64,000 nt of DNA from Effusibacillus dendaii (lineage in GTDB: Bacteria > Bacillota > Bacilli > Tumebacillales > Effusibacillaceae): the NCBI RefSeq assembly GCF_015097055.1, contig NZ_AP023366.1:1674001-1738000 (forward strand). Direction: 5' to 3'. Positions 1 to 64,000 of this stretch are shown here, piece by piece; the first letter of the stretch is position 1, and each line of letters opens with the position of its first letter. A model generated the notes under the pieces. That model ran no database searches. It had not been told where the DNA came from and saw only the letters and a program-made list of their open reading frames with translations. The translations under genes were made by a program, and so were the position numbers.

Positions 1-1065
1 TTTCGCCATCAGTTGATCGAGCCGCTCTTTCGTCAGCGCCTGATACAAATCGCCGTCCGCACTCCACATCCATTTGATTTGACCTTTTATAATATCATAG
101 GTATAACGATGGAACCCCCAAATCTTTTGACCGTCTCTTAGAGTAATGGGAAAAATAGGGCTGTCTTGACCGAACTGGCTTTCCCCGAGAGAATTCCATA
201 CAAACCGGATTCCATTTTTCACCGTCAAATCGGTGTGATAGTAAGGGGATTTCGGATCGTCGCCCGCCTGGTATTTCAGGAACGTAATCGGGTTGTATCC
301 CCCGAAGTTTTGCCGATTCGCTTCATTCCCGTGGTTAATCCAGTAAGAAGGATGAATCCCCAGTCGGTTCATCACATCCCAGGCAGCTTGCGCCAAACCA
401 CGAGTAAACAGCGTATGGGAAGGATTTTTCCGGGAAAAATCACCAAAGGAATGGATTCCATCAATCCAGCCGGCATCTGCATAGTGTTTGATCAAATTGC
501 CGTTTTTGAGTGTATTTGGATCGGTTAATTTAAACACGGTCATCACCGAATCCAATCCTTCACCGTTCATGTCCACTTTCAGGTTCATATCATCCGCCAT
601 ATAAACCCAAAATGTGTCGCCCACATCAAGTCCCAATCCAGGACCGGCAGGCGTCATTTCTTTTGTGTTTAAAAAACGGTGATATACGGCAAATTCCCGT
701 GGAGTCGTTTCGTCAATGTCGCTGGCAAACGCGAACATCGCACGGTATGGGTAGGGAAATTTCCGAATGTCACGTGCACGATCCGGGATGACTATGGCAT
801 TCGAATCGGCGCCCTCATCTATATAGATGTCCGTATCCGCCGCTGCAAACGCTTGCTGTAATCCGCTTATTTGCCCATCCCTTTCGGCAGAAGCCATAAC
901 ACCGGACCGCTTCGCAAACGTATTTTGCAAACCGTAATGATGACTCGGCTTGGCTTGAGCCGCGATCACATGCCGCGTAGTTTGCAAGCGAAATCCGGCA
1001 ATCGACAAGACCAGGATAAGCATTAAAAAAACGCCTACAATCATACGAAAATTCCTGTTCACCAT
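1..1065 (-). CDS. Exported protein of unknown function, C-terminus beyond left edge
   Basis: One frame stays open from the ATG at 1065 to the window edge (355 codons visible). The start is preceded by GGGGTAGGA. A short basic N-terminus is followed by a hydrophobic segment at about residues 8-24, so the protein is a signal-peptide or signal-anchor protein exported across the membrane. The soluble part contains FAFASDIDETT (about 111-121), GIHSFGDFS (about 203-211) and INHGNE (about 243-248). The Asp-x-Asp, His and His-Gly clusters recall the metal site of NodB-like polysaccharide deacetylases, but the resemblance is loose and I do not claim the function. It is divergent from the pgi gene across about 90 bases. 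Codon use looks like that of its neighbours. I am sure it is a gene and unsure what it does. Confidence 0.7.
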   Translation of the reverse strand, partial: MVNRNFRMIVGVFLMLILVLSIAGFRLQTTRHVIAAQAKPSHHYGLQNTFAKRSGVMASAERDGQISGLQQAFAAADTDIYIDEGADSNAIVIPDRARDIRKFPYPYRAMFAFASDIDETTPREFAVYHRFLNTKEMTPAGPGLGLDVGDTFWVYMADDMNLKVDMNGEGLDSVMTVFKLTDPNTLKNGNLIKHYADAGWIDGIHSFGDFSRKNPSHTLFTRGLAQAAWDVMNRLGIHPSYWINHGNEANRQNFGGYNPITFLKYQAGDDPKSPYYHTDLTVKNGIRFVWNSLGESQFGQDSPIFPITLRDGQKIWGFHRYTYDIIKGQIKWMWSADGDLYQALTKERLDQLMAK

Positions 1066-1157
1066 GTTGTCCTACCCCTGAATTGATGAAATATGATTTA
1101 ATAGCATTATAAAAGATTTCACTTAATAAATGTATATTTTTATTCAAGGAGCAGCCC

Positions 1158-2525
1158 ATGCCAAATCTAATTGAATTTGATTACTCCGCCTCGAACTCGT
1201 TTATAGATGAAAAAGAGCTGAATCGGCTGCAGCCTTCTGTTCAAACCGCTCATCAACAGCTGCACGATCCAAACGGAGTGTGGAAAGGGTCAACCGGTTG
1301 GGTGCATTTGCCCGTTGCCTTTCACCAAAGAGAATTGGTAAAAATCCAAACTGCCGCCCGAAAAATCCAATCGCAGTCAGACGCGTTTCTTGTGATTGGC
1401 ATTGGCGGTTCTTATCTCGGTTCAAGGGCCGCGATTGAAATGCTGTCGCACTCGTTTTACAACCTGCTGCCAGCGGATACCCGGCAGACTCCGCAGGTTT
1501 TTTTTGCGGGGCAAAACATAAGTTCCGTTTATCTGACACATTTGCTGGAGATTCTGCAGGACAAAGAGATTTCATTGAACGTCATCTCCAAATCGGGTAC
1601 CACAACGGAGCCGGCGATTGCCTTCCGGATTTTTCGGGATTTCTTGGAGAAAAAGTACGGAAAACAAGGGGCCCGCGAGCGGATTTATGTAACGACCGAC
1701 AGCTCGAAAGGCGCCCTGCGGCAGTTAGCAGAACAGGAAGGATATGAAACGTTTGCCATTCCGGATGATGTTGGCGGGCGTTATTCGGTATTGACAGCAG
1801 TCGGATTGCTGCCAATGGCAGTTGCTGGCATTGACGTGGAATCTGTTTTGGCAGGCGCAGCGGATGCTTACCACGCTTACTCGACTCCTCTGCTTGAAGA
1901 AAACGACTGCTACCGCTATGCGTCCATCCGCAACCTCCTGTATCAGCAGGGAAAAACAATTGAAATCCTGGTCAACTACGAACCGGCTCTGCACTGCTTT
2001 GCAGAATGGTGGAAGCAATTATATGGCGAGAGTGAGGGAAAGGACGGAAAAGGGATTTTTCCAGCTTCTGCTGATTTCTCGACTGATTTGCATTCGATGG
2101 GGCAGTATATCCAGGATGGAAGGCGCAATCTGTTTGAGACGGTTCTTTTTGCGGAAAAATCGCAAACGGAAATGATGATTGGACATAGTGAAGATAACGG
2201 GGATGAACTGAATTTTTTGAGCGGCAACAACTTGCAGTTCATCAATCGGAAGGCATTTGAGGGAGCTGTATTGGCTCACTCGGACGGCGGTGTACCGAAC
2301 TTGGTGGTTCGTCTGCCGGAAATATCGCCTTACACGTTTGGCAATCTTGTGTATTTTTTTGAAAAAGCGTGCGGCATCAGCGGCAGACTGTTAGGCGTGA
2401 ACCCGTTCAATCAACCGGGTGTTGAATCATACAAGAAAAACATGTTTGCGTTGTTGGGGAAACCGGGATATGAAGACATTAAGATATCTTTGCAGAAACG
2501 GTTAGAAAGCAGTCAGCCCGATTGA
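1158..2525 (+). CDS. pgi: Glucose-6-phosphate isomerase
   Basis: Cytosolic enzyme interconverting glucose 6-phosphate and fructose 6-phosphate in glycolysis and gluconeogenesis. The 455-residue length fits the short Bacillus-type Pgi. Visible family motifs are [12 protein letters not shown] (about 75-86, sugar-phosphate SIS loop), [10 protein letters not shown] (about 143-152), the VGGRYSVLT segment (about 200-208) and the signature [14 protein letters not shown] (about 315-328). The start ATG has AAGGAG 7 bases upstream. The gene is monocistronic: its stop codon lies inside its own terminator hairpin. Identification is firm. Confidence 0.97.
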
Positions 2526-2974
2526 ACCATTTTAATCGGGCGTTTTTGCAGCCATACCCAAACAAAATAAAGGATAGAAAAATAGAGGCAGAGGGTAAAA
2601 AACCCCAACGCTTCATGCCAGCCCGGTTTCATCGAGATGATGTGCAACCATTCCAGCCCTTTTTTATACAAAAACATAAGACACACCCAGACTGCACCAT
2701 ACAAAAGTTTAAACCGCTTCGGGCAATACTGGATAAATAAATAACTGACAACCGGCCAAACGGTTATGTCTGCGATAATGGGCAGCCATGTTTTCATGCT
2801 TTCGGTACCGTGTACTTCCCAGTACTGCAACCAATCAATAATTATGTATTGCTGCAGAAACCGAAAATAGATGCCGGTCATCACGGTCGGCATCAATTCC
2901 CGCAAACGCTTTCGGTCGCCCCATATAACAAAAACCAGAATGGCCACAATATCAAACAGGAATACTGACATCAT
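2513..2974 (-). CDS. CBO0543-type integral membrane protein
   Basis: Small membrane protein of about 153 residues with four or five hydrophobic segments (for example [24 protein letters not shown] and [20 protein letters not shown]). It resembles the CBO0543 family, common in spore-forming Bacillota and without a known function. I place the start at the ATG at 2974, because AGGAGG lies 7 bases upstream; a longer frame to 3040 has no ribosome site. It overlaps the pgi terminator at its 3' end and is transcribed away from a paralogue at 3039. Confidence 0.75.
2516..2547 (+). terminator. Intrinsic terminator of pgi
   Basis: GCCCGATT pairs perfectly with AATCGGGC across a 10-base loop and is followed by GTTTTTG. 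The pgi TGA (2523-2525) is part of the hairpin, and the last codons of the convergent minus-strand gene also lie in it. Confidence 0.85.
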
Positions 2975-3038
2975 ACACCAGCCTCCTGTTATACCTTTCC
3001 CTTTAACACAGACTTCATTACGGTAAGGGTGTCCAATC

Positions 3039-3503
3039 ATGTATTTTCTTTTTCTGTTTACGTTTACGTGGACATGGTTTCTGGTTTATGCAGACAAAAC
3101 CCGGTTGCGGGAATTCTACACCGCCGTTATGTTCAGTGCCACACTCGGTCTGTTAACCGATTTAATGATGATTCACTATCTGCTATGGGATTATAAAGGA
3201 CTGCCGCAGTCCCAGTTTTCAACCCCCTTGATTCTTGACAGCAGCATCTATCCGGTAGTGACCTACCTGTTTTTGCAAGGATTGCCCAAAACTTGGGTCA
3301 GCATGTTGAAAAGAACGGTGACCTGGTCTTGTTTCGCTGTTCTTTTCGAGTGGGTCACCATTCACACCGGACATATGCAGCACCATCTTTGGTGGAATCT
3401 CGGGTTTTCTTTCCTGTCTGATAACCTGATTTTTATCTGTATCATTGCCATTTATTGCTTTACTCGACCAGCTTATCCGCAGCCCCCGAACAGCGTTCGG
3501 TGA
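3039..3503 (+). CDS. CBO0543-type integral membrane protein, paralogue
   Basis: A 154-residue, tryptophan- and tyrosine-rich membrane protein with about five hydrophobic segments. It shares with the divergent neighbour ending at 2513 a short D-K/R-x-R-LRE motif after the first segment, then a T-AVMxxxxxG-like stretch and an IYPVVTYLF / VWPVVSYLF segment, so the two look like an inverted duplication. Only about 64 bases separate the two start codons, so their promoters must be compact or overlapping. Function unknown. It converges on the minus-strand gene at 3509 with 5 bases between the stops. Confidence 0.75.
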   Translation: MYFLFLFTFTWTWFLVYADKTRLREFYTAVMFSATLGLLTDLMMIHYLLWDYKGLPQSQFSTPLILDSSIYPVVTYLFLQGLPKTWVSMLKRTVTWSCFAVLFEWVTIHTGHMQHHLWWNLGFSFLSDNLIFICIIAIYCFTRPAYPQPPNSVR

Positions 3504-3508
3504 CACTT

Positions 3509-3856
3509 TTATTTTTCCCGGTTTTGATGCTCTTCCGCCAGATCTGGAGTCTCTTCAAAATCCTGGTTAACCCGCGCCCAAATATGCAGATCGTTGATGA
3601 TGCTGGCAAATGTGTAAATTTCCTCATACAATCGACACACCGTGTCCCAGTCTTCTTCCTGGGCCACCTGCAACTGGCGCTGTTCGATTTGCTTCTCCAC
3701 TTCCATAATCCGATCCGGGATATGGGCTTTTATTTTTTCCCAACGGAGAATCATGTCGTGCCGTTCTTCATGGCTCAATTCTTCCCAATCGGTATGCAAA
3801 TACGGCAGTTCGATACCGAGCCGTTCGTTTAACGCAAAATGATAGTTTGGCTTCAT
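3509..3856 (-). CDS. Conserved-looking hypothetical protein, charged and helical
   Basis: A 115-residue soluble protein rich in Glu, Arg and Gln (for example EKQIEQRQLQVAQEEDWD) with a likely long helix at about residues 45-75. I do not recognise the family. The ATG at 3856 directly abuts the stop of the upstream oxidoreductase gene (3857), so the two are probably co-transcribed and translationally coupled. No membrane segment or signal peptide is visible. Confidence 0.6.
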   Translation of the reverse strand: MKPNYHFALNERLGIELPYLHTDWEELSHEERHDMILRWEKIKAHIPDRIMEVEKQIEQRQLQVAQEEDWDTVCRLYEEIYTFASIINDLHIWARVNQDFEETPDLAEEHQNREK

Positions 3857-4453
3857 TCATTCCACATCCATATACAGATCTTTTCCTTCTAACAACCGCT
3901 GCAGGGCTTCTTCCGTCTGAACCCCCATTACACCGCGGTTTCCCACGACAAAGCAAGGGATTGCAGAAATTCCGTATTGCGCCGCCAGATCGGTGTCGGC
4001 CAATACCTGTGCTTCAAATTGGCGGGATTCCAAAGCTTGTCGGAACGACTGTGGATCAAGTCCGATCTGCCCGGCGATATTCACTAATGTGTCAATATCG
4101 TCGATGTTTTTATCCTCTGTAAATTGGGCACGAAACACCGCATCGTGATACTCGTCGCTCTTCCCGTTTTGCTCTGCGAATTTAGCGCCTTCATGAGCCT
4201 TACGGGAATGTTTGGCCTGTCTGTTCAGATTCATCTGCAGGCCGTATCGGGCAGCAAATTGTCGGACAGACCGCCAGGCCTGCTCGTAATACTCAGGCGA
4301 TTTTTCCGGCACTTCGACACCTTCCGGGCGCAGTTCAAACGATTTCCACTCTATCTCAATTCCTTTTTGCTTGGCCAACCGGTCAAGCGGGACCTTCCCG
4401 ATTAAACAGAAGGGTCAGAGAAAATCGGAAAATACGGTGATCTTGTTTTCCAT
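3857..4453 (-). CDS. DsbA/FrnE-family thiol oxidoreductase, candidate selenoprotein (in-frame UGA)
   Basis: Thioredoxin-fold oxidoreductase of the FrnE-like DsbA family (198 residues if the UGA is read through). The N-terminus reads MENKITVFSDFL-UGA-PFCLIGK, where relatives have SDF(V/L)CPFCYIGK, so the stop codon at 4415-4417 sits exactly on the first Cys of the CxxC active site, giving a U-x-x-C motif. Downstream the frame is intact: EIEWKSFELRPEG (about 33-45), a helical insertion, and the cis-Pro segment GISAIPCFVV (about 159-168). The ATG at 4453 has GAGGG 9 bases upstream. A hairpin fitting the bacterial SECIS rules follows the UGA (separate entry). The alternatives are a simple nonsense mutation with re-initiation at a later TTG, or a base-call error. 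No signal peptide, so cytosolic. Confidence 0.7.
4388..4417 (-). promoter_or_regulatory. Candidate bacterial SECIS element next to in-frame UGA
   Basis: On the coding strand, UGA (4415-4417) is followed after 14 bases by CGGGA-AGG-UCCCG (4400 down to 4388), a perfect 5-bp GC-rich stem with a 3-base loop. About 19 bases separate UGA from the loop and a G is within its first two positions, which meets the published bSECIS consensus as I remember it. The hairpin contains AGGUC, also present in the E. coli fdhF element. Inference; one five-base stem can arise by chance. Confidence 0.5.
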
Positions 4454-4579
4454 CAAAATCATCCCTCTTTTTTAAGTCTTATTGTACTCTTCCTCCCCCA
4501 AATTAGACAGTATCAATATACTTTCACGGAATTGTCAAAAAAATTTCAAATGTGTTCTATAATACATAGAGAAATCATA

Positions 4580-4608
4580 TTGACTGATTTATAACACATG
4601 CATATACT
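4580..4608 (+). promoter_or_regulatory. Sigma-A-type promoter
   Basis: TTGACT and TATACT are separated by exactly 17 bases. This drives the 36-residue gene starting at 4633; AAAGGGAGG follows at about 4615-4623. Confidence 0.75.
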
Positions 4609-4632
4609 AGAGTTAAAGGGAGGCGCGAACCA

Positions 4633-4743
4633 ATGGAAACTCAAATGGATGTGCAAATGGAAGAATTTCTGCAAGAAGAAGAAACCATCCTTGGCATGAT
4701 TAACGAGTATTACAGCCGAACTGATAACGGCAACGATCGATAA
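4633..4743 (+). CDS. Small acidic protein, 36 residues
   Basis: The ATG at 4633 has AGGGAGG 10 bases upstream, a near-consensus promoter at 4580-4608 and a strong terminator at 4786-4816, so this is a self-contained transcription unit. The peptide begins METQMDVQMEEFLQEEE and contains an amphipathic, acidic helix followed by ILGMINEYYS. It has no Cys, no membrane segment and no leader features such as codon runs or an attenuator. I do not recognise it. The alternative is a structured sRNA with an incidental frame, but the ribosome site argues for translation. Confidence 0.6.
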   Translation: METQMDVQMEEFLQEEETILGMINEYYSRTDNGNDR

Positions 4744-4785
4744 GTGGTCTTTGATCCATTCAGTCGACCCATCTTATATATAAAA

Positions 4786-4816
4786 CCGGTGAGCAAATCC
4801 GCTCACCGGCTTTTTT
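4786..4816 (+). terminator. Intrinsic terminator of the 36-residue gene
   Basis: CCGGTGAGC pairs with GCTCACCGG across AAATCC and is followed by C and TTTTTT. Confidence 0.9.
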
Positions 4817-5135
4817 GTCAGTGTTCATTATCAAATTCGTTTGGTGACGGCACAGTTTTCGAATTATTTCTTTAAATTTCCTTTTTATAATGGTAGCACA
4901 ATAAGCGGGCAACCGACCATGTTTCTCTTTCAGTCCCCTTCAACTCGGGTCTAATTTTGGAACCGACCGCGGTAGTATTGTAAATCCTACTAACGGCGCA
5001 GGTTTTGGCATTTCCAACCATTGTCAATTTCTGCGTTTTTTTTTCGAGGATCAATTTCTTGCCCAAAATCGAAAGCGGGTAATCGATCGTAAAATGAACA
5101 TTGCGAAACAGATCCATTGGCATGTTGTTAGATCC
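4817..5135. other. Spacer downstream of the SMC-type operon, no firm gene
   Basis: An 83-codon minus-strand frame (4872-5123) begins 13 bases after the DUF2399 gene stop. It has only a weak AGGGA upstream and no recognisable domain, so I leave it unannotated. No clear terminator for the upstream operon is visible here. Confidence 0.4.
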
Positions 5136-6524
5136 CTAGCCCATTCTCTCTTCCCAAACTTTCAACAATAGATCGAGTATCTGCTCCTGAAAAACTTTTT
5201 TCCCCGATTCGCGCATAACTTCCAAAAGCCGATCATCCCAAGGCACCTGCATTCGCTCAAGAACCTGAATTTCTGCCTCCGAAAAAGGGGGAAAGTGACT
5301 CCGAACAGCGGACCGGTAGGTCTCGGCATCCAATCGCCAAGGTATAAACCTGCTTCCGTACCTTTGCGAAAGACCGATTGCCATAACCAAACCTTTCACG
5401 TCAAAGTCTCCGCTATAATAAATCCTGGACTGACCATCCGTAATCTTGTCCAGCAGCCTCAGCGCGGCCAAGGAAGGTTGACCGCTTGTGCAGAGAAGCG
5501 GAAACGGCAATGGAGATCCTGTTTGCAATCCCCGATCCAGCAATGCGCCAAAAATGGACGGATTCTCCACTACAAAAACCTCTGATACGGAAGGCAACGC
5601 GGCTTGATCAAGGCGTTCAACGGCCAGCAGAGGCAATGCCACCGGGTCTTTCGCGTATTCACCCCAGCCCGCCACCCAAACAATCGAGCTGATGTCATCC
5701 AAAACAATTCCTGAGAGAGCGTACTGCGCCCTAATGACCTCGCTTTGGGAAATACTCTCCAATGTATTATCAGAAGTCGGATCCGCTTCAACCGTTGATC
5801 GCGTTTCTTTAAAGCCATCTTCCTGCACGGAAGTCCTGCCCGATTCCTGAACATCCGGTTCCGATCGAAGCCGATATTGGCTTTGCAACGCCAGCATGCC
5901 CCAGTAAAAAATTCTCCCTGCCAGAGTCGAACGGTCAAGTCCGTGCGGGTCGCCGGTCGTCCGTGCCGCAAAAACGGGCAACCGCTCATTACGTGCAGGC
6001 AACTGTTGCAACGCTCCCAAAGCTATTGCCCAGTCCGGACTGTCCCCTTTCTCACAGTAATCTCTGTAACATTCGAGAAATACCCGGTAGCCGCCCCCCA
6101 ATCCGGCGCTTAACTGTTCGATCCAGATCTTCAGCTCTTCTTTTCCTCCGAACTGCAACGCCCAGCGACAAAACCGTTCCCATGTCCTCTGTTCGATTTC
6201 CCGTTGCTCTTGCCGGGTCATCCACTCATCTCCGTACAGCAGACACAGACAATCCTTGATGGAAACCTGAAACCTTGTTTCTTGCAATGCTCTTTCCAGT
6301 TCGGCCAGACGAAACCTGAAATCGGACCGCCCCAGCATATTCGTCGCAAACAGTCCCTCAAGCGCCTGCCGTTCTTCCTCCCGCAAGCCGGAAAGGCGGA
6401 TCGTACCCGCCACCCGCCCGTAACTTTCGTATTTCTTGCGGACCAACTGCCACATTCTTTGCAGACCAGGTTGCCTTAGAAAGTCCAGGCATTCCGTGTT
6501 TCTACCCGAAGGGCTCACCATACT
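5136..6524 (-). CDS. jetD: Wadjet-like JetD, DUF2399/TIGR02679-type Toprim nuclease subunit
   Basis: Last gene of a four-gene SMC-type anti-plasmid operon; the predicted nuclease that cleaves circular DNA extruded by the SMC motor. About 462 residues from the ATG at 6524, which has GGGGGG 6 bases upstream; the frame also stays open to a TTG at 6599 overlapping jetC. The C-terminal part carries a topoisomerase-VI-like Toprim fold: VFVVENPSIF (about 313-322, acidic Glu) and YYSGDFDVKGL (about 364-374, Asp-x-Asp metal ligands), followed by conserved helices. The N-terminal half (DUF3323-like) includes EWMTRQEQREIEQRTWERF. Family names are recalled, not searched. All expected metal ligands are present, so it should be active. 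Confidence 0.85.
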   Translation of the reverse strand, partial: SMVSPSGRNTECLDFLRQPGLQRMWQLVRKKYESYGRVAGTIRLSGLREEERQALEGLFATNMLGRSDFRFRLAELERALQETRFQVSIKDCLCLLYGDEWMTRQEQREIEQRTWERFCRWALQFGGKEELKIWIEQLSAGLGGGYRVFLECYRDYCEKGDSPDWAIALGALQQLPARNERLPVFAARTTGDPHGLDRSTLAGRIFYWGMLALQSQYRLRSEPDVQESGRTSVQEDGFKETRSTVEADPTSDNTLESISQSEVIRAQYALSGIVLDDISSIVWVAGWGEYAKDPVALPLLAVERLDQAALPSVSEVFVVENPSIFGALLDRGLQTGSPLPFPLLCTSGQPSLAALRLLDKITDGQSRIYYSGDFDVKGLVMAIGLSQRYGSRFIPWRLDAETYRSAVRSHFPPFSEAEIQVLERMQVPWDDRLLEVMRESGKKVFQEQILDLLLKVWEERMG

Positions 6525-6588
6525 GTTCCCCCCATCGTAAGAAAACCTGGCATTCGCCCAGTTCTTGAACGCTGGTGAATGCCTGCTC

Positions 6589-9500
6589 TCACCCTTCAAA
6601 TCTGGCGGCAGCCACTTCCTTCACGGCCTCCCAGTCCCCATCTTCCATCATGCGTCTCTGAACACCGTTCCAATAATAAGGAATCAGAGTGACGAAATCC
6701 ACATCCTGCGGGCGGTAGACTTCATAGATGGAAAGCGACGGAACCGTGTCGTAGCAGCCCCATAGCACCTGACTCGTCATCATGTAATCAAATCTCATAT
6801 CGGTAAGCAGTTGGAACATGTCCCGCATGTTCTCATCGTCAACTCCTGCGAACGCTTCATCTAGCGTGATGATACGGGGGGCGTCGGAACGGGAATCCTT
6901 GTACCGGGAGTCGGTAGCGGCAAACAGCGGTATGTACATCGCCATTGCCTTCTCGCCGCCGCTCATCACATTAAAGCGCGAATCGGTCAACTCCCGCCAT
7001 GGTTGGCTCCCCTTGCGGAAATACAAGGTGAACGCAAACCAGTTCCGGTAATCGAGCAATTCTTGCATCCACTTGCGCAAACCTTCTCCCTCTGCCGCAT
7101 CTTCCTTGGCCCATCGGATTCTCGAACGGAAATGCTCCACCATCTGTTCGGTTTCTTCCGGAAGCAGTGTATTTGGATTTTTCCGCAGCAGACGAACCAA
7201 TTTTTCCGTATCCATTTCCCTTTCGTTGCGGGCGGCCCTTGGTGTCCACTCCAGCGACAGAACCAATCCGCTGGAGGTTTTCCGGTTTTCCATAAAGCGG
7301 TTCATTTCCCTGACCCACTGCTCGGCCCGATTGATCTTGTCCTTGATCGCCCGTCCGACACTGTGAATCAGGATTTGCTCGTACAACTCCCGGTCCTTCT
7401 CTTCGATCAGCAGACGCTGTTCCTCTTCCATTCGCAGCAGCTCATTCAGCAACATGCGAGGAGTCCAAGGTTGGGTACGGTCCCGCAACGATTCGATAAA
7501 AATCCGCTCCCCGGTTTCCTCATAACGCTGCACCAACGAGTAATCAAGCAGCGCGTTTTTCGCCAAAACGAACGTTTCCTGCAATTGGTTGAGCATCTGC
7601 TCTTTTCTTCGGGGTTCATAACGTGCACGGAAAAGGTTACGGATGGCTTGCGCCGTCTTCAGAACCCCTTCCGGCGTATCCGTCACGGCTGTTCTCAATG
7701 GATGTTCCGGTTCGAATTCAACGAGTCCCAGTTTCCATTCGTACTGCCAATCAGTAAGGGACTTTTGCAAGAGTTGTTCACTTTGTTCCAGTTCCGTCCG
7801 TTTTTGCCACAGCCGTTCTTTCGCAGCTCCGAGTTCCCCGTCCAGCCGGCGCAATTCCGTGTTGCACCGGTCAATGGTCTTATTGAGTCCGGATCGATGC
7901 TCCTGAAGCTCTTGCAATCGTTGGAATACGTCATACACACCCAACTCCTGAACCAGTTTGGTCAGGGATTGAACCGCTGCCGAAAACTGTGTTTCCCGAG
8001 TCGAAAGCACATCCAGATGCTCCTGTTCGGAAGCGATGCGATCCGCTGCCGCCTGAAGCTCCTCTTCCAACCGACGGGCCTCCTGGCGAATTCTCCCGAG
8101 AACCGCCAGCGTCGCTTTCAGGCTCAGTCCCTGACGTTCATAGTCCTGCAGGGTATCCAGGGCTTCCCGGAAATCTTTTTCTTTTTTGAGACGTGACCAC
8201 TTCGCAGTTTTCTCCAGGACGGTCCGCTGCTGATCCCGCCATTTCCGGGCCGCTTCCTTGTATTTCCCGCTGCATTCCGTCTCCACTTTCTGGGCATGTT
8301 CCCAATCAGCCTTTGCATCATGCAAAATCCGGCTTGCAGCCCGAAGATCCTCGTCTGCAGGCAGTGCTGCCAGTTCCTGCCGTATGTGTTCCGACTCTTC
8401 CTGAAGTTGCCGGATTTGTCCGCGGATCTTATCGATTTCCTGTTCGACAGCCTGAACCTGTTCTTCCAATCTCTTGATTTCGGCAAGTCTTGCCTGTTTG
8501 CGGGCTTCCGCCCCGATCCACTCCGGCCGTTCCTTGCCGACCGTTTGCCCGGTCAACGGCCCCAGCACAAACTGGCCTGTTTCGGTGATAAAGGCGGCGC
8601 TCCCGTCTCTCTGCCCGCCGCTCCCATCGCCCTGTCCAATTTGAATGGTTCGCAATACTTCTTCCACCTGTTGTGCGGTCAAACCGCTTTCGGCAGAGGG
8701 GGTAGGCTCCAGGTAATCGGCCAGCGTATGCCCGAACCAGACAGGTGATGGCTTGATCCAAACCTCTTCTTCCTGTTCCAGAACTTCCACAGCATCGGGT
8801 GAAATCCAGGCGTCCAACAGTCCGGAACGATGCAATACGGTTTCCAGTACCGCTTTTGTCCGCTCGTCCACATGCGGACGAAATTCGCAGAGAGTGTACA
8901 ATGGACCTCCCGGTTGTGTTTCTGACTCCATTCTGCGCTTGCGGGAACGTGAACGAGCCTCGGAATGTTCCGGTTCCGGTTCTCGATGATCACGCCAGGC
9001 TTGCAGCTCACCCCGCAGCTGTTCCATCAGTTGTACCTGCAGATTCAGTTGGTGTTCCGCCGTCAGCCTTTGGGCTGTAATCTCCGCAAGAGCCTGCTCC
9101 GCTGCCGATTTGAAGGGCTCGACTATCTCGTCATAAGCCAGTTCCGGGTACCTTTGCAGCCGGTGCAGCACGGTTCGGAACGTCTCCTCCGCCACATGCA
9201 GCCTCTGCAGCCCTTTATGCCACGCAAGCAGCGAGTCTTCTTGCCGGACAATCGCCTGCCGCAGTGCTTCCTCCTTTGTGTGCATCAACCGTTCGGCCGT
9301 ATCCCTGCTCTCGCGTGCCGCACTCATGCTTTGCTCGGCCTCACTCGCCTTCGCGGCCAATTCCCTTTCATAAACACACAGCTCGTAGGTGTCTTTCAGC
9401 TCTTGCCTGTAACCGGCCACATCCCGTTTCCAGCCGGCCCACATCTTTTCATCCGCCGGTTGTCCATCGTTAGCCCACTGCCGTTCATATAAATCGTGAT

Positions 9501-10734
9501 CCTGAAATTCGATCTCCCGCGCGAGAGCATCCATTTCATTCCGCAATTCCCTCTGTTCGTCCAGGTATTTGGCCAGGTCAGCCTTAACCTTTTCGGCCCG
9601 TTCTTCCTTCTTTTGCCTGTCCTGCTCCAAATCGTCAATCCGTTCGTTTGTTCTCCGGACTTCCTCCTGCGTCTCCGCAAGGCGATCCTGCGCGGTCTTC
9701 AATTCCTGCTGTTTTTCCATCGCTTCCGAGCGGTTTAAATGATCAATTTCCGTCTCCGTTTGCAGCAGTTCTTGCTTGGATGCATCCAGCAAAGAGAGTG
9801 TCTGCTGCTCTTCCTCCTGTAACCCGTTCCAGATCTGCTCCTGTTCAAGAACTTCCGTCGCTTTTTGTTTCCGCTCCGTCTCGTCCTGCAAGACCTTGGC
9901 CGAGAGTTCAAACAGTCGCATCCCGTTATACTGGTCATAAGCCTGAACCAGTTTCTCGGCTTCCGTTCGGTGCATCCGCAATTCGTCCAACCGATCCCCA
10001 ATCTCGTCCATATCTTCAATCACTTCGGCAAGCGGGCGCAAGTCCTCATCGCTTAGAGGGGGCAGAGCGTCATTCAGAATGCCGTAGATCGTGGAAGGTT
10101 TGAAATCTTTTGATAACTTTGGCGAACGAAGTTGGATCATCAACTCCAGCAGGTCTTTGTACGCCTCCAGGTCCGCAAAGCCAAACAGCAATTGATTCAC
10201 CATCTGGCAATATTCGCCCTGTTCGCGCACCACTTTTCCGCCCTCACCGATCAACTGTTCCAATTCAGCCCGATCCAAAGGTACTTTCTGGCCATGTTTT
10301 TCGAACAAATCCCGATCATACAAAAACAGATCCTTGCCAATTCTTCGCCGGTCGGTGATCGCAAACCCCCAGAATCCTACTTGGGCGGCCCCTCGTCTGG
10401 CGCGCAAACCGATCCCTACTGTCAGGAACCTGTTTGATTCAGGTTGCCGAAACTCCAGATACAAGTACCCCGTACGGTCCTGAATCCCGCTTTCCGTCTC
10501 TCCCAGCAGGTAATATTCGATCTTCCGGTCTCTCGAACCGAACGGGTCCAGCCTTGACGGACGCTTGTCCCCGTCCAGAACCAGCGGCAGAAAGCTTTGC
10601 ATGGTGACCGATTTTCCCGAGCCGTTCGCCCCCCGAAAAATCAGCCTTCCTTCCGACAGTTCAAACACTTCGTCCGAGTAGAACCAAAAGTTCAGAACCC
10701 CCGCCCGATTCAGCACCCATCTGTTCTCAGTCAT
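6589..10734 (-). CDS. jetC: Wadjet-like JetC, SMC/MukB-type ATPase (TIGR02680 type)
   Basis: A 1381-residue SMC-like ATPase, the loop-extruding motor of the system. Walker A is GANGSGKSVT (35-44), the ABC signature is NVMSGGEKA (about 1255-1263) and Walker B is RIITLDEAFAGVD (about 1287-1299). Between them lie two very long coiled-coil stretches (about 240-480 and 760-1130) rich in Glu, Gln, Arg and Leu, separated by a hinge-like region near 580-740 with a charged EPEPEHSEARSRSRKRR insertion. The start ATG lies one base after the jetB stop, so translation is coupled. Its length fits the TIGR02680 family as I recall it. Confidence 0.9.
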   Translation of the reverse strand: MTENRWVLNRAGVLNFWFYSDEVFELSEGRLIFRGANGSGKSVTMQSFLPLVLDGDKRPSRLDPFGSRDRKIEYYLLGETESGIQDRTGYLYLEFRQPESNRFLTVGIGLRARRGAAQVGFWGFAITDRRRIGKDLFLYDRDLFEKHGQKVPLDRAELEQLIGEGGKVVREQGEYCQMVNQLLFGFADLEAYKDLLELMIQLRSPKLSKDFKPSTIYGILNDALPPLSDEDLRPLAEVIEDMDEIGDRLDELRMHRTEAEKLVQAYDQYNGMRLFELSAKVLQDETERKQKATEVLEQEQIWNGLQEEEQQTLSLLDASKQELLQTETEIDHLNRSEAMEKQQELKTAQDRLAETQEEVRRTNERIDDLEQDRQKKEERAEKVKADLAKYLDEQRELRNEMDALAREIEFQDHDLYERQWANDGQPADEKMWAGWKRDVAGYRQELKDTYELCVYERELAAKASEAEQSMSAARESRDTAERLMHTKEEALRQAIVRQEDSLLAWHKGLQRLHVAEETFRTVLHRLQRYPELAYDEIVEPFKSAAEQALAEITAQRLTAEHQLNLQVQLMEQLRGELQAWRDHREPEPEHSEARSRSRKRRMESETQPGGPLYTLCEFRPHVDERTKAVLETVLHRSGLLDAWISPDAVEVLEQEEEVWIKPSPVWFGHTLADYLEPTPSAESGLTAQQVEEVLRTIQIGQGDGSGGQRDGSAAFITETGQFVLGPLTGQTVGKERPEWIGAEARKQARLAEIKRLEEQVQAVEQEIDKIRGQIRQLQEESEHIRQELAALPADEDLRAASRILHDAKADWEHAQKVETECSGKYKEAARKWRDQQRTVLEKTAKWSRLKKEKDFREALDTLQDYERQGLSLKATLAVLGRIRQEARRLEEELQAAADRIASEQEHLDVLSTRETQFSAAVQSLTKLVQELGVYDVFQRLQELQEHRSGLNKTIDRCNTELRRLDGELGAAKERLWQKRTELEQSEQLLQKSLTDWQYEWKLGLVEFEPEHPLRTAVTDTPEGVLKTAQAIRNLFRARYEPRRKEQMLNQLQETFVLAKNALLDYSLVQRYEETGERIFIESLRDRTQPWTPRMLLNELLRMEEEQRLLIEEKDRELYEQILIHSVGRAIKDKINRAEQWVREMNRFMENRKTSSGLVLSLEWTPRAARNEREMDTEKLVRLLRKNPNTLLPEETEQMVEHFRSRIRWAKEDAAEGEGLRKWMQELLDYRNWFAFTLYFRKGSQPWRELTDSRFNVMSGGEKAMAMYIPLFAATDSRYKDSRSDAPRIITLDEAFAGVDDENMRDMFQLLTDMRFDYMMTSQVLWGCYDTVPSLSIYEVYRPQDVDFVTLIPYYWNGVQRRMMEDGDWEAVKEVAAARFEG

Positions 10735-10735
10735 T

Positions 10736-11956
10736 TTATTCAGCCTGCTCCTTCCAGCCGTATGTTCCGTTCCAGCGCATGAACGCCGGATAAAGCTTGA
10801 CGGTATGGACTCCCTCTTGCATGCCCAAATTCCACTCCCGCAAGTGGGCGATCAGTTCATCCGCGAGCAAACTGCTCGTCTTCTCACGGTGTCCCTTGCT
10901 CCAGTAATCCCCGTGGTACTCTTTCAACCGGCTCAGAATCCCCTCAAACTCGGCTCTTGTCAACAGCAAATTGCCCTGTTCGTCTTTCTCAAAGATACCG
11001 GGGTTTTTGTGCAAAATCCGGCGAATCTCACCCGCCAGCAGCATCAACAGATCCGACTCCCCTGCCAGAGTCGGGAACAGTTCCATTTCCCCGGTCACAT
11101 CCGTCCAGGTGAACAACAATCCTTCCCGGAACCGCCGCCCCTCAAGGTTCAACATGTTCCGCATCTGCTCGATCAACCAGGATCTTTGGGTCTGGACATA
11201 CCTCCGCTCTTCGTCCGGCCACTGCCAGTCATATACAACGGGTTCCTGAATCAACCGGCGAAAAATTTTCTGCCTTCTGGCCTGCACATCTGAACCGGTT
11301 GCCGGATCAGCGGCCGCCGGGAGAAGTTGATCAGCCGGAGCAATCAATTCCTCCATGGATTCGTATGCCGTCAGATCTTTCGGAAACCGACGCAGCACAT
11401 ACCGGGCCATCGGGGATGCTTCGTACAACACATTATGATTTCCCCCCTCCCGGGCCCAATCCGATTCCTCCCCTTCTACCGCAACGAGCACTTCCAACTC
11501 CCTCAGTTTCTTTAACGCCCGGGCCATGGACAGTCGATGTTCGTAAAGAGTCCAGTCCAGATTCACATCCAAAGACAGCAAGTGATCGCGGATGGCGTCC
11601 ACCATTTCGGACAGCAAAAATTGTTCCGCTTCTCCCCGCCCTTCCAGGTACCATAGTCCATATGCAAACAGAGCGTAATCCCTGGGGCCGTGAAATGTTT
11701 CGATTCGCATCCACGGTTGCCAGGAACCGGGGATTTTCTCCAACTTGGCAAAGCTGCGCGTGACGATCAGGGAAAAACCGGCATGGTCGTGAAACCAATC
11801 CCGCAATTTCTCATAATGACTCTTGACTAATACAAACATCTCCGGATCTTTCCGCTTCGTAATCCACGGCCGGTTTAAAAGCGCCTGGGCAGCCTGCTGC
11901 AACTCCGCTCTCAGCCGTTCTTGCGTACCGCCTGGAAACTTTCGGATTCGTCTCAC
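10736..11956 (-). CDS. jetB: Wadjet-like JetB, DUF2398/TIGR02678-type subunit (kite/MukE-like)
   Basis: A 406-residue soluble protein, second gene of the operon, expected to be the small kleisin-associated (MukE/kite-like) winged-helix subunit. Features include FHDHAGFSLIVTRSFAKLEK (about 54-73), DYALFAYGLWYLEG (about 93-106) and a winged-helix-like region after EHRLSMARALKKLRELEVL (about 142-160). It starts at GTG 11956, overlapping the jetA stop by four bases (GTGA), a classical coupling. The C-terminus KLYPAFMRWNGTY is typical of this family from memory. The assignment relies strongly on context. Confidence 0.8.
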   Translation of the reverse strand: MRRIRKFPGGTQERLRAELQQAAQALLNRPWITKRKDPEMFVLVKSHYEKLRDWFHDHAGFSLIVTRSFAKLEKIPGSWQPWMRIETFHGPRDYALFAYGLWYLEGRGEAEQFLLSEMVDAIRDHLLSLDVNLDWTLYEHRLSMARALKKLRELEVLVAVEGEESDWAREGGNHNVLYEASPMARYVLRRFPKDLTAYESMEELIAPADQLLPAAADPATGSDVQARRQKIFRRLIQEPVVYDWQWPDEERRYVQTQRSWLIEQMRNMLNLEGRRFREGLLFTWTDVTGEMELFPTLAGESDLLMLLAGEIRRILHKNPGIFEKDEQGNLLLTRAEFEGILSRLKEYHGDYWSKGHREKTSSLLADELIAHLREWNLGMQEGVHTVKLYPAFMRWNGTYGWKEQAE

Positions 11957-13461
11957 TGTGCGGCCACCTCTTTTAAAAACATTCGGAAGTCAGGCAAATC
12001 CAACACTCCGTCTTCGAAGACCAATTTTGCCCGTTGACCGTTTTCGGGTTCCAGCAGGCGAATTTCCAATCCGTCGGGTGTCCGGATCTTTCGCGAACGG
12101 CTTGCCATGCACCGGCCGATCCACAGTAACAGGAACTTGCGTTCCAGCAGGGTCAAACGATCCAGCTCACTCATGGAAAATTCGCCCATCCCGACCCATT
12201 TTCGCAGAATCTCGTCCTCAAACGCTTTTCCCGCAAGAAACGCCTGCCTGGCTATTCGCTGCTGCTCTTTCCGATCGCGGACCGCTTCGGTCTCGCCCGC
12301 TTTTCTTTGGATCCGGCTGCGTGATTTTAACTCTCGAATGATCGGCATCTCGTCCCACATTGACAGATCAGCCGAATCGGAGGTTCGCTCCCCTTCTCCC
12401 TGGAAATGCCGCGTTCGATAGAGACCAAACGTGTAAGCGCCTAGACGGTGGGCATCTTCCGCGTCTTCCAAACTCAAAAACCACTGCCCCAGGTAATCCA
12501 GTTCCCGTTTGCGGCTGATCCCCCACCTGTATTTCTCCTGAATCGCCAATGCATACTTGAGCATTTTGGCAATGCTGTCCTTCGTGGCCCGTTCCAGAAA
12601 AACCACGTCGCTTGGCTCATGCCCGTTTCCCGTAAACCACTGGACGAAAATAGACCACTCCTCCCGTCGGCGATCCATCCGTTCCTCGTTCGTGATGGAC
12701 TCTTCCAACGAAGGCATCCTTGCTTCATCGACCACGACCGCATGAAGAAAAGCCTGCCAGACTTCGGGGCCCGTCTCCTGCAAGATCGCCTCCAACTGTC
12801 CCCCGTAGCGTTGTAGCCCAATGACAAAATTGCGAAGATAGTGAGTCAACGTGTCTTTAAAGACCAGAAACTGTTCCGTAAGCATCAGCTCTTCCGCTCT
12901 CCCGGTCTGCAGGCTCGCCAAATAATCAGAAGCATTCTCATGCAGCTGTCGAAACGAGTTTTGCAAATCCCGCCACAGTTGCAAGGCTTCTCCTTCTGTC
13001 CATTCCGGTGTCTCCCGCACCCGCCTGATATAATCCAGCAACCGTTCCAGAAGAGTGGGCTCCAGCGAGCCTCCATAGCCCTGGATGTTTTCGAGATTCT
13101 CCAGCATCCGCTCAATCTCGATGGTGTAAGGTGTCATTTGATATCGGAATCGCTTGCGAAGATACTCTTCGATGGTGGTTGCCCTGCCACCGTCATGACG
13201 GCTGGTCAGATTTTTCCATTCGGTCAGTGCTTCCAGGTCCCTTTGGCACTGTTCCAGAGAGTAATCGTCCAGCAATCCCCAACTCATCACGCCGGCGTAG
13301 ACTTCTTCAGCTTTTAGCCAATATTTCAACTTGCTGTGATTTTCATAGAAAAACCGTAGAATCAACCGGTAACGGGCCACATTTTCCGCGTTCAGATATT
13401 TGGTCTCCGGTACCGGCTTCGTCCACAATTCCCTTGTTTGTCGTCGGTTCACCGCACTCAT
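11953..13461 (-). CDS. jetA: Wadjet-like JetA, DUF2397/TIGR02677-type kleisin-like subunit
   Basis: First gene of the operon, about 502 residues, expected to bridge the SMC heads as a MukF/kleisin-like subunit. It begins with KPVPETKYLNAENVARYRLI (about 14-33), then a predicted winged helix (KYWLKAEEVYAGVM) and a largely helical body. The region near residues 300-400 contains KYALAIQEKYRWGISRKREL and EDAHRLGAYTFGLYRTRHF. The start could be ATG 13461 or GTG 13452; the latter has AAAGG at better spacing. About 260 AT-rich bases upstream should contain the operon promoter, which I cannot assign confidently. Confidence 0.83.
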   Translation of the reverse strand: MSAVNRRQTRELWTKPVPETKYLNAENVARYRLILRFFYENHSKLKYWLKAEEVYAGVMSWGLLDDYSLEQCQRDLEALTEWKNLTSRHDGGRATTIEEYLRKRFRYQMTPYTIEIERMLENLENIQGYGGSLEPTLLERLLDYIRRVRETPEWTEGEALQLWRDLQNSFRQLHENASDYLASLQTGRAEELMLTEQFLVFKDTLTHYLRNFVIGLQRYGGQLEAILQETGPEVWQAFLHAVVVDEARMPSLEESITNEERMDRRREEWSIFVQWFTGNGHEPSDVVFLERATKDSIAKMLKYALAIQEKYRWGISRKRELDYLGQWFLSLEDAEDAHRLGAYTFGLYRTRHFQGEGERTSDSADLSMWDEMPIIRELKSRSRIQRKAGETEAVRDRKEQQRIARQAFLAGKAFEDEILRKWVGMGEFSMSELDRLTLLERKFLLLWIGRCMASRSRKIRTPDGLEIRLLEPENGQRAKLVFEDGVLDLPDFRMFLKEVAAQ

Positions 13462-13642
13462 CCTTTGCAAGACAATCGTTTCTACATCGTGTCGATCAGC
13501 ACAGGTATATTATACTGCAAAGAAGCAGTTTTACAGACATAAGTAAAATTTGTCCAAGCTACCGTATCGAGATCGTTGAGTCCTCTTGAAAATCGGGTCT
13601 TCATTGAACCACAAAAATAAAATATATTGAATCAATTTTAAC

Positions 13643-13682
13643 AACAAAAATAAAAACTGTTGAGAATCGATTTTCTCAACAG
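13643..13682 (-). terminator. Intrinsic terminator of the yyaL-type gene
   Basis: CTGTTGAGAA and TTCTCAACAG form a perfect 10-bp stem with a 6-base loop. On the minus strand it is followed by TTTTTATTTTTG. Confidence 0.85.
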
Positions 13683-13730
13683 CCCATCGCAAATTGCACA
13701 GTCTGATCTGTAACATCCTATTCACTCTGT

Positions 13731-15903
13731 CTACTTCCCCAGCAGTCCAGCCAAATCTTCCACTTTCGTAACAGGCGCCTGACAGGCATAATTCTGACAG
13801 ACATACGCCGTTGCCTTTCCCTCTCTCGCTGTTTTCCCTTCCGCGAAGGGAAACCGCTTTGTGATCTCCGTTTCCTTATCAATGGGATTGAGAACCACGA
13901 TCGCGTTGGGCAGAAACGTTTTTCGAATTTGCTGCAGCATCTCTTTCGTATCTTCCGCTTCCGGATCGCCTGCAATCACAATTTCCCTGCTCCCGTAAAT
14001 GGCAAATTGAAGCGCCATCAGCGTATGTGTAAAGCCGGACGGGTAGGATCGGATCATGTCGGCAAACGTTTCGAACAGCCGGTCCGCCAATTTTTCATAG
14101 TGGTCATTTCCGGTTAATCGGGCCAACTGCAGAAGGTTGAGCGCCGCCACCGAATTGCCGGACGGGATTGCCCCGTCGTACACTTCTTTCGGACGAGCCA
14201 GCAGCTGCTCTCCATCGCTGCCATAGAAGAAAAATCCGCCGTTTTCCTGATCCGAAAACAGCCGAATCATATCATCTGTCAATGCAACCGCCGCATCGAC
14301 ATGCCGCAGATCCCAATCCGCTTCGTACAATTCCAGCAACCCCCACACCAAAAACGCGTAATCGTCCAAGTAAGCCGGAAACGCCGCCTCTCCATCGCGA
14401 TAACGGGCCAAGAGCCGTCCGTCCAACCGCCGTAATTTTTGCAGGAGAAAATCTGCCGCCTTCTGTGCCGCCCGAAGCCAATTGTCTTCCCCAAGCACGC
14501 GCGCGCCTTTGGCCATTGCCGAAATCATCAACCCGTTCCAGGCAGTCAAAATTTTGTCGTCCTTGCCGGGATGGATCCGTTTTTCACGCACATCAAACAG
14601 CTTTCGGCGTGACTGTTCAATCACCTGCGCCAATTCATCGCCGCTGATGCCAAAATGATCGGCAATCGCTTGATGATCGGTCTCGATCAGATGCAGATGA
14701 CTGGTTCCGTGCTCAAAATTGCCTTTTTCCGTAACGCCGTAATACCGGCAAAAAATCTCGCCGATTTCATCGCCCAACACCTCTCGAATCTGTTCCGGAC
14801 GCCAGACGTAAAATTTGCCCTCTTCCCCTTCCGAATCGGCGTCTTCTGCCGAATAGAAACCGCCTTCCGGACTGGTCATGTCACGCAGGATATAGGTGAA
14901 AATCTCGCGCACCACCATCGCGTAAAACCGTTTGCCGGTTGCTTGATATGCCTCCAGAAAAGCATGTGTCAAGAGCGCGTTATCATACAGCATCTTTTCA
15001 AAATGGGGAATCATCCACATCTGATCTACCGAATAACGGGCGAAACCAAACCCGATGTGGTCGTAGATGCCGCCGCGATACATCGATTCGAGTGTTCGTT
15101 CCACCATATCGAGCGCCCGCTGATTGCCCGTATGCTGCCAATACCGCAGTAAAAATCCGAAATTGTGCGGGGATGGAAATTTCGGCGCAGAGCCAAATCC
15201 GCCATATGTCCGGTCATAACTGGACGAAAAGCGTTGAAACGCTTTTTCCAGCACGTCTTCCGTCAACTCGTTGCGTGCTTCCGTCCTTTTTCCCTCAGCC
15301 GTGGCCGCCCCTCTCGGAACTGCTCCTTGAAAACGCGGCTGCAACGCCTCCGCAATTTGACTTGCGACCGTTTCCACCCGCTCCCGCTCCGTTTCCCATT
15401 TTTCCTGAATTTGCGAGAGAATGTCGAGAATGCCGAGGCGACCGTACTTGCGTTCTTTCGGGAAGTAGGTGCCAGCAAAAAACGGCTTTTTCTCCGGCGT
15501 CATGACAATCGTTAGCGGCCAACCGCCCTGACCCGTCATTTCCTGACAAACCGTCATGTAAATATGGTCAATGTCCGGCCGTTCCTCCCGGTCCACCTTG
15601 ATGGCAACAAAATGATCGTTTAAATAGTTCGCCACTTCTTCATCTTCGAACGATTCCCGTTCCATAACATGGCACCAATGGCAAGTAGATTATTTCAACC
15701 AACTTTCAATTAGTCGCCCCACAGGGCTAGGAATAGCCGATGGACAAGAATACCGGCTTGCTCTCCCTTACTGCCTTTTGGAAAGCTTCAGGGCCCCATG
15801 GGAACCAGTCAACAGGGTTGTAAGCGTGTTGAAGCAGGTAAGGAGATTTTTCGTTGATCAGGCGGTTGGCTTTGCGGTCCCGGTTGTCAAGGAATTCTTT
15901 CAT
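13731..15903 (-). pseudogene. YyaL/Spermatogenesis-associated-20-type thioredoxin-domain protein, interrupted near codon 59
   Basis: Relatives are about 690-residue proteins with an N-terminal thioredoxin-like domain (DUF255) and a six-hairpin glycosidase-like domain. The original ATG at 15903 opens a frame for about 58 codons (ending [10 protein letters not shown]) and then meets TAG. The continuation TCHWCHVMERESFED resumes after a 43-nt insertion at about 15680-15722. The rest (13731-15665) is intact, including GGWPLTIVMTP (about 36-46 of the fragment), FGSAPKFPSPHNF and AWNGLMISAMAKG. The insertion adds a stop and a +1 frameshift directly in front of the CHWC motif. A protein starting at ATG 15665 would lack this motif. 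The intact remainder suggests a recent event or partial function. Confidence 0.85.
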
Positions 15904-15979
15904 CAGGAAGCACCCTTTCGTGCGTGATTTTGGGTATTTCAGGAAATTCTCGTCTTACTTCATTATACTCTTTTACTTC

Positions 15980-16090
15980 AAGGGGAATCCAGAAAGATGT
16001 GATTCCTGACGGGTGCCGCTCCATTCTTTTTGAAAACGCAGGCTCAACCAACCTTACGGCCAGTTCTTTCTACACGCTAGACCCCTATAG
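15980..16090 (+). pseudogene. Possible fragment of an AraC-family regulator N-terminal domain
   Basis: A short plus-strand frame contains DVIPDGCRSILFEN, reminiscent of the I-(L/I)-PDGC-x-x-(L/I)-(I/L)-F segment in some AraC-type regulators. Nothing upstream or downstream extends the match, so it would be a remnant. Low confidence. Confidence 0.25.
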
Positions 16091-16342
16091 AAAATTGATT
16101 TCAATCGAAGGAGGTCCGTTGTCCTCCCGCTTCCAAATGATCGAATCGAGGATTTTCTTGTAGCACTGATTTAGTTCCAAATCACTCATGGTTTTGCTGT
16201 TCCGCATTTGTTCCCAGAAGTGCCGGATGTAGTACAGTCGCTCCTCGTTAGTGATCGATTCTTGTGACTTCAACCGTTTCTCCAGGACGCCAAGTTCTTC
16301 GTGAAGTGCATTTAACTCCTCTATCGAGAGCAAAAACGTCAT
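16085..16342 (-). pseudogene. C-terminal remnant of a large serine recombinase
   Basis: The last 85 or so codons are open: FLLSIEELNALHEELGVLEK, a Lys/Glu-rich helix, then LDSIIWKREDNGPPSIEINF and stop. A long coiled-coil helix followed by a 'SII-x-K/R ... IEI-F' beta end is typical of the C-terminus of large serine integrases. The catalytic resolvase domain and zinc-ribbon are missing; the sequence switches abruptly to an IS5-type transposase fragment at about 16340. It suggests that a serine-integrase element once entered here. Confidence 0.5.
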
Positions 16343-16617
16343 CGTGGATCGTGGATATGACACCGATAAAATCCTTGCGCTGCTGGAAGAGAAGCAGGCG
16401 AATTCCGTCATTCCCAGCCGTCAACTCCGTACGGTGCAACGCCATACCGATTGGTGGTTATTTAAGGAGCGTCACCTGGTCGAATGCTTATTCAACAAGC
16501 TCAAACATAATAGCCGTCTCGCAACTCGATACGATAAATTATCGCGGACCTTTGTTGCCTTTTTAAAGCTGGCCTCGGCTATGATTTGGTTGGCCTAAGG
16601 TTTGAATGCACACCCTA
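16340..16617 (+). mobile_element. IS5-family (IS427-like) insertion sequence, 3' fragment only
   Basis: The transposase C-terminus is open from about 16339 to 16598: VIVDRGYDTDKILALLEEKQ, then RHLVECLFNKLKHNSRLATR and the conserved end SRTFVAFLKLASAMIWLA. The D-x-GYDxD and LVECLFNKLK (YREN-type E) elements match DDE transposases of this group. The right end appears to be about 16613-16617, ending in CACACC-CTAG, a CTAG-type target. The 5' two-thirds and the left inverted repeat are absent, so the element is inactive. Its insertion changes the C-terminus of the neighbouring minus-strand gene. Confidence 0.75.
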
Positions 16618-16849
16618 GAAGCTCATCCGAAATTATGCGAATTAGCTCCGTTGCAAACTCAGCATCAAATTGAATAGATTGACTTATTTTTTCAGGGTTC
16701 ATTCGTTCTGTAGTTCCGAACGTATCGATCTGAAAGTATTTCTTTCCGTCAACTGTTTTAAAGACCGTATACGTGGATCGAGCAGGGATGTGTACGTTAT
16801 TGCGTTCTTTTTGGATCTTTTTAAAATTTTCCTTCATTATACGTGCCAC
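16595..16849 (-). CDS. Small restriction-associated protein, C-terminus replaced by IS sequence
   Basis: An 84-codon frame starting at GTG 16849 with GAGGGG 7 bases upstream. The body (NNVHIPARSTYTVFKTVDGK, then KYFQIDTFGTTER and KISQSIQFD) resembles a small protein often seen next to restriction-modification and defence genes; I know no function. The final residues ELLGCAFKP are encoded by the end of the IS5-family fragment, so the native C-terminus has been lost and the IS terminal bases now supply the stop. It is the last gene of the defence operon, 18 bases after vsr. Confidence 0.6.
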   Translation of the reverse strand: MARIMKENFKKIQKERNNVHIPARSTYTVFKTVDGKKYFQIDTFGTTERMNPEKISQSIQFDAEFATELIRIISDELLGCAFKP

Positions 16850-16867
16850 TAGCTTCCCCTCTCGTTT

Positions 16868-17296
16868 CTAAAGAGAACGAATTGAACTGACCAAATCATT
16901 CAACCGGCCCTCTGCATCTTTTTTTATTTCACATTCCCAAACAATCTCAACTCTCCAACCCATCGTCATGAGATTAAAAACAGCCTTCTCGTCTCTTTCT
17001 ACATTGCGTTGTATCTTGGGAATCCAATATCCGGGATTGGTTTTGGGATCGCGGTAGTACTTGCAGTCTTGGTGTGCATGCCAAAAACAGCCATGCACAA
17101 AGACCACATATTTATATTTAGGCAGTACAATATCTGGTTTCCCAGGCAATTTAGAATCATGCAGGCGAAAACGAAAGCCTAATCGATGCAAATACTTGCG
17201 TACAATGATTTTTCCCCTGGTGTTTTTTGAACGAATATGAGACATAATCTCACTTCGCTTTTGTGGATCAAATATATCATATGGCAATGGTATCAC
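16868..17296 (-). CDS. vsr: Very short patch repair endonuclease
   Basis: A 142-residue Vsr endonuclease. It nicks 5' of the T in T:G mismatches made by deamination of 5-methylcytosine, starting short-patch repair. Motifs: DPQKRSEIMSHIRSKNTRGK (about 10-29), GKPDIVLPKYKYVVFVHGCF (about 52-71) with the active-site Asp, and FWHAHQDCKYYRDP with zinc-binding His and Cys. The C-terminal WRVEIVWECE is also typical. It begins at GTG 17296 and overlaps the end of the methyltransferase gene by 20 bases, the usual partner arrangement. All catalytic residues appear to be present. Confidence 0.95.
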   Translation of the reverse strand: MIPLPYDIFDPQKRSEIMSHIRSKNTRGKIIVRKYLHRLGFRFRLHDSKLPGKPDIVLPKYKYVVFVHGCFWHAHQDCKYYRDPKTNPGYWIPKIQRNVERDEKAVFNLMTMGWRVEIVWECEIKKDAEGRLNDLVSSIRSL

Positions 17297-18968
17297 CCAT
17301 TTTTACAAAAAGCACATCATCAGAAACATTCTCATTAATTCCAAGATCACTAGACAATGAACTTTCCGATCTAAGACCTAGCTGCTCCAACAGACATTCA
17401 GCAACGGCTTGTCCCAATAATGGAGGCACTGCATTGCCTACCTGCTGATACTGAGAGTTTTTTGATCCATGGAATACAAAACTGTTAGGAAAAGACTGCA
17501 ATCTGGCTGCTTCTCTTATACTTAACGCCCTGTCCAGCGTTGGATGAACCCACATTGATTTGCGCACATTCAATACAGTTCCAGACGGCTGATCATATCG
17601 CAAACGAAGATAAATCGTGTTTTGCGTCCTTTCAGGAAGTGAGTAAGAAGACTTCAATGAATTATCAAGTTTATGAAAATTGTCCCCTTGTCCCAAGGCC
17701 TTAAACCTTTTCAACGCTTCATCCCCAGTATTTGTAACTACATGATTAGCAATTGAGTCTCTGTTATAAAGCAGAGCCGCTAACCTGGACCCTCCTGGAA
17801 AGCAAGCGGATATTGGAGGAGCGCTTGTGTGAATTGATGTTTCCAGCTTTTCCAAATCTTCAATTGCATCTCTTACAGTGAAATAATCTTTTTTCTCAAT
17901 TATAGGAGATGGCAACTTGACTTCACTCTCTCCTATTCTCTCATCCTTGATGCCGATCATGATAAAACGTTCCCTCGTTTGAGGAACTCCAAAATCGGCA
18001 GCGTTCAATATTGCTTTTTTTGTTATATACCCCATCGTTTCAAATTTATAGTCCAGATAATCCTTAACGGTAAAAGTATCTACAGATGCAAATACACGGT
18101 TTCCATATAATAGAACCTCAAAATCAATGAGGTTTTCTTTCAATTCATGTATACGTTCAAGCGCTTGTTCAATTTCAACCAGTATTTTCATCCTATTAAA
18201 GTAATCTGAGAAATTCTGCTCTCCATTAGTGAATCTGTGGATTATTCCTTTAGTTTCTCTATAAAAAGTTTCCCATGTTTGATCCCAAAAATCATGATGG
18301 AAACTATCCCAATTCTCCAAGAGCATATGCAATTTTTCTTTCTGCTCTTCAGCATACTTTATTGCTCGTTTTTGGGTGCGAGAAAACCTTAGCAGGGTAC
18401 AGAGCAAAGCATATCCTTGCTTAGCCATTCGAAACCTATCTATTGGATCGTTATGTTCAATAACACCTGCAACCAGTGTCGACGCTTCATCACCTGAGCA
18501 TAAAGCTATTTTTTCTTTTTTAGTAGGTATCCCCAATGCTTTAACCTCTTCGGCATTTTCGCTGCCAACAAAGAAAAAGTGTTTGCTGGATTCCAAAGTT
18601 TTTACATTTTCAAGAACAAATGCGATTGGATCCAGTTCCTCGATAGCACGAACATATTGCTGAACCAATTGATTGTTGCCGCTGATCAAACTTGATTTCT
18701 GTCTATTTGCGTTTGAAAAGCCTTGACATGGCGGCCCACCAATCACTACGTCTATTTTTCCGTACTTATTTTCAATTTCTTGCTTAAAGGAAATTGTTGA
18801 GACGTCCTTTTGAAGCACTTCTACTCCTTCATGATTTTCAGCATATGTCTTTGCCGCGTGCTTGTCGTATTCTACTGCAACTTTAATATCAAACCGGCCT
18901 GTCCTCATAAATCCGAGACTCAGTCCGCCAGCACCAGCAAATAAATCAACCGTATTAAGCTTCGTCAT
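17277..18968 (-). CDS. DNA cytosine-5 methyltransferase
   Basis: A 563-residue cytosine-C5 methyltransferase using S-adenosylmethionine. Motif I is DLFAGAGGLSLGF (about 7-19), the catalytic Cys is in GGPPCQGFSNANR (about 77-89), motif VI is FVLENVKTL (about 118-126) and motif VIII is QTRERFIMIGI. The end carries REAARLQSFPNSFVF (IX) and QQVGNAVPPLLGQAVA (X). Between motifs VI and VIII lies a long, mostly helical insertion (about residues 130-320). ATG 18968 has AGGAGG 6 bases upstream; a longer frame to 18992 lacks such a site. It overlaps the AIPR gene upstream and vsr downstream. It probably protects self DNA from, or marks it for, the nuclease components of the operon. Target sequence unknown. 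Confidence 0.95.
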   Translation of the reverse strand: MTKLNTVDLFAGAGGLSLGFMRTGRFDIKVAVEYDKHAAKTYAENHEGVEVLQKDVSTISFKQEIENKYGKIDVVIGGPPCQGFSNANRQKSSLISGNNQLVQQYVRAIEELDPIAFVLENVKTLESSKHFFFVGSENAEEVKALGIPTKKEKIALCSGDEASTLVAGVIEHNDPIDRFRMAKQGYALLCTLLRFSRTQKRAIKYAEEQKEKLHMLLENWDSFHHDFWDQTWETFYRETKGIIHRFTNGEQNFSDYFNRMKILVEIEQALERIHELKENLIDFEVLLYGNRVFASVDTFTVKDYLDYKFETMGYITKKAILNAADFGVPQTRERFIMIGIKDERIGESEVKLPSPIIEKKDYFTVRDAIEDLEKLETSIHTSAPPISACFPGGSRLAALLYNRDSIANHVVTNTGDEALKRFKALGQGDNFHKLDNSLKSSYSLPERTQNTIYLRLRYDQPSGTVLNVRKSMWVHPTLDRALSIREAARLQSFPNSFVFHGSKNSQYQQVGNAVPPLLGQAVAECLLEQLGLRSESSLSSDLGINENVSDDVLFVKMGDTIAI

Positions 18969-20718
18969 CCTCGTCCTCCTCAATCGAAGCAACTATAATT
19001 CCTTGACGCTTGAGCAGGAGGTTCCAGCACTCTTCACGCTTGCACCATTGGGTAATATTAGTGCCTTCCACTATGGGATGCGTAATATGCTCCCATACTT
19101 TTCGAGCCAGATCTTGCAGCAACAACTCAAGTTTCTCATCAATATCTTGCTTCGCCCATATTTTGTCGAGATCAATCTCAGTTTCATTAAGACGATACGC
19201 TAAAGCAATTGTATAAGCTACTACGTTGGCTTTATAATCTCCCAACTGCAAGTTTTTTACGATCCTATCGCATTTATCAAAAAGAATAACATTTGCCACC
19301 ATATGCTTGTAATACTTCTCGTTAGGAAATGGGACTTTTCCAGCGTCAACCAACTCCATAAACTTTACAAAATTGGTTTCTGACCCTTTGCTGACCACAT
19401 GTGGCTTTTGCATCGTACACATCATGCATTTTGCCGCTAGTGTTTTAGTAATAACGTGACTCTTAGGATTCTCACTACGGAAAATCTTTTTTCGAGCCGT
19501 GGTGCTTTGTCTATTGAGTTCAACTAGATATTGACCGCGGGCGCGTTCATAGAACCAACGAACACGTTGCCGAGATGGAACCCATGTTCTTCGTGAAAGC
19601 TTTTCCATTTCAACCTGCCAAGGATTGTTTGCGCTGAAATCTGACATCGTGATCTTGTTCTGGCTATTTGCATATTTGGATATATACGCAATAATCCGAT
19701 CTTTGTTTTGATTGGATTTTAAAATTGTCAATTTTATAGGTACAAATACTTGACTTAAATCCAGATTATTCTTGTATGCATTGGCAAGAGATGCTGTGGT
19801 TTGCCCACCATTAACAATCTGCCAACCGTGCAAACTATGAACTGAAACAACACCATGATTCAATTCATCAGCTTCTATCCATGTAGCTACCGTTGAAATT
19901 CCATTGTTGTAAGCCATGAACATTTCAGGCTCATCCCGCACTGTATCTCGAATACCTTTATTGATTGCATTTTTTGCTTGAAGAAACGAGCGGACATTGC
20001 GCTCAATCAATTGTTGTCCGTATTCGTCATAAATTCTTGCCAATACGGCCCCAGGCATCATACCCACATAACAATCATATTTTTGATGCTCTGCCTGCAT
20101 TTTCATCATGCAAATGCTAGAATCATATTGATCCCGCAAATGAATGACAGTTTCCGCAGTACTGCCCGCTTGACCAACAAGCCTAAAGATTCTGTCTATG
20201 TCCCATACGTCATATGAAAATAAGGTGTCTTCCTCTTCCCCATCCGGCGGAGGTTCGATGTCAATAATAGCATTTGAGACAAGATAGATGCGGACCGTTG
20301 AAATAAAGGCCTGCCTTTCATATATCATTTGCGCTAAGGTATATGCAGTGTCGGTCTCCTCCATTTCTTTGTACATGCCTATTTTAGCATTTCTATAGAA
20401 ACGACGCACCATTTTAAACATGCGATTCGCATCATTCCTGCTCATCTTCACTAGCTTATTATTTCGTTCCCATTTTACTACAAGCAAACTAAGGGTTGCA
20501 TTTTTTTCATCAAATGCATGAGCGCTTACTTTCATTGCTTGTCGGCCAGAATTTGTTTTTTGGTAAGGACTCAGTTGGAGATCAGTTATGACCTGTTCCT
20601 CTTCCAAATATCCGCACAGTATGCCCTCTATAGCCTCTTCTCGAGTACGATAGCGGCCATTTTCATGTTCTTCTCTTGCATCTTCGGAAATCATCGCATG
20701 AAAATCATCCAGGATCAT
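18955..20718 (-). CDS. AIPR-family (abortive phage infection) protein
   Basis: A 587-residue protein of the AIPR family, recognised by FMAYNNGISTVATW (about 253-266) and the signature WQIVNGGQTTASLANAYKN (about 284-302), followed by VPIKLTIL and SKYANSQNKI. AIPR proteins are linked with phage resistance and restriction systems; a nuclease-like role is inferred for some, with no activity shown here. The start at ATG 20718 has AAAGGAGG 7 bases upstream and overlaps the stop of the preceding nuclease gene (ATGA). It overlaps the methyltransferase start, placing it firmly in the operon. Confidence 0.88.
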   Translation of the reverse strand: MILDDFHAMISEDAREEHENGRYRTREEAIEGILCGYLEEEQVITDLQLSPYQKTNSGRQAMKVSAHAFDEKNATLSLLVVKWERNNKLVKMSRNDANRMFKMVRRFYRNAKIGMYKEMEETDTAYTLAQMIYERQAFISTVRIYLVSNAIIDIEPPPDGEEEDTLFSYDVWDIDRIFRLVGQAGSTAETVIHLRDQYDSSICMMKMQAEHQKYDCYVGMMPGAVLARIYDEYGQQLIERNVRSFLQAKNAINKGIRDTVRDEPEMFMAYNNGISTVATWIEADELNHGVVSVHSLHGWQIVNGGQTTASLANAYKNNLDLSQVFVPIKLTILKSNQNKDRIIAYISKYANSQNKITMSDFSANNPWQVEMEKLSRRTWVPSRQRVRWFYERARGQYLVELNRQSTTARKKIFRSENPKSHVITKTLAAKCMMCTMQKPHVVSKGSETNFVKFMELVDAGKVPFPNEKYYKHMVANVILFDKCDRIVKNLQLGDYKANVVAYTIALAYRLNETEIDLDKIWAKQDIDEKLELLLQDLARKVWEHITHPIVEGTNITQWCKREECWNLLLKRQGIIVASIEEDEDDEA

Positions 20719-21758
20719 GCGATTTCCTCCTTTGCATGCAACTTTACTATCTGCCAAAATTGCTGCTCATCCATTTTAAATTTGGAACAAGCTTCAATAT
20801 CCAAAGAATAAGAAATATCGCCAAGACCACTTGGCAAGTTCTCACTCAAAATACGTGGAAATCCTTCCTTCACCTTAAAGAAAGCATATTCTTTAATAAT
20901 ATATCTTGTCGTATACCTTTCAATATACGGCTTTGCGAGCCCGCATCCGAACATTTTATCACGAAACAAACTGTATGCTGCTTCATCATGCTTCACATAC
21001 TTTTCGATTTCATTCACTGCATCTTCTAACGTTTCTCCAGATGAGTCATTTGGTTGAACTGCTACAAAACCGAGCACAAGAGTGCCTCCAGCAAGCCGCT
21101 CATTGAGCTGCACCTCATTGCTTATATAAACTTTATAGGGCCTTTTGGAAGCTGTGGTCTTTATTTCAATCCCCATATTATGCAGAGAAAAATCAAATAC
21201 ATTCTGATAGGTACCTTTCCAATAACCCATTGTTTGAATCCCAATATCATTTTCAAACATGCTGCGCATCATCCATAACTCTCCATACAAACCCATCTGT
21301 TCTTCCTGTGATAATCTAATGCTTCCACGAAGCGAAAAAAAACGACTCCAACGTTCCAATGCAGCCGAAAGTTCTTTGCGCAAATGAACTCTTTCAATAC
21401 CTTGAAGGCAAGTACACAAATCATCTGCAACAGCAAAGTACACTTCATCATCGCTATCCTGATTCTGTTCAATACGTACAAAGCTTCCTTCAATTCCCGA
21501 ATTGTCAAAACCTGAAAAATCAATTGAAACACCTTTCCAAGCTGGATATTTATTACCTTTTACCACATCTTCGGGATTGCATTGCAAATATAAAATATGT
21601 TTTCCATCTGATTTTCTTACGGCAAAGACAGCCATTATATCTCGGCTCAACCTCATTTGCCTGGATAGAAGAGGATCACTTCCAAACCATCTTTTTGAAA
21701 TAAGCTCTTGATCCAGTGCAGAAAAAATTTCATGAGCCGAAAAAGTATTTTTGCTCAC
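20715..21758 (-). CDS. PD-(D/E)XK nuclease-like protein (DUF4420 type)
   Basis: A 347-residue protein with a restriction-endonuclease fold. QEEQMGLYGELWMMRS (about 151-166) provides the helix with Glu, and VFDFSLHNMGIEIKTTASKR (about 189-208) provides the Asp and the E-x-K of the PD-(D/E)XK site. GTG 21758 overlaps the Z1 gene stop (GTGA). This family consistently travels with Z1 and AIPR genes in the MORC-ATPase restriction clusters I remember. It is the most likely DNA-cutting subunit. Codon use is AT-rich like the rest of this operon. Confidence 0.85.
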   Translation of the reverse strand: MSKNTFSAHEIFSALDQELISKRWFGSDPLLSRQMRLSRDIMAVFAVRKSDGKHILYLQCNPEDVVKGNKYPAWKGVSIDFSGFDNSGIEGSFVRIEQNQDSDDEVYFAVADDLCTCLQGIERVHLRKELSAALERWSRFFSLRGSIRLSQEEQMGLYGELWMMRSMFENDIGIQTMGYWKGTYQNVFDFSLHNMGIEIKTTASKRPYKVYISNEVQLNERLAGGTLVLGFVAVQPNDSSGETLEDAVNEIEKYVKHDEAAYSLFRDKMFGCGLAKPYIERYTTRYIIKEYAFFKVKEGFPRILSENLPSGLGDISYSLDIEACSKFKMDEQQFWQIVKLHAKEEIA

Positions 21759-24616
21759 TCCTGTTCATCCTCCTCTTCCAACATACGAAAGACATTATTA
21801 ACTTTATAGTTGACAGGAGTCGAATGACGGCTTGGTGGAAATACTAATCCTATGCCAATCGGAATAATGTCATCAGATAGATTCGCAAATGCACTGTTAT
21901 CGGAATTTTCGATGGGGTATATTAGCAGCAATCCTCGATGTGGTTGATCTTTTCTTAATTCATAACGGATATACGCAGCTGACTCCCAGTCAGATCCCGA
22001 ATCGTCGGTAATGACTTTAGAACGTTTTCCTTTTCCTTGAGTTGCCTGAGCTCTCAACTTAACGACCCTGTCCATTTGAGCATCATCAAAATCCAAGTAT
22101 TCATGGTCTTGTGAAAGCAATCGCCCAAAAGCCTTTGTTCCTCTATTTTCACCTTTGGCTCTCCTTACTCCTCTTTCTATCGAAAGACCTCCAACTTCAA
22201 ATCCCTTGCCTTGAAATTTATCATTTTCATCTGCATTAATCAGACAAATTGTCCACTCCGTTAATCCTCCATTGTTAATCTGTTCTTTTATATACTCCTT
22301 CAAACGAAAGCTATTTGCCCGCGGCGCATTGCGAGCGGTTTTATATTCAGATAAAAAATTGCAGACACTAAATCCATCAACTTTTTCCCAAAAGTAATGT
22401 TTGGGCATGCTTGCAGAATTGGCATATTTCCCTGGACGCTTCTTTCGGAGATAGTCTTTATCGGGCGCACCAAGCTGCCGGATGAAATGATCTACTGCAT
22501 TTTGGTTGTCTCTGAAGAAGTCTTCATTGTTATCAAACTTTGTAGTCTCGCTTACGCTGTTGCTGTAATCCTCCTGCCTATCATAAGCTGACTGCATTTT
22601 GTTGGCTGCTGCAATAAACAAGTCTGGATGGGTTCGCACTTTGAGTCCATATTCTTTTGGCAGAGCATTACGCTGGTCCATATTGAACAACTCGCCGCGC
22701 AATTCTTCTGTCGCAACTGCAATATGTCCAAACCATTCAGCCAAAGTCGGTGTGGTATATAGTCTGCATAAATCAAGATAACCAGGTCTATAGCCAAACC
22801 ATCTGCCCATTTGCATCAATGTGTCATAAAATGTAGAAGATCTGAGAAAATAACTAATTGACAACCCTTCCAAAGTCAGCCCCCGTGAAAGCTTATCTCC
22901 ACCCACAGCTATCACAATCCGTCCATCGGGGTAATCTTTATACTTCAACTCATCATCACTGACTCCATTGACTTCAAGTACTTCAAGCTTGGCCAAAACA
23001 TCCGAAATCCCACTCAAAATCACCGGCCATTCCGGCATATAGCAATCACCTGCCAAGTCGAAAAAACATTTGCGCAAATGGATCGATGTTTCAACAAAAT
23101 CATTTGCCCATAATGATTTTAACCTGGCTGCAAAAGAAGACGAATCTGCTGCATCTTCATATCTCAAACGATTTTGGATATCATGAATTTTTCTAACAAC
23201 AAGATCTTTAATCTCACGATGAATGTTTGTAAAACGCGCTGCATGAATCAGCATCGACATGTGCTCATTTTTCTGTTTTCGAGCCAAACGAATGGATGAC
23301 GAAATAAGAAAAGCGCCAATAGCATCTACCAATGTTTCAGGCAACCGCTCAGGAACATGACCATTTTTCGTTTTTGCTGGAACAAATAAAGGATCATACT
23401 GGACTTCTCTTATCAAGCACATAGTCTCACCATCACTACGATTGAGACCAAAGAACTCTGCAGGACCGATATAACTATCAGGTTTTGGAAGGCAAAGAAT
23501 AAAGTCTTTTGGAAAGAGCTCCTTTCCATACTGCTCTGTTCCAGCTTCGTCATGAATAAAAATATTGGCATAAGGGGTGGCTGTATACCCTACGTATGCT
23601 TTGTTGGAAAACAAGTTGTAAATTCTTCGGATCTCAGCGTTTACACGCGACGGCTCGTAATCAGGCAGGATATTGCCATTCGCGTCGCTGATCGATTTTG
23701 TGTTAACGGATGCTTGATCAGCCTCATCATCAATCATCAGCATCGAAATATTGGCAATTAATGCCCTTCCTTGCTTGAGCAGGTGATCTTTTGTTAGATT
23801 TCCTGTTCTAAGAAATTGGTATAAATTTTTTAAAATCGTTGCATTTTTCTTCACAATAAATACTGTTGGTCGACCACCCAATAATTGAATCTTTGTTGCT
23901 AGAGCCTTTCGAAAATCACCCTTATGACTTCTATCAGTATATCTATTTACCATAAACTCTTCAGAGAATGCCAGCTTTCCAACTCCCACTTGTTGCCTCA
24001 GATACCCATTCTTTATTGCCAATTCTATACTAGAATCCGTTCCAAAAACCTCTTCATCTAGACGCGCTTGCGTCTGCATTCTGAGACTTTCATGCATGCC
24101 GGCGAGCACAATAATAAGTTGAAAACCAGCGTCTAATGCCTTATTTATTAAACCGGTATAGTGAGCTGTTTTCCCTGACTGAACGTATCCTAGCACAAGG
24201 CCTCTGCGGTCATTTAGCAGGGAGTTTTGATTTGGATCATCAATTGCATCTAAAATCTTATCTGTAGTTTCATCTATGCTTTCAATAATCGCAGGACTCC
24301 AGTTCTTTTCGTTGGTTAAATACATTCTCCAACGATTCCAAAATCCCAATTTGTTTACACTCTTCTGTTCTGTCCACCATTTATGCTTTGCTTTTTGTTG
24401 TTCCTCCCCTTGAAGCATTAAATAGTCTGACACTTCCTGTGTTACCAGCAACCGAAGATGTTCCTTAAGCCACTCAGCATCAATATTTAAGCCACCCGGC
24501 AGACTATTTTTTACAAATTCAATAGTTTGAACGGCCGCCTCTTCAAATTCAATTTCTTTCTCTTTCAACGACCAGCAGTACTCGACTGCAATTCTAGCAA
24601 TTGCATCTCTCTCCAT
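21755..24616 (-). CDS. Z1-domain superfamily II helicase-like ATPase
   Basis: A 953-residue Z1 protein. Walker A is VLGYVQSGKTAHYTG (about 141-155), the DExx box is LMIDDEADQASVNT (about 296-309), motif III is YTATPYANIF (about 347-356), and motifs V-VI are GGDKLSRGLTLEGLS and LMQMGRWFGYRPGYLDLCRL (about 579-625). The C-terminal Z1 region follows. ATG 24616 has AAAGGAG 7 bases upstream and lies 12 bases after the GHKL gene stop. In MZA-like systems this is the translocase or helicase component. All ATPase motifs are intact. Confidence 0.92.
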   Translation of the reverse strand: MERDAIARIAVEYCWSLKEKEIEFEEAAVQTIEFVKNSLPGGLNIDAEWLKEHLRLLVTQEVSDYLMLQGEEQQKAKHKWWTEQKSVNKLGFWNRWRMYLTNEKNWSPAIIESIDETTDKILDAIDDPNQNSLLNDRRGLVLGYVQSGKTAHYTGLINKALDAGFQLIIVLAGMHESLRMQTQARLDEEVFGTDSSIELAIKNGYLRQQVGVGKLAFSEEFMVNRYTDRSHKGDFRKALATKIQLLGGRPTVFIVKKNATILKNLYQFLRTGNLTKDHLLKQGRALIANISMLMIDDEADQASVNTKSISDANGNILPDYEPSRVNAEIRRIYNLFSNKAYVGYTATPYANIFIHDEAGTEQYGKELFPKDFILCLPKPDSYIGPAEFFGLNRSDGETMCLIREVQYDPLFVPAKTKNGHVPERLPETLVDAIGAFLISSSIRLARKQKNEHMSMLIHAARFTNIHREIKDLVVRKIHDIQNRLRYEDAADSSSFAARLKSLWANDFVETSIHLRKCFFDLAGDCYMPEWPVILSGISDVLAKLEVLEVNGVSDDELKYKDYPDGRIVIAVGGDKLSRGLTLEGLSISYFLRSSTFYDTLMQMGRWFGYRPGYLDLCRLYTTPTLAEWFGHIAVATEELRGELFNMDQRNALPKEYGLKVRTHPDLFIAAANKMQSAYDRQEDYSNSVSETTKFDNNEDFFRDNQNAVDHFIRQLGAPDKDYLRKKRPGKYANSASMPKHYFWEKVDGFSVCNFLSEYKTARNAPRANSFRLKEYIKEQINNGGLTEWTICLINADENDKFQGKGFEVGGLSIERGVRRAKGENRGTKAFGRLLSQDHEYLDFDDAQMDRVVKLRAQATQGKGKRSKVITDDSGSDWESAAYIRYELRKDQPHRGLLLIYPIENSDNSAFANLSDDIIPIGIGLVFPPSRHSTPVNYKVNNVFRMLEEEDEQE

Positions 24617-24628
24617 AACTGACTCCTT

Positions 24629-26083
24629 TCAAAGCTTAAGTTTGCTTTTAATGACATCAGACATTCCTTCATATATGCTGATTTGCAGCACTTTGCTCAA
24701 TGCTTCCGATGAACTATATCCCACCTCTATCAAATCATAGCAGAACTTAACGGCACTATTTACCAGCTCCTCTGCATGATCTGACTCACTTGAAACAGGT
24801 CCCGTCAGTGATACATTCATGGGTGCAAATCCCTCAACCATCTTCATATAAGCACTTAGTTTCTTAGCAGAGCCATCGGACAACTCAGAGCACACCTCTT
24901 TTAGCAACGCATGATCGCGATTTAGTCTAAAAAACATTCTCCCCCGAATGATTGCTTGTTCCCATATTGCTTCATTGTCTTCATCTCTAGTCTTTTGATT
25001 GATGACCGCTCCTCTGAAATAATAAACCTTGCGGGAAGCCTCCTGGGCTATCCTAGCAATACGTCTTATATTTTCTCTTAGAATCGATGGTGGAGCCGCC
25101 GAGGATTTCTTTACATCAATTTTCCATTCAAAATCCATGTCCGCTGTTAAATCCAATTGAATTCTAGCAAGTTGGCTTGGTTCATTTTTTCGCAGCATTT
25201 TAAACCATGTGCCCGGAACAATCAAACGCTTGTTTCTGTATACATAGAACCCCTGCTGCTCCATCCATCCGTTGATGCCGCCAGCTTCGTCAAATTCCGA
25301 TATTGACATTTTCGAATGATGAGGCAAAATAAACGCATGAATGCGAATGTTTCTCCCATTGCATTCCACATACTCTTCTCTGAATTCCTGTGTTGCAAGC
25401 GATTGGCGCATAAATGGATCCCATGGCTCAACTCTTTTTCCATTAATAAAAATGCGTATTGCTTGTGCACCAGACAAGAATCTATGAAATACCATAGATA
25501 AATGCTTCTCCATCTCAGCAATTCTCTGCCAAAAACGTCCAATTGCTTGATCGCTGTAATTCTCCGTAATGAATCTATCTAATTTTTCCATTACAACAAT
25601 TGTGCCTTGATTATAATTGATTAATCGCTTCGAAGCATCCTGCCAAGCTAGCGTTGCACTGCCATCAAACAATTCCCACCGATTGGAATCCACAATATTG
25701 TCTATATCCCAAACCCTAACACTCATTGATTCTGTACCCGCAAGCTTGCTTCCAACAGTCAATCGCTTGCACAACGAGAAAGCTGCCGTTTTTAATCCCA
25801 TGCCAAAACGTCCCAAATCATCGTGGCCTCTTTGATCCATAGGATTTTTCGATCCAATTTTCATTGCCTGATGCAAATCTTCCTCATTCATTCCAAATCC
25901 ATTGTCACATATACTTATATAGGAAAAATCATTATTCCATTTGACGTCAATACATATTTCTGTCGCTTTGGCAGTAATGCTGTTATCGACAATGTCTGCA
26001 ATCGCCGTTTCTAGCGTATAACCTACCGATCTCAAAGACAGTATAAGTGAAGCTGCATCTGGAATTGCCAGCTTTGTTTTCAT
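24629..26083 (-). CDS. MORC/MutL-like GHKL ATPase
   Basis: First gene of the defence operon, 484 residues. The GHKL ATP-binding site is complete: IADIVDNSITAKA (N box, about 23-35), SICDNGFGMNEEDL (DxGxG, about 54-67) and GRFGMGLKTAAFSLCKRL (G2 box, about 86-103). The middle part contains PGTWFKMLRKNEPSQLARIQ (S5-like transducer region). Start ATG 26083 has AAAGGAG 7 bases upstream; the frame extends further 5' without a ribosome site. MORC-type ATPases load or clamp DNA with nucleotide-dependent dimerisation; here it likely couples recognition to the Z1 and nuclease subunits. Confidence 0.88.
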   Translation of the reverse strand: MKTKLAIPDAASLILSLRSVGYTLETAIADIVDNSITAKATEICIDVKWNNDFSYISICDNGFGMNEEDLHQAMKIGSKNPMDQRGHDDLGRFGMGLKTAAFSLCKRLTVGSKLAGTESMSVRVWDIDNIVDSNRWELFDGSATLAWQDASKRLINYNQGTIVVMEKLDRFITENYSDQAIGRFWQRIAEMEKHLSMVFHRFLSGAQAIRIFINGKRVEPWDPFMRQSLATQEFREEYVECNGRNIRIHAFILPHHSKMSISEFDEAGGINGWMEQQGFYVYRNKRLIVPGTWFKMLRKNEPSQLARIQLDLTADMDFEWKIDVKKSSAAPPSILRENIRRIARIAQEASRKVYYFRGAVINQKTRDEDNEAIWEQAIIRGRMFFRLNRDHALLKEVCSELSDGSAKKLSAYMKMVEGFAPMNVSLTGPVSSESDHAEELVNSAVKFCYDLIEVGYSSSEALSKVLQISIYEGMSDVIKSKLKL

Positions 26084-26447
26084 TGCTTCTCCTTTCACAA
26101 ACTTATGTCGCACATATTTCATATTGGTTAAAACAATATTCGACGCATGGGACTTTTTTCCCTTCCAAATATACACTTTCACCCAAAGGCATTTAAAAAC
26201 CGCCAACATGCAACATCATTTTGCTAGTCGGACGACAATTTGCTACAGTGAACGAACTTATATTCATACCCTTCCGAATCAAGATGAAAATAAAATCAGG
26301 TTTTCCGAAAAATTCGATTCCAATTCCATAATTTTCTTTTTTTCAAAAGAAAAAGGAACAGACTGTTAAAAACAGTTGCTTCCATGAATTGGAATTCATT
26401 TTACAATAACAAATAACCCCAGGTTAACTGGAGTGGGATTATAGCTA
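26084..26447. other. AT-rich leader of the defence operon
   Basis: About 360 bases between the GHKL ATPase start and the tRNA gene, rich in A/T with A-runs. It must contain the operon promoter on the minus strand, but I find no pair of hexamers with good spacing. No coding region is visible. Confidence 0.4.
26413..26443 (-). terminator. Possible terminator downstream of tRNA-Leu
   Basis: On the minus strand AATCCCA pairs with TGGGGTT (one wobble) across a 13-base loop, followed by ATTTGTTATTG. Weak U-tract. Confidence 0.4.
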
Positions 26448-26534
26448 TGGTGCGGTCGAGAGGACTCGAACCTCCACGTCATTGCTGACACAGGAACCTG
26501 AACCGTGCGCGTCTGCCAATTCCGCCACAACCGC
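26448..26534 (-). tRNA. tRNA-Leu (CAG)
   Basis: An 87-base tRNA with encoded CCA. The acceptor stem GCGGTTG pairs with CGACCGC (one G-T wobble). D-arm TGGCGGAATTGGCAGACGC, anticodon loop TTCAGGT (CAG), a long variable arm (GTCA-GCAA-TGAC) and T-arm GGAGGTTCGAGTCCTC are all class II leucine features. The anticodon stem CACGG/TCCTG has a C-C mismatch at the third pair plus a wobble, which is unusual and may mark a degenerate or acquired copy. Confidence 0.85.
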
Positions 26535-27085
26535 ATGGTAAATATTCACTTGACTGCTTGTTTTTGTCGAGGTAATCTCGACACGAGCCGCGCTAAACAT
26601 TTCCGCGCTAAACAGTGACAAAAGCGCGGTAATGAAAGTTGGCTCGAAAAATCCGTGTTAAGTGCGGTTTTCTCAAGATTAGTGCGGTGGAGCCTTCTCA
26701 AGAAGCCTTATGTGGTGCGGCTTCTCGGGCGATCGGCGCGTGAAATTCGAGGCTCGCTAAAACCTGAATTTTGTGAGGTGCAGATCAACACTAAACCACT
26801 AAAAAATGTATCAGCCCAACAAAAGACCGGTTTCGTTTTCATACTTGGTCGGGATGATTAGAGGCTGAATTCCGTAATATATTTTCTCTATAAGTTCGTC
26901 TCTTTGCTAATTTTAAGTTCCTCTTCATACTTTCGAGTTTTATTAAACAATCTTCTTCCGTCCGCTTATCCAGCATATTTTTGTTTCTACAATCATTTGT
27001 TTGAAAAAAACGGCCCGAGGTTTCCCAAAGCGGAATTAAATTGATCTTCGCTCTCAATTCAAGCTTTTTCATTTTGTTTAGAGTA
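26535..27085. other. Spacer with short degenerate repeats, no gene seen
   Basis: CCGCGCTAAACA occurs twice near 26588-26613, the second copy followed by its inverted partner AGCGCGGT. Near 26660-26730 a TGCGG...TTCTCAAGA pattern occurs twice. A minus-strand frame at 26839-27138 lacks a ribosome site and recognisable features. The rest shows nothing I can name. Confidence 0.4.
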
Positions 27086-27451
27086 TCATTCCGTCTCCGG
27101 CACCTTCCACATCGTTTCCCGCTCAAGAAGTTGTTCAAACAAATCTCCGTCTAAAACCATTGCAAGATTAATAAACACCTCAGCCGCTTTATATTCGCAG
27201 GAATTAAAGTATTCCGTATGTTCATTCATAAGGGTTTCAACTGCAAAGTTCTTATCCTCCTTATCTGTCAATGATCTCAGAAATTTCTTGACACGGGCCT
27301 CCATCTTCCTCCATAAATGCCACTTGTTCAATTCAATCATCAGATAAACCCAATTCACAAAAATTGGAACATGCTCTGGTCCCTGCTCCTCAGGCGAAGG
27401 GATTGCGGACTGGATCAAGTTCCACGCCTCTTCTTCCCTGTCAAGTTTCAT
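27086..27451 (-). CDS. Hypothetical helical-repeat protein, perhaps a fragment
   Basis: About 121 codons, beginning MKLDREEEAWNLIQSAIPSP with GGGAG upstream, and predicted to be all helical (FVNWVYLMIELNKWHLWRKM, AAEVFINLAMVLDGDLFEQL). The spacing of the helices resembles tetratricopeptide-like repeats. It looks like the C-terminal part of a longer family, because it starts within a repeat. No family recognised. It lies between the tRNA spacer and a terminator belonging to the next gene. Confidence 0.45.
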   Translation of the reverse strand: MKLDREEEAWNLIQSAIPSPEEQGPEHVPIFVNWVYLMIELNKWHLWRKMEARVKKFLRSLTDKEDKNFAVETLMNEHTEYFNSCEYKAAEVFINLAMVLDGDLFEQLLERETMWKVPETE

Positions 27452-27643
27452 ATACACTCCCATATAGGTTGTAAGTAAATAGTTTCTGCTGAAAAATCGT
27501 CATCTGGTTTCCCTGCGCCATAATCGTTTCTTTTCAAAAAATTAATGGAAATCGTTTCCTTACACTTCCCAACAATCAGGAAAAACATGCATGAAGAAAA
27601 CTCGGTACGCCAAGCCGTGGCCGCAGGCGAGCCAAGTTGTGCA

Positions 27644-27690
27644 CAAAAAAATACAGATCCCTTAGTGTAAGACACTGTGGGATCTGTATT
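27644..27690 (-). terminator. Intrinsic terminator of the minus-strand coiled-coil gene
   Basis: AATACAGATCCC and GGGATCTGTATT form a perfect 12-bp stem, extended by an inner AGTGT/ACACT stem. On the minus strand it is followed by TTTTTTT. Confidence 0.9.
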
Positions 27691-27700
27691 TTGGATTCGC

Positions 27701-28048
27701 TTAAAATGTACGCTGCATGGGATCTTTTAGCTGCGGTGAGTCAGGATCTGACATGACGGTTTCATAGGGATGATTCTCACCTGCACCAAGCAACTGCGAC
27801 AAATGCTGCATGTGCTGCTGCAGTTCGCTTCCAAGCTGTTTCATCTTCTCCAGTTGACTGATCGTAGCCTGTTCGTTTGGCATCACTTGACCCACGATTC
27901 CATAAGTCTCCGGTTTCGTTTCCGATTGCATCATCTCCAGATTGTATTGTTCCGTGCGCACCAGTGAACCCATCATCTGCCGCAGCATGGTTACCTCGAT
28001 CTGCAGTTTTGCCAGTTCACTGCGCATTTCTTCCATTTTTGCTTCCAT
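27701..28048 (-). CDS. Coiled-coil hypothetical protein
   Basis: A 115-residue hydrophilic protein starting at ATG 28048, with GGAGGGG 7 bases upstream. It opens with a strong heptad pattern, MEAKMEEMRSELAKLQIEVT, and has a second helix ISQLEKMKQLGSELQQHMQH followed by a Pro/Asp-rich tail. No Cys, no membrane segment. It has the same plan as the divergent gene at 28166: long N-terminal coiled coil, a Q-rich second helix beginning near 'xxKMxQL', then a disordered tail, so the two are probably paralogues. Own terminator at 27644. Function unknown. Confidence 0.6.
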   Translation of the reverse strand: MEAKMEEMRSELAKLQIEVTMLRQMMGSLVRTEQYNLEMMQSETKPETYGIVGQVMPNEQATISQLEKMKQLGSELQQHMQHLSQLLGAGENHPYETVMSDPDSPQLKDPMQRTF

Positions 28049-28165
28049 CTCAATCCCCTCCGACTTGTTGTGCACGTTGTGTTTACATTGTCCAGCCCCT
28101 CACTGATACATGCATAATTTGATGGAAGTCACAAAAAATAAATGACGAACAGGAGGTTATCTACC

Positions 28166-28576
28166 TTGAATAATCAATCGAATTTGGCGGCGCTTGAAAA
28201 CGAATTAAAAACAATTCGGCAAGAGATTAATCAACTTCGGACCATGGCAGAACGAATCGCTTTACAGGAACAACGGAATTATCAACAGATTTCTGCCGCT
28301 CCTCAAAAAACGAACGAAATGCACCAAGTGCAATTCGATGAACGACAGGCAACCGTTCTACTAAATAAAATGAGACAACTATGCGAACATATGAACCAGC
28401 ACCTTACCGCCATGGCCAGCAACCTTTCCGGCAATCGATCGGCCACTCAGTTGCTGTATCAATCGCAGTTTCAATCTCAGTACCCACCGCAACATACATA
28501 CCAACCGCAGATCAACCATGCTTTGCGGCCCGAACATGATTTCTCCCGCTATCCGTACAACGGGTTTACCACTTAG
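28166..28576 (+). CDS. Coiled-coil hypothetical protein, likely paralogue
   Basis: A 136-residue protein if translated from TTG 28166, which has AGGAGG 9 bases upstream; an ATG at 28142 lies upstream of that site and is less likely. The N-terminal helix LAALENELKTIRQEINQLRT is a coiled coil. A second helix VLLNKMRQLCEHMNQHLTAM parallels the neighbour's KMKQLGSELQQHMQHL. The tail is rich in Gln, Tyr and Pro (YQSQFQSQYPPQHTYQPQ), suggesting a disordered, surface-like segment. Terminator at 28603. Function not recognised; a structural or spore role is speculation. Confidence 0.6.
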   Translation: MNNQSNLAALENELKTIRQEINQLRTMAERIALQEQRNYQQISAAPQKTNEMHQVQFDERQATVLLNKMRQLCEHMNQHLTAMASNLSGNRSATQLLYQSQFQSQYPPQHTYQPQINHALRPEHDFSRYPYNGFTT

Positions 28577-28602
28577 GGAGTATTTGGTGGAATTCTTCTC
28601 AC

Positions 28603-28646
28603 GAGCCCTTGCCATTTCCAATCGGAGGTGGCAAAGGCTCTTTTTT
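28603..28646 (+). terminator. Intrinsic terminator of the plus-strand coiled-coil gene
   Basis: GAGCC-C-TTGCCA pairs with TGGCAA-A-GGCTC and is followed by TTTTTT. Confidence 0.88.
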
Positions 28647-28706
28647 ATGTTTTAAGCCAAGCTAAACGAATTTTATGGTAAAATGCAAAGAGAAAGGAGA
28701 TTAGCG

Positions 28707-29165
28707 ATGGACTCCTATATCATCTTGGCTGTCATCTTGCTATTAGGTGTTCTTTCCAAAAACACCGCCATTTGGATTGCCGCTGGATTTCTGATTTTGA
28801 TTCGTCTGCTTCCTGCCAGCCTGATTCCTTCCAATACGGTTTTGCATTGGACCGATGAATATGCGATTAAAATTGGCGTAGCCATTCTCACGATCGGTGT
28901 ATTGGTACCAATCGCCTTAGGAAAAATTTCGGGAACTCAGATTTTAAACAGTATAAAAACAGGTCCCGGCATTTTGGCTGTAATCGTCGGAATTGCGGTG
29001 GCCTATCTAGGGGGCCGGGGGACGGATCTCCTCGTATCTCAACCTATTGTCATAATTGGATTGCTTGTGGGAACGATTGTCGGCGTCGTATTTTTCGGTG
29101 GTATACCGGTTGGTCCCTTAATTGCGGCTGGCGTCGTGGCACTGTTTTCGAACATATTCAAGTAG
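28707..29165 (+). CDS. DUF441 family membrane protein
   Basis: A 152-residue protein with four hydrophobic segments (YIILAVILLLGVL, IKIGVAILTIGVLVPIALG, PGILAVIVGIAVAYLGGRG, IIGLLVGTIVGVVFFGG). The GRGxxLL and GGIPVGPLIAAGV motifs match the DUF441/YtwI family of Bacillota, of unknown function. The ATG at 28707 has AAAGGAG 8 bases upstream; an in-frame ATG at 28683 lies before that site. Single gene, converging on the dehydrogenase gene at 29181. Confidence 0.85.
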   Translation: MDSYIILAVILLLGVLSKNTAIWIAAGFLILIRLLPASLIPSNTVLHWTDEYAIKIGVAILTIGVLVPIALGKISGTQILNSIKTGPGILAVIVGIAVAYLGGRGTDLLVSQPIVIIGLLVGTIVGVVFFGGIPVGPLIAAGVVALFSNIFK

Positions 29166-29180
29166 GCAAAATCAGCCTCG

Positions 29181-30026
29181 TCATGTTCCGTACGAATAAA
29201 AACCGGTCCCGCTTTTACGGCCAAGTCGACCAGCCTCCACCATTTTTTTCAGCAGCGGGCATGGTCTGTATTTTGGATCCTGAAACCCTTCATACATGCT
29301 TTGAATTACATCGAGCAGCACATCAATCCCAATATAATCGGCTAACTCCAGCGGGCCGATCGGATGACTGGCTGCCAGTTTCATAGTGCGATCGACATCC
29401 TCCGGTTGCGTTCCTTCGTATACCAAAAACGCCGCTTCATTCAGCATCGGAATCAATACCCGATTAAATATAAATGCTGGCGAATCTTTTGCTACTACCG
29501 TCTGTTTGCCGAACTGACGCGCATACGATTCCGCTTTTTGAAACGTTTCGTCACTGGTCGTTAACGCGCGAACAATTTCCACCAACGGCATCACCGGCAC
29601 CGGACAGAAGAAATGCATTCCGATCACTTTGTCCGGACGTTTCGTGACGGCTGCCAGTTCTGTGATCGATAAGGAAGAGGTGTTGGTCGCCAGAATCGAA
29701 TCCGGTTGGACAAGCAGATCCAACTGCCTGAACAGATCCCGTTTCAATTCTATCTTTTCAGGAATCGCTTCCACCACCAAGTCCGCTTCCTTCCCATCTG
29801 CCAAATCGGTCGTTAATCGAATGCGGTCGAGGACTTTTTGCTTGTCTTCCTCGGAAATATTCCCTTTTCGGATCAACTTCCCCAGCGACTGTTCAATCGA
29901 AGCAAGCCCCTTTTTTGCCAATTCTTCCGTTTGTTCCACCAGAATCACCTGGTAGCCTGCCATTGCAGCCGTCTGCGCGATGCCGTTCCCCATGAGTCCT
30001 GCACCAATTACCATCACCGTTTGCAA
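29181..30026 (-). CDS. 3-hydroxyacyl-CoA (3-hydroxybutyryl-CoA) dehydrogenase
   Basis: A 281-residue NAD-dependent enzyme oxidising 3-hydroxyacyl-CoA to 3-oxoacyl-CoA. Rossmann motif VIGAGLMGNGIAQTAAMAGY (about 6-25); catalytic His in GMHFFCPVPVMPLVEIV (about 136-152); then KDSPAFIFNRVLIPMLNEA and the C-terminal helical domain GPLELADYIGIDV. It starts at TTG 30026, with GGGGAGGGG 5 bases upstream. One of three paralogues in the window, standing apart from the main acyl-CoA cluster. Possibly involved in butanoate or fatty acid metabolism. Confidence 0.9.
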   Translation of the reverse strand: MQTVMVIGAGLMGNGIAQTAAMAGYQVILVEQTEELAKKGLASIEQSLGKLIRKGNISEEDKQKVLDRIRLTTDLADGKEADLVVEAIPEKIELKRDLFRQLDLLVQPDSILATNTSSLSITELAAVTKRPDKVIGMHFFCPVPVMPLVEIVRALTTSDETFQKAESYARQFGKQTVVAKDSPAFIFNRVLIPMLNEAAFLVYEGTQPEDVDRTMKLAASHPIGPLELADYIGIDVLLDVIQSMYEGFQDPKYRPCPLLKKMVEAGRLGRKSGTGFYSYGT

Positions 30027-30198
30027 ACAAACCCCTCCCCGGTTTCTGTTATTTCCATTGTACCTGAAATCAAGAAAGCGGCATATCAGATGCCATTTTC
30101 AACATTCGCCAAATTCCTTTTTCCATAGACAAAGGTTGCCGAGAATGGCTTCTCAGCAACCCCTGTTCATTACCTGCGAGATATTTCTACGCCAGCTA

Positions 30199-31626
30199 TT
30201 AATGCGCATGCGCCCCAACCAGCTTGACTTCCGCACAGCGGGACGGTTTCGGGAACAGTTTATCCGGATTGCACAGATTATCGGGGTTAAATACCCGCAT
30301 GATCGCAACCTGTGCATCCAATTCTTCCTGTGTGAAAATTTTGGTCATGTCGTTTTGCTTTTCGATTCCGACACCATGTTCTCCCGTAATGGAACCGCCC
30401 ACATCGGCGCATACCTGCAGCACTTGCGAGCCGACTTTTACCGCCAGCTCCGTATCGCCCGGTTTATCTGCATCGAACAAAATCAACGGATGCAGATTGC
30501 CGTCCCCCGCGTGAAACACGTTGGCGATGCGCAATCCGGAGTCACGGCTGATTTCCGCGATCCGACTAAGCACTTCCGGCAAACGGCTGCGCGGGATTAC
30601 GCCATCCTGTACCAAATAGTCGGGTGACAGGTTGCCCATTGCGCCGAACGCCGTTTTCCGGTTCGACCACCACAGCCCGCGTTCCTGCTCGTTTTGCGCG
30701 ACACGAACTTCCCGTACATTATATCCTTTGCAGATTTCCACGATCTCGTTTGCCGTTTCTTCCATGCCAGCCGTCAAACCATCCAATTCAATGATCAGCA
30801 CAGCGGCCAAATCTTTCGGATAACCGACCACGTAGGTTCCTTTCTCGACCCCTTCAATGGCAAGCGTATCCATCATTTCCAGCGCGCCAGGAATAATCCC
30901 GTTTGCAATGATGGCAGATACGGTCTGGCTCGCATCGTCAACCGAATCATAAAGCGCCAGAACTGTCTTAACGCCCTGCGGTTTTTTCAAAATACGGACG
31001 AAAATTTTGGTGGCAATCCCCATCGTTCCTTCCGAACCCACTAGCAGCCCTGTCAGATCGTAACCGGGCATATCGGGCACCATGCCGCCGACCGTGACCA
31101 TTTCACCGTTTGGCGTCACCATTTCCATGCCCAGCACATGGTTGCTCGTCACACCGTATTTCAAACAGTGCGGTCCTCCCGCATTTTCGCCGACGTTGCC
31201 GCCGATCGTGCAGGACATGCCGCTCGACGGATCCGGCGCATAGTAATACCCTTCGTGCTGAATTGCTTTTGTCAGCCGCAGATTGACATAGCCCGGTTCC
31301 ACAACCGCTGTCCGGTTTCTGTAATCCACTTCCAACAGGCGCTTCATTTTCACCAGGCTGATCAATACTTCGCCGTTGATCGGAATCGCGCCGCCTGACA
31401 GCCCAGTTCCCGCACCGCGCGGGATAAACGGCTGCTTTTCACGGTTTAAAAGCTTTACAACCGCCGCCACCTGTTCTGCGTTCGCCGGAAAAACAACCGC
31501 TCGTGGCCTTTTTTTGTAGATCGTCAGACCGTCGCATTCATAAGCGACCAAATCGTCCGGTTTATAAAGGACAGACTGTTCACCGACAATGCTCTGCAAT
31601 TGTTCAATCAATCGATCGCGGCTCAT
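30199..31626 (-). CDS. glcD: Glycolate oxidase FAD-linked subunit GlcD
   Basis: A 475-residue flavoprotein of the FAD-binding PCMH family that oxidises glycolate (or a related 2-hydroxyacid) to the 2-oxoacid. Signature pieces: FIPRGAGTGLSGGAIP (about 93-108), YYAPDPSSGMSCTIGGNVGE (about 137-156), GLLVGSEGTMGIATKI and the C-terminal NVFHAGDGNLHPLILFD (about 370-386) and GEHGVGIEK. It overlaps the glcF stop by four bases (ATGA), so it is the last gene of an E-F-D operon. D-lactate dehydrogenase is an alternative substrate assignment. Confidence 0.92.
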   Translation of the reverse strand: MSRDRLIEQLQSIVGEQSVLYKPDDLVAYECDGLTIYKKRPRAVVFPANAEQVAAVVKLLNREKQPFIPRGAGTGLSGGAIPINGEVLISLVKMKRLLEVDYRNRTAVVEPGYVNLRLTKAIQHEGYYYAPDPSSGMSCTIGGNVGENAGGPHCLKYGVTSNHVLGMEMVTPNGEMVTVGGMVPDMPGYDLTGLLVGSEGTMGIATKIFVRILKKPQGVKTVLALYDSVDDASQTVSAIIANGIIPGALEMMDTLAIEGVEKGTYVVGYPKDLAAVLIIELDGLTAGMEETANEIVEICKGYNVREVRVAQNEQERGLWWSNRKTAFGAMGNLSPDYLVQDGVIPRSRLPEVLSRIAEISRDSGLRIANVFHAGDGNLHPLILFDADKPGDTELAVKVGSQVLQVCADVGGSITGEHGVGIEKQNDMTKIFTQEELDAQVAIMRVFNPDNLCNPDKLFPKPSRCAEVKLVGAHAH

Positions 31627-33005
31627 TTGCGTCCCCTCCCGCCGACAAGTTCCATTTGTTTTGCCTGCCCGGCTGCCGCTTGATCTTCCGCTTGGTAGGC
31701 CCGGTCGAGCAGCGTGATCGTATGCGCCACTTCCAGTTTCGCATCGATCCGATGAACGCCAACCTGAATTTGCATCATACAGCCCGGGTTGCCCATTGCA
31801 ATACAGCTTACGTTGGATGGGACGTCTGCCATCTTGCGATCAAGCAACGGTCCGGCAATCTCCGGATGCGTAATATTGTAGATACCGGCGGAACCGCAAC
31901 AACGGTCCGATTCGAACATCTCTACCAATTCAACGCCCGGAATCGAGCGCAAAATTTGCCTTGGCTGTGTGCGAATCTTCTGCGCATGCGCCAAGTGGCA
32001 GGCATCATGATAAGTAATTTTCATTTCGACCCGGCCTTTTGGCGCCTCATATCCCACTTCCACCAGAAATTCGGATACATCGCGCACTTTCGCCGCAAAC
32101 GTTTCCGCTTTTTCGTGATATTGCGGATCGTTGTGCAGTAATTCCGGATATTCTTTAACTGCCGCTCCACAGCCAGCGGCGTTAATAATGATATAGTCAA
32201 CATCAGCAGCCAAAAACACGTCGATATTCTGGCGTGCCATCGCTTTCGCAATATCCCGCTCACCCGCATGCACCTGCAAAGCTCCGCAGCAGCCTTGTCC
32301 CTCCGGCATCACTACATCAAATCCATTGCGTGCCAGTACGCGGGCGGTCGCCATGTTAATATCGGCGTACATGACGTCCATCACACAACCAAGAATCAGA
32401 CCGACGGTTCCCCGTTTCTTGCCGATTGCAGGAAGTACGGTTCCAAGCGCCTCCCGCGATGTCTTGGCAGGTACCTGCGGCATGGCCGCTTCCATTTCTC
32501 TCAGGTGTTTGGGGAACAGCTTCATGATGCCTAAGCCGCGAGTCGCCGTTTGCAGTCCCGATTTTTGGTAGAAGCGCATAAACCGACCGAGCGTTCGCAA
32601 ACGGTTCGGATGCGGGAAAATCTGCTTCAGGAATGTGCTGCTGATCATCCCTTTTACACCGGTCAATGGCTGCGCCTTTCTGACTTGACCACGCGCCTCT
32701 TCAATCAAGGCTCCAACCTGAACGCCGGACGGACAAGCGGTTTCGCATGCCCGACAATCCAGACAGCGAAACACCGGATCAATAAAAGAATCGTTGATAT
32801 CCAGCTTGCCTTCCGCCACAGATTTGATCAAATACACACGACCACGCGGCGACTGTGCTTCATTGCCCGTTTCCTGATAGGTAGGACACGCATCCAAACA
32901 GAGTCCGCAATGCACACAGACATTGAATTTGTCGGGATCGGGTGGATCCGGCCATTTATAGTTCGAATGTTCCAACATGGCTGCCAGCGTTGTTTGTTCG
33001 CTCAT
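31623..33005 (-). CDS. glcF: Glycolate oxidase iron-sulfur subunit GlcF
   Basis: About 460 residues with two ferredoxin-type 4Fe-4S motifs, CVHCGLCLDACPTYQ (about 30-44) and CLDCRACETACPSGV (about 82-96), plus two CCG domains: GCVMDVMYAD...GQGCCGALQVHAGE and YHDACHLAHAQ...DRCCGSAGIYN. It passes electrons from the FAD subunits to the respiratory chain. I start at ATG 33005; the frame extends a few codons further without benefit. It lies between the glcE-like and glcD genes on the minus strand. Confidence 0.92.
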   Translation of the reverse strand: MSEQTTLAAMLEHSNYKWPDPPDPDKFNVCVHCGLCLDACPTYQETGNEAQSPRGRVYLIKSVAEGKLDINDSFIDPVFRCLDCRACETACPSGVQVGALIEEARGQVRKAQPLTGVKGMISSTFLKQIFPHPNRLRTLGRFMRFYQKSGLQTATRGLGIMKLFPKHLREMEAAMPQVPAKTSREALGTVLPAIGKKRGTVGLILGCVMDVMYADINMATARVLARNGFDVVMPEGQGCCGALQVHAGERDIAKAMARQNIDVFLAADVDYIIINAAGCGAAVKEYPELLHNDPQYHEKAETFAAKVRDVSEFLVEVGYEAPKGRVEMKITYHDACHLAHAQKIRTQPRQILRSIPGVELVEMFESDRCCGSAGIYNITHPEIAGPLLDRKMADVPSNVSCIAMGNPGCMMQIQVGVHRIDAKLEVAHTITLLDRAYQAEDQAAAGQAKQMELVGGRGRK

Positions 33006-33006
33006 C

Positions 33007-34332
33007 TCAGATTCCTCCCACAAACCGGCCAGGACTTAAAATCCCCTCCGGATCGACCGTATTCTTGATTCCTCTCATATACGAGATCGCGCTGGGATCC
33101 GTTCCCCACACACCAATCTCACTTTTCAGTCCATACTCGCCGTCTTCAATCACCAGGTAACCGCCGTTCGCTTCTGCCAGATTCCGCAGGGAGAGCGCCG
33201 TTTGTTTCAGTGCCTGCCGATCGTCTGACCGCAAACGAACGCGAAGAGTTCCCACTCCGATACTGACTGCATAGGAAAGCGACACCCGATTTTTTTCCGC
33301 TTCCTGTTCAAAAGCGGGCAGAAGATCATTCATGCGGGGAATCGGAAATCCGGCGCGAATCAGCAGCGCATTCGCTTCTGACCGCTTCCATTCCGTTCTG
33401 TACGCTTCCCAATAAGCACCAACCTGTTCATTGGTTTCTGTAAGAACTTGCTGACCGATGCCCATCGCATCTGCCATCTGCTTGATGCGTTCTGTTTGAT
33501 ATGCCGCCGCGCTTTTGACATCATCCGATCCAATCGCCAGATGATAGGCGGCAGATCCACCTTCCTGATCCGTCACCAGTTCGAGAGCGCTTGGCACCAG
33601 TTCGGAAGCCAAAACCTGAGCTGCCAAATCAACCAGTTTCTGCAGATCCGCGCTTTTAACTTTCACCAGTTCTCTATGTTTGGGGAAGGGCCGTAATTTG
33701 AACGTCACTTCCGTGATAAACGCCAATGTTCCGTTTGAACCGACAAACAGTTTGTTCATATCGTAACCAGCCACATTTTTCATCACTTTTCCGCCGCTCC
33801 GAATGATCTGTCCGTTCGGATAAGCAAGCCGCAAGCCAATCACATTGTCGCGCCAGGAACCGTACAATACGCGTTCCGGTCCGGCTGCTGCCGTTGCCAC
33901 CAAACCGCCTACCGTCGATTCGGCCGATGTAACCGGCAGGATCGGCACAAATTGGCCATGTTCCATAAGATGCGCCTGCAGTTCGGAATAAGGTGTGCCT
34001 GCTTTGACGGTTACCGTCAAATCACCGACCGAGTAATCGACAATGCCTGTCAATCTTTTTGATGAGAGCAAAATAACAGCTGCACGCGGCGCTTCTCCCA
34101 TCTGCAGTTGTTGTCCATTGCCGCTCGGAATAACAGCTATACGGCGTTCGTTCGCATATTTCAGAACAGCGGACACCGCTTCCTCAGAGTCTGGTTCCAC
34201 CAGCACTAAATCCGCATCCGGCAGCCCCAGTTTGCCGCACAATTCGGCAGGACATTCGGATACGTGAGACGAACCTATCAAATCCTGCAAATCGACTCGA
34301 ATTTGCAGCAAATTCGTTTCCGCCACTTTCAT
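33007..34332 (-). CDS. FAD-binding oxidoreductase, GlcE-like subunit
   Basis: About 441 residues, FAD-binding PCMH type. AVIPSGNGQQLQMGEAP (about 65-81) is the pyrophosphate loop, followed by STVGGLVATAAAGPERVLYG and NVAGYDMNKLFVGSNGTLAF (about 182-201). Shorter FAD domains lacking the full GlcD C-terminus are typical of GlcE. First gene of the operon; ATG 34332 is preceded by GGGAGGGGAG. One base separates it from the glcF start region. The substrate could be glycolate or lactate. Confidence 0.87.
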   Translation of the reverse strand: MKVAETNLLQIRVDLQDLIGSSHVSECPAELCGKLGLPDADLVLVEPDSEEAVSAVLKYANERRIAVIPSGNGQQLQMGEAPRAAVILLSSKRLTGIVDYSVGDLTVTVKAGTPYSELQAHLMEHGQFVPILPVTSAESTVGGLVATAAAGPERVLYGSWRDNVIGLRLAYPNGQIIRSGGKVMKNVAGYDMNKLFVGSNGTLAFITEVTFKLRPFPKHRELVKVKSADLQKLVDLAAQVLASELVPSALELVTDQEGGSAAYHLAIGSDDVKSAAAYQTERIKQMADAMGIGQQVLTETNEQVGAYWEAYRTEWKRSEANALLIRAGFPIPRMNDLLPAFEQEAEKNRVSLSYAVSIGVGTLRVRLRSDDRQALKQTALSLRNLAEANGGYLVIEDGEYGLKSEIGVWGTDPSAISYMRGIKNTVDPEGILSPGRFVGGI

Positions 34333-34585
34333 AAAGACTCCCCTCCCTAAAGAAAAACGACAAAAACGGCAGCGTGCCAACCAAGAAACCGCTTTCACCG
34401 CAAGTGGTCAGATGACCTGACGTGTACTTATTGTTTCTAATTATAAAGAATTTAAAATAATTTGACCAGACTTTTGTCTGAAGAAAATCTCCATTCTGAA
34501 TGTATGACAGTTGTTTTTCAGTTTTGTTACGCTAATATTAATATAATGGAATACTTTTGGATCGTTTTGGGGAAGGAGTGTGTGT

Positions 34586-35794
34586 ATGGATACCCTTTCA
34601 ATTGCTACATCCGGCTACCGGCGGCTGCTGTTTGTGGCAGGCATCGGTTGGCTGTTTGACGCGATGGATGTCGGAATGGCTTCTTTCGTGATTGCCGCTC
34701 TAACGGCAGAGTGGCATTTGACTGCGACCCAGTCCGGGTGGCTCGGCAGCATCAATTCTATCGGCATGGCGATCGGGGCTTTTTTGGCGGGAATTTCGGC
34801 TGACCGAATCGGACGAAAATCGGTTTTGATCTTTACCCTCCTTTTGTTCAGTATCGCAAGCGGCCTGTCCGCATTGGCGAACACATTTGCCGTGCTGGCC
34901 GTTCTCCGTTTCCTGATCGGTGTTGGACTGGGAGGTGAACTTCCAGTCGCTTCGACACTCGTATCGGAAAGCGTTCCTGCCAAAGAACGGGGACGCATCG
35001 TCGTCTTGCTGGAAAGCTTTTGGGCAGTTGGCTGGTTGTTGTCCGCCGTAATTGCCTACTACATGATCCCGTCGATAGGTTGGCAGGCAGCGATGCTGTT
35101 CGGTGCGATTCCCGCTCTCTACGCGGTCTATTTGCGCTGGAGTTTACCGGAATCTCCCCGTTTGGAGCCGGTTGAAAAAAGGACTTCCGTTTGGCGGAAT
35201 ATGACGTCCGTTTGGTCACGCCCCTATCTGCGGTCCACTGCAACGCTTTGGATCACCTGGTTTTGCGTGGTTTTCTCGTATTACGGAATCTTTCTGTGGC
35301 TGCCTACGGTCATGTTCCTGAAAGGATATCCGATTGTAAAAAGCTTTGAATATGTATTGATTATCACACTTGCTCAACTGCCCGGATATTTCAGCGCTGC
35401 CTGGCTGATTGAAAAAATCGGCCGCAAATTCGTCCTCGTCACCTATCTGATCATGACTGCCGCCAGTTCGCTGATGTTCGGATTCGCAACATCGACCGGC
35501 ATGCTTTTGGCATCCGGCATATTGCTGTCGTTTTTTAATCTGGGAGCCTGGGGCGCGATGTACGCTTATACGCCGGAACAGTATCCGAACGCGTTTCGTT
35601 CCACCGGAGCCGGTATGGCTGCCTCGGTTGGCCGCATCGGCGGCATTTTTGGACCGTTGATGGTAGGTTATCTGGCGGCGTCCAAAACTCCGTTTTCTGT
35701 CATCTTTGCGATTTTCTTTACCGTCACTCTGATCGGCGCTCTGGCTGTACTGTTATTGGGAAGGGAGACGAGAGCGGAGGAGCTGGCCAACTAA
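34586..35794 (+). CDS. MFS transporter (sugar-phosphate/aromatic-acid symporter-like)
   Basis: A 402-residue, 12-segment transporter. Motif A of the first half is GISADRIGRKSVL (about 69-81), preceded by WLFDAMDVGMASFVIAAL in helix 1, a segment with Asp residues seen in AAHS- and niacin-type MFS proteins. PESPRLEP (about 190-197) marks the central loop and AWLIEKIGRKFVL the second half. The C-terminal AYTPEQYPNAFRSTGAGMA is the sugar-porter-like motif. ATG 34586 has AAGGAG 8 bases upstream. Substrate unknown; a role in uptake of an organic acid for the glycolate operon next door is only contextual. Confidence 0.87.
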   Translation: MDTLSIATSGYRRLLFVAGIGWLFDAMDVGMASFVIAALTAEWHLTATQSGWLGSINSIGMAIGAFLAGISADRIGRKSVLIFTLLLFSIASGLSALANTFAVLAVLRFLIGVGLGGELPVASTLVSESVPAKERGRIVVLLESFWAVGWLLSAVIAYYMIPSIGWQAAMLFGAIPALYAVYLRWSLPESPRLEPVEKRTSVWRNMTSVWSRPYLRSTATLWITWFCVVFSYYGIFLWLPTVMFLKGYPIVKSFEYVLIITLAQLPGYFSAAWLIEKIGRKFVLVTYLIMTAASSLMFGFATSTGMLLASGILLSFFNLGAWGAMYAYTPEQYPNAFRSTGAGMAASVGRIGGIFGPLMVGYLAASKTPFSVIFAIFFTVTLIGALAVLLLGRETRAEELAN

Positions 35795-35798
35795 TTCT

Positions 35799-35908
35799 CA
35801 GAAAGAAATTGATGAACATTCAGAAAGAAATTGATGAACATTCAGAAAGAAATTGATGAACATTCAGAAAGAAATTGATGAACATTCAGAAAGAAATCGG
35901 TGAACCTA
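35799..35908 (+). repeat. 22-nt tandem repeat, four perfect copies plus one degenerate copy
   Basis: The unit begins CAGAAAGAAATTGATGAAC and ends ATT. Perfect copies begin at 35799, 35821, 35843 and 35865; the degenerate fifth copy (35887) carries the GTG start codon (35900) of the next gene in the position of the repeat ATG. Each unit therefore duplicates that gene's translation-start region. 22 is not a multiple of 3, so each copy's ATG is in a different frame; each full copy encodes a peptide of about 14 residues. Confidence 0.95.
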
Positions 35909-36895
35909 TTGAAAGTAAGCGGAAGCAGGATGTTTCGTGTCTTGATACCCCCGGTCAGTTTCGCACTGCTGGGATTTTTTCTTTACACACAGCGACAGGA
36001 ATTGGCTTCCTTGCCCGGTTATTTCCGGCTGGTCAACACGCCAAACGCTGTTCTGCTGGGGATTCTGGAGTTGGCGGTGCTGCTGTTAATCGCGCAATCC
36101 AATCGGCTTGTTTACCGCTCGATCGGTGTGAAAAGCCGATTGCTCGATCAATTTCAGCTCTCGCTTGCGTCCGCGGCGATCGAACGGTTGTTGCCCAGCG
36201 GCGGAACGGCCGCAATCAGCTCCTATATTTTGTTGGCCCGCAACCGGGGCATCACGGCTGTGAATTCAATGAAAATGTCTGCTACCACATTTGTGCTCGG
36301 TTACGCGCAGATTGTTCCTTTACTGTTTGTACCGCTGATTTTTCTGGGAAAATCCGGCTTATCCGTGCACCAATCGCTATGGATCGTAGCCATATCCGGC
36401 GGGTTTGTGCTGTTGGTGGGGGCCATCTCGATTATGCTCGGTTCTGCTTACTTTATAAACCGCCTGCAAAAGTGGATCTGGGTATCTCGGCGTCCCCGTC
36501 TTCTGCACGCGTTGTCGGCTGCCCATCAGCATGTCCGGTTCAGTTGGCGACACCGCCGCCAACTGTTGCTGCCGCTGCTTCTTTTATGGGCTATTTATCC
36601 GCTGCGGGTAACTTCCCTGTCGGTCTGTTTTGCCGCTTTGCAAGTTCCCGTTTCCATTTCGACCGTTTGGATCGGATACAGCCTTACGATCCTCGTTTCT
36701 TTTCTGACCTTTCTTCCCACCACACTGGGTGTATTTGAACTTTCCATGGTGGGGACATTTGTGCTATTGAAAATCCCTGCGGATGCAGCAACGGCGGTTA
36801 CACTGCTATACCGGATTTTTACCTATTGGCTGCCATTTCCAATCGGATTTATCGCTTGGTGGAATTTACGAAGGGGAGGCGTCGATTCACAGTGA
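35900..36895 (+). CDS. Flippase-like / lysylphosphatidylglycerol-synthase-type membrane protein
   Basis: A 331-residue polytopic protein with about eight hydrophobic segments, resembling the UPF0104/YbhN/AglD flippase-like family, also related to the MprF transmembrane domain. ERLLPSGGTAAISSYILLA (about 94-112) and VSFLTFLPTTLGVFELSMVG (about 271-290) match the conserved PxGGxxA and PxxxGxxE segments. Expected to handle a lipid in the membrane. The GTG start at 35900 has no clear Shine-Dalgarno apart from AGAAAGAAA in the repeat, so translation may be weak or controlled. It overlaps the patatin gene by four bases. Confidence 0.72.
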   Translation: MNLLKVSGSRMFRVLIPPVSFALLGFFLYTQRQELASLPGYFRLVNTPNAVLLGILELAVLLLIAQSNRLVYRSIGVKSRLLDQFQLSLASAAIERLLPSGGTAAISSYILLARNRGITAVNSMKMSATTFVLGYAQIVPLLFVPLIFLGKSGLSVHQSLWIVAISGGFVLLVGAISIMLGSAYFINRLQKWIWVSRRPRLLHALSAAHQHVRFSWRHRRQLLLPLLLLWAIYPLRVTSLSVCFAALQVPVSISTVWIGYSLTILVSFLTFLPTTLGVFELSMVGTFVLLKIPADAATAVTLLYRIFTYWLPFPIGFIAWWNLRRGGVDSQ

Positions 36896-37743
36896 AAACA
36901 GGTCTCGCGATCTCTGGCGGCGGGGTGTCAGGTGCGGCTGCGATAGGGGTAATCGAAGCTTTGGAAGAAGCCGGAATTGCAATCAGCCACATTGCCGGCA
37001 CCAGTTCCGGCGCCATGGTGGCCTCCTTTTACGCATGCGGATTTTCAATCAGGCAAATAAAGTCGGTCATGCCGAAATTCACAAAGCGGCATCTGGATGC
37101 GGATTGGAAGAAAATTCTTCCCGCCGTTCTGTTTCGAAAAAAAAGATTGGACGGCTGGTTGAAAGGGATGCGCCTGCAGGAGCTGCTGGCGGAATTGACG
37201 GCGGGAAAACAGGTGGTTGACCTGCAAATTCCCTGTGCCATCGTGGCCACCGATCTGCGGAACGGTCAGCCGGTTGTCTTCGCCAAAAATCCGGTCCCCG
37301 GTTATACGACAGAAACAGATATCAGCATCGCACAGGCGCTGCAGGCCAGTTATTCGATTCCGGTTATCTTTCAACCGGTTCGCTGGAAACAGTATATTTT
37401 GGCGGACGGAGGCGTTTCCCTAAATTGTCCTGTACGCGTCGTACGGGCAATGGGCGCTGAGCACGTCATCGCGGTTGACACAGTAACTGCCTTTGCCAAT
37501 CAGGATGTCGGATCCTTGCGGTCCGGACTGTCCATTTTCGCACATGTGATCAATCTGAATTTGCGGGATCAGATGAAGCACGAACATGCATATGCCGATT
37601 TTTCGCTATATCCGGATGTTGGACAGGTAGGCGCATTCGATTTCAGAAAAGTACCGCAGTGCGTCGAAGCCGGTTACCGTTATACAAGGGAACGGCTCGC
37701 GCAGATCAAAGACAGGCTGCAGTCACAGGAAAAAACCAGGTGA
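36892..37743 (+). CDS. Patatin-like phospholipase (RssA/YlbK-like)
   Basis: A 283-residue acyl hydrolase with a Ser-Asp dyad. Oxyanion loop GLAISGGGVSGAAAIGVIE (about 4-22), nucleophile elbow GTSSGAMVAS (about 39-48), and Asp in LADGGVSLNCPV (about 166-177). It starts at GTG 36892, overlapping the upstream TGA, with GGGAGG about 12 bases upstream; longer frames run into the preceding gene. Coupling with a lipid flippase-like gene suggests a shared phospholipid role. The substrate is not evident. Confidence 0.87.
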   Translation: MKTGLAISGGGVSGAAAIGVIEALEEAGIAISHIAGTSSGAMVASFYACGFSIRQIKSVMPKFTKRHLDADWKKILPAVLFRKKRLDGWLKGMRLQELLAELTAGKQVVDLQIPCAIVATDLRNGQPVVFAKNPVPGYTTETDISIAQALQASYSIPVIFQPVRWKQYILADGGVSLNCPVRVVRAMGAEHVIAVDTVTAFANQDVGSLRSGLSIFAHVINLNLRDQMKHEHAYADFSLYPDVGQVGAFDFRKVPQCVEAGYRYTRERLAQIKDRLQSQEKTR

Positions 37744-37806
37744 GCGCGACGAAAAGCGTGCAATCATGTATAATGATGTGGAAATTACATAGGGAGGAAT
37801 ATCCGA

Positions 37807-38103
37807 ATGGTCGAACATCTGGTTCTCTTCAAGTTTTCGGAAACTACCACAAATGAGCAGAAAGATGCAATTATTGCGCAGGCACGCCAACTGAAAGAGG
37901 CAATCCCCGGAATCGTTGACCTGAAATGCGGCCGTAATTTTTCCGATCGCAGCAAAGGGTTTGAGGTAGGTTTGTCGGTCCGTTTCGAGAATCGGCAAGC
38001 GTTGGAAGCGTACGGCCCGCATCCGAAACACCAGGAACTTGTTGCAAAACTGCGTGAAATCGGCATGCAGGAAACGATTGTAGTGGATTTTCCAATTGAA
38101 TAG
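37807..38103 (+). CDS. Dabb family (stress-responsive A/B barrel) protein
   Basis: A 98-residue dimeric alpha/beta-barrel protein. Hallmarks are VEHLVLFKFSE at the N-terminus, AIPGIVDLKCGRNFSDRSKG (about 37-56) and YGPHPKHQELVAKLREI. ATG 37807 has GGGAGGAAT upstream. Dabb proteins are small, mostly uncharacterised; some act in hydrocarbon or polyketide chemistry. Probably a separate unit from the patatin gene, 63 bases downstream of it. Confidence 0.88.
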   Translation: MVEHLVLFKFSETTTNEQKDAIIAQARQLKEAIPGIVDLKCGRNFSDRSKGFEVGLSVRFENRQALEAYGPHPKHQELVAKLREIGMQETIVVDFPIE

Positions 38104-38117
38104 CATCATTTCCGGAA

Positions 38118-38154
38118 GGAGAGCCGTCTGCATGTGTCGCGCAGACGGCTCTCC
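38118..38154. terminator. Perfect 14-bp hairpin between convergent genes
   Basis: GGAGAGCCGTCTGC and GCAGACGGCTCTCC with a 9-base loop. It lies between the Dabb gene (+) and the dehydrogenase gene (-). Neither side has a strong T-run, so termination may be bidirectional but imperfect. Confidence 0.6.
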
Positions 38155-38166
38155 TGTCTCCTACGA

Positions 38167-39213
38167 TTACCACTTATTTACCACGGTCACTCCAACCGAT
38201 GCAAAATTCGACATATCCGCAAGCGCTTGGCCCGCCTCTTCGATTGAAATCGTACGCGTGACCAAATCGCCTGGGCGCAAACGTCCTTTTTCCACCATTT
38301 GCAGCATCTCCGGATAACGGGCGGCCTGCATGCCGAGTGAACCGACAATTTGCAGTTCGAACTGCACAATCAGATCGATTGGCAACGCAACCATGCCTTG
38401 CTCGTTCTGGGTGGTCAGACCCACCTGCAGATGGCGTCCCCGTCTCGCCAGGCTCAAAACGGAAGACTGACAGGTTGCTGCAATCCCCAGCGCATCAATC
38501 GAAACGTTAGCGCCGCCTTTTGTGATTTCTTTGATGGCTTCAGGCGCATTCTCCTTGCCTGCATTGACGGTGGCAACCGCTCCCAACTTTCTGGCAAATT
38601 CCAGTTTGTCATCGCCAATGTCGACCGCAATTACGTTGGCTCCAATGGCGGACGCAATCTGAACGGCAGACAGACCGATACCACCGCAGCCGTGTACCGC
38701 CACCCATTCACCCGGACGCACTTTTGCCTGATCTACAACCCCGTGGAAAGACGTCATAAAGCGGCATCCCATGCCAGCGGCATCAACGAAACCTACTCCA
38801 TCCGGCAGGGTGACCAGGTTGATGTCCGCATTTGGCACGTTTACATACTGACCGTAGCCGCCCCAGTATGTAAAGCCAGGCATCTGAAGATGCTCGCAAA
38901 TATTTTGATGGCCGGCCACGCACTGCGGACAGACACCATCGCCCTGGCTGAACGGCACGATGACCCGATCGCCTTTGCGGAACCTTTTTACGTTCGCGCC
39001 GACCTCTTCGACTACACCGGTAAACTCGTGACCCATCACATGCGGTAACGGCAGGTTCATCCATGCCCAATCGCCCATCCAGGCATGCCAGTCACTGCGG
39101 CAGACGCCGTTCGCTTCCACCCGTACGATCACTCCATCCGGGGTTAACTCCGGATCAGGCATCTCTTTCACAGACAGCGGTTTTCTCAACTCTTCCAAAA
39201 CCAGCGCTTTCAT
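38167..39213 (-). CDS. Zinc-dependent alcohol dehydrogenase, MDR family
   Basis: A 348-residue medium-chain dehydrogenase. Catalytic-zinc ligands are in GVCRSDWHAWMGD (about 36-48) and GHEFTGVVEEVG (about 61-72); structural-zinc cysteines in CPQCVAGHQNICEH (about 94-107). NAD(P) motif VAVHGCGGIGLSAVQIASAI (about 170-189). ATG 39213 has AGGGGGA upstream. The GYGQYVNVPNADINLV stretch occurs in relatives annotated as alcohol or L-threonine-like dehydrogenases. Substrate not determinable. Confidence 0.9.
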   Translation of the reverse strand: MKALVLEELRKPLSVKEMPDPELTPDGVIVRVEANGVCRSDWHAWMGDWAWMNLPLPHVMGHEFTGVVEEVGANVKRFRKGDRVIVPFSQGDGVCPQCVAGHQNICEHLQMPGFTYWGGYGQYVNVPNADINLVTLPDGVGFVDAAGMGCRFMTSFHGVVDQAKVRPGEWVAVHGCGGIGLSAVQIASAIGANVIAVDIGDDKLEFARKLGAVATVNAGKENAPEAIKEITKGGANVSIDALGIAATCQSSVLSLARRGRHLQVGLTTQNEQGMVALPIDLIVQFELQIVGSLGMQAARYPEMLQMVEKGRLRPGDLVTRTISIEEAGQALADMSNFASVGVTVVNKW

Positions 39214-39323
39214 TCAGATCCCCCTTTACCGATTTTTGAAAATTTCAACACTTAATAATATGTTATTCTCCACTTACGCAGAACAATCCTTCCCGCCAAA
39301 TCTACGTTGACTAGCAGTCCAAA

Positions 39324-39349
39324 ATAAAAAAGCAAGCTCAAGCGCCTGC
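39324..39349 (-). terminator. Intrinsic terminator of the exporter gene
   Basis: GCAGGC pairs with GCTTGC (one G-T) around GCTTGA on the minus strand, followed by TTTTTTA. Confidence 0.75.
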
Positions 39350-40368
39350 TATCGAATCGAATTTTTCGCGGATATTTCTTTTAAAGCAACGTAATAATCT
39401 TTCAACTCTACGTAGAAATGATAGAGAGAAGCCCGAATCTCAAACTCTTTCCGGGTTTTTGGCAGGTCCATGGACTGAATGGAGCGGTCCAAAAAGCGGA
39501 TCGCCCGATCAGTCAAACGGAATGGCGCCGTCCCCCGACGGAACACCCGCAATTGCAGGCCTATCAAAATCCGAATCAATCTTTGCAGCATGGGCACCGA
39601 TTCCACCCACATGTCTACCTTCTCCAACACTTCTTGCAGGTTTAACAGATGCCCGCACAAAGCGTCCATCTGCGTTAACCTTCGAACGGCCTCTTGCGCT
39701 TCCCGCCCCTTTTGGTTATAGAACCAATGATCCTCAAAAATCAACTCTGCGTAGTGGCGGGCTTCCTGTATATACCCACGCACTTCCTTTACCTGACTGG
39801 CAAACTCCTGACCGGAAAAGCGTCCTTCAAATTGGCTCAATTGATCTGCCAATATATATAAAAGTCCGCGCAACATACCTTCCGAACGCTCCAGAAGCTC
39901 GTCAAGACGCTGTTCGTATCGCGGGACAGACAAAAGGTTCACCACAACGGAACAACTGATTCCGATAACGACTGTCGCAATTTGCTTTATCGCATGGATC
40001 ACCAATTCTCCTTCAAATGACGAGAAAGAGGTGACGGCTGTCACAATTGCCAGAAAAACGGTGTTCTGCCACTTTAGTTTCAAATGAATCGCAAACAACA
40101 GATAAACAAGCAGCCCGACAAGCAACGGGTGTGTGCCAAATTGCCAGGCGACCAGATTGCCGCCGACCGTTCCGATTAAGGCGGAAGCCAGCTGATATTT
40201 GGCGACACCGAACGATCGGGTCAATGATTTTTGAGTCGCCAATATGGCAACAAGTGCCGCGTATGTATATCCCCTATATCCGAGAAAGGAGGCCAAGTAT
40301 AGCGCCAAACCGGCCGCAATCGATGTTTTGACCACGCGTGCCCCGGCAAACCAGTTTACCAGTTTCAT
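39349..40368 (-). CDS. Aromatic-acid exporter / FUSC-like membrane protein
   Basis: About 339 residues from ATG 40368 (a GGGTGAT site lies just upstream; the frame extends further 5' but enters the small ger-linked gene). The N-terminal half has about five to six hydrophobic segments: TSIAAGLALYLASFLGY, TYAALVAILATQKSLTRSFG and ALIGTVGGNLVAW. The last two match the ArAE_1/DUF939 family motif 'AA(I/L)-xxQxSxxxS'. The C-terminal half is helical and soluble (YIQEARHYAELIFEDHWFYN). Presumed efflux of aromatic or other organic acids. Confidence 0.8.
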   Translation of the reverse strand: MKLVNWFAGARVVKTSIAAGLALYLASFLGYRGYTYAALVAILATQKSLTRSFGVAKYQLASALIGTVGGNLVAWQFGTHPLLVGLLVYLLFAIHLKLKWQNTVFLAIVTAVTSFSSFEGELVIHAIKQIATVVIGISCSVVVNLLSVPRYEQRLDELLERSEGMLRGLLYILADQLSQFEGRFSGQEFASQVKEVRGYIQEARHYAELIFEDHWFYNQKGREAQEAVRRLTQMDALCGHLLNLQEVLEKVDMWVESVPMLQRLIRILIGLQLRVFRRGTAPFRLTDRAIRFLDRSIQSMDLPKTRKEFEIRASLYHFYVELKDYYVALKEISAKNSIR

Positions 40369-40435
40369 CGTATCACCCACAGCAGGAATTCGACAGTAAC
40401 ATGCAAACCCCTTTAAGGATAACTGCAAAAGGGGA

Positions 40436-40594
40436 CTAAAGCAACATCGTATACCCGAATGCGGCAGCACCGACCATATGGAAGACGACAATTGTCTTTT
40501 CCAGTTTATCACATCGCTTCCACCACCAAAAGATAGTGGCCAATCCGAACACGCCCTCAAAAAACAATGAATACGCTACTATCGTTCGGAGCAT
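40436..40594 (-). CDS. Small two-segment membrane protein at the end of the ger operon (candidate GerD-subunit-like)
   Basis: A 52-residue protein starting at ATG 40594 with AGGAGGAG 7 bases upstream. The start overlaps the end of the gerB-type gene by 16 bases. Two hydrophobic helices are visible: AYSLFFEGVFGLATIFWWW and TIVVFHMVGAAAFGYTMLL. Small two-helix 'D' proteins encoded with ger operons are known to modulate germination in some Bacillus species; this fits in position and topology, but I cannot show sequence similarity. Confidence 0.7.
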   Translation of the reverse strand: MLRTIVAYSLFFEGVFGLATIFWWWKRCDKLEKTIVVFHMVGAAAFGYTMLL

Positions 40595-41793
40595 TGCATA
40601 GTCTCCTCCTCATTTTCCGGTTGAACAGCCTGTTTGCTTATCCGATCAATCCGCTTGCTGCGGCCTTGTCCATTCGACCCCTTTGTTGCGCTTTTGGCAG
40701 CAGAAGACTGTCCGACTCCCCGCAGTTTCGCAGCTAGAAACAGGACCGCGGGAACAGTTCCGACAAAAAAAATGCCGACATTCTCCACTACGGTGCCCAT
40801 GTCAAACACATCTGCAAGATTTTTCGGCCATAATGCCACCAGTGTGACCACTGGCACCAGAAAAACCACATTTTTGCTCTGTTCCATGCCATACAATTGC
40901 TCAACACCGTGTGAGGCGATAAATAGGCCAATGGCAATAGTAGAGAAGATGGTCATCACCCAAATGGTCAGGAATACGGATTCGAGACGCTCCAGAAAAC
41001 CGCCCGGCACTTCCACTTCTTTTGCAATTTCCACCACTGGATAAAGGATTGTCTTCAGCGTCTGGCCATCGAACATGAGCACAGCAAAAACAACCACCAA
41101 AATGTTCAGCAGATTGACGGATAAAATCGCGCAGACAGCTGATTTTAATGCCTCTTTTGGATGTTTCATATACGCGCCAAATATCATGATCATTTCAAAT
41201 CCGAGTACCGCAAATGCCGTTTCCGGCACCGCTTTTAACACGGGCAGGAAACCTTCTCCCAACACCGGTCGCAGGTTCTGAAAATCCGTTTTATTCCATA
41301 CAAACACCATCAAGAGCAGAATGACTACTACGATAATTGGAAAAAACATCTGTTGAATGTATACGACCGGATGCATTCCGCCTTTTACCAAATAGATGGC
41401 TGTCAAAAGCATCACGAGCGCAATCACGGTAACCGGCGTCCGATGCATTAAATAAAACTGGATCACTTCTGCCGTAGAGCGTAATTCGTTTGAGATAAAA
41501 CTGAGCACGTACAAGATATAACCGGTTGTCAGCACATATCCGGGAATTCGTCCAACTATCATCGGCACAAACTGGAAAAAGTCTTTCTCTCTAAACATCC
41601 GGGGAAACAAACCTACCAGACCTGCCGTCGTTATACCGATCAGCATGCCGAGAATGTTCGATATCCAAATATCCGGTGTGCCGGCCTCTTCCGTAAGCGT
41701 TCGCGGCAGGACCAGCAACCGAACGCCAATCATTGCGGATGCCAGGGTAATGAATACTTGGTTGAACTGTAGATCTCTGTTCGGTTGCTGCAA
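40579..41793 (-). CDS. Spore germination receptor B subunit (GerAB/YndE-type permease)
   Basis: A 404-residue APC-superfamily permease with 10 hydrophobic segments. It starts NRDLQFNQVFITLASAMIGV and continues with VLPRTLTEEAGTPDIWISNI, both typical of GerAB-type proteins; AFAVLGFEMIMIFGAYMKHP (about 194-213) is helix 6. It forms the nutrient-binding, inner-spore-membrane part of a germinant receptor. The C-terminus has a charged tail (RSKRIDRISKQAVQPENEEE). Order on the minus strand is A-C-B, and the gene overlaps the small protein at its 3' end. Confidence 0.92.
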   Translation of the reverse strand: MQQPNRDLQFNQVFITLASAMIGVRLLVLPRTLTEEAGTPDIWISNILGMLIGITTAGLVGLFPRMFREKDFFQFVPMIVGRIPGYVLTTGYILYVLSFISNELRSTAEVIQFYLMHRTPVTVIALVMLLTAIYLVKGGMHPVVYIQQMFFPIIVVVILLLMVFVWNKTDFQNLRPVLGEGFLPVLKAVPETAFAVLGFEMIMIFGAYMKHPKEALKSAVCAILSVNLLNILVVVFAVLMFDGQTLKTILYPVVEIAKEVEVPGGFLERLESVFLTIWVMTIFSTIAIGLFIASHGVEQLYGMEQSKNVVFLVPVVTLVALWPKNLADVFDMGTVVENVGIFFVGTVPAVLFLAAKLRGVGQSSAAKSATKGSNGQGRSKRIDRISKQAVQPENEEETMQCSER

Positions 41794-41820
41794 GCGATGG
41801 CTCCTCCTGTCTCTATCCGG

Positions 41821-43017
41821 TTATTTTTTCTTCTCGATCATCAAAATCGAGCCGGGCGTGGTAACCGTTGCCTTTGCATTCACTTGAACGTCAACCTGGC
41901 TGAACATATTTTGTCCGTTATCCCAATTCTCTTTGATTTTCCGCCAAACATCCGGGTGTTTTCGCGCCAATGTCGCACCTAGTCCGATTGCATCTGTTTT
42001 CAGTTCCGTTTGCAGCGTTTTGATCGTTTCACCCGTCAATCGCTTCACTTCCTTTTCAGTAGACCGCTCGACCTGATGAACCATCGTTTCATCCAGTGTG
42101 TTTCTGGTTGACCAACTTTCCCCAATTTCACCCGTCACTTCAATTTGATAGCGGAAGGAAGGCATACCGTTTTGCATCGTTACAGTCAATTTTGTTGCCG
42201 CTTGCTTTACTTCAACCGCCACCCGTTCACCTGACGGAAGATCGGAAACCAGGACGCCCCCTCGGTATTGACCGGTCAAAAGCAAAAGTCCCTCCGTTTC
42301 TTCTCCGTTTAACCAGCCGACCAGCTTCTCGTTGGAACCGTTGTAAACGGCTGAACCAGACAAATGGATCTGGTTATTGACCATAAAAATCCGCTGCATG
42401 GCAAAACTGGTTCTGCCGTTCAATCTTTGCGATAAAAGACCCACTGACAAGTCCTTTGGCATGCGTGCCACATACCTGCTGTTTTCAGACAGAGACTCAA
42501 TATATTCGCTCATCAGCTTTTCCTGCGGTGAAAAGGAGTTTAGCACATCACGCGCTTTCCCTTGTACGGTAATCACCGTGACCTTGCGACGCAGCTCATT
42601 ATCCCGTAAAATGACATCCGCTATATCGTCCAGATAGCCTTCTCTTGCCAGTTCTTCGCCAATCAATACCACTTGTGTATGCTCGAAGTACGGACTGCGG
42701 CTGCTGCGGGTGGATGCGATCCGAGCGGTTTTGAACAACACGTCTCCGCTCGTCGTTATATTTAGAAAAGCCTTTTCTTCACCGCCGCCTCCTACACTTG
42801 CTGACTGTCCGCTCGTACGCAGCTTGGCGGGAATGGCAATCTGGTATGTCGCCTGAATTTTTTGCTTTTGTCCCTGTTTCGCTTTTTCCGGCGCTAAATC
42901 TATCGCTAATGCCATAACAAAACCGCGTTCTTCGATTTCAATCCGATCCCAACAACCGGTCAAACTGACCAAAGCCAATAAACAAACCGTCACAATCCAG
43001 GCTTTTTGATTTAACAT
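41821..43017 (-). CDS. Spore germination receptor C subunit (GerAC-type lipoprotein)
   Basis: A 398-residue lipoprotein. The signal ends in the lipobox LVSLTGCWD (Cys about 22), followed by RIEIEERGFVMALAIDLAPE, the conserved GerAC start. Other hallmarks are ENSRYVARMPKDL and the C-terminal AKATVTTPGSI. It is anchored to the outer face of the inner spore membrane after Lgt processing. Middle gene of the A-C-B operon, 28 bases upstream of gerB and 28 bases downstream of gerA. Confidence 0.92.
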   Translation of the reverse strand: MLNQKAWIVTVCLLALVSLTGCWDRIEIEERGFVMALAIDLAPEKAKQGQKQKIQATYQIAIPAKLRTSGQSASVGGGGEEKAFLNITTSGDVLFKTARIASTRSSRSPYFEHTQVVLIGEELAREGYLDDIADVILRDNELRRKVTVITVQGKARDVLNSFSPQEKLMSEYIESLSENSRYVARMPKDLSVGLLSQRLNGRTSFAMQRIFMVNNQIHLSGSAVYNGSNEKLVGWLNGEETEGLLLLTGQYRGGVLVSDLPSGERVAVEVKQAATKLTVTMQNGMPSFRYQIEVTGEIGESWSTRNTLDETMVHQVERSTEKEVKRLTGETIKTLQTELKTDAIGLGATLARKHPDVWRKIKENWDNGQNMFSQVDVQVNAKATVTTPGSILMIEKKK

Positions 43018-43045
43018 CCTGACATCCCTTCCGCCACTGGCAAAA

Positions 43046-44716
43046 TCAACTCATCCGCCACTCGTCTTCCGATTTTAATGAAGCAGGCCGCTTTTTAATA
43101 AGCTGCAGCGGAAACCGCATAATGAGGTCTTTCCAGTCACGCAGTTTGTAAGGACCAAACGGGGTTGAAAACACAGTACCGAAACTATGCATTCTTACCA
43201 AGTGAATATTGAGCAGGATATAGGCGATGATCACACCATATAGTCCGAGAACAGCAGCGGCCAGCATCATCAAAAACCGCAGTATGCGAAACGCAATCGC
43301 GACGCTGTAGGATGGGATGGAAAAGGAAGAAATCGCACCTAACGCTACAATAATGACCATGATCGGGCTAACAATTCCCGCCTGTACGGCCGCTTCTCCG
43401 ATTACCAAACCGCCCACAATACCCACCGTTTGACCGACTGGCTTCGGCAGACGCACTCCTGCTTCCCGCAATACTTCAATTGTTACTTCCATAACAAACG
43501 CCTCAACGAGTGCAGGAAACGGCACTCCTTCACGGGAGGCCGCAATGGACAACGCCAATTTGGTTGGAATCAATCCTGGATGAAAGGAAACAAGCGCAAT
43601 ATAAAGCGATGGCAAAAAAACCGCAATAAACGCCGTCACATATCGTAAAGCACGAATCAGGGAACCCATCATCCAGCGTTCATATTTGTCTTCCGGCGAT
43701 TTCAGCAGTTCGCTAAATGTAACAGGAACATAGAGAACAAATGGTGTACCATCTAAAAATATGGCAACTTTCCCCTGCAGCAGCGCCGATGCTACTCGAT
43801 CAGGCCGTTCGGTGTGCTGTGCCTGCGGAAACGGGGAAAACACATTATCTTCGATTAACTGTTCCAGTTGGCCGCTTTCTTCCACATCGTCAATATCGAT
43901 GCAAGCGAGCCTTTTATTCACTTCGTCCACCAGTTCCTGGCGGGCAATCCCTTTAATATAGGAGACTACCACCTCTTTTTTGCCCCGTCGGCCGATAAAA
44001 TTCGATTGAAATGTGAGATTTGTGTCCTTGATCCTTAGTCGAACCAAAGCCAGATTGGTTCGGATCGATTCGATAAATCCTTCACGCGGCCCCCGAACCA
44101 CTGATTCGCTTTCCGGTTCTTCTATACTTCGGGCAGGGTACTTGCGAGATCCGATAACCAGGAATTCCTTTGATCCGTCAAGCAACAGCACCGTGTCCCC
44201 CGATAAAACGGACAAACATAATGTATCGAGCGTGTTTCCGATCTTGGTTTCACTGGCACTGACCGCATGCTGTTCGATATACGTAGCAAGTTCGGGAAGA
44301 TCCGAATTCAGATCTGTCTTCTGAAGTTCCGGCCATTCCAGCAGCAAGACACGAAGAATATCCGATTGAATGGTCTGTTTATCAACCAGATTGTCCACAT
44401 ACACAATGGACGATTTGATTCGATTGGAACCGATCTCCATTTGACGGATGATGACATCCGGATTTTGACCGATGGCCTGTTTGATCGTCTGCAAATTTTG
44501 CTCCAGTTGAGGAGTCAATTCGAGCGGAAATTCGGATTGATTTGCTTTCGGCAGCGAATTTTGAGATTGTTTGTCTTTCTGTACATCAAAATTAGGTTGC
44601 TTCATATCAATATCCGGTTGCTGCTTATCCGTTTTCGTTTGATTGGGCAGTCGATTTTTGGATTTGCCGTTCGCCTTCCTCCACAATGTCTCAATCGGTA
44701 TGCGACGCAGTCCCAT
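43046..44716 (-). CDS. Spore germination receptor A subunit (GerAA-type)
   Basis: About 556 residues. Soluble N-terminal domain, then the GerA-type core: GDTVLLLDGSKEFLVIGSRK (about 193-212), RSIEEPESESVVRGPREGF, LRIKDTNLTF and CIDIDDVEESGQLEQLIEDN. Four or five membrane helices follow from about 365 onward. The first 70 residues are an unusual Gln/Asn/Lys-rich segment (KNRLPNQTKTDKQQPDIDMK). I favour ATG 44716 (GGGAGG 3 bases away, short spacing); upstream starts are possible. First gene of the operon. Confidence 0.92.
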   Translation of the reverse strand: MGLRRIPIETLWRKANGKSKNRLPNQTKTDKQQPDIDMKQPNFDVQKDKQSQNSLPKANQSEFPLELTPQLEQNLQTIKQAIGQNPDVIIRQMEIGSNRIKSSIVYVDNLVDKQTIQSDILRVLLLEWPELQKTDLNSDLPELATYIEQHAVSASETKIGNTLDTLCLSVLSGDTVLLLDGSKEFLVIGSRKYPARSIEEPESESVVRGPREGFIESIRTNLALVRLRIKDTNLTFQSNFIGRRGKKEVVVSYIKGIARQELVDEVNKRLACIDIDDVEESGQLEQLIEDNVFSPFPQAQHTERPDRVASALLQGKVAIFLDGTPFVLYVPVTFSELLKSPEDKYERWMMGSLIRALRYVTAFIAVFLPSLYIALVSFHPGLIPTKLALSIAASREGVPFPALVEAFVMEVTIEVLREAGVRLPKPVGQTVGIVGGLVIGEAAVQAGIVSPIMVIIVALGAISSFSIPSYSVAIAFRILRFLMMLAAAVLGLYGVIIAYILLNIHLVRMHSFGTVFSTPFGPYKLRDWKDLIMRFPLQLIKKRPASLKSEDEWRMS

Positions 44717-44812
44717 ACACCTCCCGTTTCGCAAAGTTTTCCCCAATATGCATGGAAAATACAAGAAACGCAGAAACTGAATGCAATCTTGGAAGGGAAG
44801 AGGAAATTCGCT

Positions 44813-45031
44813 ATGTGGCAGTCGCTATCGGAACAGTTGCCGCCTCTGTCTGTTTGGGTGGCTGCAGCATTAAGTTTCGTGCTGCCTCTCTTTTTCAGTT
44901 GGCTGATGCAAATCTTGCACAAGCAGGCCGATCCGCCCTGGTTACAAAAAGAGAGACATCAGCAGCAACAGAAGAAACAGACAACACGGCCAAGCCAGCA
45001 GCAGAAACAAAAAACAGCCCGCTCAAATTGA
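44813..45031 (+). CDS. Small membrane protein with Gln/Lys-rich tail, divergent from the ger operon
   Basis: A 72-residue protein starting at ATG 44813 with GAGG about 9 bases upstream. A single hydrophobic helix (SVWVAAALSFVLPLFFSWLM, about 13-32) is followed by a polar tail rich in Gln, Lys and Thr (HQQQQKKQTTRPSQQQKQK). Its start is about 100 bases from that of gerA and the two are divergent, suggesting shared sporulation control. Its 3' end runs into the terminator of the thioesterase gene. Not recognised. Longer frames upstream are antisense to gerA. Confidence 0.55.
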   Translation: MWQSLSEQLPPLSVWVAAALSFVLPLFFSWLMQILHKQADPPWLQKERHQQQQKKQTTRPSQQQKQKTARSN

Positions 45032-45041
45032 GCAGGCTGTT
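45006..45041 (-). terminator. Intrinsic terminator of the thioesterase gene, overlapping the opposing small gene
   Basis: AACAGCC-T-GCTCAA pairs with TTGAGC-G-GGCTGTT on the minus strand, followed by TTTTG. Confidence 0.75.
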
Positions 45042-45052
45042 CCTAACGAAAA

Positions 45053-45463
45053 TTATTTTTCTGAAAATACGCGGAAGGATGCGGTCGCCACCGCCAGCAA
45101 TGTGCCGTCAGCCGCTTCCGCTCTGGCCTCCGTTGTCACGGTACGCTTCGTGTGATGTACGACCCGCCCGCGCCCATAAATCGTTCCTTCGCTGACCGGC
45201 GCCAAGTACTGGATGTTCATATTGGTAGTTGCCTGATGAGGTCCGCACTTGGCGCGCGACGCCAACCCCATCGCGTTATCCAGCAATGTGGCGTACAACC
45301 CTCCATGCACCGTATCGTTCCCATTCAAATGATGTTTTTCGATCTTAACGGAAATGACCGAATGTCCAGGCTCCAAATGTTCCACTACGCATCCGGTATG
45401 CTGCCAGAACGGAACTCTCATAAAGAAATCCCGCAACTCCTGCAAATACTTGTCGTTCTCCAC
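45053..45463 (-). CDS. PaaI-type hotdog-fold thioesterase
   Basis: About 136 residues from GTG 45463; a TTG at 45508, 4 bases after the hydratase stop, is an alternative. Hotdog motif NGNDTVHGGLYATLLDNAMG (about 47-66) carries the HGG and acidic residue of PaaI/YbgC-like acyl-CoA thioesterases; the strand NIQYLAPVSEGTIYGRGRVV follows. It hydrolyses acyl- or aryl-CoA, likely as a CoA-recycling safety valve. Co-directional with and adjacent to enoyl-CoA hydratase, so part of the acyl-CoA cluster. Confidence 0.85.
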   Translation of the reverse strand: MENDKYLQELRDFFMRVPFWQHTGCVVEHLEPGHSVISVKIEKHHLNGNDTVHGGLYATLLDNAMGLASRAKCGPHQATTNMNIQYLAPVSEGTIYGRGRVVHHTKRTVTTEARAEAADGTLLAVATASFRVFSEK

Positions 45464-45511
45464 TGTAACACCCCCAGTTGTCTCACCCGTCCGGCACAGT
45501 ACCGGCAAGTC

Positions 45512-46288
45512 TTATTTCCCTTGAAAATTCGGCTTTCTCTTTTCCAAGAAGGCGGTCGTTCCTTCCCGTTTATCTTCGGATGTAAATAAAATGGCCTGCG
45601 CCAAACGCTCAATCACCATGCCCGTATCCAAATCGGTTTCCAAACCGGTCTGCACCGCCAATTTGGCAAGACGTACGGCAAGCGGACCTTTCGCCAGAAT
45701 CGCATCTGCCGTTTTGCGGACGGCAGACATCAGTTCATCAGGGGATGCCACCTGTGTGACAAGACCCATCTGCTTGGCTTCCGCCGCATCAATCATCGCA
45801 CCCGTCAAAATCATTTCCACCGCTTTGCCTTTTCCCACCAAACGAGCCAGCCGCTGTGTGCCGCCAGCCCCTGGAATTATGGCCAAATTCAGTTCCGGCA
45901 AGCCAAATTTGGCGTTTTCACTGGCAATCCGGATATCGCAGGACATGGCCAGTTCGCAGCCGCCGCCCAAAGCGAACCCGTTGACAGCCGCAATGGTCGG
46001 TTTCTCATACTGTTCCAGTTCCCGATAGAACGACTGCATATTGGATTCGAGCGCATCAAACAATGTTCGTTCCCGCAACTGCGCAATGTCGGCGCCAGCC
46101 GCAAACGATTTTTCTCCTGCTCCGGTGAATACGACCACCTGTACGGACGAATCAGTCCGCCATTGCTCCAATACGGACTTCATTTCGTTGACCGTTTCCA
46201 TATTCAATGCATTCCGCACTTCCGGGCGATTGATCGTAATGATGCCGATCGATTCCTTCACTTCAGCGATAATATTTTTAAGTTCCAT
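45512..46288 (-). CDS. Enoyl-CoA hydratase/isomerase (crotonase family)
   Basis: About 258 residues. Crotonase motifs: ITINRPEVRNALN (about 17-29), GAGEKSFAAGADIAQLRE (about 54-71) and the oxyanion and acid residues in NGFALGGGCELAMSCDIRIA (about 103-122), PGAGGTQRLARLVGKGKA (about 139-156). Hydrates trans-2-enoyl-CoA in beta-oxidation. ATG 46288 has GGAGGAAGG 5 bases upstream and overlaps the regulator's C-terminus by 11 bases, so it is coupled to it. Confidence 0.92.
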   Translation of the reverse strand: MELKNIIAEVKESIGIITINRPEVRNALNMETVNEMKSVLEQWRTDSSVQVVVFTGAGEKSFAAGADIAQLRERTLFDALESNMQSFYRELEQYEKPTIAAVNGFALGGGCELAMSCDIRIASENAKFGLPELNLAIIPGAGGTQRLARLVGKGKAVEMILTGAMIDAAEAKQMGLVTQVASPDELMSAVRKTADAILAKGPLAVRLAKLAVQTGLETDLDTGMVIERLAQAILFTSEDKREGTTAFLEKRKPNFQGK

Positions 46289-47996
46289 TCGGTCCTTCCT
46301 CCCCCTTCTGGCGTATGCCATATTTGTAGGCTTTTCGTATGGCGGTCGACTGGCTGATTTTTAACGCTTTCGCCACCTCGTACGAACTGCCATGCTGATC
46401 AAACGCTGCCTGCAAAATTTCCTGCTCATACCGCTCCAATACTTCCTGTAAACCGACCTGCTCGGCCACTGGCTGGCTACCCGCTTCCTCGTCCGGCATT
46501 TGATTGGCGGCAGCGGCCGGATCCCCTACCCCCGGCAGTTCGGCCAAATGTTCCGGAGTGATCACATGGTCGGGACTTACAACCAGCAACCGTTCGATAA
46601 AATTGGCCAGTTCCCGAATATTTCCCGGCCAATTGTACCGTTCCAGTATTTGCAGCGTCTCTTTTGTGAATTTTTTCGACGTTTGGTACTTGCGGTTAAA
46701 CTTGTCCAGATAAAATCGGATCAGCGGAATGATTTCCTCTTTCCTTTTGCGAAGAGGCGGTATCTCAATCGGCACCACATACAACCGATAGTATAAATCC
46801 TCCCGGAACGTTCCTTGCGCCACCATGTTTTTCAAATCGCGGTTGGTCGCCGCAACAATTCGCACATTCACTTTGATCGGTTTCACGCCGCCGACGCGGT
46901 GAAATTCCTGTTCCTGCAGGACGCGCAGCAACTTGACCTGCAAATGGAGCGGCAGTTCGCCAATCTCGTCGAGGAACAGCGTGCCTTCATCCGCCAGTTC
47001 GAACATACCCGGTTTGCCGTTCCGGTTGGCGCCGGTAAACGCGCCCGCTTCATAGCCAAACATTTCCGATTCAAGCAGTTCCTGCGGAATGGCGCCGCAG
47101 TTCACTTTGATAAACGCCCCTTTTTCATAACGGCTGCTGTTGCGGTGGATCATGCGGGCGACCACCTCTTTGCCAACACCCGACTCGCCAAGCAGCAAAA
47201 TCGTTGTGTCCGTATGAGCGACGCGGCGGGCCAGTTCCATCACCCGTTCCATCGATTGACTGGCCACCACAATCGGTTCTTCACCCGCATGAAATTTACG
47301 CAATTGAGACAATTCTTCCCGCAAACGGTTTAACTCCGATATGTCGCGCAAGTTTGTGACAACCCGGATGACCTCTCCCCGTTCATTGAACACCGGACTG
47401 CCCGTCATCAGGATCACTTTCCCTAACGCGTTTTCCTGAATCGACGTATATGGTTTTTTGTTTTTCATGACTTCGAACGTAACCGACTTTTGAACAACCC
47501 CTCGTTTCTCAAGATAACGGAGGTCTTTTCCGATATAATACTCTTTCGGAATTCCGGTCAGCCGTTCAATTGCATCGTTCGTCTTGAGCGTAATCCCATT
47601 CTTGTCAGTAATATAGATCCCGTCAAACGAGTTTTCAAAAATCGTATTCAATTCGTCCGCATCCGCCTGCGCCTCGATCAGTCGCTCCTGCATGCGGCGA
47701 AGCGGCAATAGATTGCAGGCGGTCAGCAGAACCAAGTGCCGATCGGCAGAATCCAAAACAGGGTAGGCGTCAATGGCGAGTTCCAGGCCCGGCAGCGACA
47801 CTTTCCAATGTTTCGGTTTTCCCGCCTGCATGATGTCCTGTATTTGCTTTCGCTTAATCAACTGTTTTAAATCGGACTCCAGTCCGTGCAACGGCTGCTC
47901 AATCCATTGCCGCAGCGTTCCGTTCACGAACCGCACCGTACCCCCGCCAGTCAGGCAGGCCAGCCCGATTTCATATGAAATGTGATCTTGTTCCAT
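46278..47996 (-). CDS. Sigma-54-dependent transcriptional activator with PAS domain
   Basis: A 572-residue enhancer-binding protein. PAS region about 105-220 ([20 protein letters not shown]). AAA+ core: Walker [15 protein letters not shown] (about 270-283), GAFTGA loop [12 protein letters not shown] (about 318-329), Walker [17 protein letters not shown] (about 340-355). C-terminal Fis-type [23 protein letters not shown] (about 540-560). It probably senses a substrate or CoA intermediate and activates the surrounding acyl-CoA genes with RpoN. A hairpin lies in the spacer between it and thiolase. No GG-N10-GC promoter was found with confidence. Confidence 0.93.
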
Positions 47997-48015
47997 GACG
48001 GTTCCCTCCGCCTGA

Positions 48016-48041
48016 GAAATCCTATCTGTTAGATTTCTCTA
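48016..48041 (-). repeat. Perfect 8-bp inverted repeat between thiolase and regulator genes
   Basis: GAGAAATC and GATTTCTC with a 10-base loop and no T-run. It could be an operator or an mRNA-processing site; function unknown. Confidence 0.45.
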
Positions 48042-48059
48042 AAAACGGAAGAGAATCCT

Positions 48060-49256
48060 TTATCGTCTGAGATTTTCCACAATCGTCGAAATTCCCTGGC
48101 CGCCGCCAATACAGAGAGTCACCATTCCATAGCGGGAACCGCGGCGTTCCATCTCATACAGCAGTTTGGCCATCAGAATGGCACCGGTTGCCCCCAACGG
48201 ATGTCCCAAGGCGATAGCTCCCCCGTTGACGTTGACCTTTTCCAGACCGATGCCCAGTTCCTTAATGACAGCCAAAGATTGTGCAGCGAACGCTTCGTTC
48301 AGCTCGATCAGATCGATGTCGTCCAGCGTGAGACCTGCCATCTTCAATGCTTTGCGGGTTGAAGGAACCGGTCCAATACCCATGATTTCCGGCGATACGC
48401 CAGATACGGCCTGTGCAATCATGCGGGCGCGCGGCTTCAGGCCACGGTCTGCCGCTGTTTTTTCCGACATGACAACCGCCACAGACGCCCCGTCATTCCG
48501 GCCACTTGCATTGCCCGCTGTCACGGTGCCACCTTTTTTGAAAACGGGGGGAAGCGCCAGCAGTTTTTCGACCGATGTCAATCGCGGATGTTCGTCCGTA
48601 TCAAACACGATCGTTTCTTTTTTCGACTTGATTTCGTAAGGAACGATTTCGTCTTTGAACTTGCCGGATGAAATCGCCAGGGCAGCCCGACTTTGGCTGA
48701 GATACGCAAATTCGTCCTGCTCCTGTCTGCTGATCTGGTATTTTTCGGCCAGGTTTTCAGCCGTCAATCCCATCGTCAAATCTTTGCCGTACACTTCCGG
48801 CGGCTGTGAACCGGGCTGGCTTTCCGTATTCGAATCATACAGCGTGACATTGCCGGTACCCAGTCCAAAACGGGCCCCTTTCAGATAGAACGGCGCATTG
48901 CTCATGCTTTCCGTACCGCCTGCCAGAATGATGTCCGCAAAGCCGCACTGGATTTGCTGCCAGGCATTGTTAATCGCTTGCAGACCGGAACCGCACTGCC
49001 GCTGCACCGTGTAGGCGGGCACCTCAATTGGCAATCCTGCCCTCAGCATCGCCACACGCGCCACGTTTGCCGCATCGGCGCTCTGTTTGGTCTGGCCAAG
49101 AATTACCTCATCCACTTCGGTTCCTGCAATGCCGGTTCTTTTCAATACTTCTTCGATCACTTTCGCCGCCAGAAAATCGGCTTCTACATCTTTCAGGGTA
49201 CCGCCGATCCGGCCAATCGCCGTTCGGACCACATCTACAATTACAACTCCGTTCAT
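48060..49256 (-). CDS. Acetyl-CoA acetyltransferase (thiolase)
   Basis: A 398-residue thiolase II. Catalytic Cys in VQRQCGSGLQAINNAW (about 84-99, Cys near 88), NGGAIALGHPLGATGAI (about 345-361, catalytic His), and CIGGGQGIS (Cys near 383) at the C-terminus. Interconverts acetoacetyl-CoA with acetyl-CoA (or 3-ketoacyl-CoA cleavage). ATG 49256 has GAGGAGG upstream. Together with the CoA-transferase upstream it completes acetoacetate / 3-ketoacid breakdown. Confidence 0.95.
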   Translation of the reverse strand: MNGVVIVDVVRTAIGRIGGTLKDVEADFLAAKVIEEVLKRTGIAGTEVDEVILGQTKQSADAANVARVAMLRAGLPIEVPAYTVQRQCGSGLQAINNAWQQIQCGFADIILAGGTESMSNAPFYLKGARFGLGTGNVTLYDSNTESQPGSQPPEVYGKDLTMGLTAENLAEKYQISRQEQDEFAYLSQSRAALAISSGKFKDEIVPYEIKSKKETIVFDTDEHPRLTSVEKLLALPPVFKKGGTVTAGNASGRNDGASVAVVMSEKTAADRGLKPRARMIAQAVSGVSPEIMGIGPVPSTRKALKMAGLTLDDIDLIELNEAFAAQSLAVIKELGIGLEKVNVNGGAIALGHPLGATGAILMAKLLYEMERRGSRYGMVTLCIGGGQGISTIVENLRR

Positions 49257-49298
49257 ATCGCTTCCTCCTCGTTTGCTTGATGGGCGGTGCCCACTTTT

Positions 49299-49982
49299 TC
49301 AAGCACCTCTTTGCTCCAGGGAAACAGGACGACTGACAAATTTAAAATCGGGCGCCAGCCGATACTCAGCCGGCGTAATCTCCTTCAGCTGTTCCAACGT
49401 GAGTTCATCGACCGCTTCCCGCAAAATCATCTGCCCATTGGTAAATGTAAACACCGCATATTCGGTTACCAAAATATCCACTTCTCCTTTTGCCGTCAGC
49501 GGATAGGTGCATTCTTTCACTACTTTTGGCTGACCTTGCGGATCCAAGTGGGTCGTGGCGACGATAACCGTTCGTGCACCAACAATTAAATCCATCGCAC
49601 CGCCGACTCCCAGCACATCTTTGCCGGGAATCGCCCAGTTGGCTATATCCCCCGTCTGGCTGACCTGCAGACCGCCAATCACTGTCTTGTCGACATGCCC
49701 GCCCCGCATCATCGCAAACGCCATGGCCGAGTCAAAAAAGGAAGCGCCCGGCAGTTCTGAGACCGGCAGTTTGCTGGCATTGATTAAGTCCATATCGACT
49801 TGGTCAGCGGGCGGCGTCGGCCCGACTCCCAAAATGCCGTTTTCGGATTGCAGGAACAACTTTCGATCCGCTGGAATATAGTCCGCGACAAGTACCGGAA
49901 TCCCGATCCCCAGATTGACGATATCGCCTTCCTGCAGTTCCTGTGCCGCCCGCCAAGCGATATAGTGACGCACATTGATCAT
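49299..49982 (-). CDS. 3-oxoacid CoA-transferase subunit B
   Basis: A 227-residue family I CoA-transferase beta subunit. The catalytic Glu is in [15 protein letters not shown] (about 44-58); [16 protein letters not shown] and [20 protein letters not shown] are further family motifs. Moves CoA between succinyl-CoA (or acetyl-CoA) and acetoacetate or a related acid. ATG 49982 overlaps the A-subunit stop by four bases and has GGGAGG upstream. SCOT- versus AtoD/A-type specificity cannot be told. Confidence 0.93.
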
Positions 49983-50641
49983 ACGGACACCTCCCGACAG
50001 ACGACCACATCAACGAACAAATGCGGTGTGACAATCTTTTCCGGATCCAATTCTCCGATTTCCACCACTTCATCCACTTCCGCAATTGTCAGATCGGCAG
50101 CCATCGCCATCAGCGGATTGAAATTGCGGGCCGTCTTGTAATAGATCAGATTGCCGTAACGATCTGCTTTATACGCCTTGATCAGCGCGATATCCGCACG
50201 CAAACTTCTTTCCAGCACATATTCCCGACCATCAAACAGTTTCGTCTCTTTTCCCTCTGCCAGCAGGGTCCCGGCGCCAGTAGGCGTATAAAAAGCGGCT
50301 ATTCCGCTGCCGCCCAAGCGGATCGCTTCCGAAAACGTCCCCTGCGGCAACAGTTGGACCTCCAGCTTTCCTTCCCGCTGATAACGAAGTACGTCCGGAT
50401 TGCTTGTAAAATATGTGCCAATTGCTTTCCGGAGCCGGTCTTTCAACAGCAGTTTGCCAAGCCCCTGCCCCTGCTGTCCCACATTGTTGCTGATAACAGT
50501 CAGATCGCAAACATCGCTTTCCAAGAGCGCGTCAATCAGCGTCATCGGTTGGCCGGACAGGCCAAAACCGCCGACCATCATGGAGGCGCCGTTTGGAATT
50601 AATGCAATTGCCTCTTTTGCCGTCATAAACTTTGCCGGCAT
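49979..50641 (-). CDS. 3-oxoacid CoA-transferase subunit A
   Basis: About 220 residues. ALIPNGASMMVGGFGLSGQP (about 12-31) is the CoA-binding glycine loop of the alpha subunit; VISNNVGQQGQGLGKLLLK and GSGIAAFYTPTGAGT follow. I place the start at ATG 50641 with GAGGG a few bases upstream; ATG 50647 or an upstream start at 50707 overlapping the dehydrogenase are alternatives. It lies directly downstream of the dehydrogenase gene (50683-51555). Confidence 0.92.
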   Translation of the reverse strand: MPAKFMTAKEAIALIPNGASMMVGGFGLSGQPMTLIDALLESDVCDLTVISNNVGQQGQGLGKLLLKDRLRKAIGTYFTSNPDVLRYQREGKLEVQLLPQGTFSEAIRLGGSGIAAFYTPTGAGTLLAEGKETKLFDGREYVLERSLRADIALIKAYKADRYGNLIYYKTARNFNPLMAMAADLTIAEVDEVVEIGELDPEKIVTPHLFVDVVVCREVSV

Positions 50642-50682
50642 GGTCATCCCTCGCTTTTTGGGAAAATTAACGATTCCTTCCC

Positions 50683-51555
50683 CTATTTTTTCGAGTAGTC
50701 GTACCATCCTTTGCCTGTTTTGCGGCCCAGTTCCCCTTTTTCAAACTTTTGTTTGACAGACGGTTTGGGGCCGTCGTTCGGGTTGCCCGTTTCCTGCATG
50801 CGTTGCATGCGCACATAATAGTTCACGTCAATCCCCGTCAAATCCATCAAGGCAAACGGTCCAATCGGATGGTTCAATGCTTTTGTGCAAGCCAAGTCTA
50901 TATCTTCAAATGATGCGATGCCCTGTTCATACAGGTTCACTGCTTCGTCCATCAGAGCGCCTAAAATACGGTTGGCCACAAAGCCGGAAATCTCTTTGTT
51001 GAGCGTAATCGGAAGTTTGCCGATGCGCTTTGCCAGTTCGACTGTGGTATCCACCGTTTCCTGCGAAGTCTGCGGGTTGCGAACCACTTCCACCAGTTGC
51101 ATCACAAGTGCCGGATTAAAAAAGTGCATATTGCAGACACGATCGGGACGACTGGTTGCGTCGGCGATTTTGGAACTGACAATCGTCGAGCTGTTGGTCG
51201 CCAAAATGGCGTGGGACGGCGCCATTTTGTCCAATTTGGCAAACAGGTCGCGCTTGGCATCCAGTTTTTCAATAATCGCCTCAATGGCAAAATCAGCATC
51301 GACGGCCGCTTTTTCCAATTCGGTCGTAAACGACAAACGGGCAAATGCATCGTCCACCTGCTGCTGTGTAAGACGTCCTTTTGCCACTCTGTTTTTCATG
51401 TGCCCTTGCAGGGATTCCTGCGCTTTTTGCAAACTTTCTTCCGCTACATCCTGAACGGTTACGCGATACCCGGCCAACGCGCAGACCATCGCAATCTGCG
51501 ACCCCATCGCGCCAGAACCGACAACCAGAATATGTTTGATTTGATCGATAGACAT
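50683..51555 (-). CDS. 3-hydroxybutyryl-CoA dehydrogenase
   Basis: A 290-residue NAD-dependent dehydrogenase. Rossmann VVGSGAMGSQIAMVCALAGY (about 10-29), catalytic region CNMHFFNPALVMQLVEVVRN (about 142-161) and C-terminal NHPIGPFALMDLTGIDVNYY. ATG 51555 has AAGGAGG 8 bases upstream. Second of three paralogues in the window; it leads a sub-operon with the CoA-transferase and thiolase. Its 5' side is a 509-bp spacer carrying a structured repeat. Confidence 0.93.
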   Translation of the reverse strand: MSIDQIKHILVVGSGAMGSQIAMVCALAGYRVTVQDVAEESLQKAQESLQGHMKNRVAKGRLTQQQVDDAFARLSFTTELEKAAVDADFAIEAIIEKLDAKRDLFAKLDKMAPSHAILATNSSTIVSSKIADATSRPDRVCNMHFFNPALVMQLVEVVRNPQTSQETVDTTVELAKRIGKLPITLNKEISGFVANRILGALMDEAVNLYEQGIASFEDIDLACTKALNHPIGPFALMDLTGIDVNYYVRMQRMQETGNPNDGPKPSVKQKFEKGELGRKTGKGWYDYSKK

Positions 51556-52064
51556 CGGGATTCCTCCTTGTCGTTTTGGATACCGGTACAATATCCCTTT
51601 TCTTTGACGATAAAAACAAGACCGCTGCACTCCTCAAATGGAAGGCACGTTCTAACTCGCTTCTTTTTGCAGGCAAGATTTGTTAGGCTAGGGTGCCGAT
51701 ACGCCCAAAGGAACGATTGCGCCGCAATGAACAACGGCTTCGAACACGCTGCTTCATGAGCGAAGTTCAATTGCTGTGCAATCCGCTCACTTTCCGGCGG
51801 GGCGCATTTCTGTTGCAAGACAACATTCACGAACACGTACTAGCGAAGCGTAGACGAATGATTAGATCTTGTCCGTTGTACCCATAGGGCACAAGTCGCG
51901 TCAAGGCAGTAAACTGCCAGATCGCGCTATGTTTGAGCGAAGCGAGTTTAGGACAGATCTTTCATTCGGCAAGCTGAGCGGTTCACAATCTTCATCCAGT
52001 CATGTGTTCGTATGTTGTGGGCGAACAGAAACGCGATACACCGCCACACAACGATCAGCAACTT
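51556..52064. other. 509-bp intergenic region with structured repeat
   Basis: Contains a structured repeat at 51864-51960 (separate entry) plus small palindromes such as CTAGCGAAGCGTAG near 51839-51852 and ATTGC-GCC-GCAAT near 51717-51729. No convincing coding region. It must also contain the promoter of the downstream dehydrogenase operon, which I cannot place. Confidence 0.5.
51864..51960 (+). repeat. Structured intergenic repeat, copy A
   Basis: Outer stem AGATC-T-TGTCC / GGACAGATCT; hairpin TTGTACCC-ATA-GGGCACAA (51876-51894); hairpin GGCAG-TAAA-CTGCC (51905-51918); then a 26-base stretch (51926-51951) beginning GCTATGTTTGAGCGAAGCGA that is identical in copy B. The outer and second stems differ from copy B while keeping base pairing. 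Confidence 0.8.
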
Positions 52065-53204
52065 TTACTTCCCCAAAATATTGGCCGCGATAATATTTCT
52101 CTGAATCTCGTTGGTACCTTCGTAGATTTTCGTAATGCGGGCATCCCGATAGAACCGTTCCACCGCATATTCCTTCATGTAGCCAAGTCCGCCAAAAATC
52201 TGCAGCGCACGGTCTGCCACCTTGTTAAACGTATCGGTTGCAAACAGCTTGGTCATCGCCGCTTCCTTCAACGCTTTTTCACCGTTTTCCAAACGTTCGG
52301 CCACCGAATAATTGAACGCGCGGCCGACTTCCGTTTCCGTTGCCATGTCTGCCAATATCCAACGCAGCCCTTGATTTGTCGCAATGGGTTTGCCAAACTG
52401 TACGCGCTGCTGCATATAATCAGTCGCCAATTCGATCAGCTTCTGGCAGGAGCCGTATGCCCTTGCCGCCAAGGTGCATCGCCCTTCCGTCAAAATTTTC
52501 AACGCGTTGGCATAGCCCATGCCGACTTCACCGATCACATTTTCTTCCGGCACTTCCAGGTCCTCAAAAAACAACTGGGCGGTGTGAGAGCCGCGCAATC
52601 CCATTTTTTTATCAACAGCCCCCACTTTGAATCCGGGGAAGTTTTTCTCGACGGCGAAGGCGGTAAAACCGCCCTTGACACCTTTTGTCGGGTCAGTGAC
52701 TGCGATCACGGTGAATAAATCGGCATAAGGACCGTTGGTAATGAAATGTTTCATGCCGTTGACGATCCATCGGTCTCCTTTTTTCTCCGCGCGTGTTTTC
52801 AGGTTGGTGGCGTCGGAACCCGCTTCCGGTTCGGACAGCGCGAAGGCAGCCAACAGTTTTCCTTCCGCCAAGGCGGGCAGATATTTGTTTTTCAGATACT
52901 CGCTGCCCAGCCGAACGATACCGGTACTGCCGATCCCGGTATGGGCACTGATAATGGACACAAATCCGTTATGCGTCCGGCCCATTTTTTCAAGAACGAG
53001 ACATTTGCCAACGACGCCAAGCCCCAAACCGCCGTATTCTTCGGGGATCCCCATGCCATAAAGCCCCAATTCCTTGGCCGTCTGCAGCAAATGTTCCGGT
53101 ACATGGTCTTCTTCTTCGATCTGGTTAGCGAACGGTTCCACTTCATTGTCGATAAACTCCTGTACGGTGCGCGCAATCTGTTTCAACTCTTCCGAAAATT
53201 GCAT
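52065..53204 (-). CDS. Acyl-CoA dehydrogenase
   Basis: A 379-residue FAD enzyme oxidising acyl-CoA to trans-2-enoyl-CoA. ACAD signatures AAFALSEPEAGSDATNLKTR (about 118-137) and the C-terminal QIFGGLGYMKEYAVERFYRD (about 338-357), ending ITKIYEGTNEIQRNIIA. The catalytic base lies near IYEGTNE (Glu 364-368). ATG 53204 has GAGGAG 8 bases upstream. One of three paralogues; it follows the acyl-CoA synthetase gene at 53255. Confidence 0.95.
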   Translation of the reverse strand: MQFSEELKQIARTVQEFIDNEVEPFANQIEEEDHVPEHLLQTAKELGLYGMGIPEEYGGLGLGVVGKCLVLEKMGRTHNGFVSIISAHTGIGSTGIVRLGSEYLKNKYLPALAEGKLLAAFALSEPEAGSDATNLKTRAEKKGDRWIVNGMKHFITNGPYADLFTVIAVTDPTKGVKGGFTAFAVEKNFPGFKVGAVDKKMGLRGSHTAQLFFEDLEVPEENVIGEVGMGYANALKILTEGRCTLAARAYGSCQKLIELATDYMQQRVQFGKPIATNQGLRWILADMATETEVGRAFNYSVAERLENGEKALKEAAMTKLFATDTFNKVADRALQIFGGLGYMKEYAVERFYRDARITKIYEGTNEIQRNIIAANILGK

Positions 53205-53254
53205 CTTGATGTCTCCTCTTCTATTTCATATTGAAATGGTTTTCACGTTAGAAT

Positions 53255-54823
53255 TCAACGATTCGCAGACTTCATTCTCTCCAACTCTTGTTCGACCAGC
53301 GTGCGTTTCAAAATCTTGCCGACCGTCGTCTTCGGCAGTGCGTCTCGAAACTCGATGCTGCGCGGCACTTTGTATGCCGTTAGACGTTCCCTGCAAAATG
53401 AGATCAACTCTTCTTCCGTAACCGTTTCGCCCTGTTTGGGAACGACAAACGATTTGACCGCTTCCCCCCGATACGGGTCCGGGATGCCCACCACAGCCGC
53501 TTCCTGCACTTTCGAATGTTGATAAAGCACCTCTTCGACTTCTTTCGGGTACACGTTGAAACCGCCTGTAATGATCATTTCTTTCTTGCGGCCGACGATA
53601 TAAAAATAGCCGTCGTCGTCAATGGTTGCGATGTCCCCCGTATGGAGCCAGCCGTCGCGAATCGTTTTGGCCGTTTCCTCCGGGTTATTCCAGTACCCTT
53701 TCATCACTTGCGGACCTTTGACCACCAGTTCACCCGGTTCGCCCGGCGGCATGATCTTCGTACCCGTTTCCAGATCAACAACACGCGCCTCCGTCAACGG
53801 GAATGGGATTCCGATGCTGCCCGGCTTTCGAACGCCATTCATCGGATTACGGTGGGTAACGGGACCCGCTTCCGACAACCCATACCCTTCCGTAATTTTC
53901 GCGCCTGTTCTTGCTTCAAACTGCCGGATAATTTCGACTGGAAGCGGCGCCGAACCGCAGATGGTCGATTTAAACGATGTCATATCGACTTCGGCACTTT
54001 TTGGATGGTTCAGCATCGCGATATACATAGTGGGTACGCCGGAAAACAGGGTAGGCCGATAGGTTTTGATAATTTCAAGCACTTCACCCGCATCAAACTT
54101 CGGACGCAGCACAATGGTTCCGCCAATCAACACGCCCAGGTTCATAACGGCTGTCATTCCGTACACATGGTATAACGGGGCCAACCCCAGCAGCACTTCG
54201 CCCGGGATCTCAATTACCGAAGACGAAAACTGATAGCTTTGGCGGGCATTGGCTACCAGGTTGTAGTGTGTCAGCATCACACCTTTTGATCGCCCGGTGG
54301 TGCCGCCTGTGTACTGCAGCACCGCCACATCTTCCTGCGGATCGATCTGCAACTGCGGAGGATTGGGACTTGTATCGGCGAATACCCGTTCCGTATCGAC
54401 ACCGAATCCCTTGCCATTCGAATCGTCGAACAACAATACCTCTTTCACCGGATGCTGTGCGGTGACGCTTTGCAGTTTGTCCGCCTGGTCAGCCGCCGCC
54501 AAAATCCAGCTGGCGCCTGAATCTTCCATGATATGGAGCAGTTCATGCTCCGTATAAAACGGATTGACCTGTACGACAATGCCGCCAGCCCGCAATACGG
54601 CGTAATAGGAGATGATATACTCCGGCCGGTTGGGAAACATCACGGCTGCCCGATCCCCTTTTTGCAAACCTGTGGCGGCCAACGCGGTTGCCAAGCGGTC
54701 TACACGGTCAAGCAACTGCTGATAGGTCATCGATTGATCATAGTAACGTACCGCCACCCGGTCCGGGTACTTTCCAGCGGTGTCGAGCAAAAATTGGAAC
54801 ACCGGTTGCAGCGGAATTTGCAT
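53255..54823 (-). CDS. Long-chain acyl-CoA synthetase (AMP-forming)
   Basis: A 522-residue ANL-superfamily ligase activating a carboxylic acid with ATP and CoA. A3 motif VLQYTGGTTGRSKGVMLTHY (about 167-186), A5 ITEGYGLSEAGPVTH (about 311-325), A7-A8 WLHTGDIATIDDDGYFYIVG (about 393-412) and the C-terminal Lys region LPKTTVGKILKR (about 501-512). ATG 54823 has GGGGGA upstream. Lies 12 bases downstream of the acyl-CoA dehydrogenase gene (54836). The chain-length range is not visible. Confidence 0.94.
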   Translation of the reverse strand: MQIPLQPVFQFLLDTAGKYPDRVAVRYYDQSMTYQQLLDRVDRLATALAATGLQKGDRAAVMFPNRPEYIISYYAVLRAGGIVVQVNPFYTEHELLHIMEDSGASWILAAADQADKLQSVTAQHPVKEVLLFDDSNGKGFGVDTERVFADTSPNPPQLQIDPQEDVAVLQYTGGTTGRSKGVMLTHYNLVANARQSYQFSSSVIEIPGEVLLGLAPLYHVYGMTAVMNLGVLIGGTIVLRPKFDAGEVLEIIKTYRPTLFSGVPTMYIAMLNHPKSAEVDMTSFKSTICGSAPLPVEIIRQFEARTGAKITEGYGLSEAGPVTHRNPMNGVRKPGSIGIPFPLTEARVVDLETGTKIMPPGEPGELVVKGPQVMKGYWNNPEETAKTIRDGWLHTGDIATIDDDGYFYIVGRKKEMIITGGFNVYPKEVEEVLYQHSKVQEAAVVGIPDPYRGEAVKSFVVPKQGETVTEEELISFCRERLTAYKVPRSIEFRDALPKTTVGKILKRTLVEQELERMKSANR

Positions 54824-54835
54824 GATGAGTCCCCC

Positions 54836-56011
54836 TTAAACCCCCGTATGTTTTTTCTGATATTCCTTGATCAATTGGGCTCCAATAATATTTTTCTGGA
54901 TTTCCGAGGTACCCTCATAAATCCGTGTAATACGGGCATCCCGATAAAAACGCTCAATCGGATATTCGGCGATGTACCCGATTCCTCCGTGCACCTGCAC
55001 CGCCTTGTCGGCTACCCGGTTATACACTTCGGAACCAAACAGTTTCACCATCGCCGCCTCTTTGATCACATTCATTCCTTGATCAGTCATCCAGGCCACA
55101 CGGTATACCATCGAACGCAGCGCCTCAATTTCCAGCGCCATTTCGGACAGCATATGAAGCACCGCCTGCTGTTCAATGATCGGTTTGTCAAATTGCACCC
55201 GCTCCATTGCAAACTGCACCGATTTATCGAGCAAATACTGGCAGGAACCAAGGTTTCGGGCAGCCAATCCGGCACGGCCGTTTGTCAAAATCTTCAGCGC
55301 GTTCACATACCCTTGTCCTTCCTCACCCAGCCGGTTCTCTACAGGCACTTCCAAATCTTCAAAAAACAGTTCGCAGGAGTGGGAGCCGTGCAGTCCCATC
55401 TTCTTCTCTACTTTGCCGACAACAAAGCCGGGGAAGTCTTTCTCTACGATAAAAGAGGTGATTCCTTTCGGTCCTTTCGACGGATCGGTCACCGCCATAA
55501 CGGTAAACACGTGGGCCTCTTTCGCATTCGTAATGTAATGCTTCGAGCCGTTGATAATATAGCGGTCCCCTTTGCGGACGGCAGCGGTTTTGATGTTGGC
55601 GGCGTTCGAACCGGCGCTGGGTTCGGTCAACGCAAATGCCCCCATCCATTCGCCGGTAGCCATTTTTGGCAGGTAGCGGCCTTTTTGTTCTTCATTTCCG
55701 AGCTCCACAATTCCGACAGAGCCGATTCCGTTATGGGTGCCGACAAATGTCGTGAAACCGTTGTGCGTTTTGCCCAACTCTTCAAAAACGGCGCATTTTC
55801 CGACCATATCAAGTCCAAGACCGCCGTATTCCTCAGGGATACTGAGTCCAAACAGGCCCATTTCTTTCGCCATTCGTTCGATTTTTTCCGGGATTTGATC
55901 GTTTTCTTCGATCAAATGGGCAACCGGTTCCACTTCATTTGCAACAAAGTCCCTTACCGTCTGACACAGTGAGACAATCTCTTCCGGCAATTTAAAATCC
56001 ATTTGACTCAT
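54836..56011 (-). CDS. Acyl-CoA dehydrogenase, second copy
   Basis: A 391-residue FAD enzyme, close paralogue of the gene at 52065. Motifs GAFALTEPSAGSNAANIKTA (about 120-139) and VHGGIGYIAEYPIERFYRDA (about 344-363), then ITRIYEGTSEIQKNII. ATG 56011 overlaps the stop of the upstream dehydrogenase gene (ATGA); ATG 56002, three codons later, is an alternative with better spacing to AAGGG. Part of the operon that begins at 56889. Confidence 0.94.
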   Translation of the reverse strand: MSQMDFKLPEEIVSLCQTVRDFVANEVEPVAHLIEENDQIPEKIERMAKEMGLFGLSIPEEYGGLGLDMVGKCAVFEELGKTHNGFTTFVGTHNGIGSVGIVELGNEEQKGRYLPKMATGEWMGAFALTEPSAGSNAANIKTAAVRKGDRYIINGSKHYITNAKEAHVFTVMAVTDPSKGPKGITSFIVEKDFPGFVVGKVEKKMGLHGSHSCELFFEDLEVPVENRLGEEGQGYVNALKILTNGRAGLAARNLGSCQYLLDKSVQFAMERVQFDKPIIEQQAVLHMLSEMALEIEALRSMVYRVAWMTDQGMNVIKEAAMVKLFGSEVYNRVADKAVQVHGGIGYIAEYPIERFYRDARITRIYEGTSEIQKNIIGAQLIKEYQKKHTGV

Positions 56012-56889
56012 CCCTTCTTCGGCAGCTTGTTGCCTTTTTCGTCATATTCAAAAATGCCCCGTCCCGACTTTTTGCCGAGTCGCCCCGCTTTTACATATTT
56101 GCTGAGCAGGGGGCAGGGACGGTATTTTTCACCAAGTGTCTGATGCAGGTATTCGAGATTCCGAAGGCGGGTATCCAACCCCACCAAATCGGCCAGCTCA
56201 AGAGGCCCCATCGGGTAGCCAAGCCCCAGTTTGATCGCTTTATCAATGTCTTCCGCACTGGCGACTCCTTCCATCATCATATACATCGCTTCATTTCCGA
56301 CCAACGCGTTGATCCGTCCCGGAACAAATCCCGGAAACTCATTCACTTCAACCGCTTCTTTTCCCATTTGCTCAGCGACCGTTCTTGCGATCTTCACCGT
56401 TTCGTCCGATGTGTCCATGCCGCGAATAATTTCACACAGTTTCATTTTCGGCACCGGATTGAAAAAATGCATCGCCACGCAACGATCCGCCCGCTTTGTG
56501 GCGGAAGCGATTTCGGTCGGACTCATCGTCGACGTGTTAGTCGCCAGTATCGTATGAGGCGGGCAAATTTCATCCAGTTGCCGAAAAATTCCCATTTTTA
56601 AATCCATAATTTCGAGGACTGCTTCAATCACCAGATCCGCATCTTTGGCAGCATCCCGCAGATCGCCGGACGTTTTGATTCGCTGCAGGGCAGCGTCTGC
56701 CGCTTCCTGCGTCAGTTTTCCGCGAGTGACGCCGGAGTCAAGATCAGCCCGAATGGTTTCCAGAGCCCGGTCCATCGCCTCCTGCTTCACGTCATGAACG
56801 GTTACCTGAAACCCTCCAACGGCAGCTGCATAAGCGATTCCCCGTCCCATCACGCCTGTTCCGATTACTGTAATTTTTTGAATCTGCAA
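56008..56889 (-). CDS. 3-hydroxyacyl-CoA dehydrogenase, third copy
   Basis: About 293 residues from TTG 56889, which has GGAGG 9 bases upstream; the frame stays open to 56994 but across a terminator hairpin. Rossmann motif VIGTGVMGRGIAYAAAVGGF (about 8-27); catalytic CVAMHFFNPVPKMKLCEIIR (about 138-157), then NEFPGFVPGRINALVGNEAM and YPMGPLELADLVGLDTRL. NAD-dependent beta-oxidation step. First gene of the 56.9-52.1 kb sub-operon with two acyl-CoA dehydrogenases and a ligase. Confidence 0.92.
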   Translation of the reverse strand: MQIQKITVIGTGVMGRGIAYAAAVGGFQVTVHDVKQEAMDRALETIRADLDSGVTRGKLTQEAADAALQRIKTSGDLRDAAKDADLVIEAVLEIMDLKMGIFRQLDEICPPHTILATNTSTMSPTEIASATKRADRCVAMHFFNPVPKMKLCEIIRGMDTSDETVKIARTVAEQMGKEAVEVNEFPGFVPGRINALVGNEAMYMMMEGVASAEDIDKAIKLGLGYPMGPLELADLVGLDTRLRNLEYLHQTLGEKYRPCPLLSKYVKAGRLGKKSGRGIFEYDEKGNKLPKKG

Positions 56890-56925
56890 TAGGATCACCC
56901 TCCACCATGTTTTCCGAATCAACTT

Positions 56926-56949
56926 AAAGAAAACTTGGCTTTCGCCAAG
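56926..56949 (-). terminator. Terminator hairpin just upstream of the third dehydrogenase gene
   Basis: CTTGGC-GAAA-GCCAAG followed by TTTTCTTT on the minus strand, about 37 bases before the TTG start. It ends upstream transcription or acts as a leader attenuator. Confidence 0.8.
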
Positions 56950-56978
56950 CCTTTGGCGCAAGCGGAAGCAAAGTTCCA

Positions 56979-57007
56979 CCCACCAAAGTGGCAAGCACTT
57001 TGGTGGG
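56979..57007. repeat. Perfect 12-bp inverted repeat upstream of the terminator
   Basis: CCCACCAAAGTG and CACTTTGGTGGG around the loop GCAAG. It lies 29 bases from the terminator at 56949 and lacks a T-run. Possible operator or RNA structure. Confidence 0.6.
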
Positions 57008-57261
57008 ACCCTCTTGCCCTTATGTCGACAGGATAAAATTTATAAATTCCTATCGACTAAACAAGCTTTCCTTCCTCTGCAATCGATATTCTCACGCAAA
57101 ATCCGTGCCAACACTCCCAATCCCCTGTAACCTAAAGAGTTTTCCGTACTTCACAAGAAACCGATGCACAAGAAAAGATTGCTATAAGTCAACTAATTGA
57201 GTCAATTTTGAATTGTTTAATGCATATATGACTTAAGACTGAATGGAACCTTTCGATCTTG

Positions 57262-57309
57262 ACAAAAAACAAACACCTAACAGCAGCATCTCTCTGATGT
57301 CAGGTGTTT
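57262..57309 (-). terminator. Intrinsic terminator of the DUF3870 gene
   Basis: AAACACCT and AGGTGTTT close a large structured loop, followed by G and TTTTTT on the minus strand. Confidence 0.75.
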
Positions 57310-57314
57310 CTCTC

Positions 57315-57632
57315 TCATTCATCCAAACCTTCATACTGTGTCTGCAAATCCCGCAAGGCGGCAACCAGCGCATGCTGCGCTTTGCCGCGGTAATGTTTCT
57401 GCACCAGTTGAATCGGCTCCTCGATTCCATCCCGTAAACTGCAGCCACGGATCAGCATTCCGATAAAATCACGGCCGTGTTCCGTGGCAAGCGTGCAGGA
57501 AGCTTGCAAAATCACACCGTACTTGTGATCTACTTCCGCTGTAATGGTCAGCGTTTCAAACACGCTTTTGGCCGCCATCCCCTGCGGCAGTTTGGCATGT
57601 CCGGCAATAAAAATCGATTTTCCGTTATACAT
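57315..57632 (-). CDS. DUF3870 domain protein
   Basis: A 105-residue cytosolic protein resembling DUF3870. SIFIAGHAKLPQGMAAKSVF (about 6-25) and EVDHKYGVILQASCTLATEH (about 34-53) are the conserved blocks, ending in a helical part LVQKHYRGKAQHALVAALRD. Members often sit beside acyl-CoA or amino-acid catabolic genes, as here; the function is unknown. ATG 57632 has GGTGG upstream. It follows the acyl-CoA dehydrogenase gene by 61 bases and has its own terminator. Confidence 0.85.
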   Translation of the reverse strand: MYNGKSIFIAGHAKLPQGMAAKSVFETLTITAEVDHKYGVILQASCTLATEHGRDFIGMLIRGCSLRDGIEEPIQLVQKHYRGKAQHALVAALRDLQTQYEGLDE

Positions 57633-57693
57633 ATCCCCACCGCCTTTTCATGTATTTTAATCGTACAGCGGCAGGGCAAAAAGTCAATATGGT

Positions 57694-58908
57694 CTATTCC
57701 AGGATGTCCCGGACGTCTTCAAACGGCCATTTCGGCAGCATTTTGTTAAGCGGTTTGTCCTTCCGGTAACCCAGCGCATATTCGGCCTGCATAATCGTGT
57801 GGATTTCACGGGTTCCTTCATAAATAACGGGAGCTTTCGCGTTCCGCAGGTAACGCTCGACTGGATATTCGTTGGAATAGCCGTATGCGCCGTGAATTTG
57901 GACCGCATCGGATGCCGCTTCCCAGGCAGCGTCACAGGCAATCCACTTGGCCAGCGACGTTTCCCGCGTATTGCGGACTCCCTGATTTTTCAGCCAGCCT
58001 GCACGGTAAACAAGTAGACGAGAAGTTTCCAAACCGGCTACCATTTTGGCGATCATCTGCTGCACCAATTGGTGCTGGCCGATTTTTTTGCCGAACGTTT
58101 CCCGTTCGTGGCAATATTTGAGGCTCGCTTCCAGGCAGGCTTGAATCGTTCCGCAAGCACCGGCAGCTACCGTGAAACGGCCGTTGTCAAGCGCCGACAT
58201 GGCGATCTTAAACCCTTCCCCTTCTTCGCCAAGCAAGTTTTCAGCCGGCACCCGCACATCTTCCAGAATCACTTCGCCTGTGTTGCCGGCACGGATTCCC
58301 AGTTTCCCTTTGATGGCACGTGTCGTTACGCCAGGGAACGTACGTTCCACGATAAAACAGCTGATGCCGTTATGTTTTTTGGATTTGTCGGTGTAAGCAA
58401 AAATCAGGAAATTGTCCGCATAATCGGCCAACGAAATCCACAGTTTGGAACCATTCAGAATATAGGAATCGCCGTCTTTGCGAGCCGTCGTCACCATCGC
58501 CGCCACGTCGGAACCGGCACCCGGTTCGGTCAAGCCGAAAGCGGCCAATTTTTCCCCTTTCGCTTGCGGGGTGAGGTATTTCTGTTTCTGAAATTCGTTG
58601 CCCCACTGCAGAACAGTCATGCTGTTCAAGCCGGTATGCACGGATACAGCCGTCCGGAATGCAGTGTCGCCGCGCTCCAGTTCGTCGCAGACAATTGCCA
58701 GCGTATTGTAGTCCATGCCGCTGCCGCCATATTTCTCCGGTATACAAACCCCCATCAGTTCCAACTCGGCCAAACGCTTCAATACGCTCGGTTCAAAATG
58801 ATGATTGGCATCCCATTCCTGGATGTAAGGCATAATTTCTTTGTCAACAAATGAACGAACCAGTTTGCGGACCGCTTCTTGCTCTTCACTCAGCGCAAAA
58901 TTCATCAT
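57694..58908 (-). CDS. Acyl-CoA dehydrogenase, third copy (glutaryl/short-chain type)
   Basis: A 404-residue FAD enzyme. KLAAFGLTEPGAGSDVAAMV (about 122-141), then LDNGRFTVAAGACG and C-terminal QIHGAYGYSNEYPVERYLRN (about 349-368), AKAPVIYEGTREIHTI. More diverged from the other two copies than they are from each other. ATG 58908 has AAAGGTGG 9 bases upstream; an ATG directly follows. Upstream of it is the 294-bp spacer with repeat copy B. Confidence 0.94.
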   Translation of the reverse strand: MMNFALSEEQEAVRKLVRSFVDKEIMPYIQEWDANHHFEPSVLKRLAELELMGVCIPEKYGGSGMDYNTLAIVCDELERGDTAFRTAVSVHTGLNSMTVLQWGNEFQKQKYLTPQAKGEKLAAFGLTEPGAGSDVAAMVTTARKDGDSYILNGSKLWISLADYADNFLIFAYTDKSKKHNGISCFIVERTFPGVTTRAIKGKLGIRAGNTGEVILEDVRVPAENLLGEEGEGFKIAMSALDNGRFTVAAGACGTIQACLEASLKYCHERETFGKKIGQHQLVQQMIAKMVAGLETSRLLVYRAGWLKNQGVRNTRETSLAKWIACDAAWEAASDAVQIHGAYGYSNEYPVERYLRNAKAPVIYEGTREIHTIMQAEYALGYRKDKPLNKMLPKWPFEDVRDILE

Positions 58909-59027
58909 TGGTAAAATCCACCTTTCGTTGTTTAGTTTAGATAAACTCAATCGTCCCAAATTCCCGCTTTTTGGACATATGAACTTGTCAAGAGGCAGCT
59001 ACTGTCCGCTGCGCATGCGATTCGCAA

Positions 59028-59122
59028 GAAACGCTCTAAACTCGCTTCGCTCAAACATAGCACGACTTGGCACCTATGGTGCCTAAGCGTAACTTGTGCC
59101 CTTTGGGTACAACGAGCGTTTC
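59028..59122 (-). repeat. Structured intergenic repeat, copy B
   Basis: Read on the minus strand: outer stem GAAACGCTC / GAGCGTTTC (9 bp, perfect); hairpin TTGTACCC-AAA-GGGCACAA; hairpin GGCACC-ATA-GGTGCC (59069-59083); then the same 26-base stretch beginning GCTATGTTTGAGCGAAGCGA as in copy A. Confidence 0.8.
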
Positions 59123-59202
59123 CAAGCGATCACTATGCTTGCTGGGCAGCAAGTTCATAAATGCCTTGCAAAGCGGGAATTTGGAACAATTGCTTATAAC
59201 AC

Positions 59203-60387
59203 TTAAATAATCCCCCTGGCTCTCCAATCACGAATCTGCTCTTCCGTAAATCCGTATTCCCGCAAAATTTCATCTGCATGTTCGCCCGGCAGCGGCGGAT
59301 GACGGCGAATCTCTACCGGTGTGCGGGATAATTTTAACGGACTGCCGACCAAAGTCACGCTGCCGACCGTCGGATGAGGAATTTCTACCTTCATGTCTCG
59401 GGCTGTCACATGCGGATCATTAAACAGGTCCTGCATGTTGTTGATGGGACCGGCTGGAATCCCGGCTGACGTCAACTGTTTGAGCCATTCTTGCGACGTT
59501 TGGCGATTGAATTCTGCCTGCAGAATTTCAATCAACCGCTCGCGATTGGCAACCCGGGCGGAATTTGTTTGAAAATCAGGGTTTTCTGCCAACTGCGGAA
59601 GACCTATCAACTGGCACAATTTCTGAAACTGCCGGTCGTTTCCGACCGTGACCACCATTTCCCCGTCGCGGGTGGCAAATGTTTGATAAGGAACAATATT
59701 GGGATGCTCGTTGCCGTATCGTTTTGGAATCTGGCCCGACACCAGATAATTGCTGGCCACATTTGCGAGCAGCGAGATTTGGGAATCCAACAGGGAAATA
59801 TCGAGGTGCTGTCCTTTTCCCGATGATTCCCGTTCCCGCAATGCTGCCAAAATGGCAATTGTACAGTACATGCCGGTCGCCAAGTCGGCAATCGCCACAC
59901 CGACTTTCATCGGTCCCGACTGTTCGCTGCCGGTGATGCTCATCATGCCGCCCATCGCCTGTACAATGTAATCATAGCCTGGCAGTTCCGAATACGGGCC
60001 GTACTGGCCAAACCCGCTGATCGAACAATAGACCAGTCCGGGGTTTAACTGGCTCAGATCCTCATAACTGAGCCCCCACTTCTCCATACTGCCTGTTTTA
60101 AAATTCTGAATCAGGACATCGGCGGTACGCACCATTTCACGGAGAATGTCACGCGCTTCCGGATCTTTCAGGTTCAAGGTCAGCGCTCGCTTATTGCGAT
60201 TCGCCGTCAGATAATAGGCGCTCTGGTCGCCCTTAAACGGCGGGCCCCAGGTGCGCGTTTCATCGCTGCCGCCCGGCCCTTCAATCTTAATCACATCCGC
60301 GCCCAAATCGCCCAGCAGCATCGTGCAGTAAGGACCGGCCAGCACACGAGTCAGATCAATCACTATCAAACCTTCCAGCGCTCTCAT
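59203..60387 (-). CDS. CaiB/BaiF (family III) CoA-transferase
   Basis: A 394-residue protein. MRALEGLIVIDLTRVLAGPY, the catalytic-Asp region RTADVLIQNFKTGSMEKWGL (about 88-107) and VYCSISGFGQYGPYSELPGY (about 119-138) are signature blocks of family III CoA-transferases. Transfers CoA between carboxylates, for example to a dicarboxylic or branched acid entering the pathway. The start (ATG 60387) has GGAGGTG upstream. It lies between the acyl-CoA dehydrogenase and the MBL-fold hydrolase genes. Confidence 0.92.
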   Translation of the reverse strand: MRALEGLIVIDLTRVLAGPYCTMLLGDLGADVIKIEGPGGSDETRTWGPPFKGDQSAYYLTANRNKRALTLNLKDPEARDILREMVRTADVLIQNFKTGSMEKWGLSYEDLSQLNPGLVYCSISGFGQYGPYSELPGYDYIVQAMGGMMSITGSEQSGPMKVGVAIADLATGMYCTIAILAALRERESSGKGQHLDISLLDSQISLLANVASNYLVSGQIPKRYGNEHPNIVPYQTFATRDGEMVVTVGNDRQFQKLCQLIGLPQLAENPDFQTNSARVANRERLIEILQAEFNRQTSQEWLKQLTSAGIPAGPINNMQDLFNDPHVTARDMKVEIPHPTVGSVTLVGSPLKLSRTPVEIRRHPPLPGEHADEILREYGFTEEQIRDWRARGII

Positions 60388-60469
60388 ATCTCACCTCCAA
60401 CTATCTTACACCGACTCATGCAACTCATGCGGTGATTGAATTGTGCGAATCGTGCAGGCTGGCTGCTTA

Positions 60470-60520
60470 CAAAACAAAAAGCCAGCCAACCGCAAGCAAA
60501 CGACTGCGGTCGAACTGGCT
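60470..60520 (-). terminator. Intrinsic terminator of the MBL-fold hydrolase gene
   Basis: On the minus strand AGCCAG...ACCGCA pairs with TGCGGT...CTGGCT and is followed by TTTTTGTTTTG. Confidence 0.8.
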
Positions 60521-60606
60521 CGACATCCGTGTTTTGCTTCTCGGCGGAGAAGTCTGACAGATGCAACAGTTCCGAATTTCGTTACTGTTATCATATTGCG
60601 TTTCTA

Positions 60607-61500
60607 TCAGGTTGTAAAGTAGATATCTTCCTGCCGGTCGATCCGCCCCGATTTTTGCAGTCGTTCCAGGTGTTTTTCAATCATGATCTGTTCAAACATC
60701 CGGCTGATCGCAACCGGTTCCGGATGACGCCGGTAAAACGGTTTCTGATCCACCAAATCATCCAGTCGGATACCGCTGCCAATTTGTTCGATGAGCAGTT
60801 CATCACGCTGGTTGATCATATCCATGTAAGCAATCAGACGTTCATTCAATCCCTCTGTCACCACCTCTTGCAAGTGACAGGAGATATAGATTTTGGGTTT
60901 GATTTCCATAACTTTTTCGATCGAGCGAATCGTCTCGTCAATGTCCGACCCCGGATTGCCATACCAGGGTCCGAACCGCGACAGATCTATGTCAGCTCCC
61001 AGCAGCATGCCGCTTTCCTCGTGCCAAAACAAGGTATGGCCAACCGAATGGCCTGGCGCATAGATCGCTTGCAGCACCGTTTTTCCAAATGAAATCTTGT
61101 CGCCGTCCGCCACGGTCCCATCCACTTTGCGGGGACGGTAGCCTAAACGCGTTGCAAATTTTTTCGCCTCTTCATATCCAAACCGGATCGTATCGTTAAA
61201 ACGGAAAAAGTTTTCCCAGTCCTCCATTACATAAGCTTCCGCTTCCGGCACCCATAACTCCGCATCAGGAAACAGGTGGTCATAGTTCGTATGATCCGGG
61301 TGCAAATGGGTATGGACAATCCTATCGATATTCGCCAATTCACCGGTTTGAATTCTTTCCTGCAATTGTTGTCCGGCTCCCGTATCGATCAACGTTTGGA
61401 TGTCGTCATTGATATACAAGGTGTTACAGCATTTTAAACCTGGAAACTGCGGATTGGTGCCCACAATTAGCTCGATCGTATCTGTGATTCGTATCCCCAT
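60607..61500 (-). CDS. MBL-fold metallo-hydrolase (AHL-lactonase-like)
   Basis: A 297-residue metallo-beta-lactamase-fold protein. The zinc motif is VHTHLHPDHTNYDH (about 75-88, HxHxDH), then a helix, GHSVGHTLFWHEESGMLLGA (about 151-170) with further metal His/Asp, and a C-terminal HLQEVVTEG. Resembles lactonase/acyl-hydrolase members, but the acyl-CoA context allows a thioesterase-like hydrolase. ATG 61500 has GGGAGGAG 6 bases upstream. It diverges from the plus-strand ligase at 61625. Confidence 0.85.
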   Translation of the reverse strand: MGIRITDTIELIVGTNPQFPGLKCCNTLYINDDIQTLIDTGAGQQLQERIQTGELANIDRIVHTHLHPDHTNYDHLFPDAELWVPEAEAYVMEDWENFFRFNDTIRFGYEEAKKFATRLGYRPRKVDGTVADGDKISFGKTVLQAIYAPGHSVGHTLFWHEESGMLLGADIDLSRFGPWYGNPGSDIDETIRSIEKVMEIKPKIYISCHLQEVVTEGLNERLIAYMDMINQRDELLIEQIGSGIRLDDLVDQKPFYRRHPEPVAISRMFEQIMIEKHLERLQKSGRIDRQEDIYFTT

Positions 61501-61624
61501 TATAGCTCCTCCCTGTAAATAGTAGTATCGCATAACAAAGATTTCTATTGCAAATTCTTCGAATCTACCTCAATATGAATTTAGAAAACTGATAATATTG
61601 CTTTAAATATGGAGGGGAAACGTC

Positions 61625-63244
61625 ATGATGAATCATCAGTTGACGCTTCGTACGATGTTGGAACGGGCAGAGAAAATTTTCCCTGCAAAGGAAATCGTAT
61701 CAAGAACGTTAAGCGGAATCTTTCGTTACACATATGCGGACTACGCCAGCCGCACCCGCCGTTTGTCCAGCGCTTTGGAATCGCTTGGGATTAAAAAAGG
61801 AGACAGAGTCGGCACATTTGCTTGGAACAATCACCGCCACCTGGAAGCCTATTTTGCTATTCCTTGTATGGGCGCCGTTTTGCATACCATCAATATCCGA
61901 TTGTCCAGTGAGCATATCGCATATATTGCAAACCACGCGGAAGATAAAGTACTTCTGATCGATGAGGATTTGGTGCCGATCATTGAAAAAATCAAGGATC
62001 AATTGAAAACGGTTACCGCATACGTGATTATGACGGACAAACCGGAACTGCCCGCGACCAGCCTGTCACCCGTCTATTCTTATGAACAGTTGTTGGCACA
62101 AAGCGACGATGGTTATCAATACCCCGATCTGGATGAACAAACACCAATGGGCATGTGTTATACATCTGCCACGACCGGTAATCCGAAAGGGGTTGTCTAC
62201 ACCCACCGCAGTACTTACATGCACAGTATGACACTTGGCTTGGCCGATACCATGGCGCTTTCCGAATCGGATACAGTCATGCCGATTGTTCCCATGTTCC
62301 ATGTCAATGCATGGGGTATGCCGTTTGCTTCCGTCTGGTTTGGCTCCAAACAGGTACTGCCCGGTCAGGCCCCCACACCTGACGTTTTGCTTGATTTGAT
62401 TGAGCAGGAAAAAGTTACCATTACAGCAGGCGTCCCAACGGTTTGGCTGGGTGTTTTGCAACTGCTTGAAAAAGGGGATCGTACACGTAACGTTTCCAGC
62501 CTGCGGGCCGTTGTTTGTGGCGGTTCTGCCGCTCCGCGCGGAATTATCCAAACATATGAGGAAAAATACGGAATTCCGTTCCTGCATGCGTACGGCATGA
62601 CCGAATCGAGTCCCGTCGTAACCGTGTCCCGCCTGAAAAGCTATCAGCAGGATCTTCCCTACGAGCAAAAACTGGATATTCGGGCAAAACAAGGCCTTCT
62701 GGTGCCCGGTTTGGAAGCTCGCGTGTACGGCCAAAACGGCGATGTGAAATGGGACGGCCAAGAAATGGGAGAACTGTGGCTGCGCGGCCCCTGGATTGCC
62801 GATGAGTACTATAAAGACGAGCGAAGCAAAGAAACATTTGTTGATGGTTGGTATCATTCTGGCGATGTGGCGGTCATCGATTCGGAAGGCACAATAAAAT
62901 TGGTCGACCGTACAAAAGACCTGGTGAAAAGCGGCGGCGAATGGATTTCTTCCGTTGATTTGGAGAACGCTTTGATGGCTCATCCAGCTGTCTTTGAAGC
63001 AAGCGTCATCGGCGTACCGCATCCGAAATGGGATGAACGCCCGCTGGCATTTGTGGTCTTGAAAGAAGCATACAAAGGAAAAGTGGAAAAAGAGGAATTT
63101 TTCAGCTACCTGCAAGAACGGTTCGCAAAATGGTGGGTACCGGACGATGTCGTGTTCATCGAGGAAATCCCCAAATCGTCTGTCGGCAAGTTTCTGAAAC
63201 GGACGCTGCGCGACCAATACGTCGACTATCTGACAAAATCCTAA
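61625..63244 (+). CDS. Long-chain fatty-acid-CoA ligase
   Basis: A 539-residue AMP-forming ligase. MCYTSATTGNPKGVVYTHRS (about 177-196) is A3; HAYGMTESSPVVTVSRL (about 320-336) A5; YHSGDVAVIDSEGTIKLVDR (about 412-431) A7-A8; IPKSSVGKFLKRTL (about 518-531) holds the adenylation Lys. The VSRTLSGIFRYTYADYASRT beginning is typical of long-chain and aromatic acyl ligases. ATG 61625 has GGAGGGG 6 bases upstream. Transcribed opposite to the rest of the acyl-CoA cluster, ending at a strong terminator (63283). Confidence 0.94.
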   Translation: MMNHQLTLRTMLERAEKIFPAKEIVSRTLSGIFRYTYADYASRTRRLSSALESLGIKKGDRVGTFAWNNHRHLEAYFAIPCMGAVLHTINIRLSSEHIAYIANHAEDKVLLIDEDLVPIIEKIKDQLKTVTAYVIMTDKPELPATSLSPVYSYEQLLAQSDDGYQYPDLDEQTPMGMCYTSATTGNPKGVVYTHRSTYMHSMTLGLADTMALSESDTVMPIVPMFHVNAWGMPFASVWFGSKQVLPGQAPTPDVLLDLIEQEKVTITAGVPTVWLGVLQLLEKGDRTRNVSSLRAVVCGGSAAPRGIIQTYEEKYGIPFLHAYGMTESSPVVTVSRLKSYQQDLPYEQKLDIRAKQGLLVPGLEARVYGQNGDVKWDGQEMGELWLRGPWIADEYYKDERSKETFVDGWYHSGDVAVIDSEGTIKLVDRTKDLVKSGGEWISSVDLENALMAHPAVFEASVIGVPHPKWDERPLAFVVLKEAYKGKVEKEEFFSYLQERFAKWWVPDDVVFIEEIPKSSVGKFLKRTLRDQYVDYLTKS

Positions 63245-63282
63245 AAACCTGGCTTTCGGCCTAGCCTCGACCGCAAAACGAA

Positions 63283-63334
63283 AAGAACTGCCCGCAGCGT
63301 GCCCATACAGCGCCTCGTCGGCAGTTCTTTTTTC
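63283..63334. terminator. Bidirectional terminator between convergent genes
   Basis: AAGAACTGCC pairs with GGCAGTTCTT (10 bp) around 27 bases that form a smaller GC-rich structure. T-rich on the plus strand (TTTT after the stem) and T-run on the minus strand from AAAACGAAAA. Confidence 0.85.
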
Positions 63335-63339
63335 TTCAC

Positions 63340-64000
63340 TTATACTTCTCTCTGATATTCTGTTCTACCTACAGGGATGGGAGAGTGAGCCGGCGGACGC
63401 AATCTCATCGCGAATGGCACGGCGATCAGAAACATCAGTGCGGCAAACAAAAACGCACTGGGGAAACCGCCCACCCGATCAATCAAATAACCGGCGATTC
63501 CGGGTCCCAACAGCTGTCCTACCGCGAAAAACACGGTCACATATCCAAGTGACGCTCCCATAAAAACGGGACGCACCTGATCGGTTGAGGATGCCTGTAT
63601 CAGGGAAAGCATACCGCCAACAGTAAATCCGATAATAATTTGAGACGTCAAGAATCCTAAAAAACCGGGAGCCAGAACAGGGATTAACATCCCGACCGTC
63701 GTGATTGCCAAACCAACTACCAACGCCAGCCTCCTGCCAATTTTATCAGAAACATATCCCCATACTGGCCCGCTGGTAATCGAAATCAACCCTCCCAACG
63801 CGACGATTTGCCCTGCTGCTGCCGGGTCGATTTGCCGTTCAACCATAAATCCGAACAAAAATGTCATGCAAACCATATAGGGCAGCCCGTTAAAAAAGTA
63901 AATCACTGCAACGAGCAATACTTCCTTTTTCTTGTATACTTCACGAAAAGCATCCTGCCTGGTCACTCCTACCCTTTTCTGCAGCTCTGGCGGGTTGCGG
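63340..64000 (-). CDS. MFS transporter, N-terminus beyond right edge
   Basis: About 220 codons with no stop before the right edge, so the protein extends further (the frame upstream reads NPPELQKRVG before the VTRQDAFREV segment). Six hydrophobic segments correspond to the C-terminal half of a 12-helix MFS protein: FLFGFMVERQIDPAAAGQIV, GYVSDKIGRRLALVVGLAIT (motif A copy, loop 8-9) and GYLIDRVGGFPSAFLFAALM. Substrate unknown; it may export or import an acid for the acyl-CoA cluster. Terminator at 63283 is shared. Confidence 0.8.
   Translation of the reverse strand, partial: RNPPELQKRVGVTRQDAFREVYKKKEVLLVAVIYFFNGLPYMVCMTFLFGFMVERQIDPAAAGQIVALGGLISITSGPVWGYVSDKIGRRLALVVGLAITTVGMLIPVLAPGFLGFLTSQIIIGFTVGGMLSLIQASSTDQVRPVFMGASLGYVTVFFAVGQLLGPGIAGYLIDRVGGFPSAFLFAALMFLIAVPFAMRLRPPAHSPIPVGRTEYQREV

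Follow-up and report, generated by a model that had tools for sequence, protein, structure and literature searches.

The DsbA/FrnE-type gene and its surroundings

The window, i.e. the whole 64,000-nt stretch of Effusibacillus dendaii DNA that was analysed, carries on its minus strand a gene predicted to encode a DsbA/FrnE-type selenoprotein (Table 1). By direct reading, its frame comprises 199 codons including the stop and runs MENKITVFSDFL, an internal stop and then PFCLIGKVPL; with the stop codon written out, the surroundings are MENKITVFSDFL-TGA-PFCLIGKVPLDRL. The TGA is the sole internal stop of the frame and is followed by 185 intact codons up to the terminal TGA (3859-3857), as in the sequence-only reading made earlier of this DNA, which had counted about 185. 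With the TGA read as a residue, the PF01323 (DSBA) domain covers residues 5-188 (E-value 1.1e-35; 123.6 bits against a cut-off of 25.6), and the codon coincides exactly with the first redox Cys of this FrnE-type protein (SDFL-U-PFC), where the same reading had placed it. A second in-frame ATG is located upstream of the assigned start (4462-4460).

Table 1. Features of the predicted selenoprotein gene and the adjacent open reading frame (window coordinates).
Feature	Position	Strand	Remarks
CDS of the predicted DsbA/FrnE-type selenoprotein	4453-3857	minus	198 residues + stop; Sec = residue 13
In-frame TGA, codon 13, first redox position of UxxC	4417-4415	minus	direct reading
Cys16 codon TGT, second redox residue of UPFC	4406-4408	minus	kept in 29/29 distinct subfamily proteins
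AGAGGG, likely ribosome-binding site	4463-4468	minus	by eye; 9 nt 5' of the ATG at 4453
Proximal hairpin CGGGA-AGG-TCCCG	4388-4400	minus	19 nt from UGA to loop; dG -5.5
Distal hairpin CTTGACC-GGTT-GGCCAAG, proposed apical SECIS	4370-4387, loop 4380-4377	minus	one A.C stem mismatch
Adjacent ORF, 115 aa	3509-3856	minus	starts at the base after the selenoprotein stop

Two other assignments were rejected. The model NF041057 (Rcas_1661 family thioredoxin-like (seleno)lipoprotein) matched the C-terminal part only, with 46.9 bits against the 190 required. Decoding of the UGA as Trp was discarded because Cys stands in this column of the forms without TGA.

The adjacent 115-aa ORF is probably co-transcribed with the selenoprotein gene, to which it may or may not belong. 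It showed no match to Pfam or NCBIfam and, the window's own copies aside, no relative in the loci fetched, so that a role as partner is unsupported. On the same strand, a Wadjet-type locus occupies positions 5136-13470, in which PADLOC identified JetD2 (5136-6599; 3.7e-93) and JetC2 (6589-10734; E 0). The ORFs at 10736-11956 and 11953-13470 stand at the positions expected for further Jet genes and are candidates by position.

Selenocysteine machinery of the genome

The genome of the window is represented by one 3.45-Mb contig (98.3% complete). The genes selA, selB, selC and selD, for which the sequence-only reading had suggested a search, are all present: selA with 609.9 bits, selB with 400.9 bits (above cut-off), selD with 421.6 bits and an in-frame TGA of its own, and tRNA-Sec with 66.4 bits (gathering score 47), reported by ARAGORN as tRNA-SeC(tca). 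One in-frame TGA was found in selD of all four genomes of the genus, in the context AG-U-GCKIG or SG-U-GCKIG. The tRNA-Sec scored above cut-off in three of these four genomes and did not reach it in G003, a draft of ~420 contigs, which has a DsbA gene with TGA (L011). In the order, selA was above cut-off in 14/14 genomes, a setting without discriminating power.

The selB gene (L007:7945-9873) overlaps by four bases the end of the ORF L007:6983-7948 (G000:C1 ~2809982-2812872), which, judging from its CATC motif, we take to resemble thioredoxin reductase. The two genes may be translated together.

Selenocysteine and cysteine forms among homologues

Used singly as query against genome contigs, the window protein did not find relatives. 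With the alignment A1 as query, 110 stretches were found to encode a relative, and 80 of them were kept. A plasmid search gave 257 records, with identity below 60% in all.

The genome holds three PF01323 genes at E ≤ 1e-8, each of which has one in-frame TGA (3/3), and these codons share the column of the first active-site Cys: SDFL-U-PFC in the window gene, SDYV-U-PYC in L013 and FDFN-U-PFC in L015. Across the 14 genomes of the order, one TGA was present in 11 of the 29 PF01323 matches, and TAA or TAG in none. The closest relatives that include the column all have TGA (L037, 59%; L046, 56%; L078, 54%; L079, 53%; L080, 49%), as do the Desulfosporosinus records L082 (56%) and L083 (53%), and the best Cys relative found was L047 (44%). 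In the order of genome G400, 26 of 73 genomes gave a match at 1e-40; these 26 belong to one genus, and every match contained one TGA (26/26). Altogether, TGA occupies the column in 33/33 loci of the window gene's subfamily that contain it, of which 31 were read by script, L185 separately and L081 from its printed translation.

Cys was found at this column in other subfamilies. The codons of 111 distinct family proteins were TGA (37), TGT (48) and TGC (25), with one protein mis-picked; this tally is no census, since the window protein, its alignment or PF01323 served as query in collecting the proteins. The UGA/Cys pairs that the sequence-only reading had named as a check are thus present, with 37 TGA and 73 Cys forms. 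The Cys-form DsbA of Paenibacillus naphthalenovorans (L097:2001-2579) retains a hairpin of the Sec type after its Cys codon (TAGCGGA-GGT-TCCGTTG), as if a switch from Sec to Cys had taken place recently.

A tree built from 131 proteins (58 Sec, 73 Cys), in which Sec was entered as Cys, requires at least ten changes between the Sec and Cys states, nine of them forced by starred branches; its bootstrap had yet to converge completely, and long branches occur in several rows. The 29 rows of the window subfamily, every one of them Sec, form a single clade (support 97/93). Within it, 25 rows make up one clade assigned to genus g148 or named Desulfosporosinus, and the window protein, L037, L046 and L080 lie outside. 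Three contigs of planctomycete MAGs (L149, L150 and L151) carry Sec-DsbA genes of a sister subfamily with the same hairpin as that subfamily, and in the tree they cluster with rows of Bacillaceae (support 84/71). This placement reflects either gene transfer or mis-binned contigs.

RNA hairpins downstream of the UGA codon

Two hairpins follow the UGA codon of the window gene (Table 1). The proximal one is the GC hairpin with AGG loop, about 19 nt from the UGA, of the sequence-only reading. It fits a simple SECIS rule in loop, stem and spacing with a score of -5.5. By itself it is weak evidence: in the long ORFs of the window, a hairpin at least as stable and fitting the rule occurs at 7.4% of 13,727 in-frame codon positions. 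Its stem is conserved, with the GGG/CCC core kept in all 25 distinct ortholog sequences, whereas the early loop G, on which the earlier reading had relied, is not. The loops are AAG in 19 sequences and AGG, AAA and AGA in two each, which leaves a G in the first two positions in 4/25.

In the distal hairpin (CTTGACC-[A/G]GTT-GGCCAAG and variants), six of the seven pairs are kept in 24 or 25 of the 25 sequences; the seventh forms in five and is replaced by an A.C mismatch in 20. The loop reads AGTT in 24 sequences and GGTT in the window, with the GU kept in all 25. Under the SECIS rule, the loop and spacing of this hairpin are right and its stem is mismatched (-3.8 for 18 nt, -7.2 for 20 nt).

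Several codons within these hairpins are frozen. Within 15 codons past the UGA, five of ten scored columns are constant (GGG, CTT, GAC, CAG and TTG), compared with 0/60 equally constant columns elsewhere (Mann-Whitney p 0.0047, with columns treated as independent). This holds in 29/29 coding sequences, with CAG in 28/28 and the window having Arg (CGG) in its place. CTT, GAC, CAG and TTG belong to the distal hairpin and GGG to the proximal one, and the four members outside the main Desulfosporosinus/g148 clade (the window, L037, L046 and L080) keep these codons apart from the window CGG. The RNA constraint that the sequence-only reading had suspected at IGK-VPL was therefore right in spirit, since codons are frozen, but it also covers the second hairpin, which that reading had left undescribed. 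Covariation was near nil because little varies (a term of -0.04 and no pair with both sides changed; one pair on a fuller structure), and the RNA argument consequently rests on the frozen codons.

Simple folding of the window sequence gives no clear preference for the distal hairpin. It appears in a 47-nt fold, and a 54-nt fold prefers another structure, in which the distal core has a probability of 0.38 and the proximal core one of 0.13. Among the 25 ortholog sequences, the minimum free energy structure contains the distal core 17 times and the proximal core 13 times. A long-range alternative fold was not taken as a conserved structure, as it pairs in 221/250 cells against 248/250 for the two hairpins, a set from which the poorly kept pairs 15-27 (12/25) and 32-41 (5/25) were omitted. 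Rfam searches over six loci gave nothing relevant, with a cspA element in L011 below the gathering score and two likely chance matches.

With an uninterrupted stem and dG ≤ -6, a rule-fitting hairpin was present in 31/37 TGA genes versus 7/73 Cys genes, on a background of 5.9% of the 13,727 window codon positions; this difference is support rather than a test, because the threshold was picked after the numbers were known and the genes share ancestry. With no limit on energy, the hairpin occurs in 33/37 TGA and 50/73 Cys genes. The four TGA genes without any rule-fitting hairpin (L037, L078, L079 and L083) all belong to the window subfamily.

The distal hairpin is the likelier SECIS on these data, with the proximal one as a spacer or helper. 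It is favoured by its fixed GU loop, its frozen codons and the similar loop spacing of selD, as well as by the failure of the proximal hairpin to keep its early loop G. The opposite arrangement, in which SelB binds the proximal hairpin and the distal one is incidental or a helper, is the less likely of the two, although it draws on several observations: in the window the proximal stem has no interruption and, with its AGG loop 19 nt from the UGA, conforms to the rule, its GGG/CCC core is kept in 25/25 sequences and its GGG codon in 29/29 coding sequences, and the sister Sec subfamily employs a hairpin at ~20 nt. However, an early loop G is found in 4/25 proximal loops only (AGG and AGA, against AAG and AAA), the distal loop is [A/G]GTT in 25/25 with CTT, GAC, CAG and TTG frozen, and the GT loop of the genus selD starts at nt 34. 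We tentatively describe the window subfamily as a clade with Sec in every copy that has the column and with a tandem two-hairpin SECIS, composed of a proximal GGG/CCC spacer and a distal GU loop 34 nt past the UGA, a description to which we give rather less than an even chance. If true, SelB of these bacteria would accept two geometries, and the spacing would be set anew with repeated gain of Sec in the family.

Assignment of the UGA codon

We predict, with a probability of about 95%, that the window carries a DsbA/FrnE-type selenoprotein gene in which UGA is read as Sec at codon 13. The sequence-only reading had reached the same assignment, and it is now supported by the presence of selA, selB, selC and selD, by the UGA in 33/33 loci and by the Cys homologues. 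The UGA codon and its conservation, the alternation of Sec and Cys across the family, the genes of the machinery and the frozen codons are direct results of the analysis, and from them we infer actual insertion of Sec.

That the TGA arose by nonsense mutation or by a sequencing error in a Cys gene under decay, which would leave an N-terminal stub or a product from an internal start only, is very unlikely because the UGA is common to all 33 subfamily loci with the column. Such an origin would agree with the output of a mechanical ORF finder, which reports a 173-aa ORF starting past the active site, and decay does occur in the subfamily. L081 has an extra TAG 22 codons past its TGA and may be broken. 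L009, from the same genus (G001:C11:11176-11532), is a 67% match to residues 80-198 only; the first 79 residues, including the active site, are absent, which makes it uninformative on the column. Its remaining part lies behind a different upstream gene, and judging from this sequence the DsbA gene seems dispensable in that species. Nevertheless, the other internal stops in the match tables, besides the TAG of L081, are all TGA, and the Sec machinery of the genome is complete. It is also scarcely credible that the UGA is chiefly a selenium-dependent switch, with translation ending at codon 13 under most conditions and selection acting on regulation instead of Sec chemistry: Sec UGA codons are generally decoded incompletely, but this one sits at the catalytic residue, where relatives carry Cys.

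Predicted structure and redox mechanism

An AlphaFold2 model of the selenoprotein (A3, 24 sequences, Cys at position 13) had a mean pLDDT of 94.0 and a pTM of 0.90. In a fold search with this protein, FrnE of D. radiodurans occupied ranks 1-5 (E 3.1e-14 to 3.6e-13; TMq 0.83-0.86), and it was also the best match in a sequence search of solved structures (1.5e-22). Position 13 directly precedes the first helix (14-30) in the model. P14, C16 and P166 are conserved, and by the fold P166 would be the cis-Pro next to the active site. Position 167 holds Cys in 22 and Tyr in seven of the 29 subfamily proteins, and the window protein contains C16 and C167 as its only Cys residues. The C-terminal CX4C of the FrnE subfamily is absent from it. 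FrnE has been described as an oxidoreductase of the DsbA family, predicted to be cytoplasmic, in which this motif is frequent but missing from some members (PMC8945050). The window protein is probably cytosolic as well, with no signal peptide apparent by eye.

The gene would thus encode a DsbA/FrnE-type thiol-disulfide oxidoreductase with Sec as its N-terminal redox residue. During ribosomal reading, SelB with GTP and Sec-tRNA(UCA) would bind the RNA hairpin just 3' of the UGA, presumably the distal rather than the proximal one, and Sec would thereby be inserted at codon 13. Located where the first helix starts, Sec13 would attack disulfides and then be resolved by Cys16. For Lmo1059, mutation of the first Cys of CPFC was reported to abolish GSSG reduction, with insulin reduction independent of that Cys (PMC10715225), and by analogy the attack is expected to come from Sec13.

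A gene caller that ends frames at TGA would lose the catalytic end of the window gene and of both other PF01323 genes in the genome. The family offers a natural Sec/Cys series in which to study when Sec is of advantage to a thiol-disulfide enzyme, and the occurrence of two RNA layouts in a single protein family allows a direct test of what bacterial SelB needs in a hairpin.

Comparison with known systems

The window gene adds to an established selenoprotein type, since DsbA-like UxxC selenoproteins have been published since 2005. Nine sequences were placed under COG2761 in the Sargasso Sea set (PMC1088965), and the GOS set contained DsbA 1 and DsbA 2 with UxxC and DsbA 3 with UxxV (PMC2398784). 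A DSBA-like selenoprotein entry is given for Desulfovibrio desulfuricans (PMC1794560), 45 DsbA-like selenoproteins were counted in 41 organisms (PMC5029168), and a 2026 review table lists the DsbA-like selenoprotein form 1 (PF01323, UxxC) as predicted with high confidence (PMC13188914). In the open-access literature we found no paper on selenocysteine in Effusibacillus and, in searching not aimed at that signal, met no account of two hairpins as the signal of a DsbA selenoprotein.

Form 1 shares with the window gene the PF01323 domain, the UxxC active site, a UGA with Cys homologues and a hairpin 3' of the UGA. The window clade differs in having a second, distal hairpin with a fixed GU loop at 34 nt, a comparison made with the form as a whole. 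FrnE of Deinococcus radiodurans (5cnw, 5cp1 and others), the best match by both sequence and fold, has a similar CPxC-type active site. However, it carries Cys where the window protein has Sec, its C-terminal CX4C is missing in the window protein, and the two are 28-29% identical in fold alignments.

The sister Sec-DsbA subfamily of Bacillota (SDYV-U-PFC; L013, L103, L146 and others) belongs to the same family and has Sec in the same column, and its member L013 sits in the same genome as the window gene. In contrast to the window clade, its proteins, ~36% identical to the window protein, are encoded with a single strong hairpin, mostly AGCGGA-GGY-TCCGCT, ~20 nt past the UGA. The selD genes of the genus encode an unrelated protein and their stem sequences differ from those of the window gene. 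Their GT loop nevertheless begins at nt 34 after the UGA, compared to nt 35 for the distal loop of the window gene, and a separate hairpin precedes it in 4/4 genomes (47-nt folds) or 2/4 (51-nt folds). The freshest point of this work is the putative tandem-hairpin signal, whose GU-loop spacing, as far as the sequences tell, resembles that of selD in the same genome.
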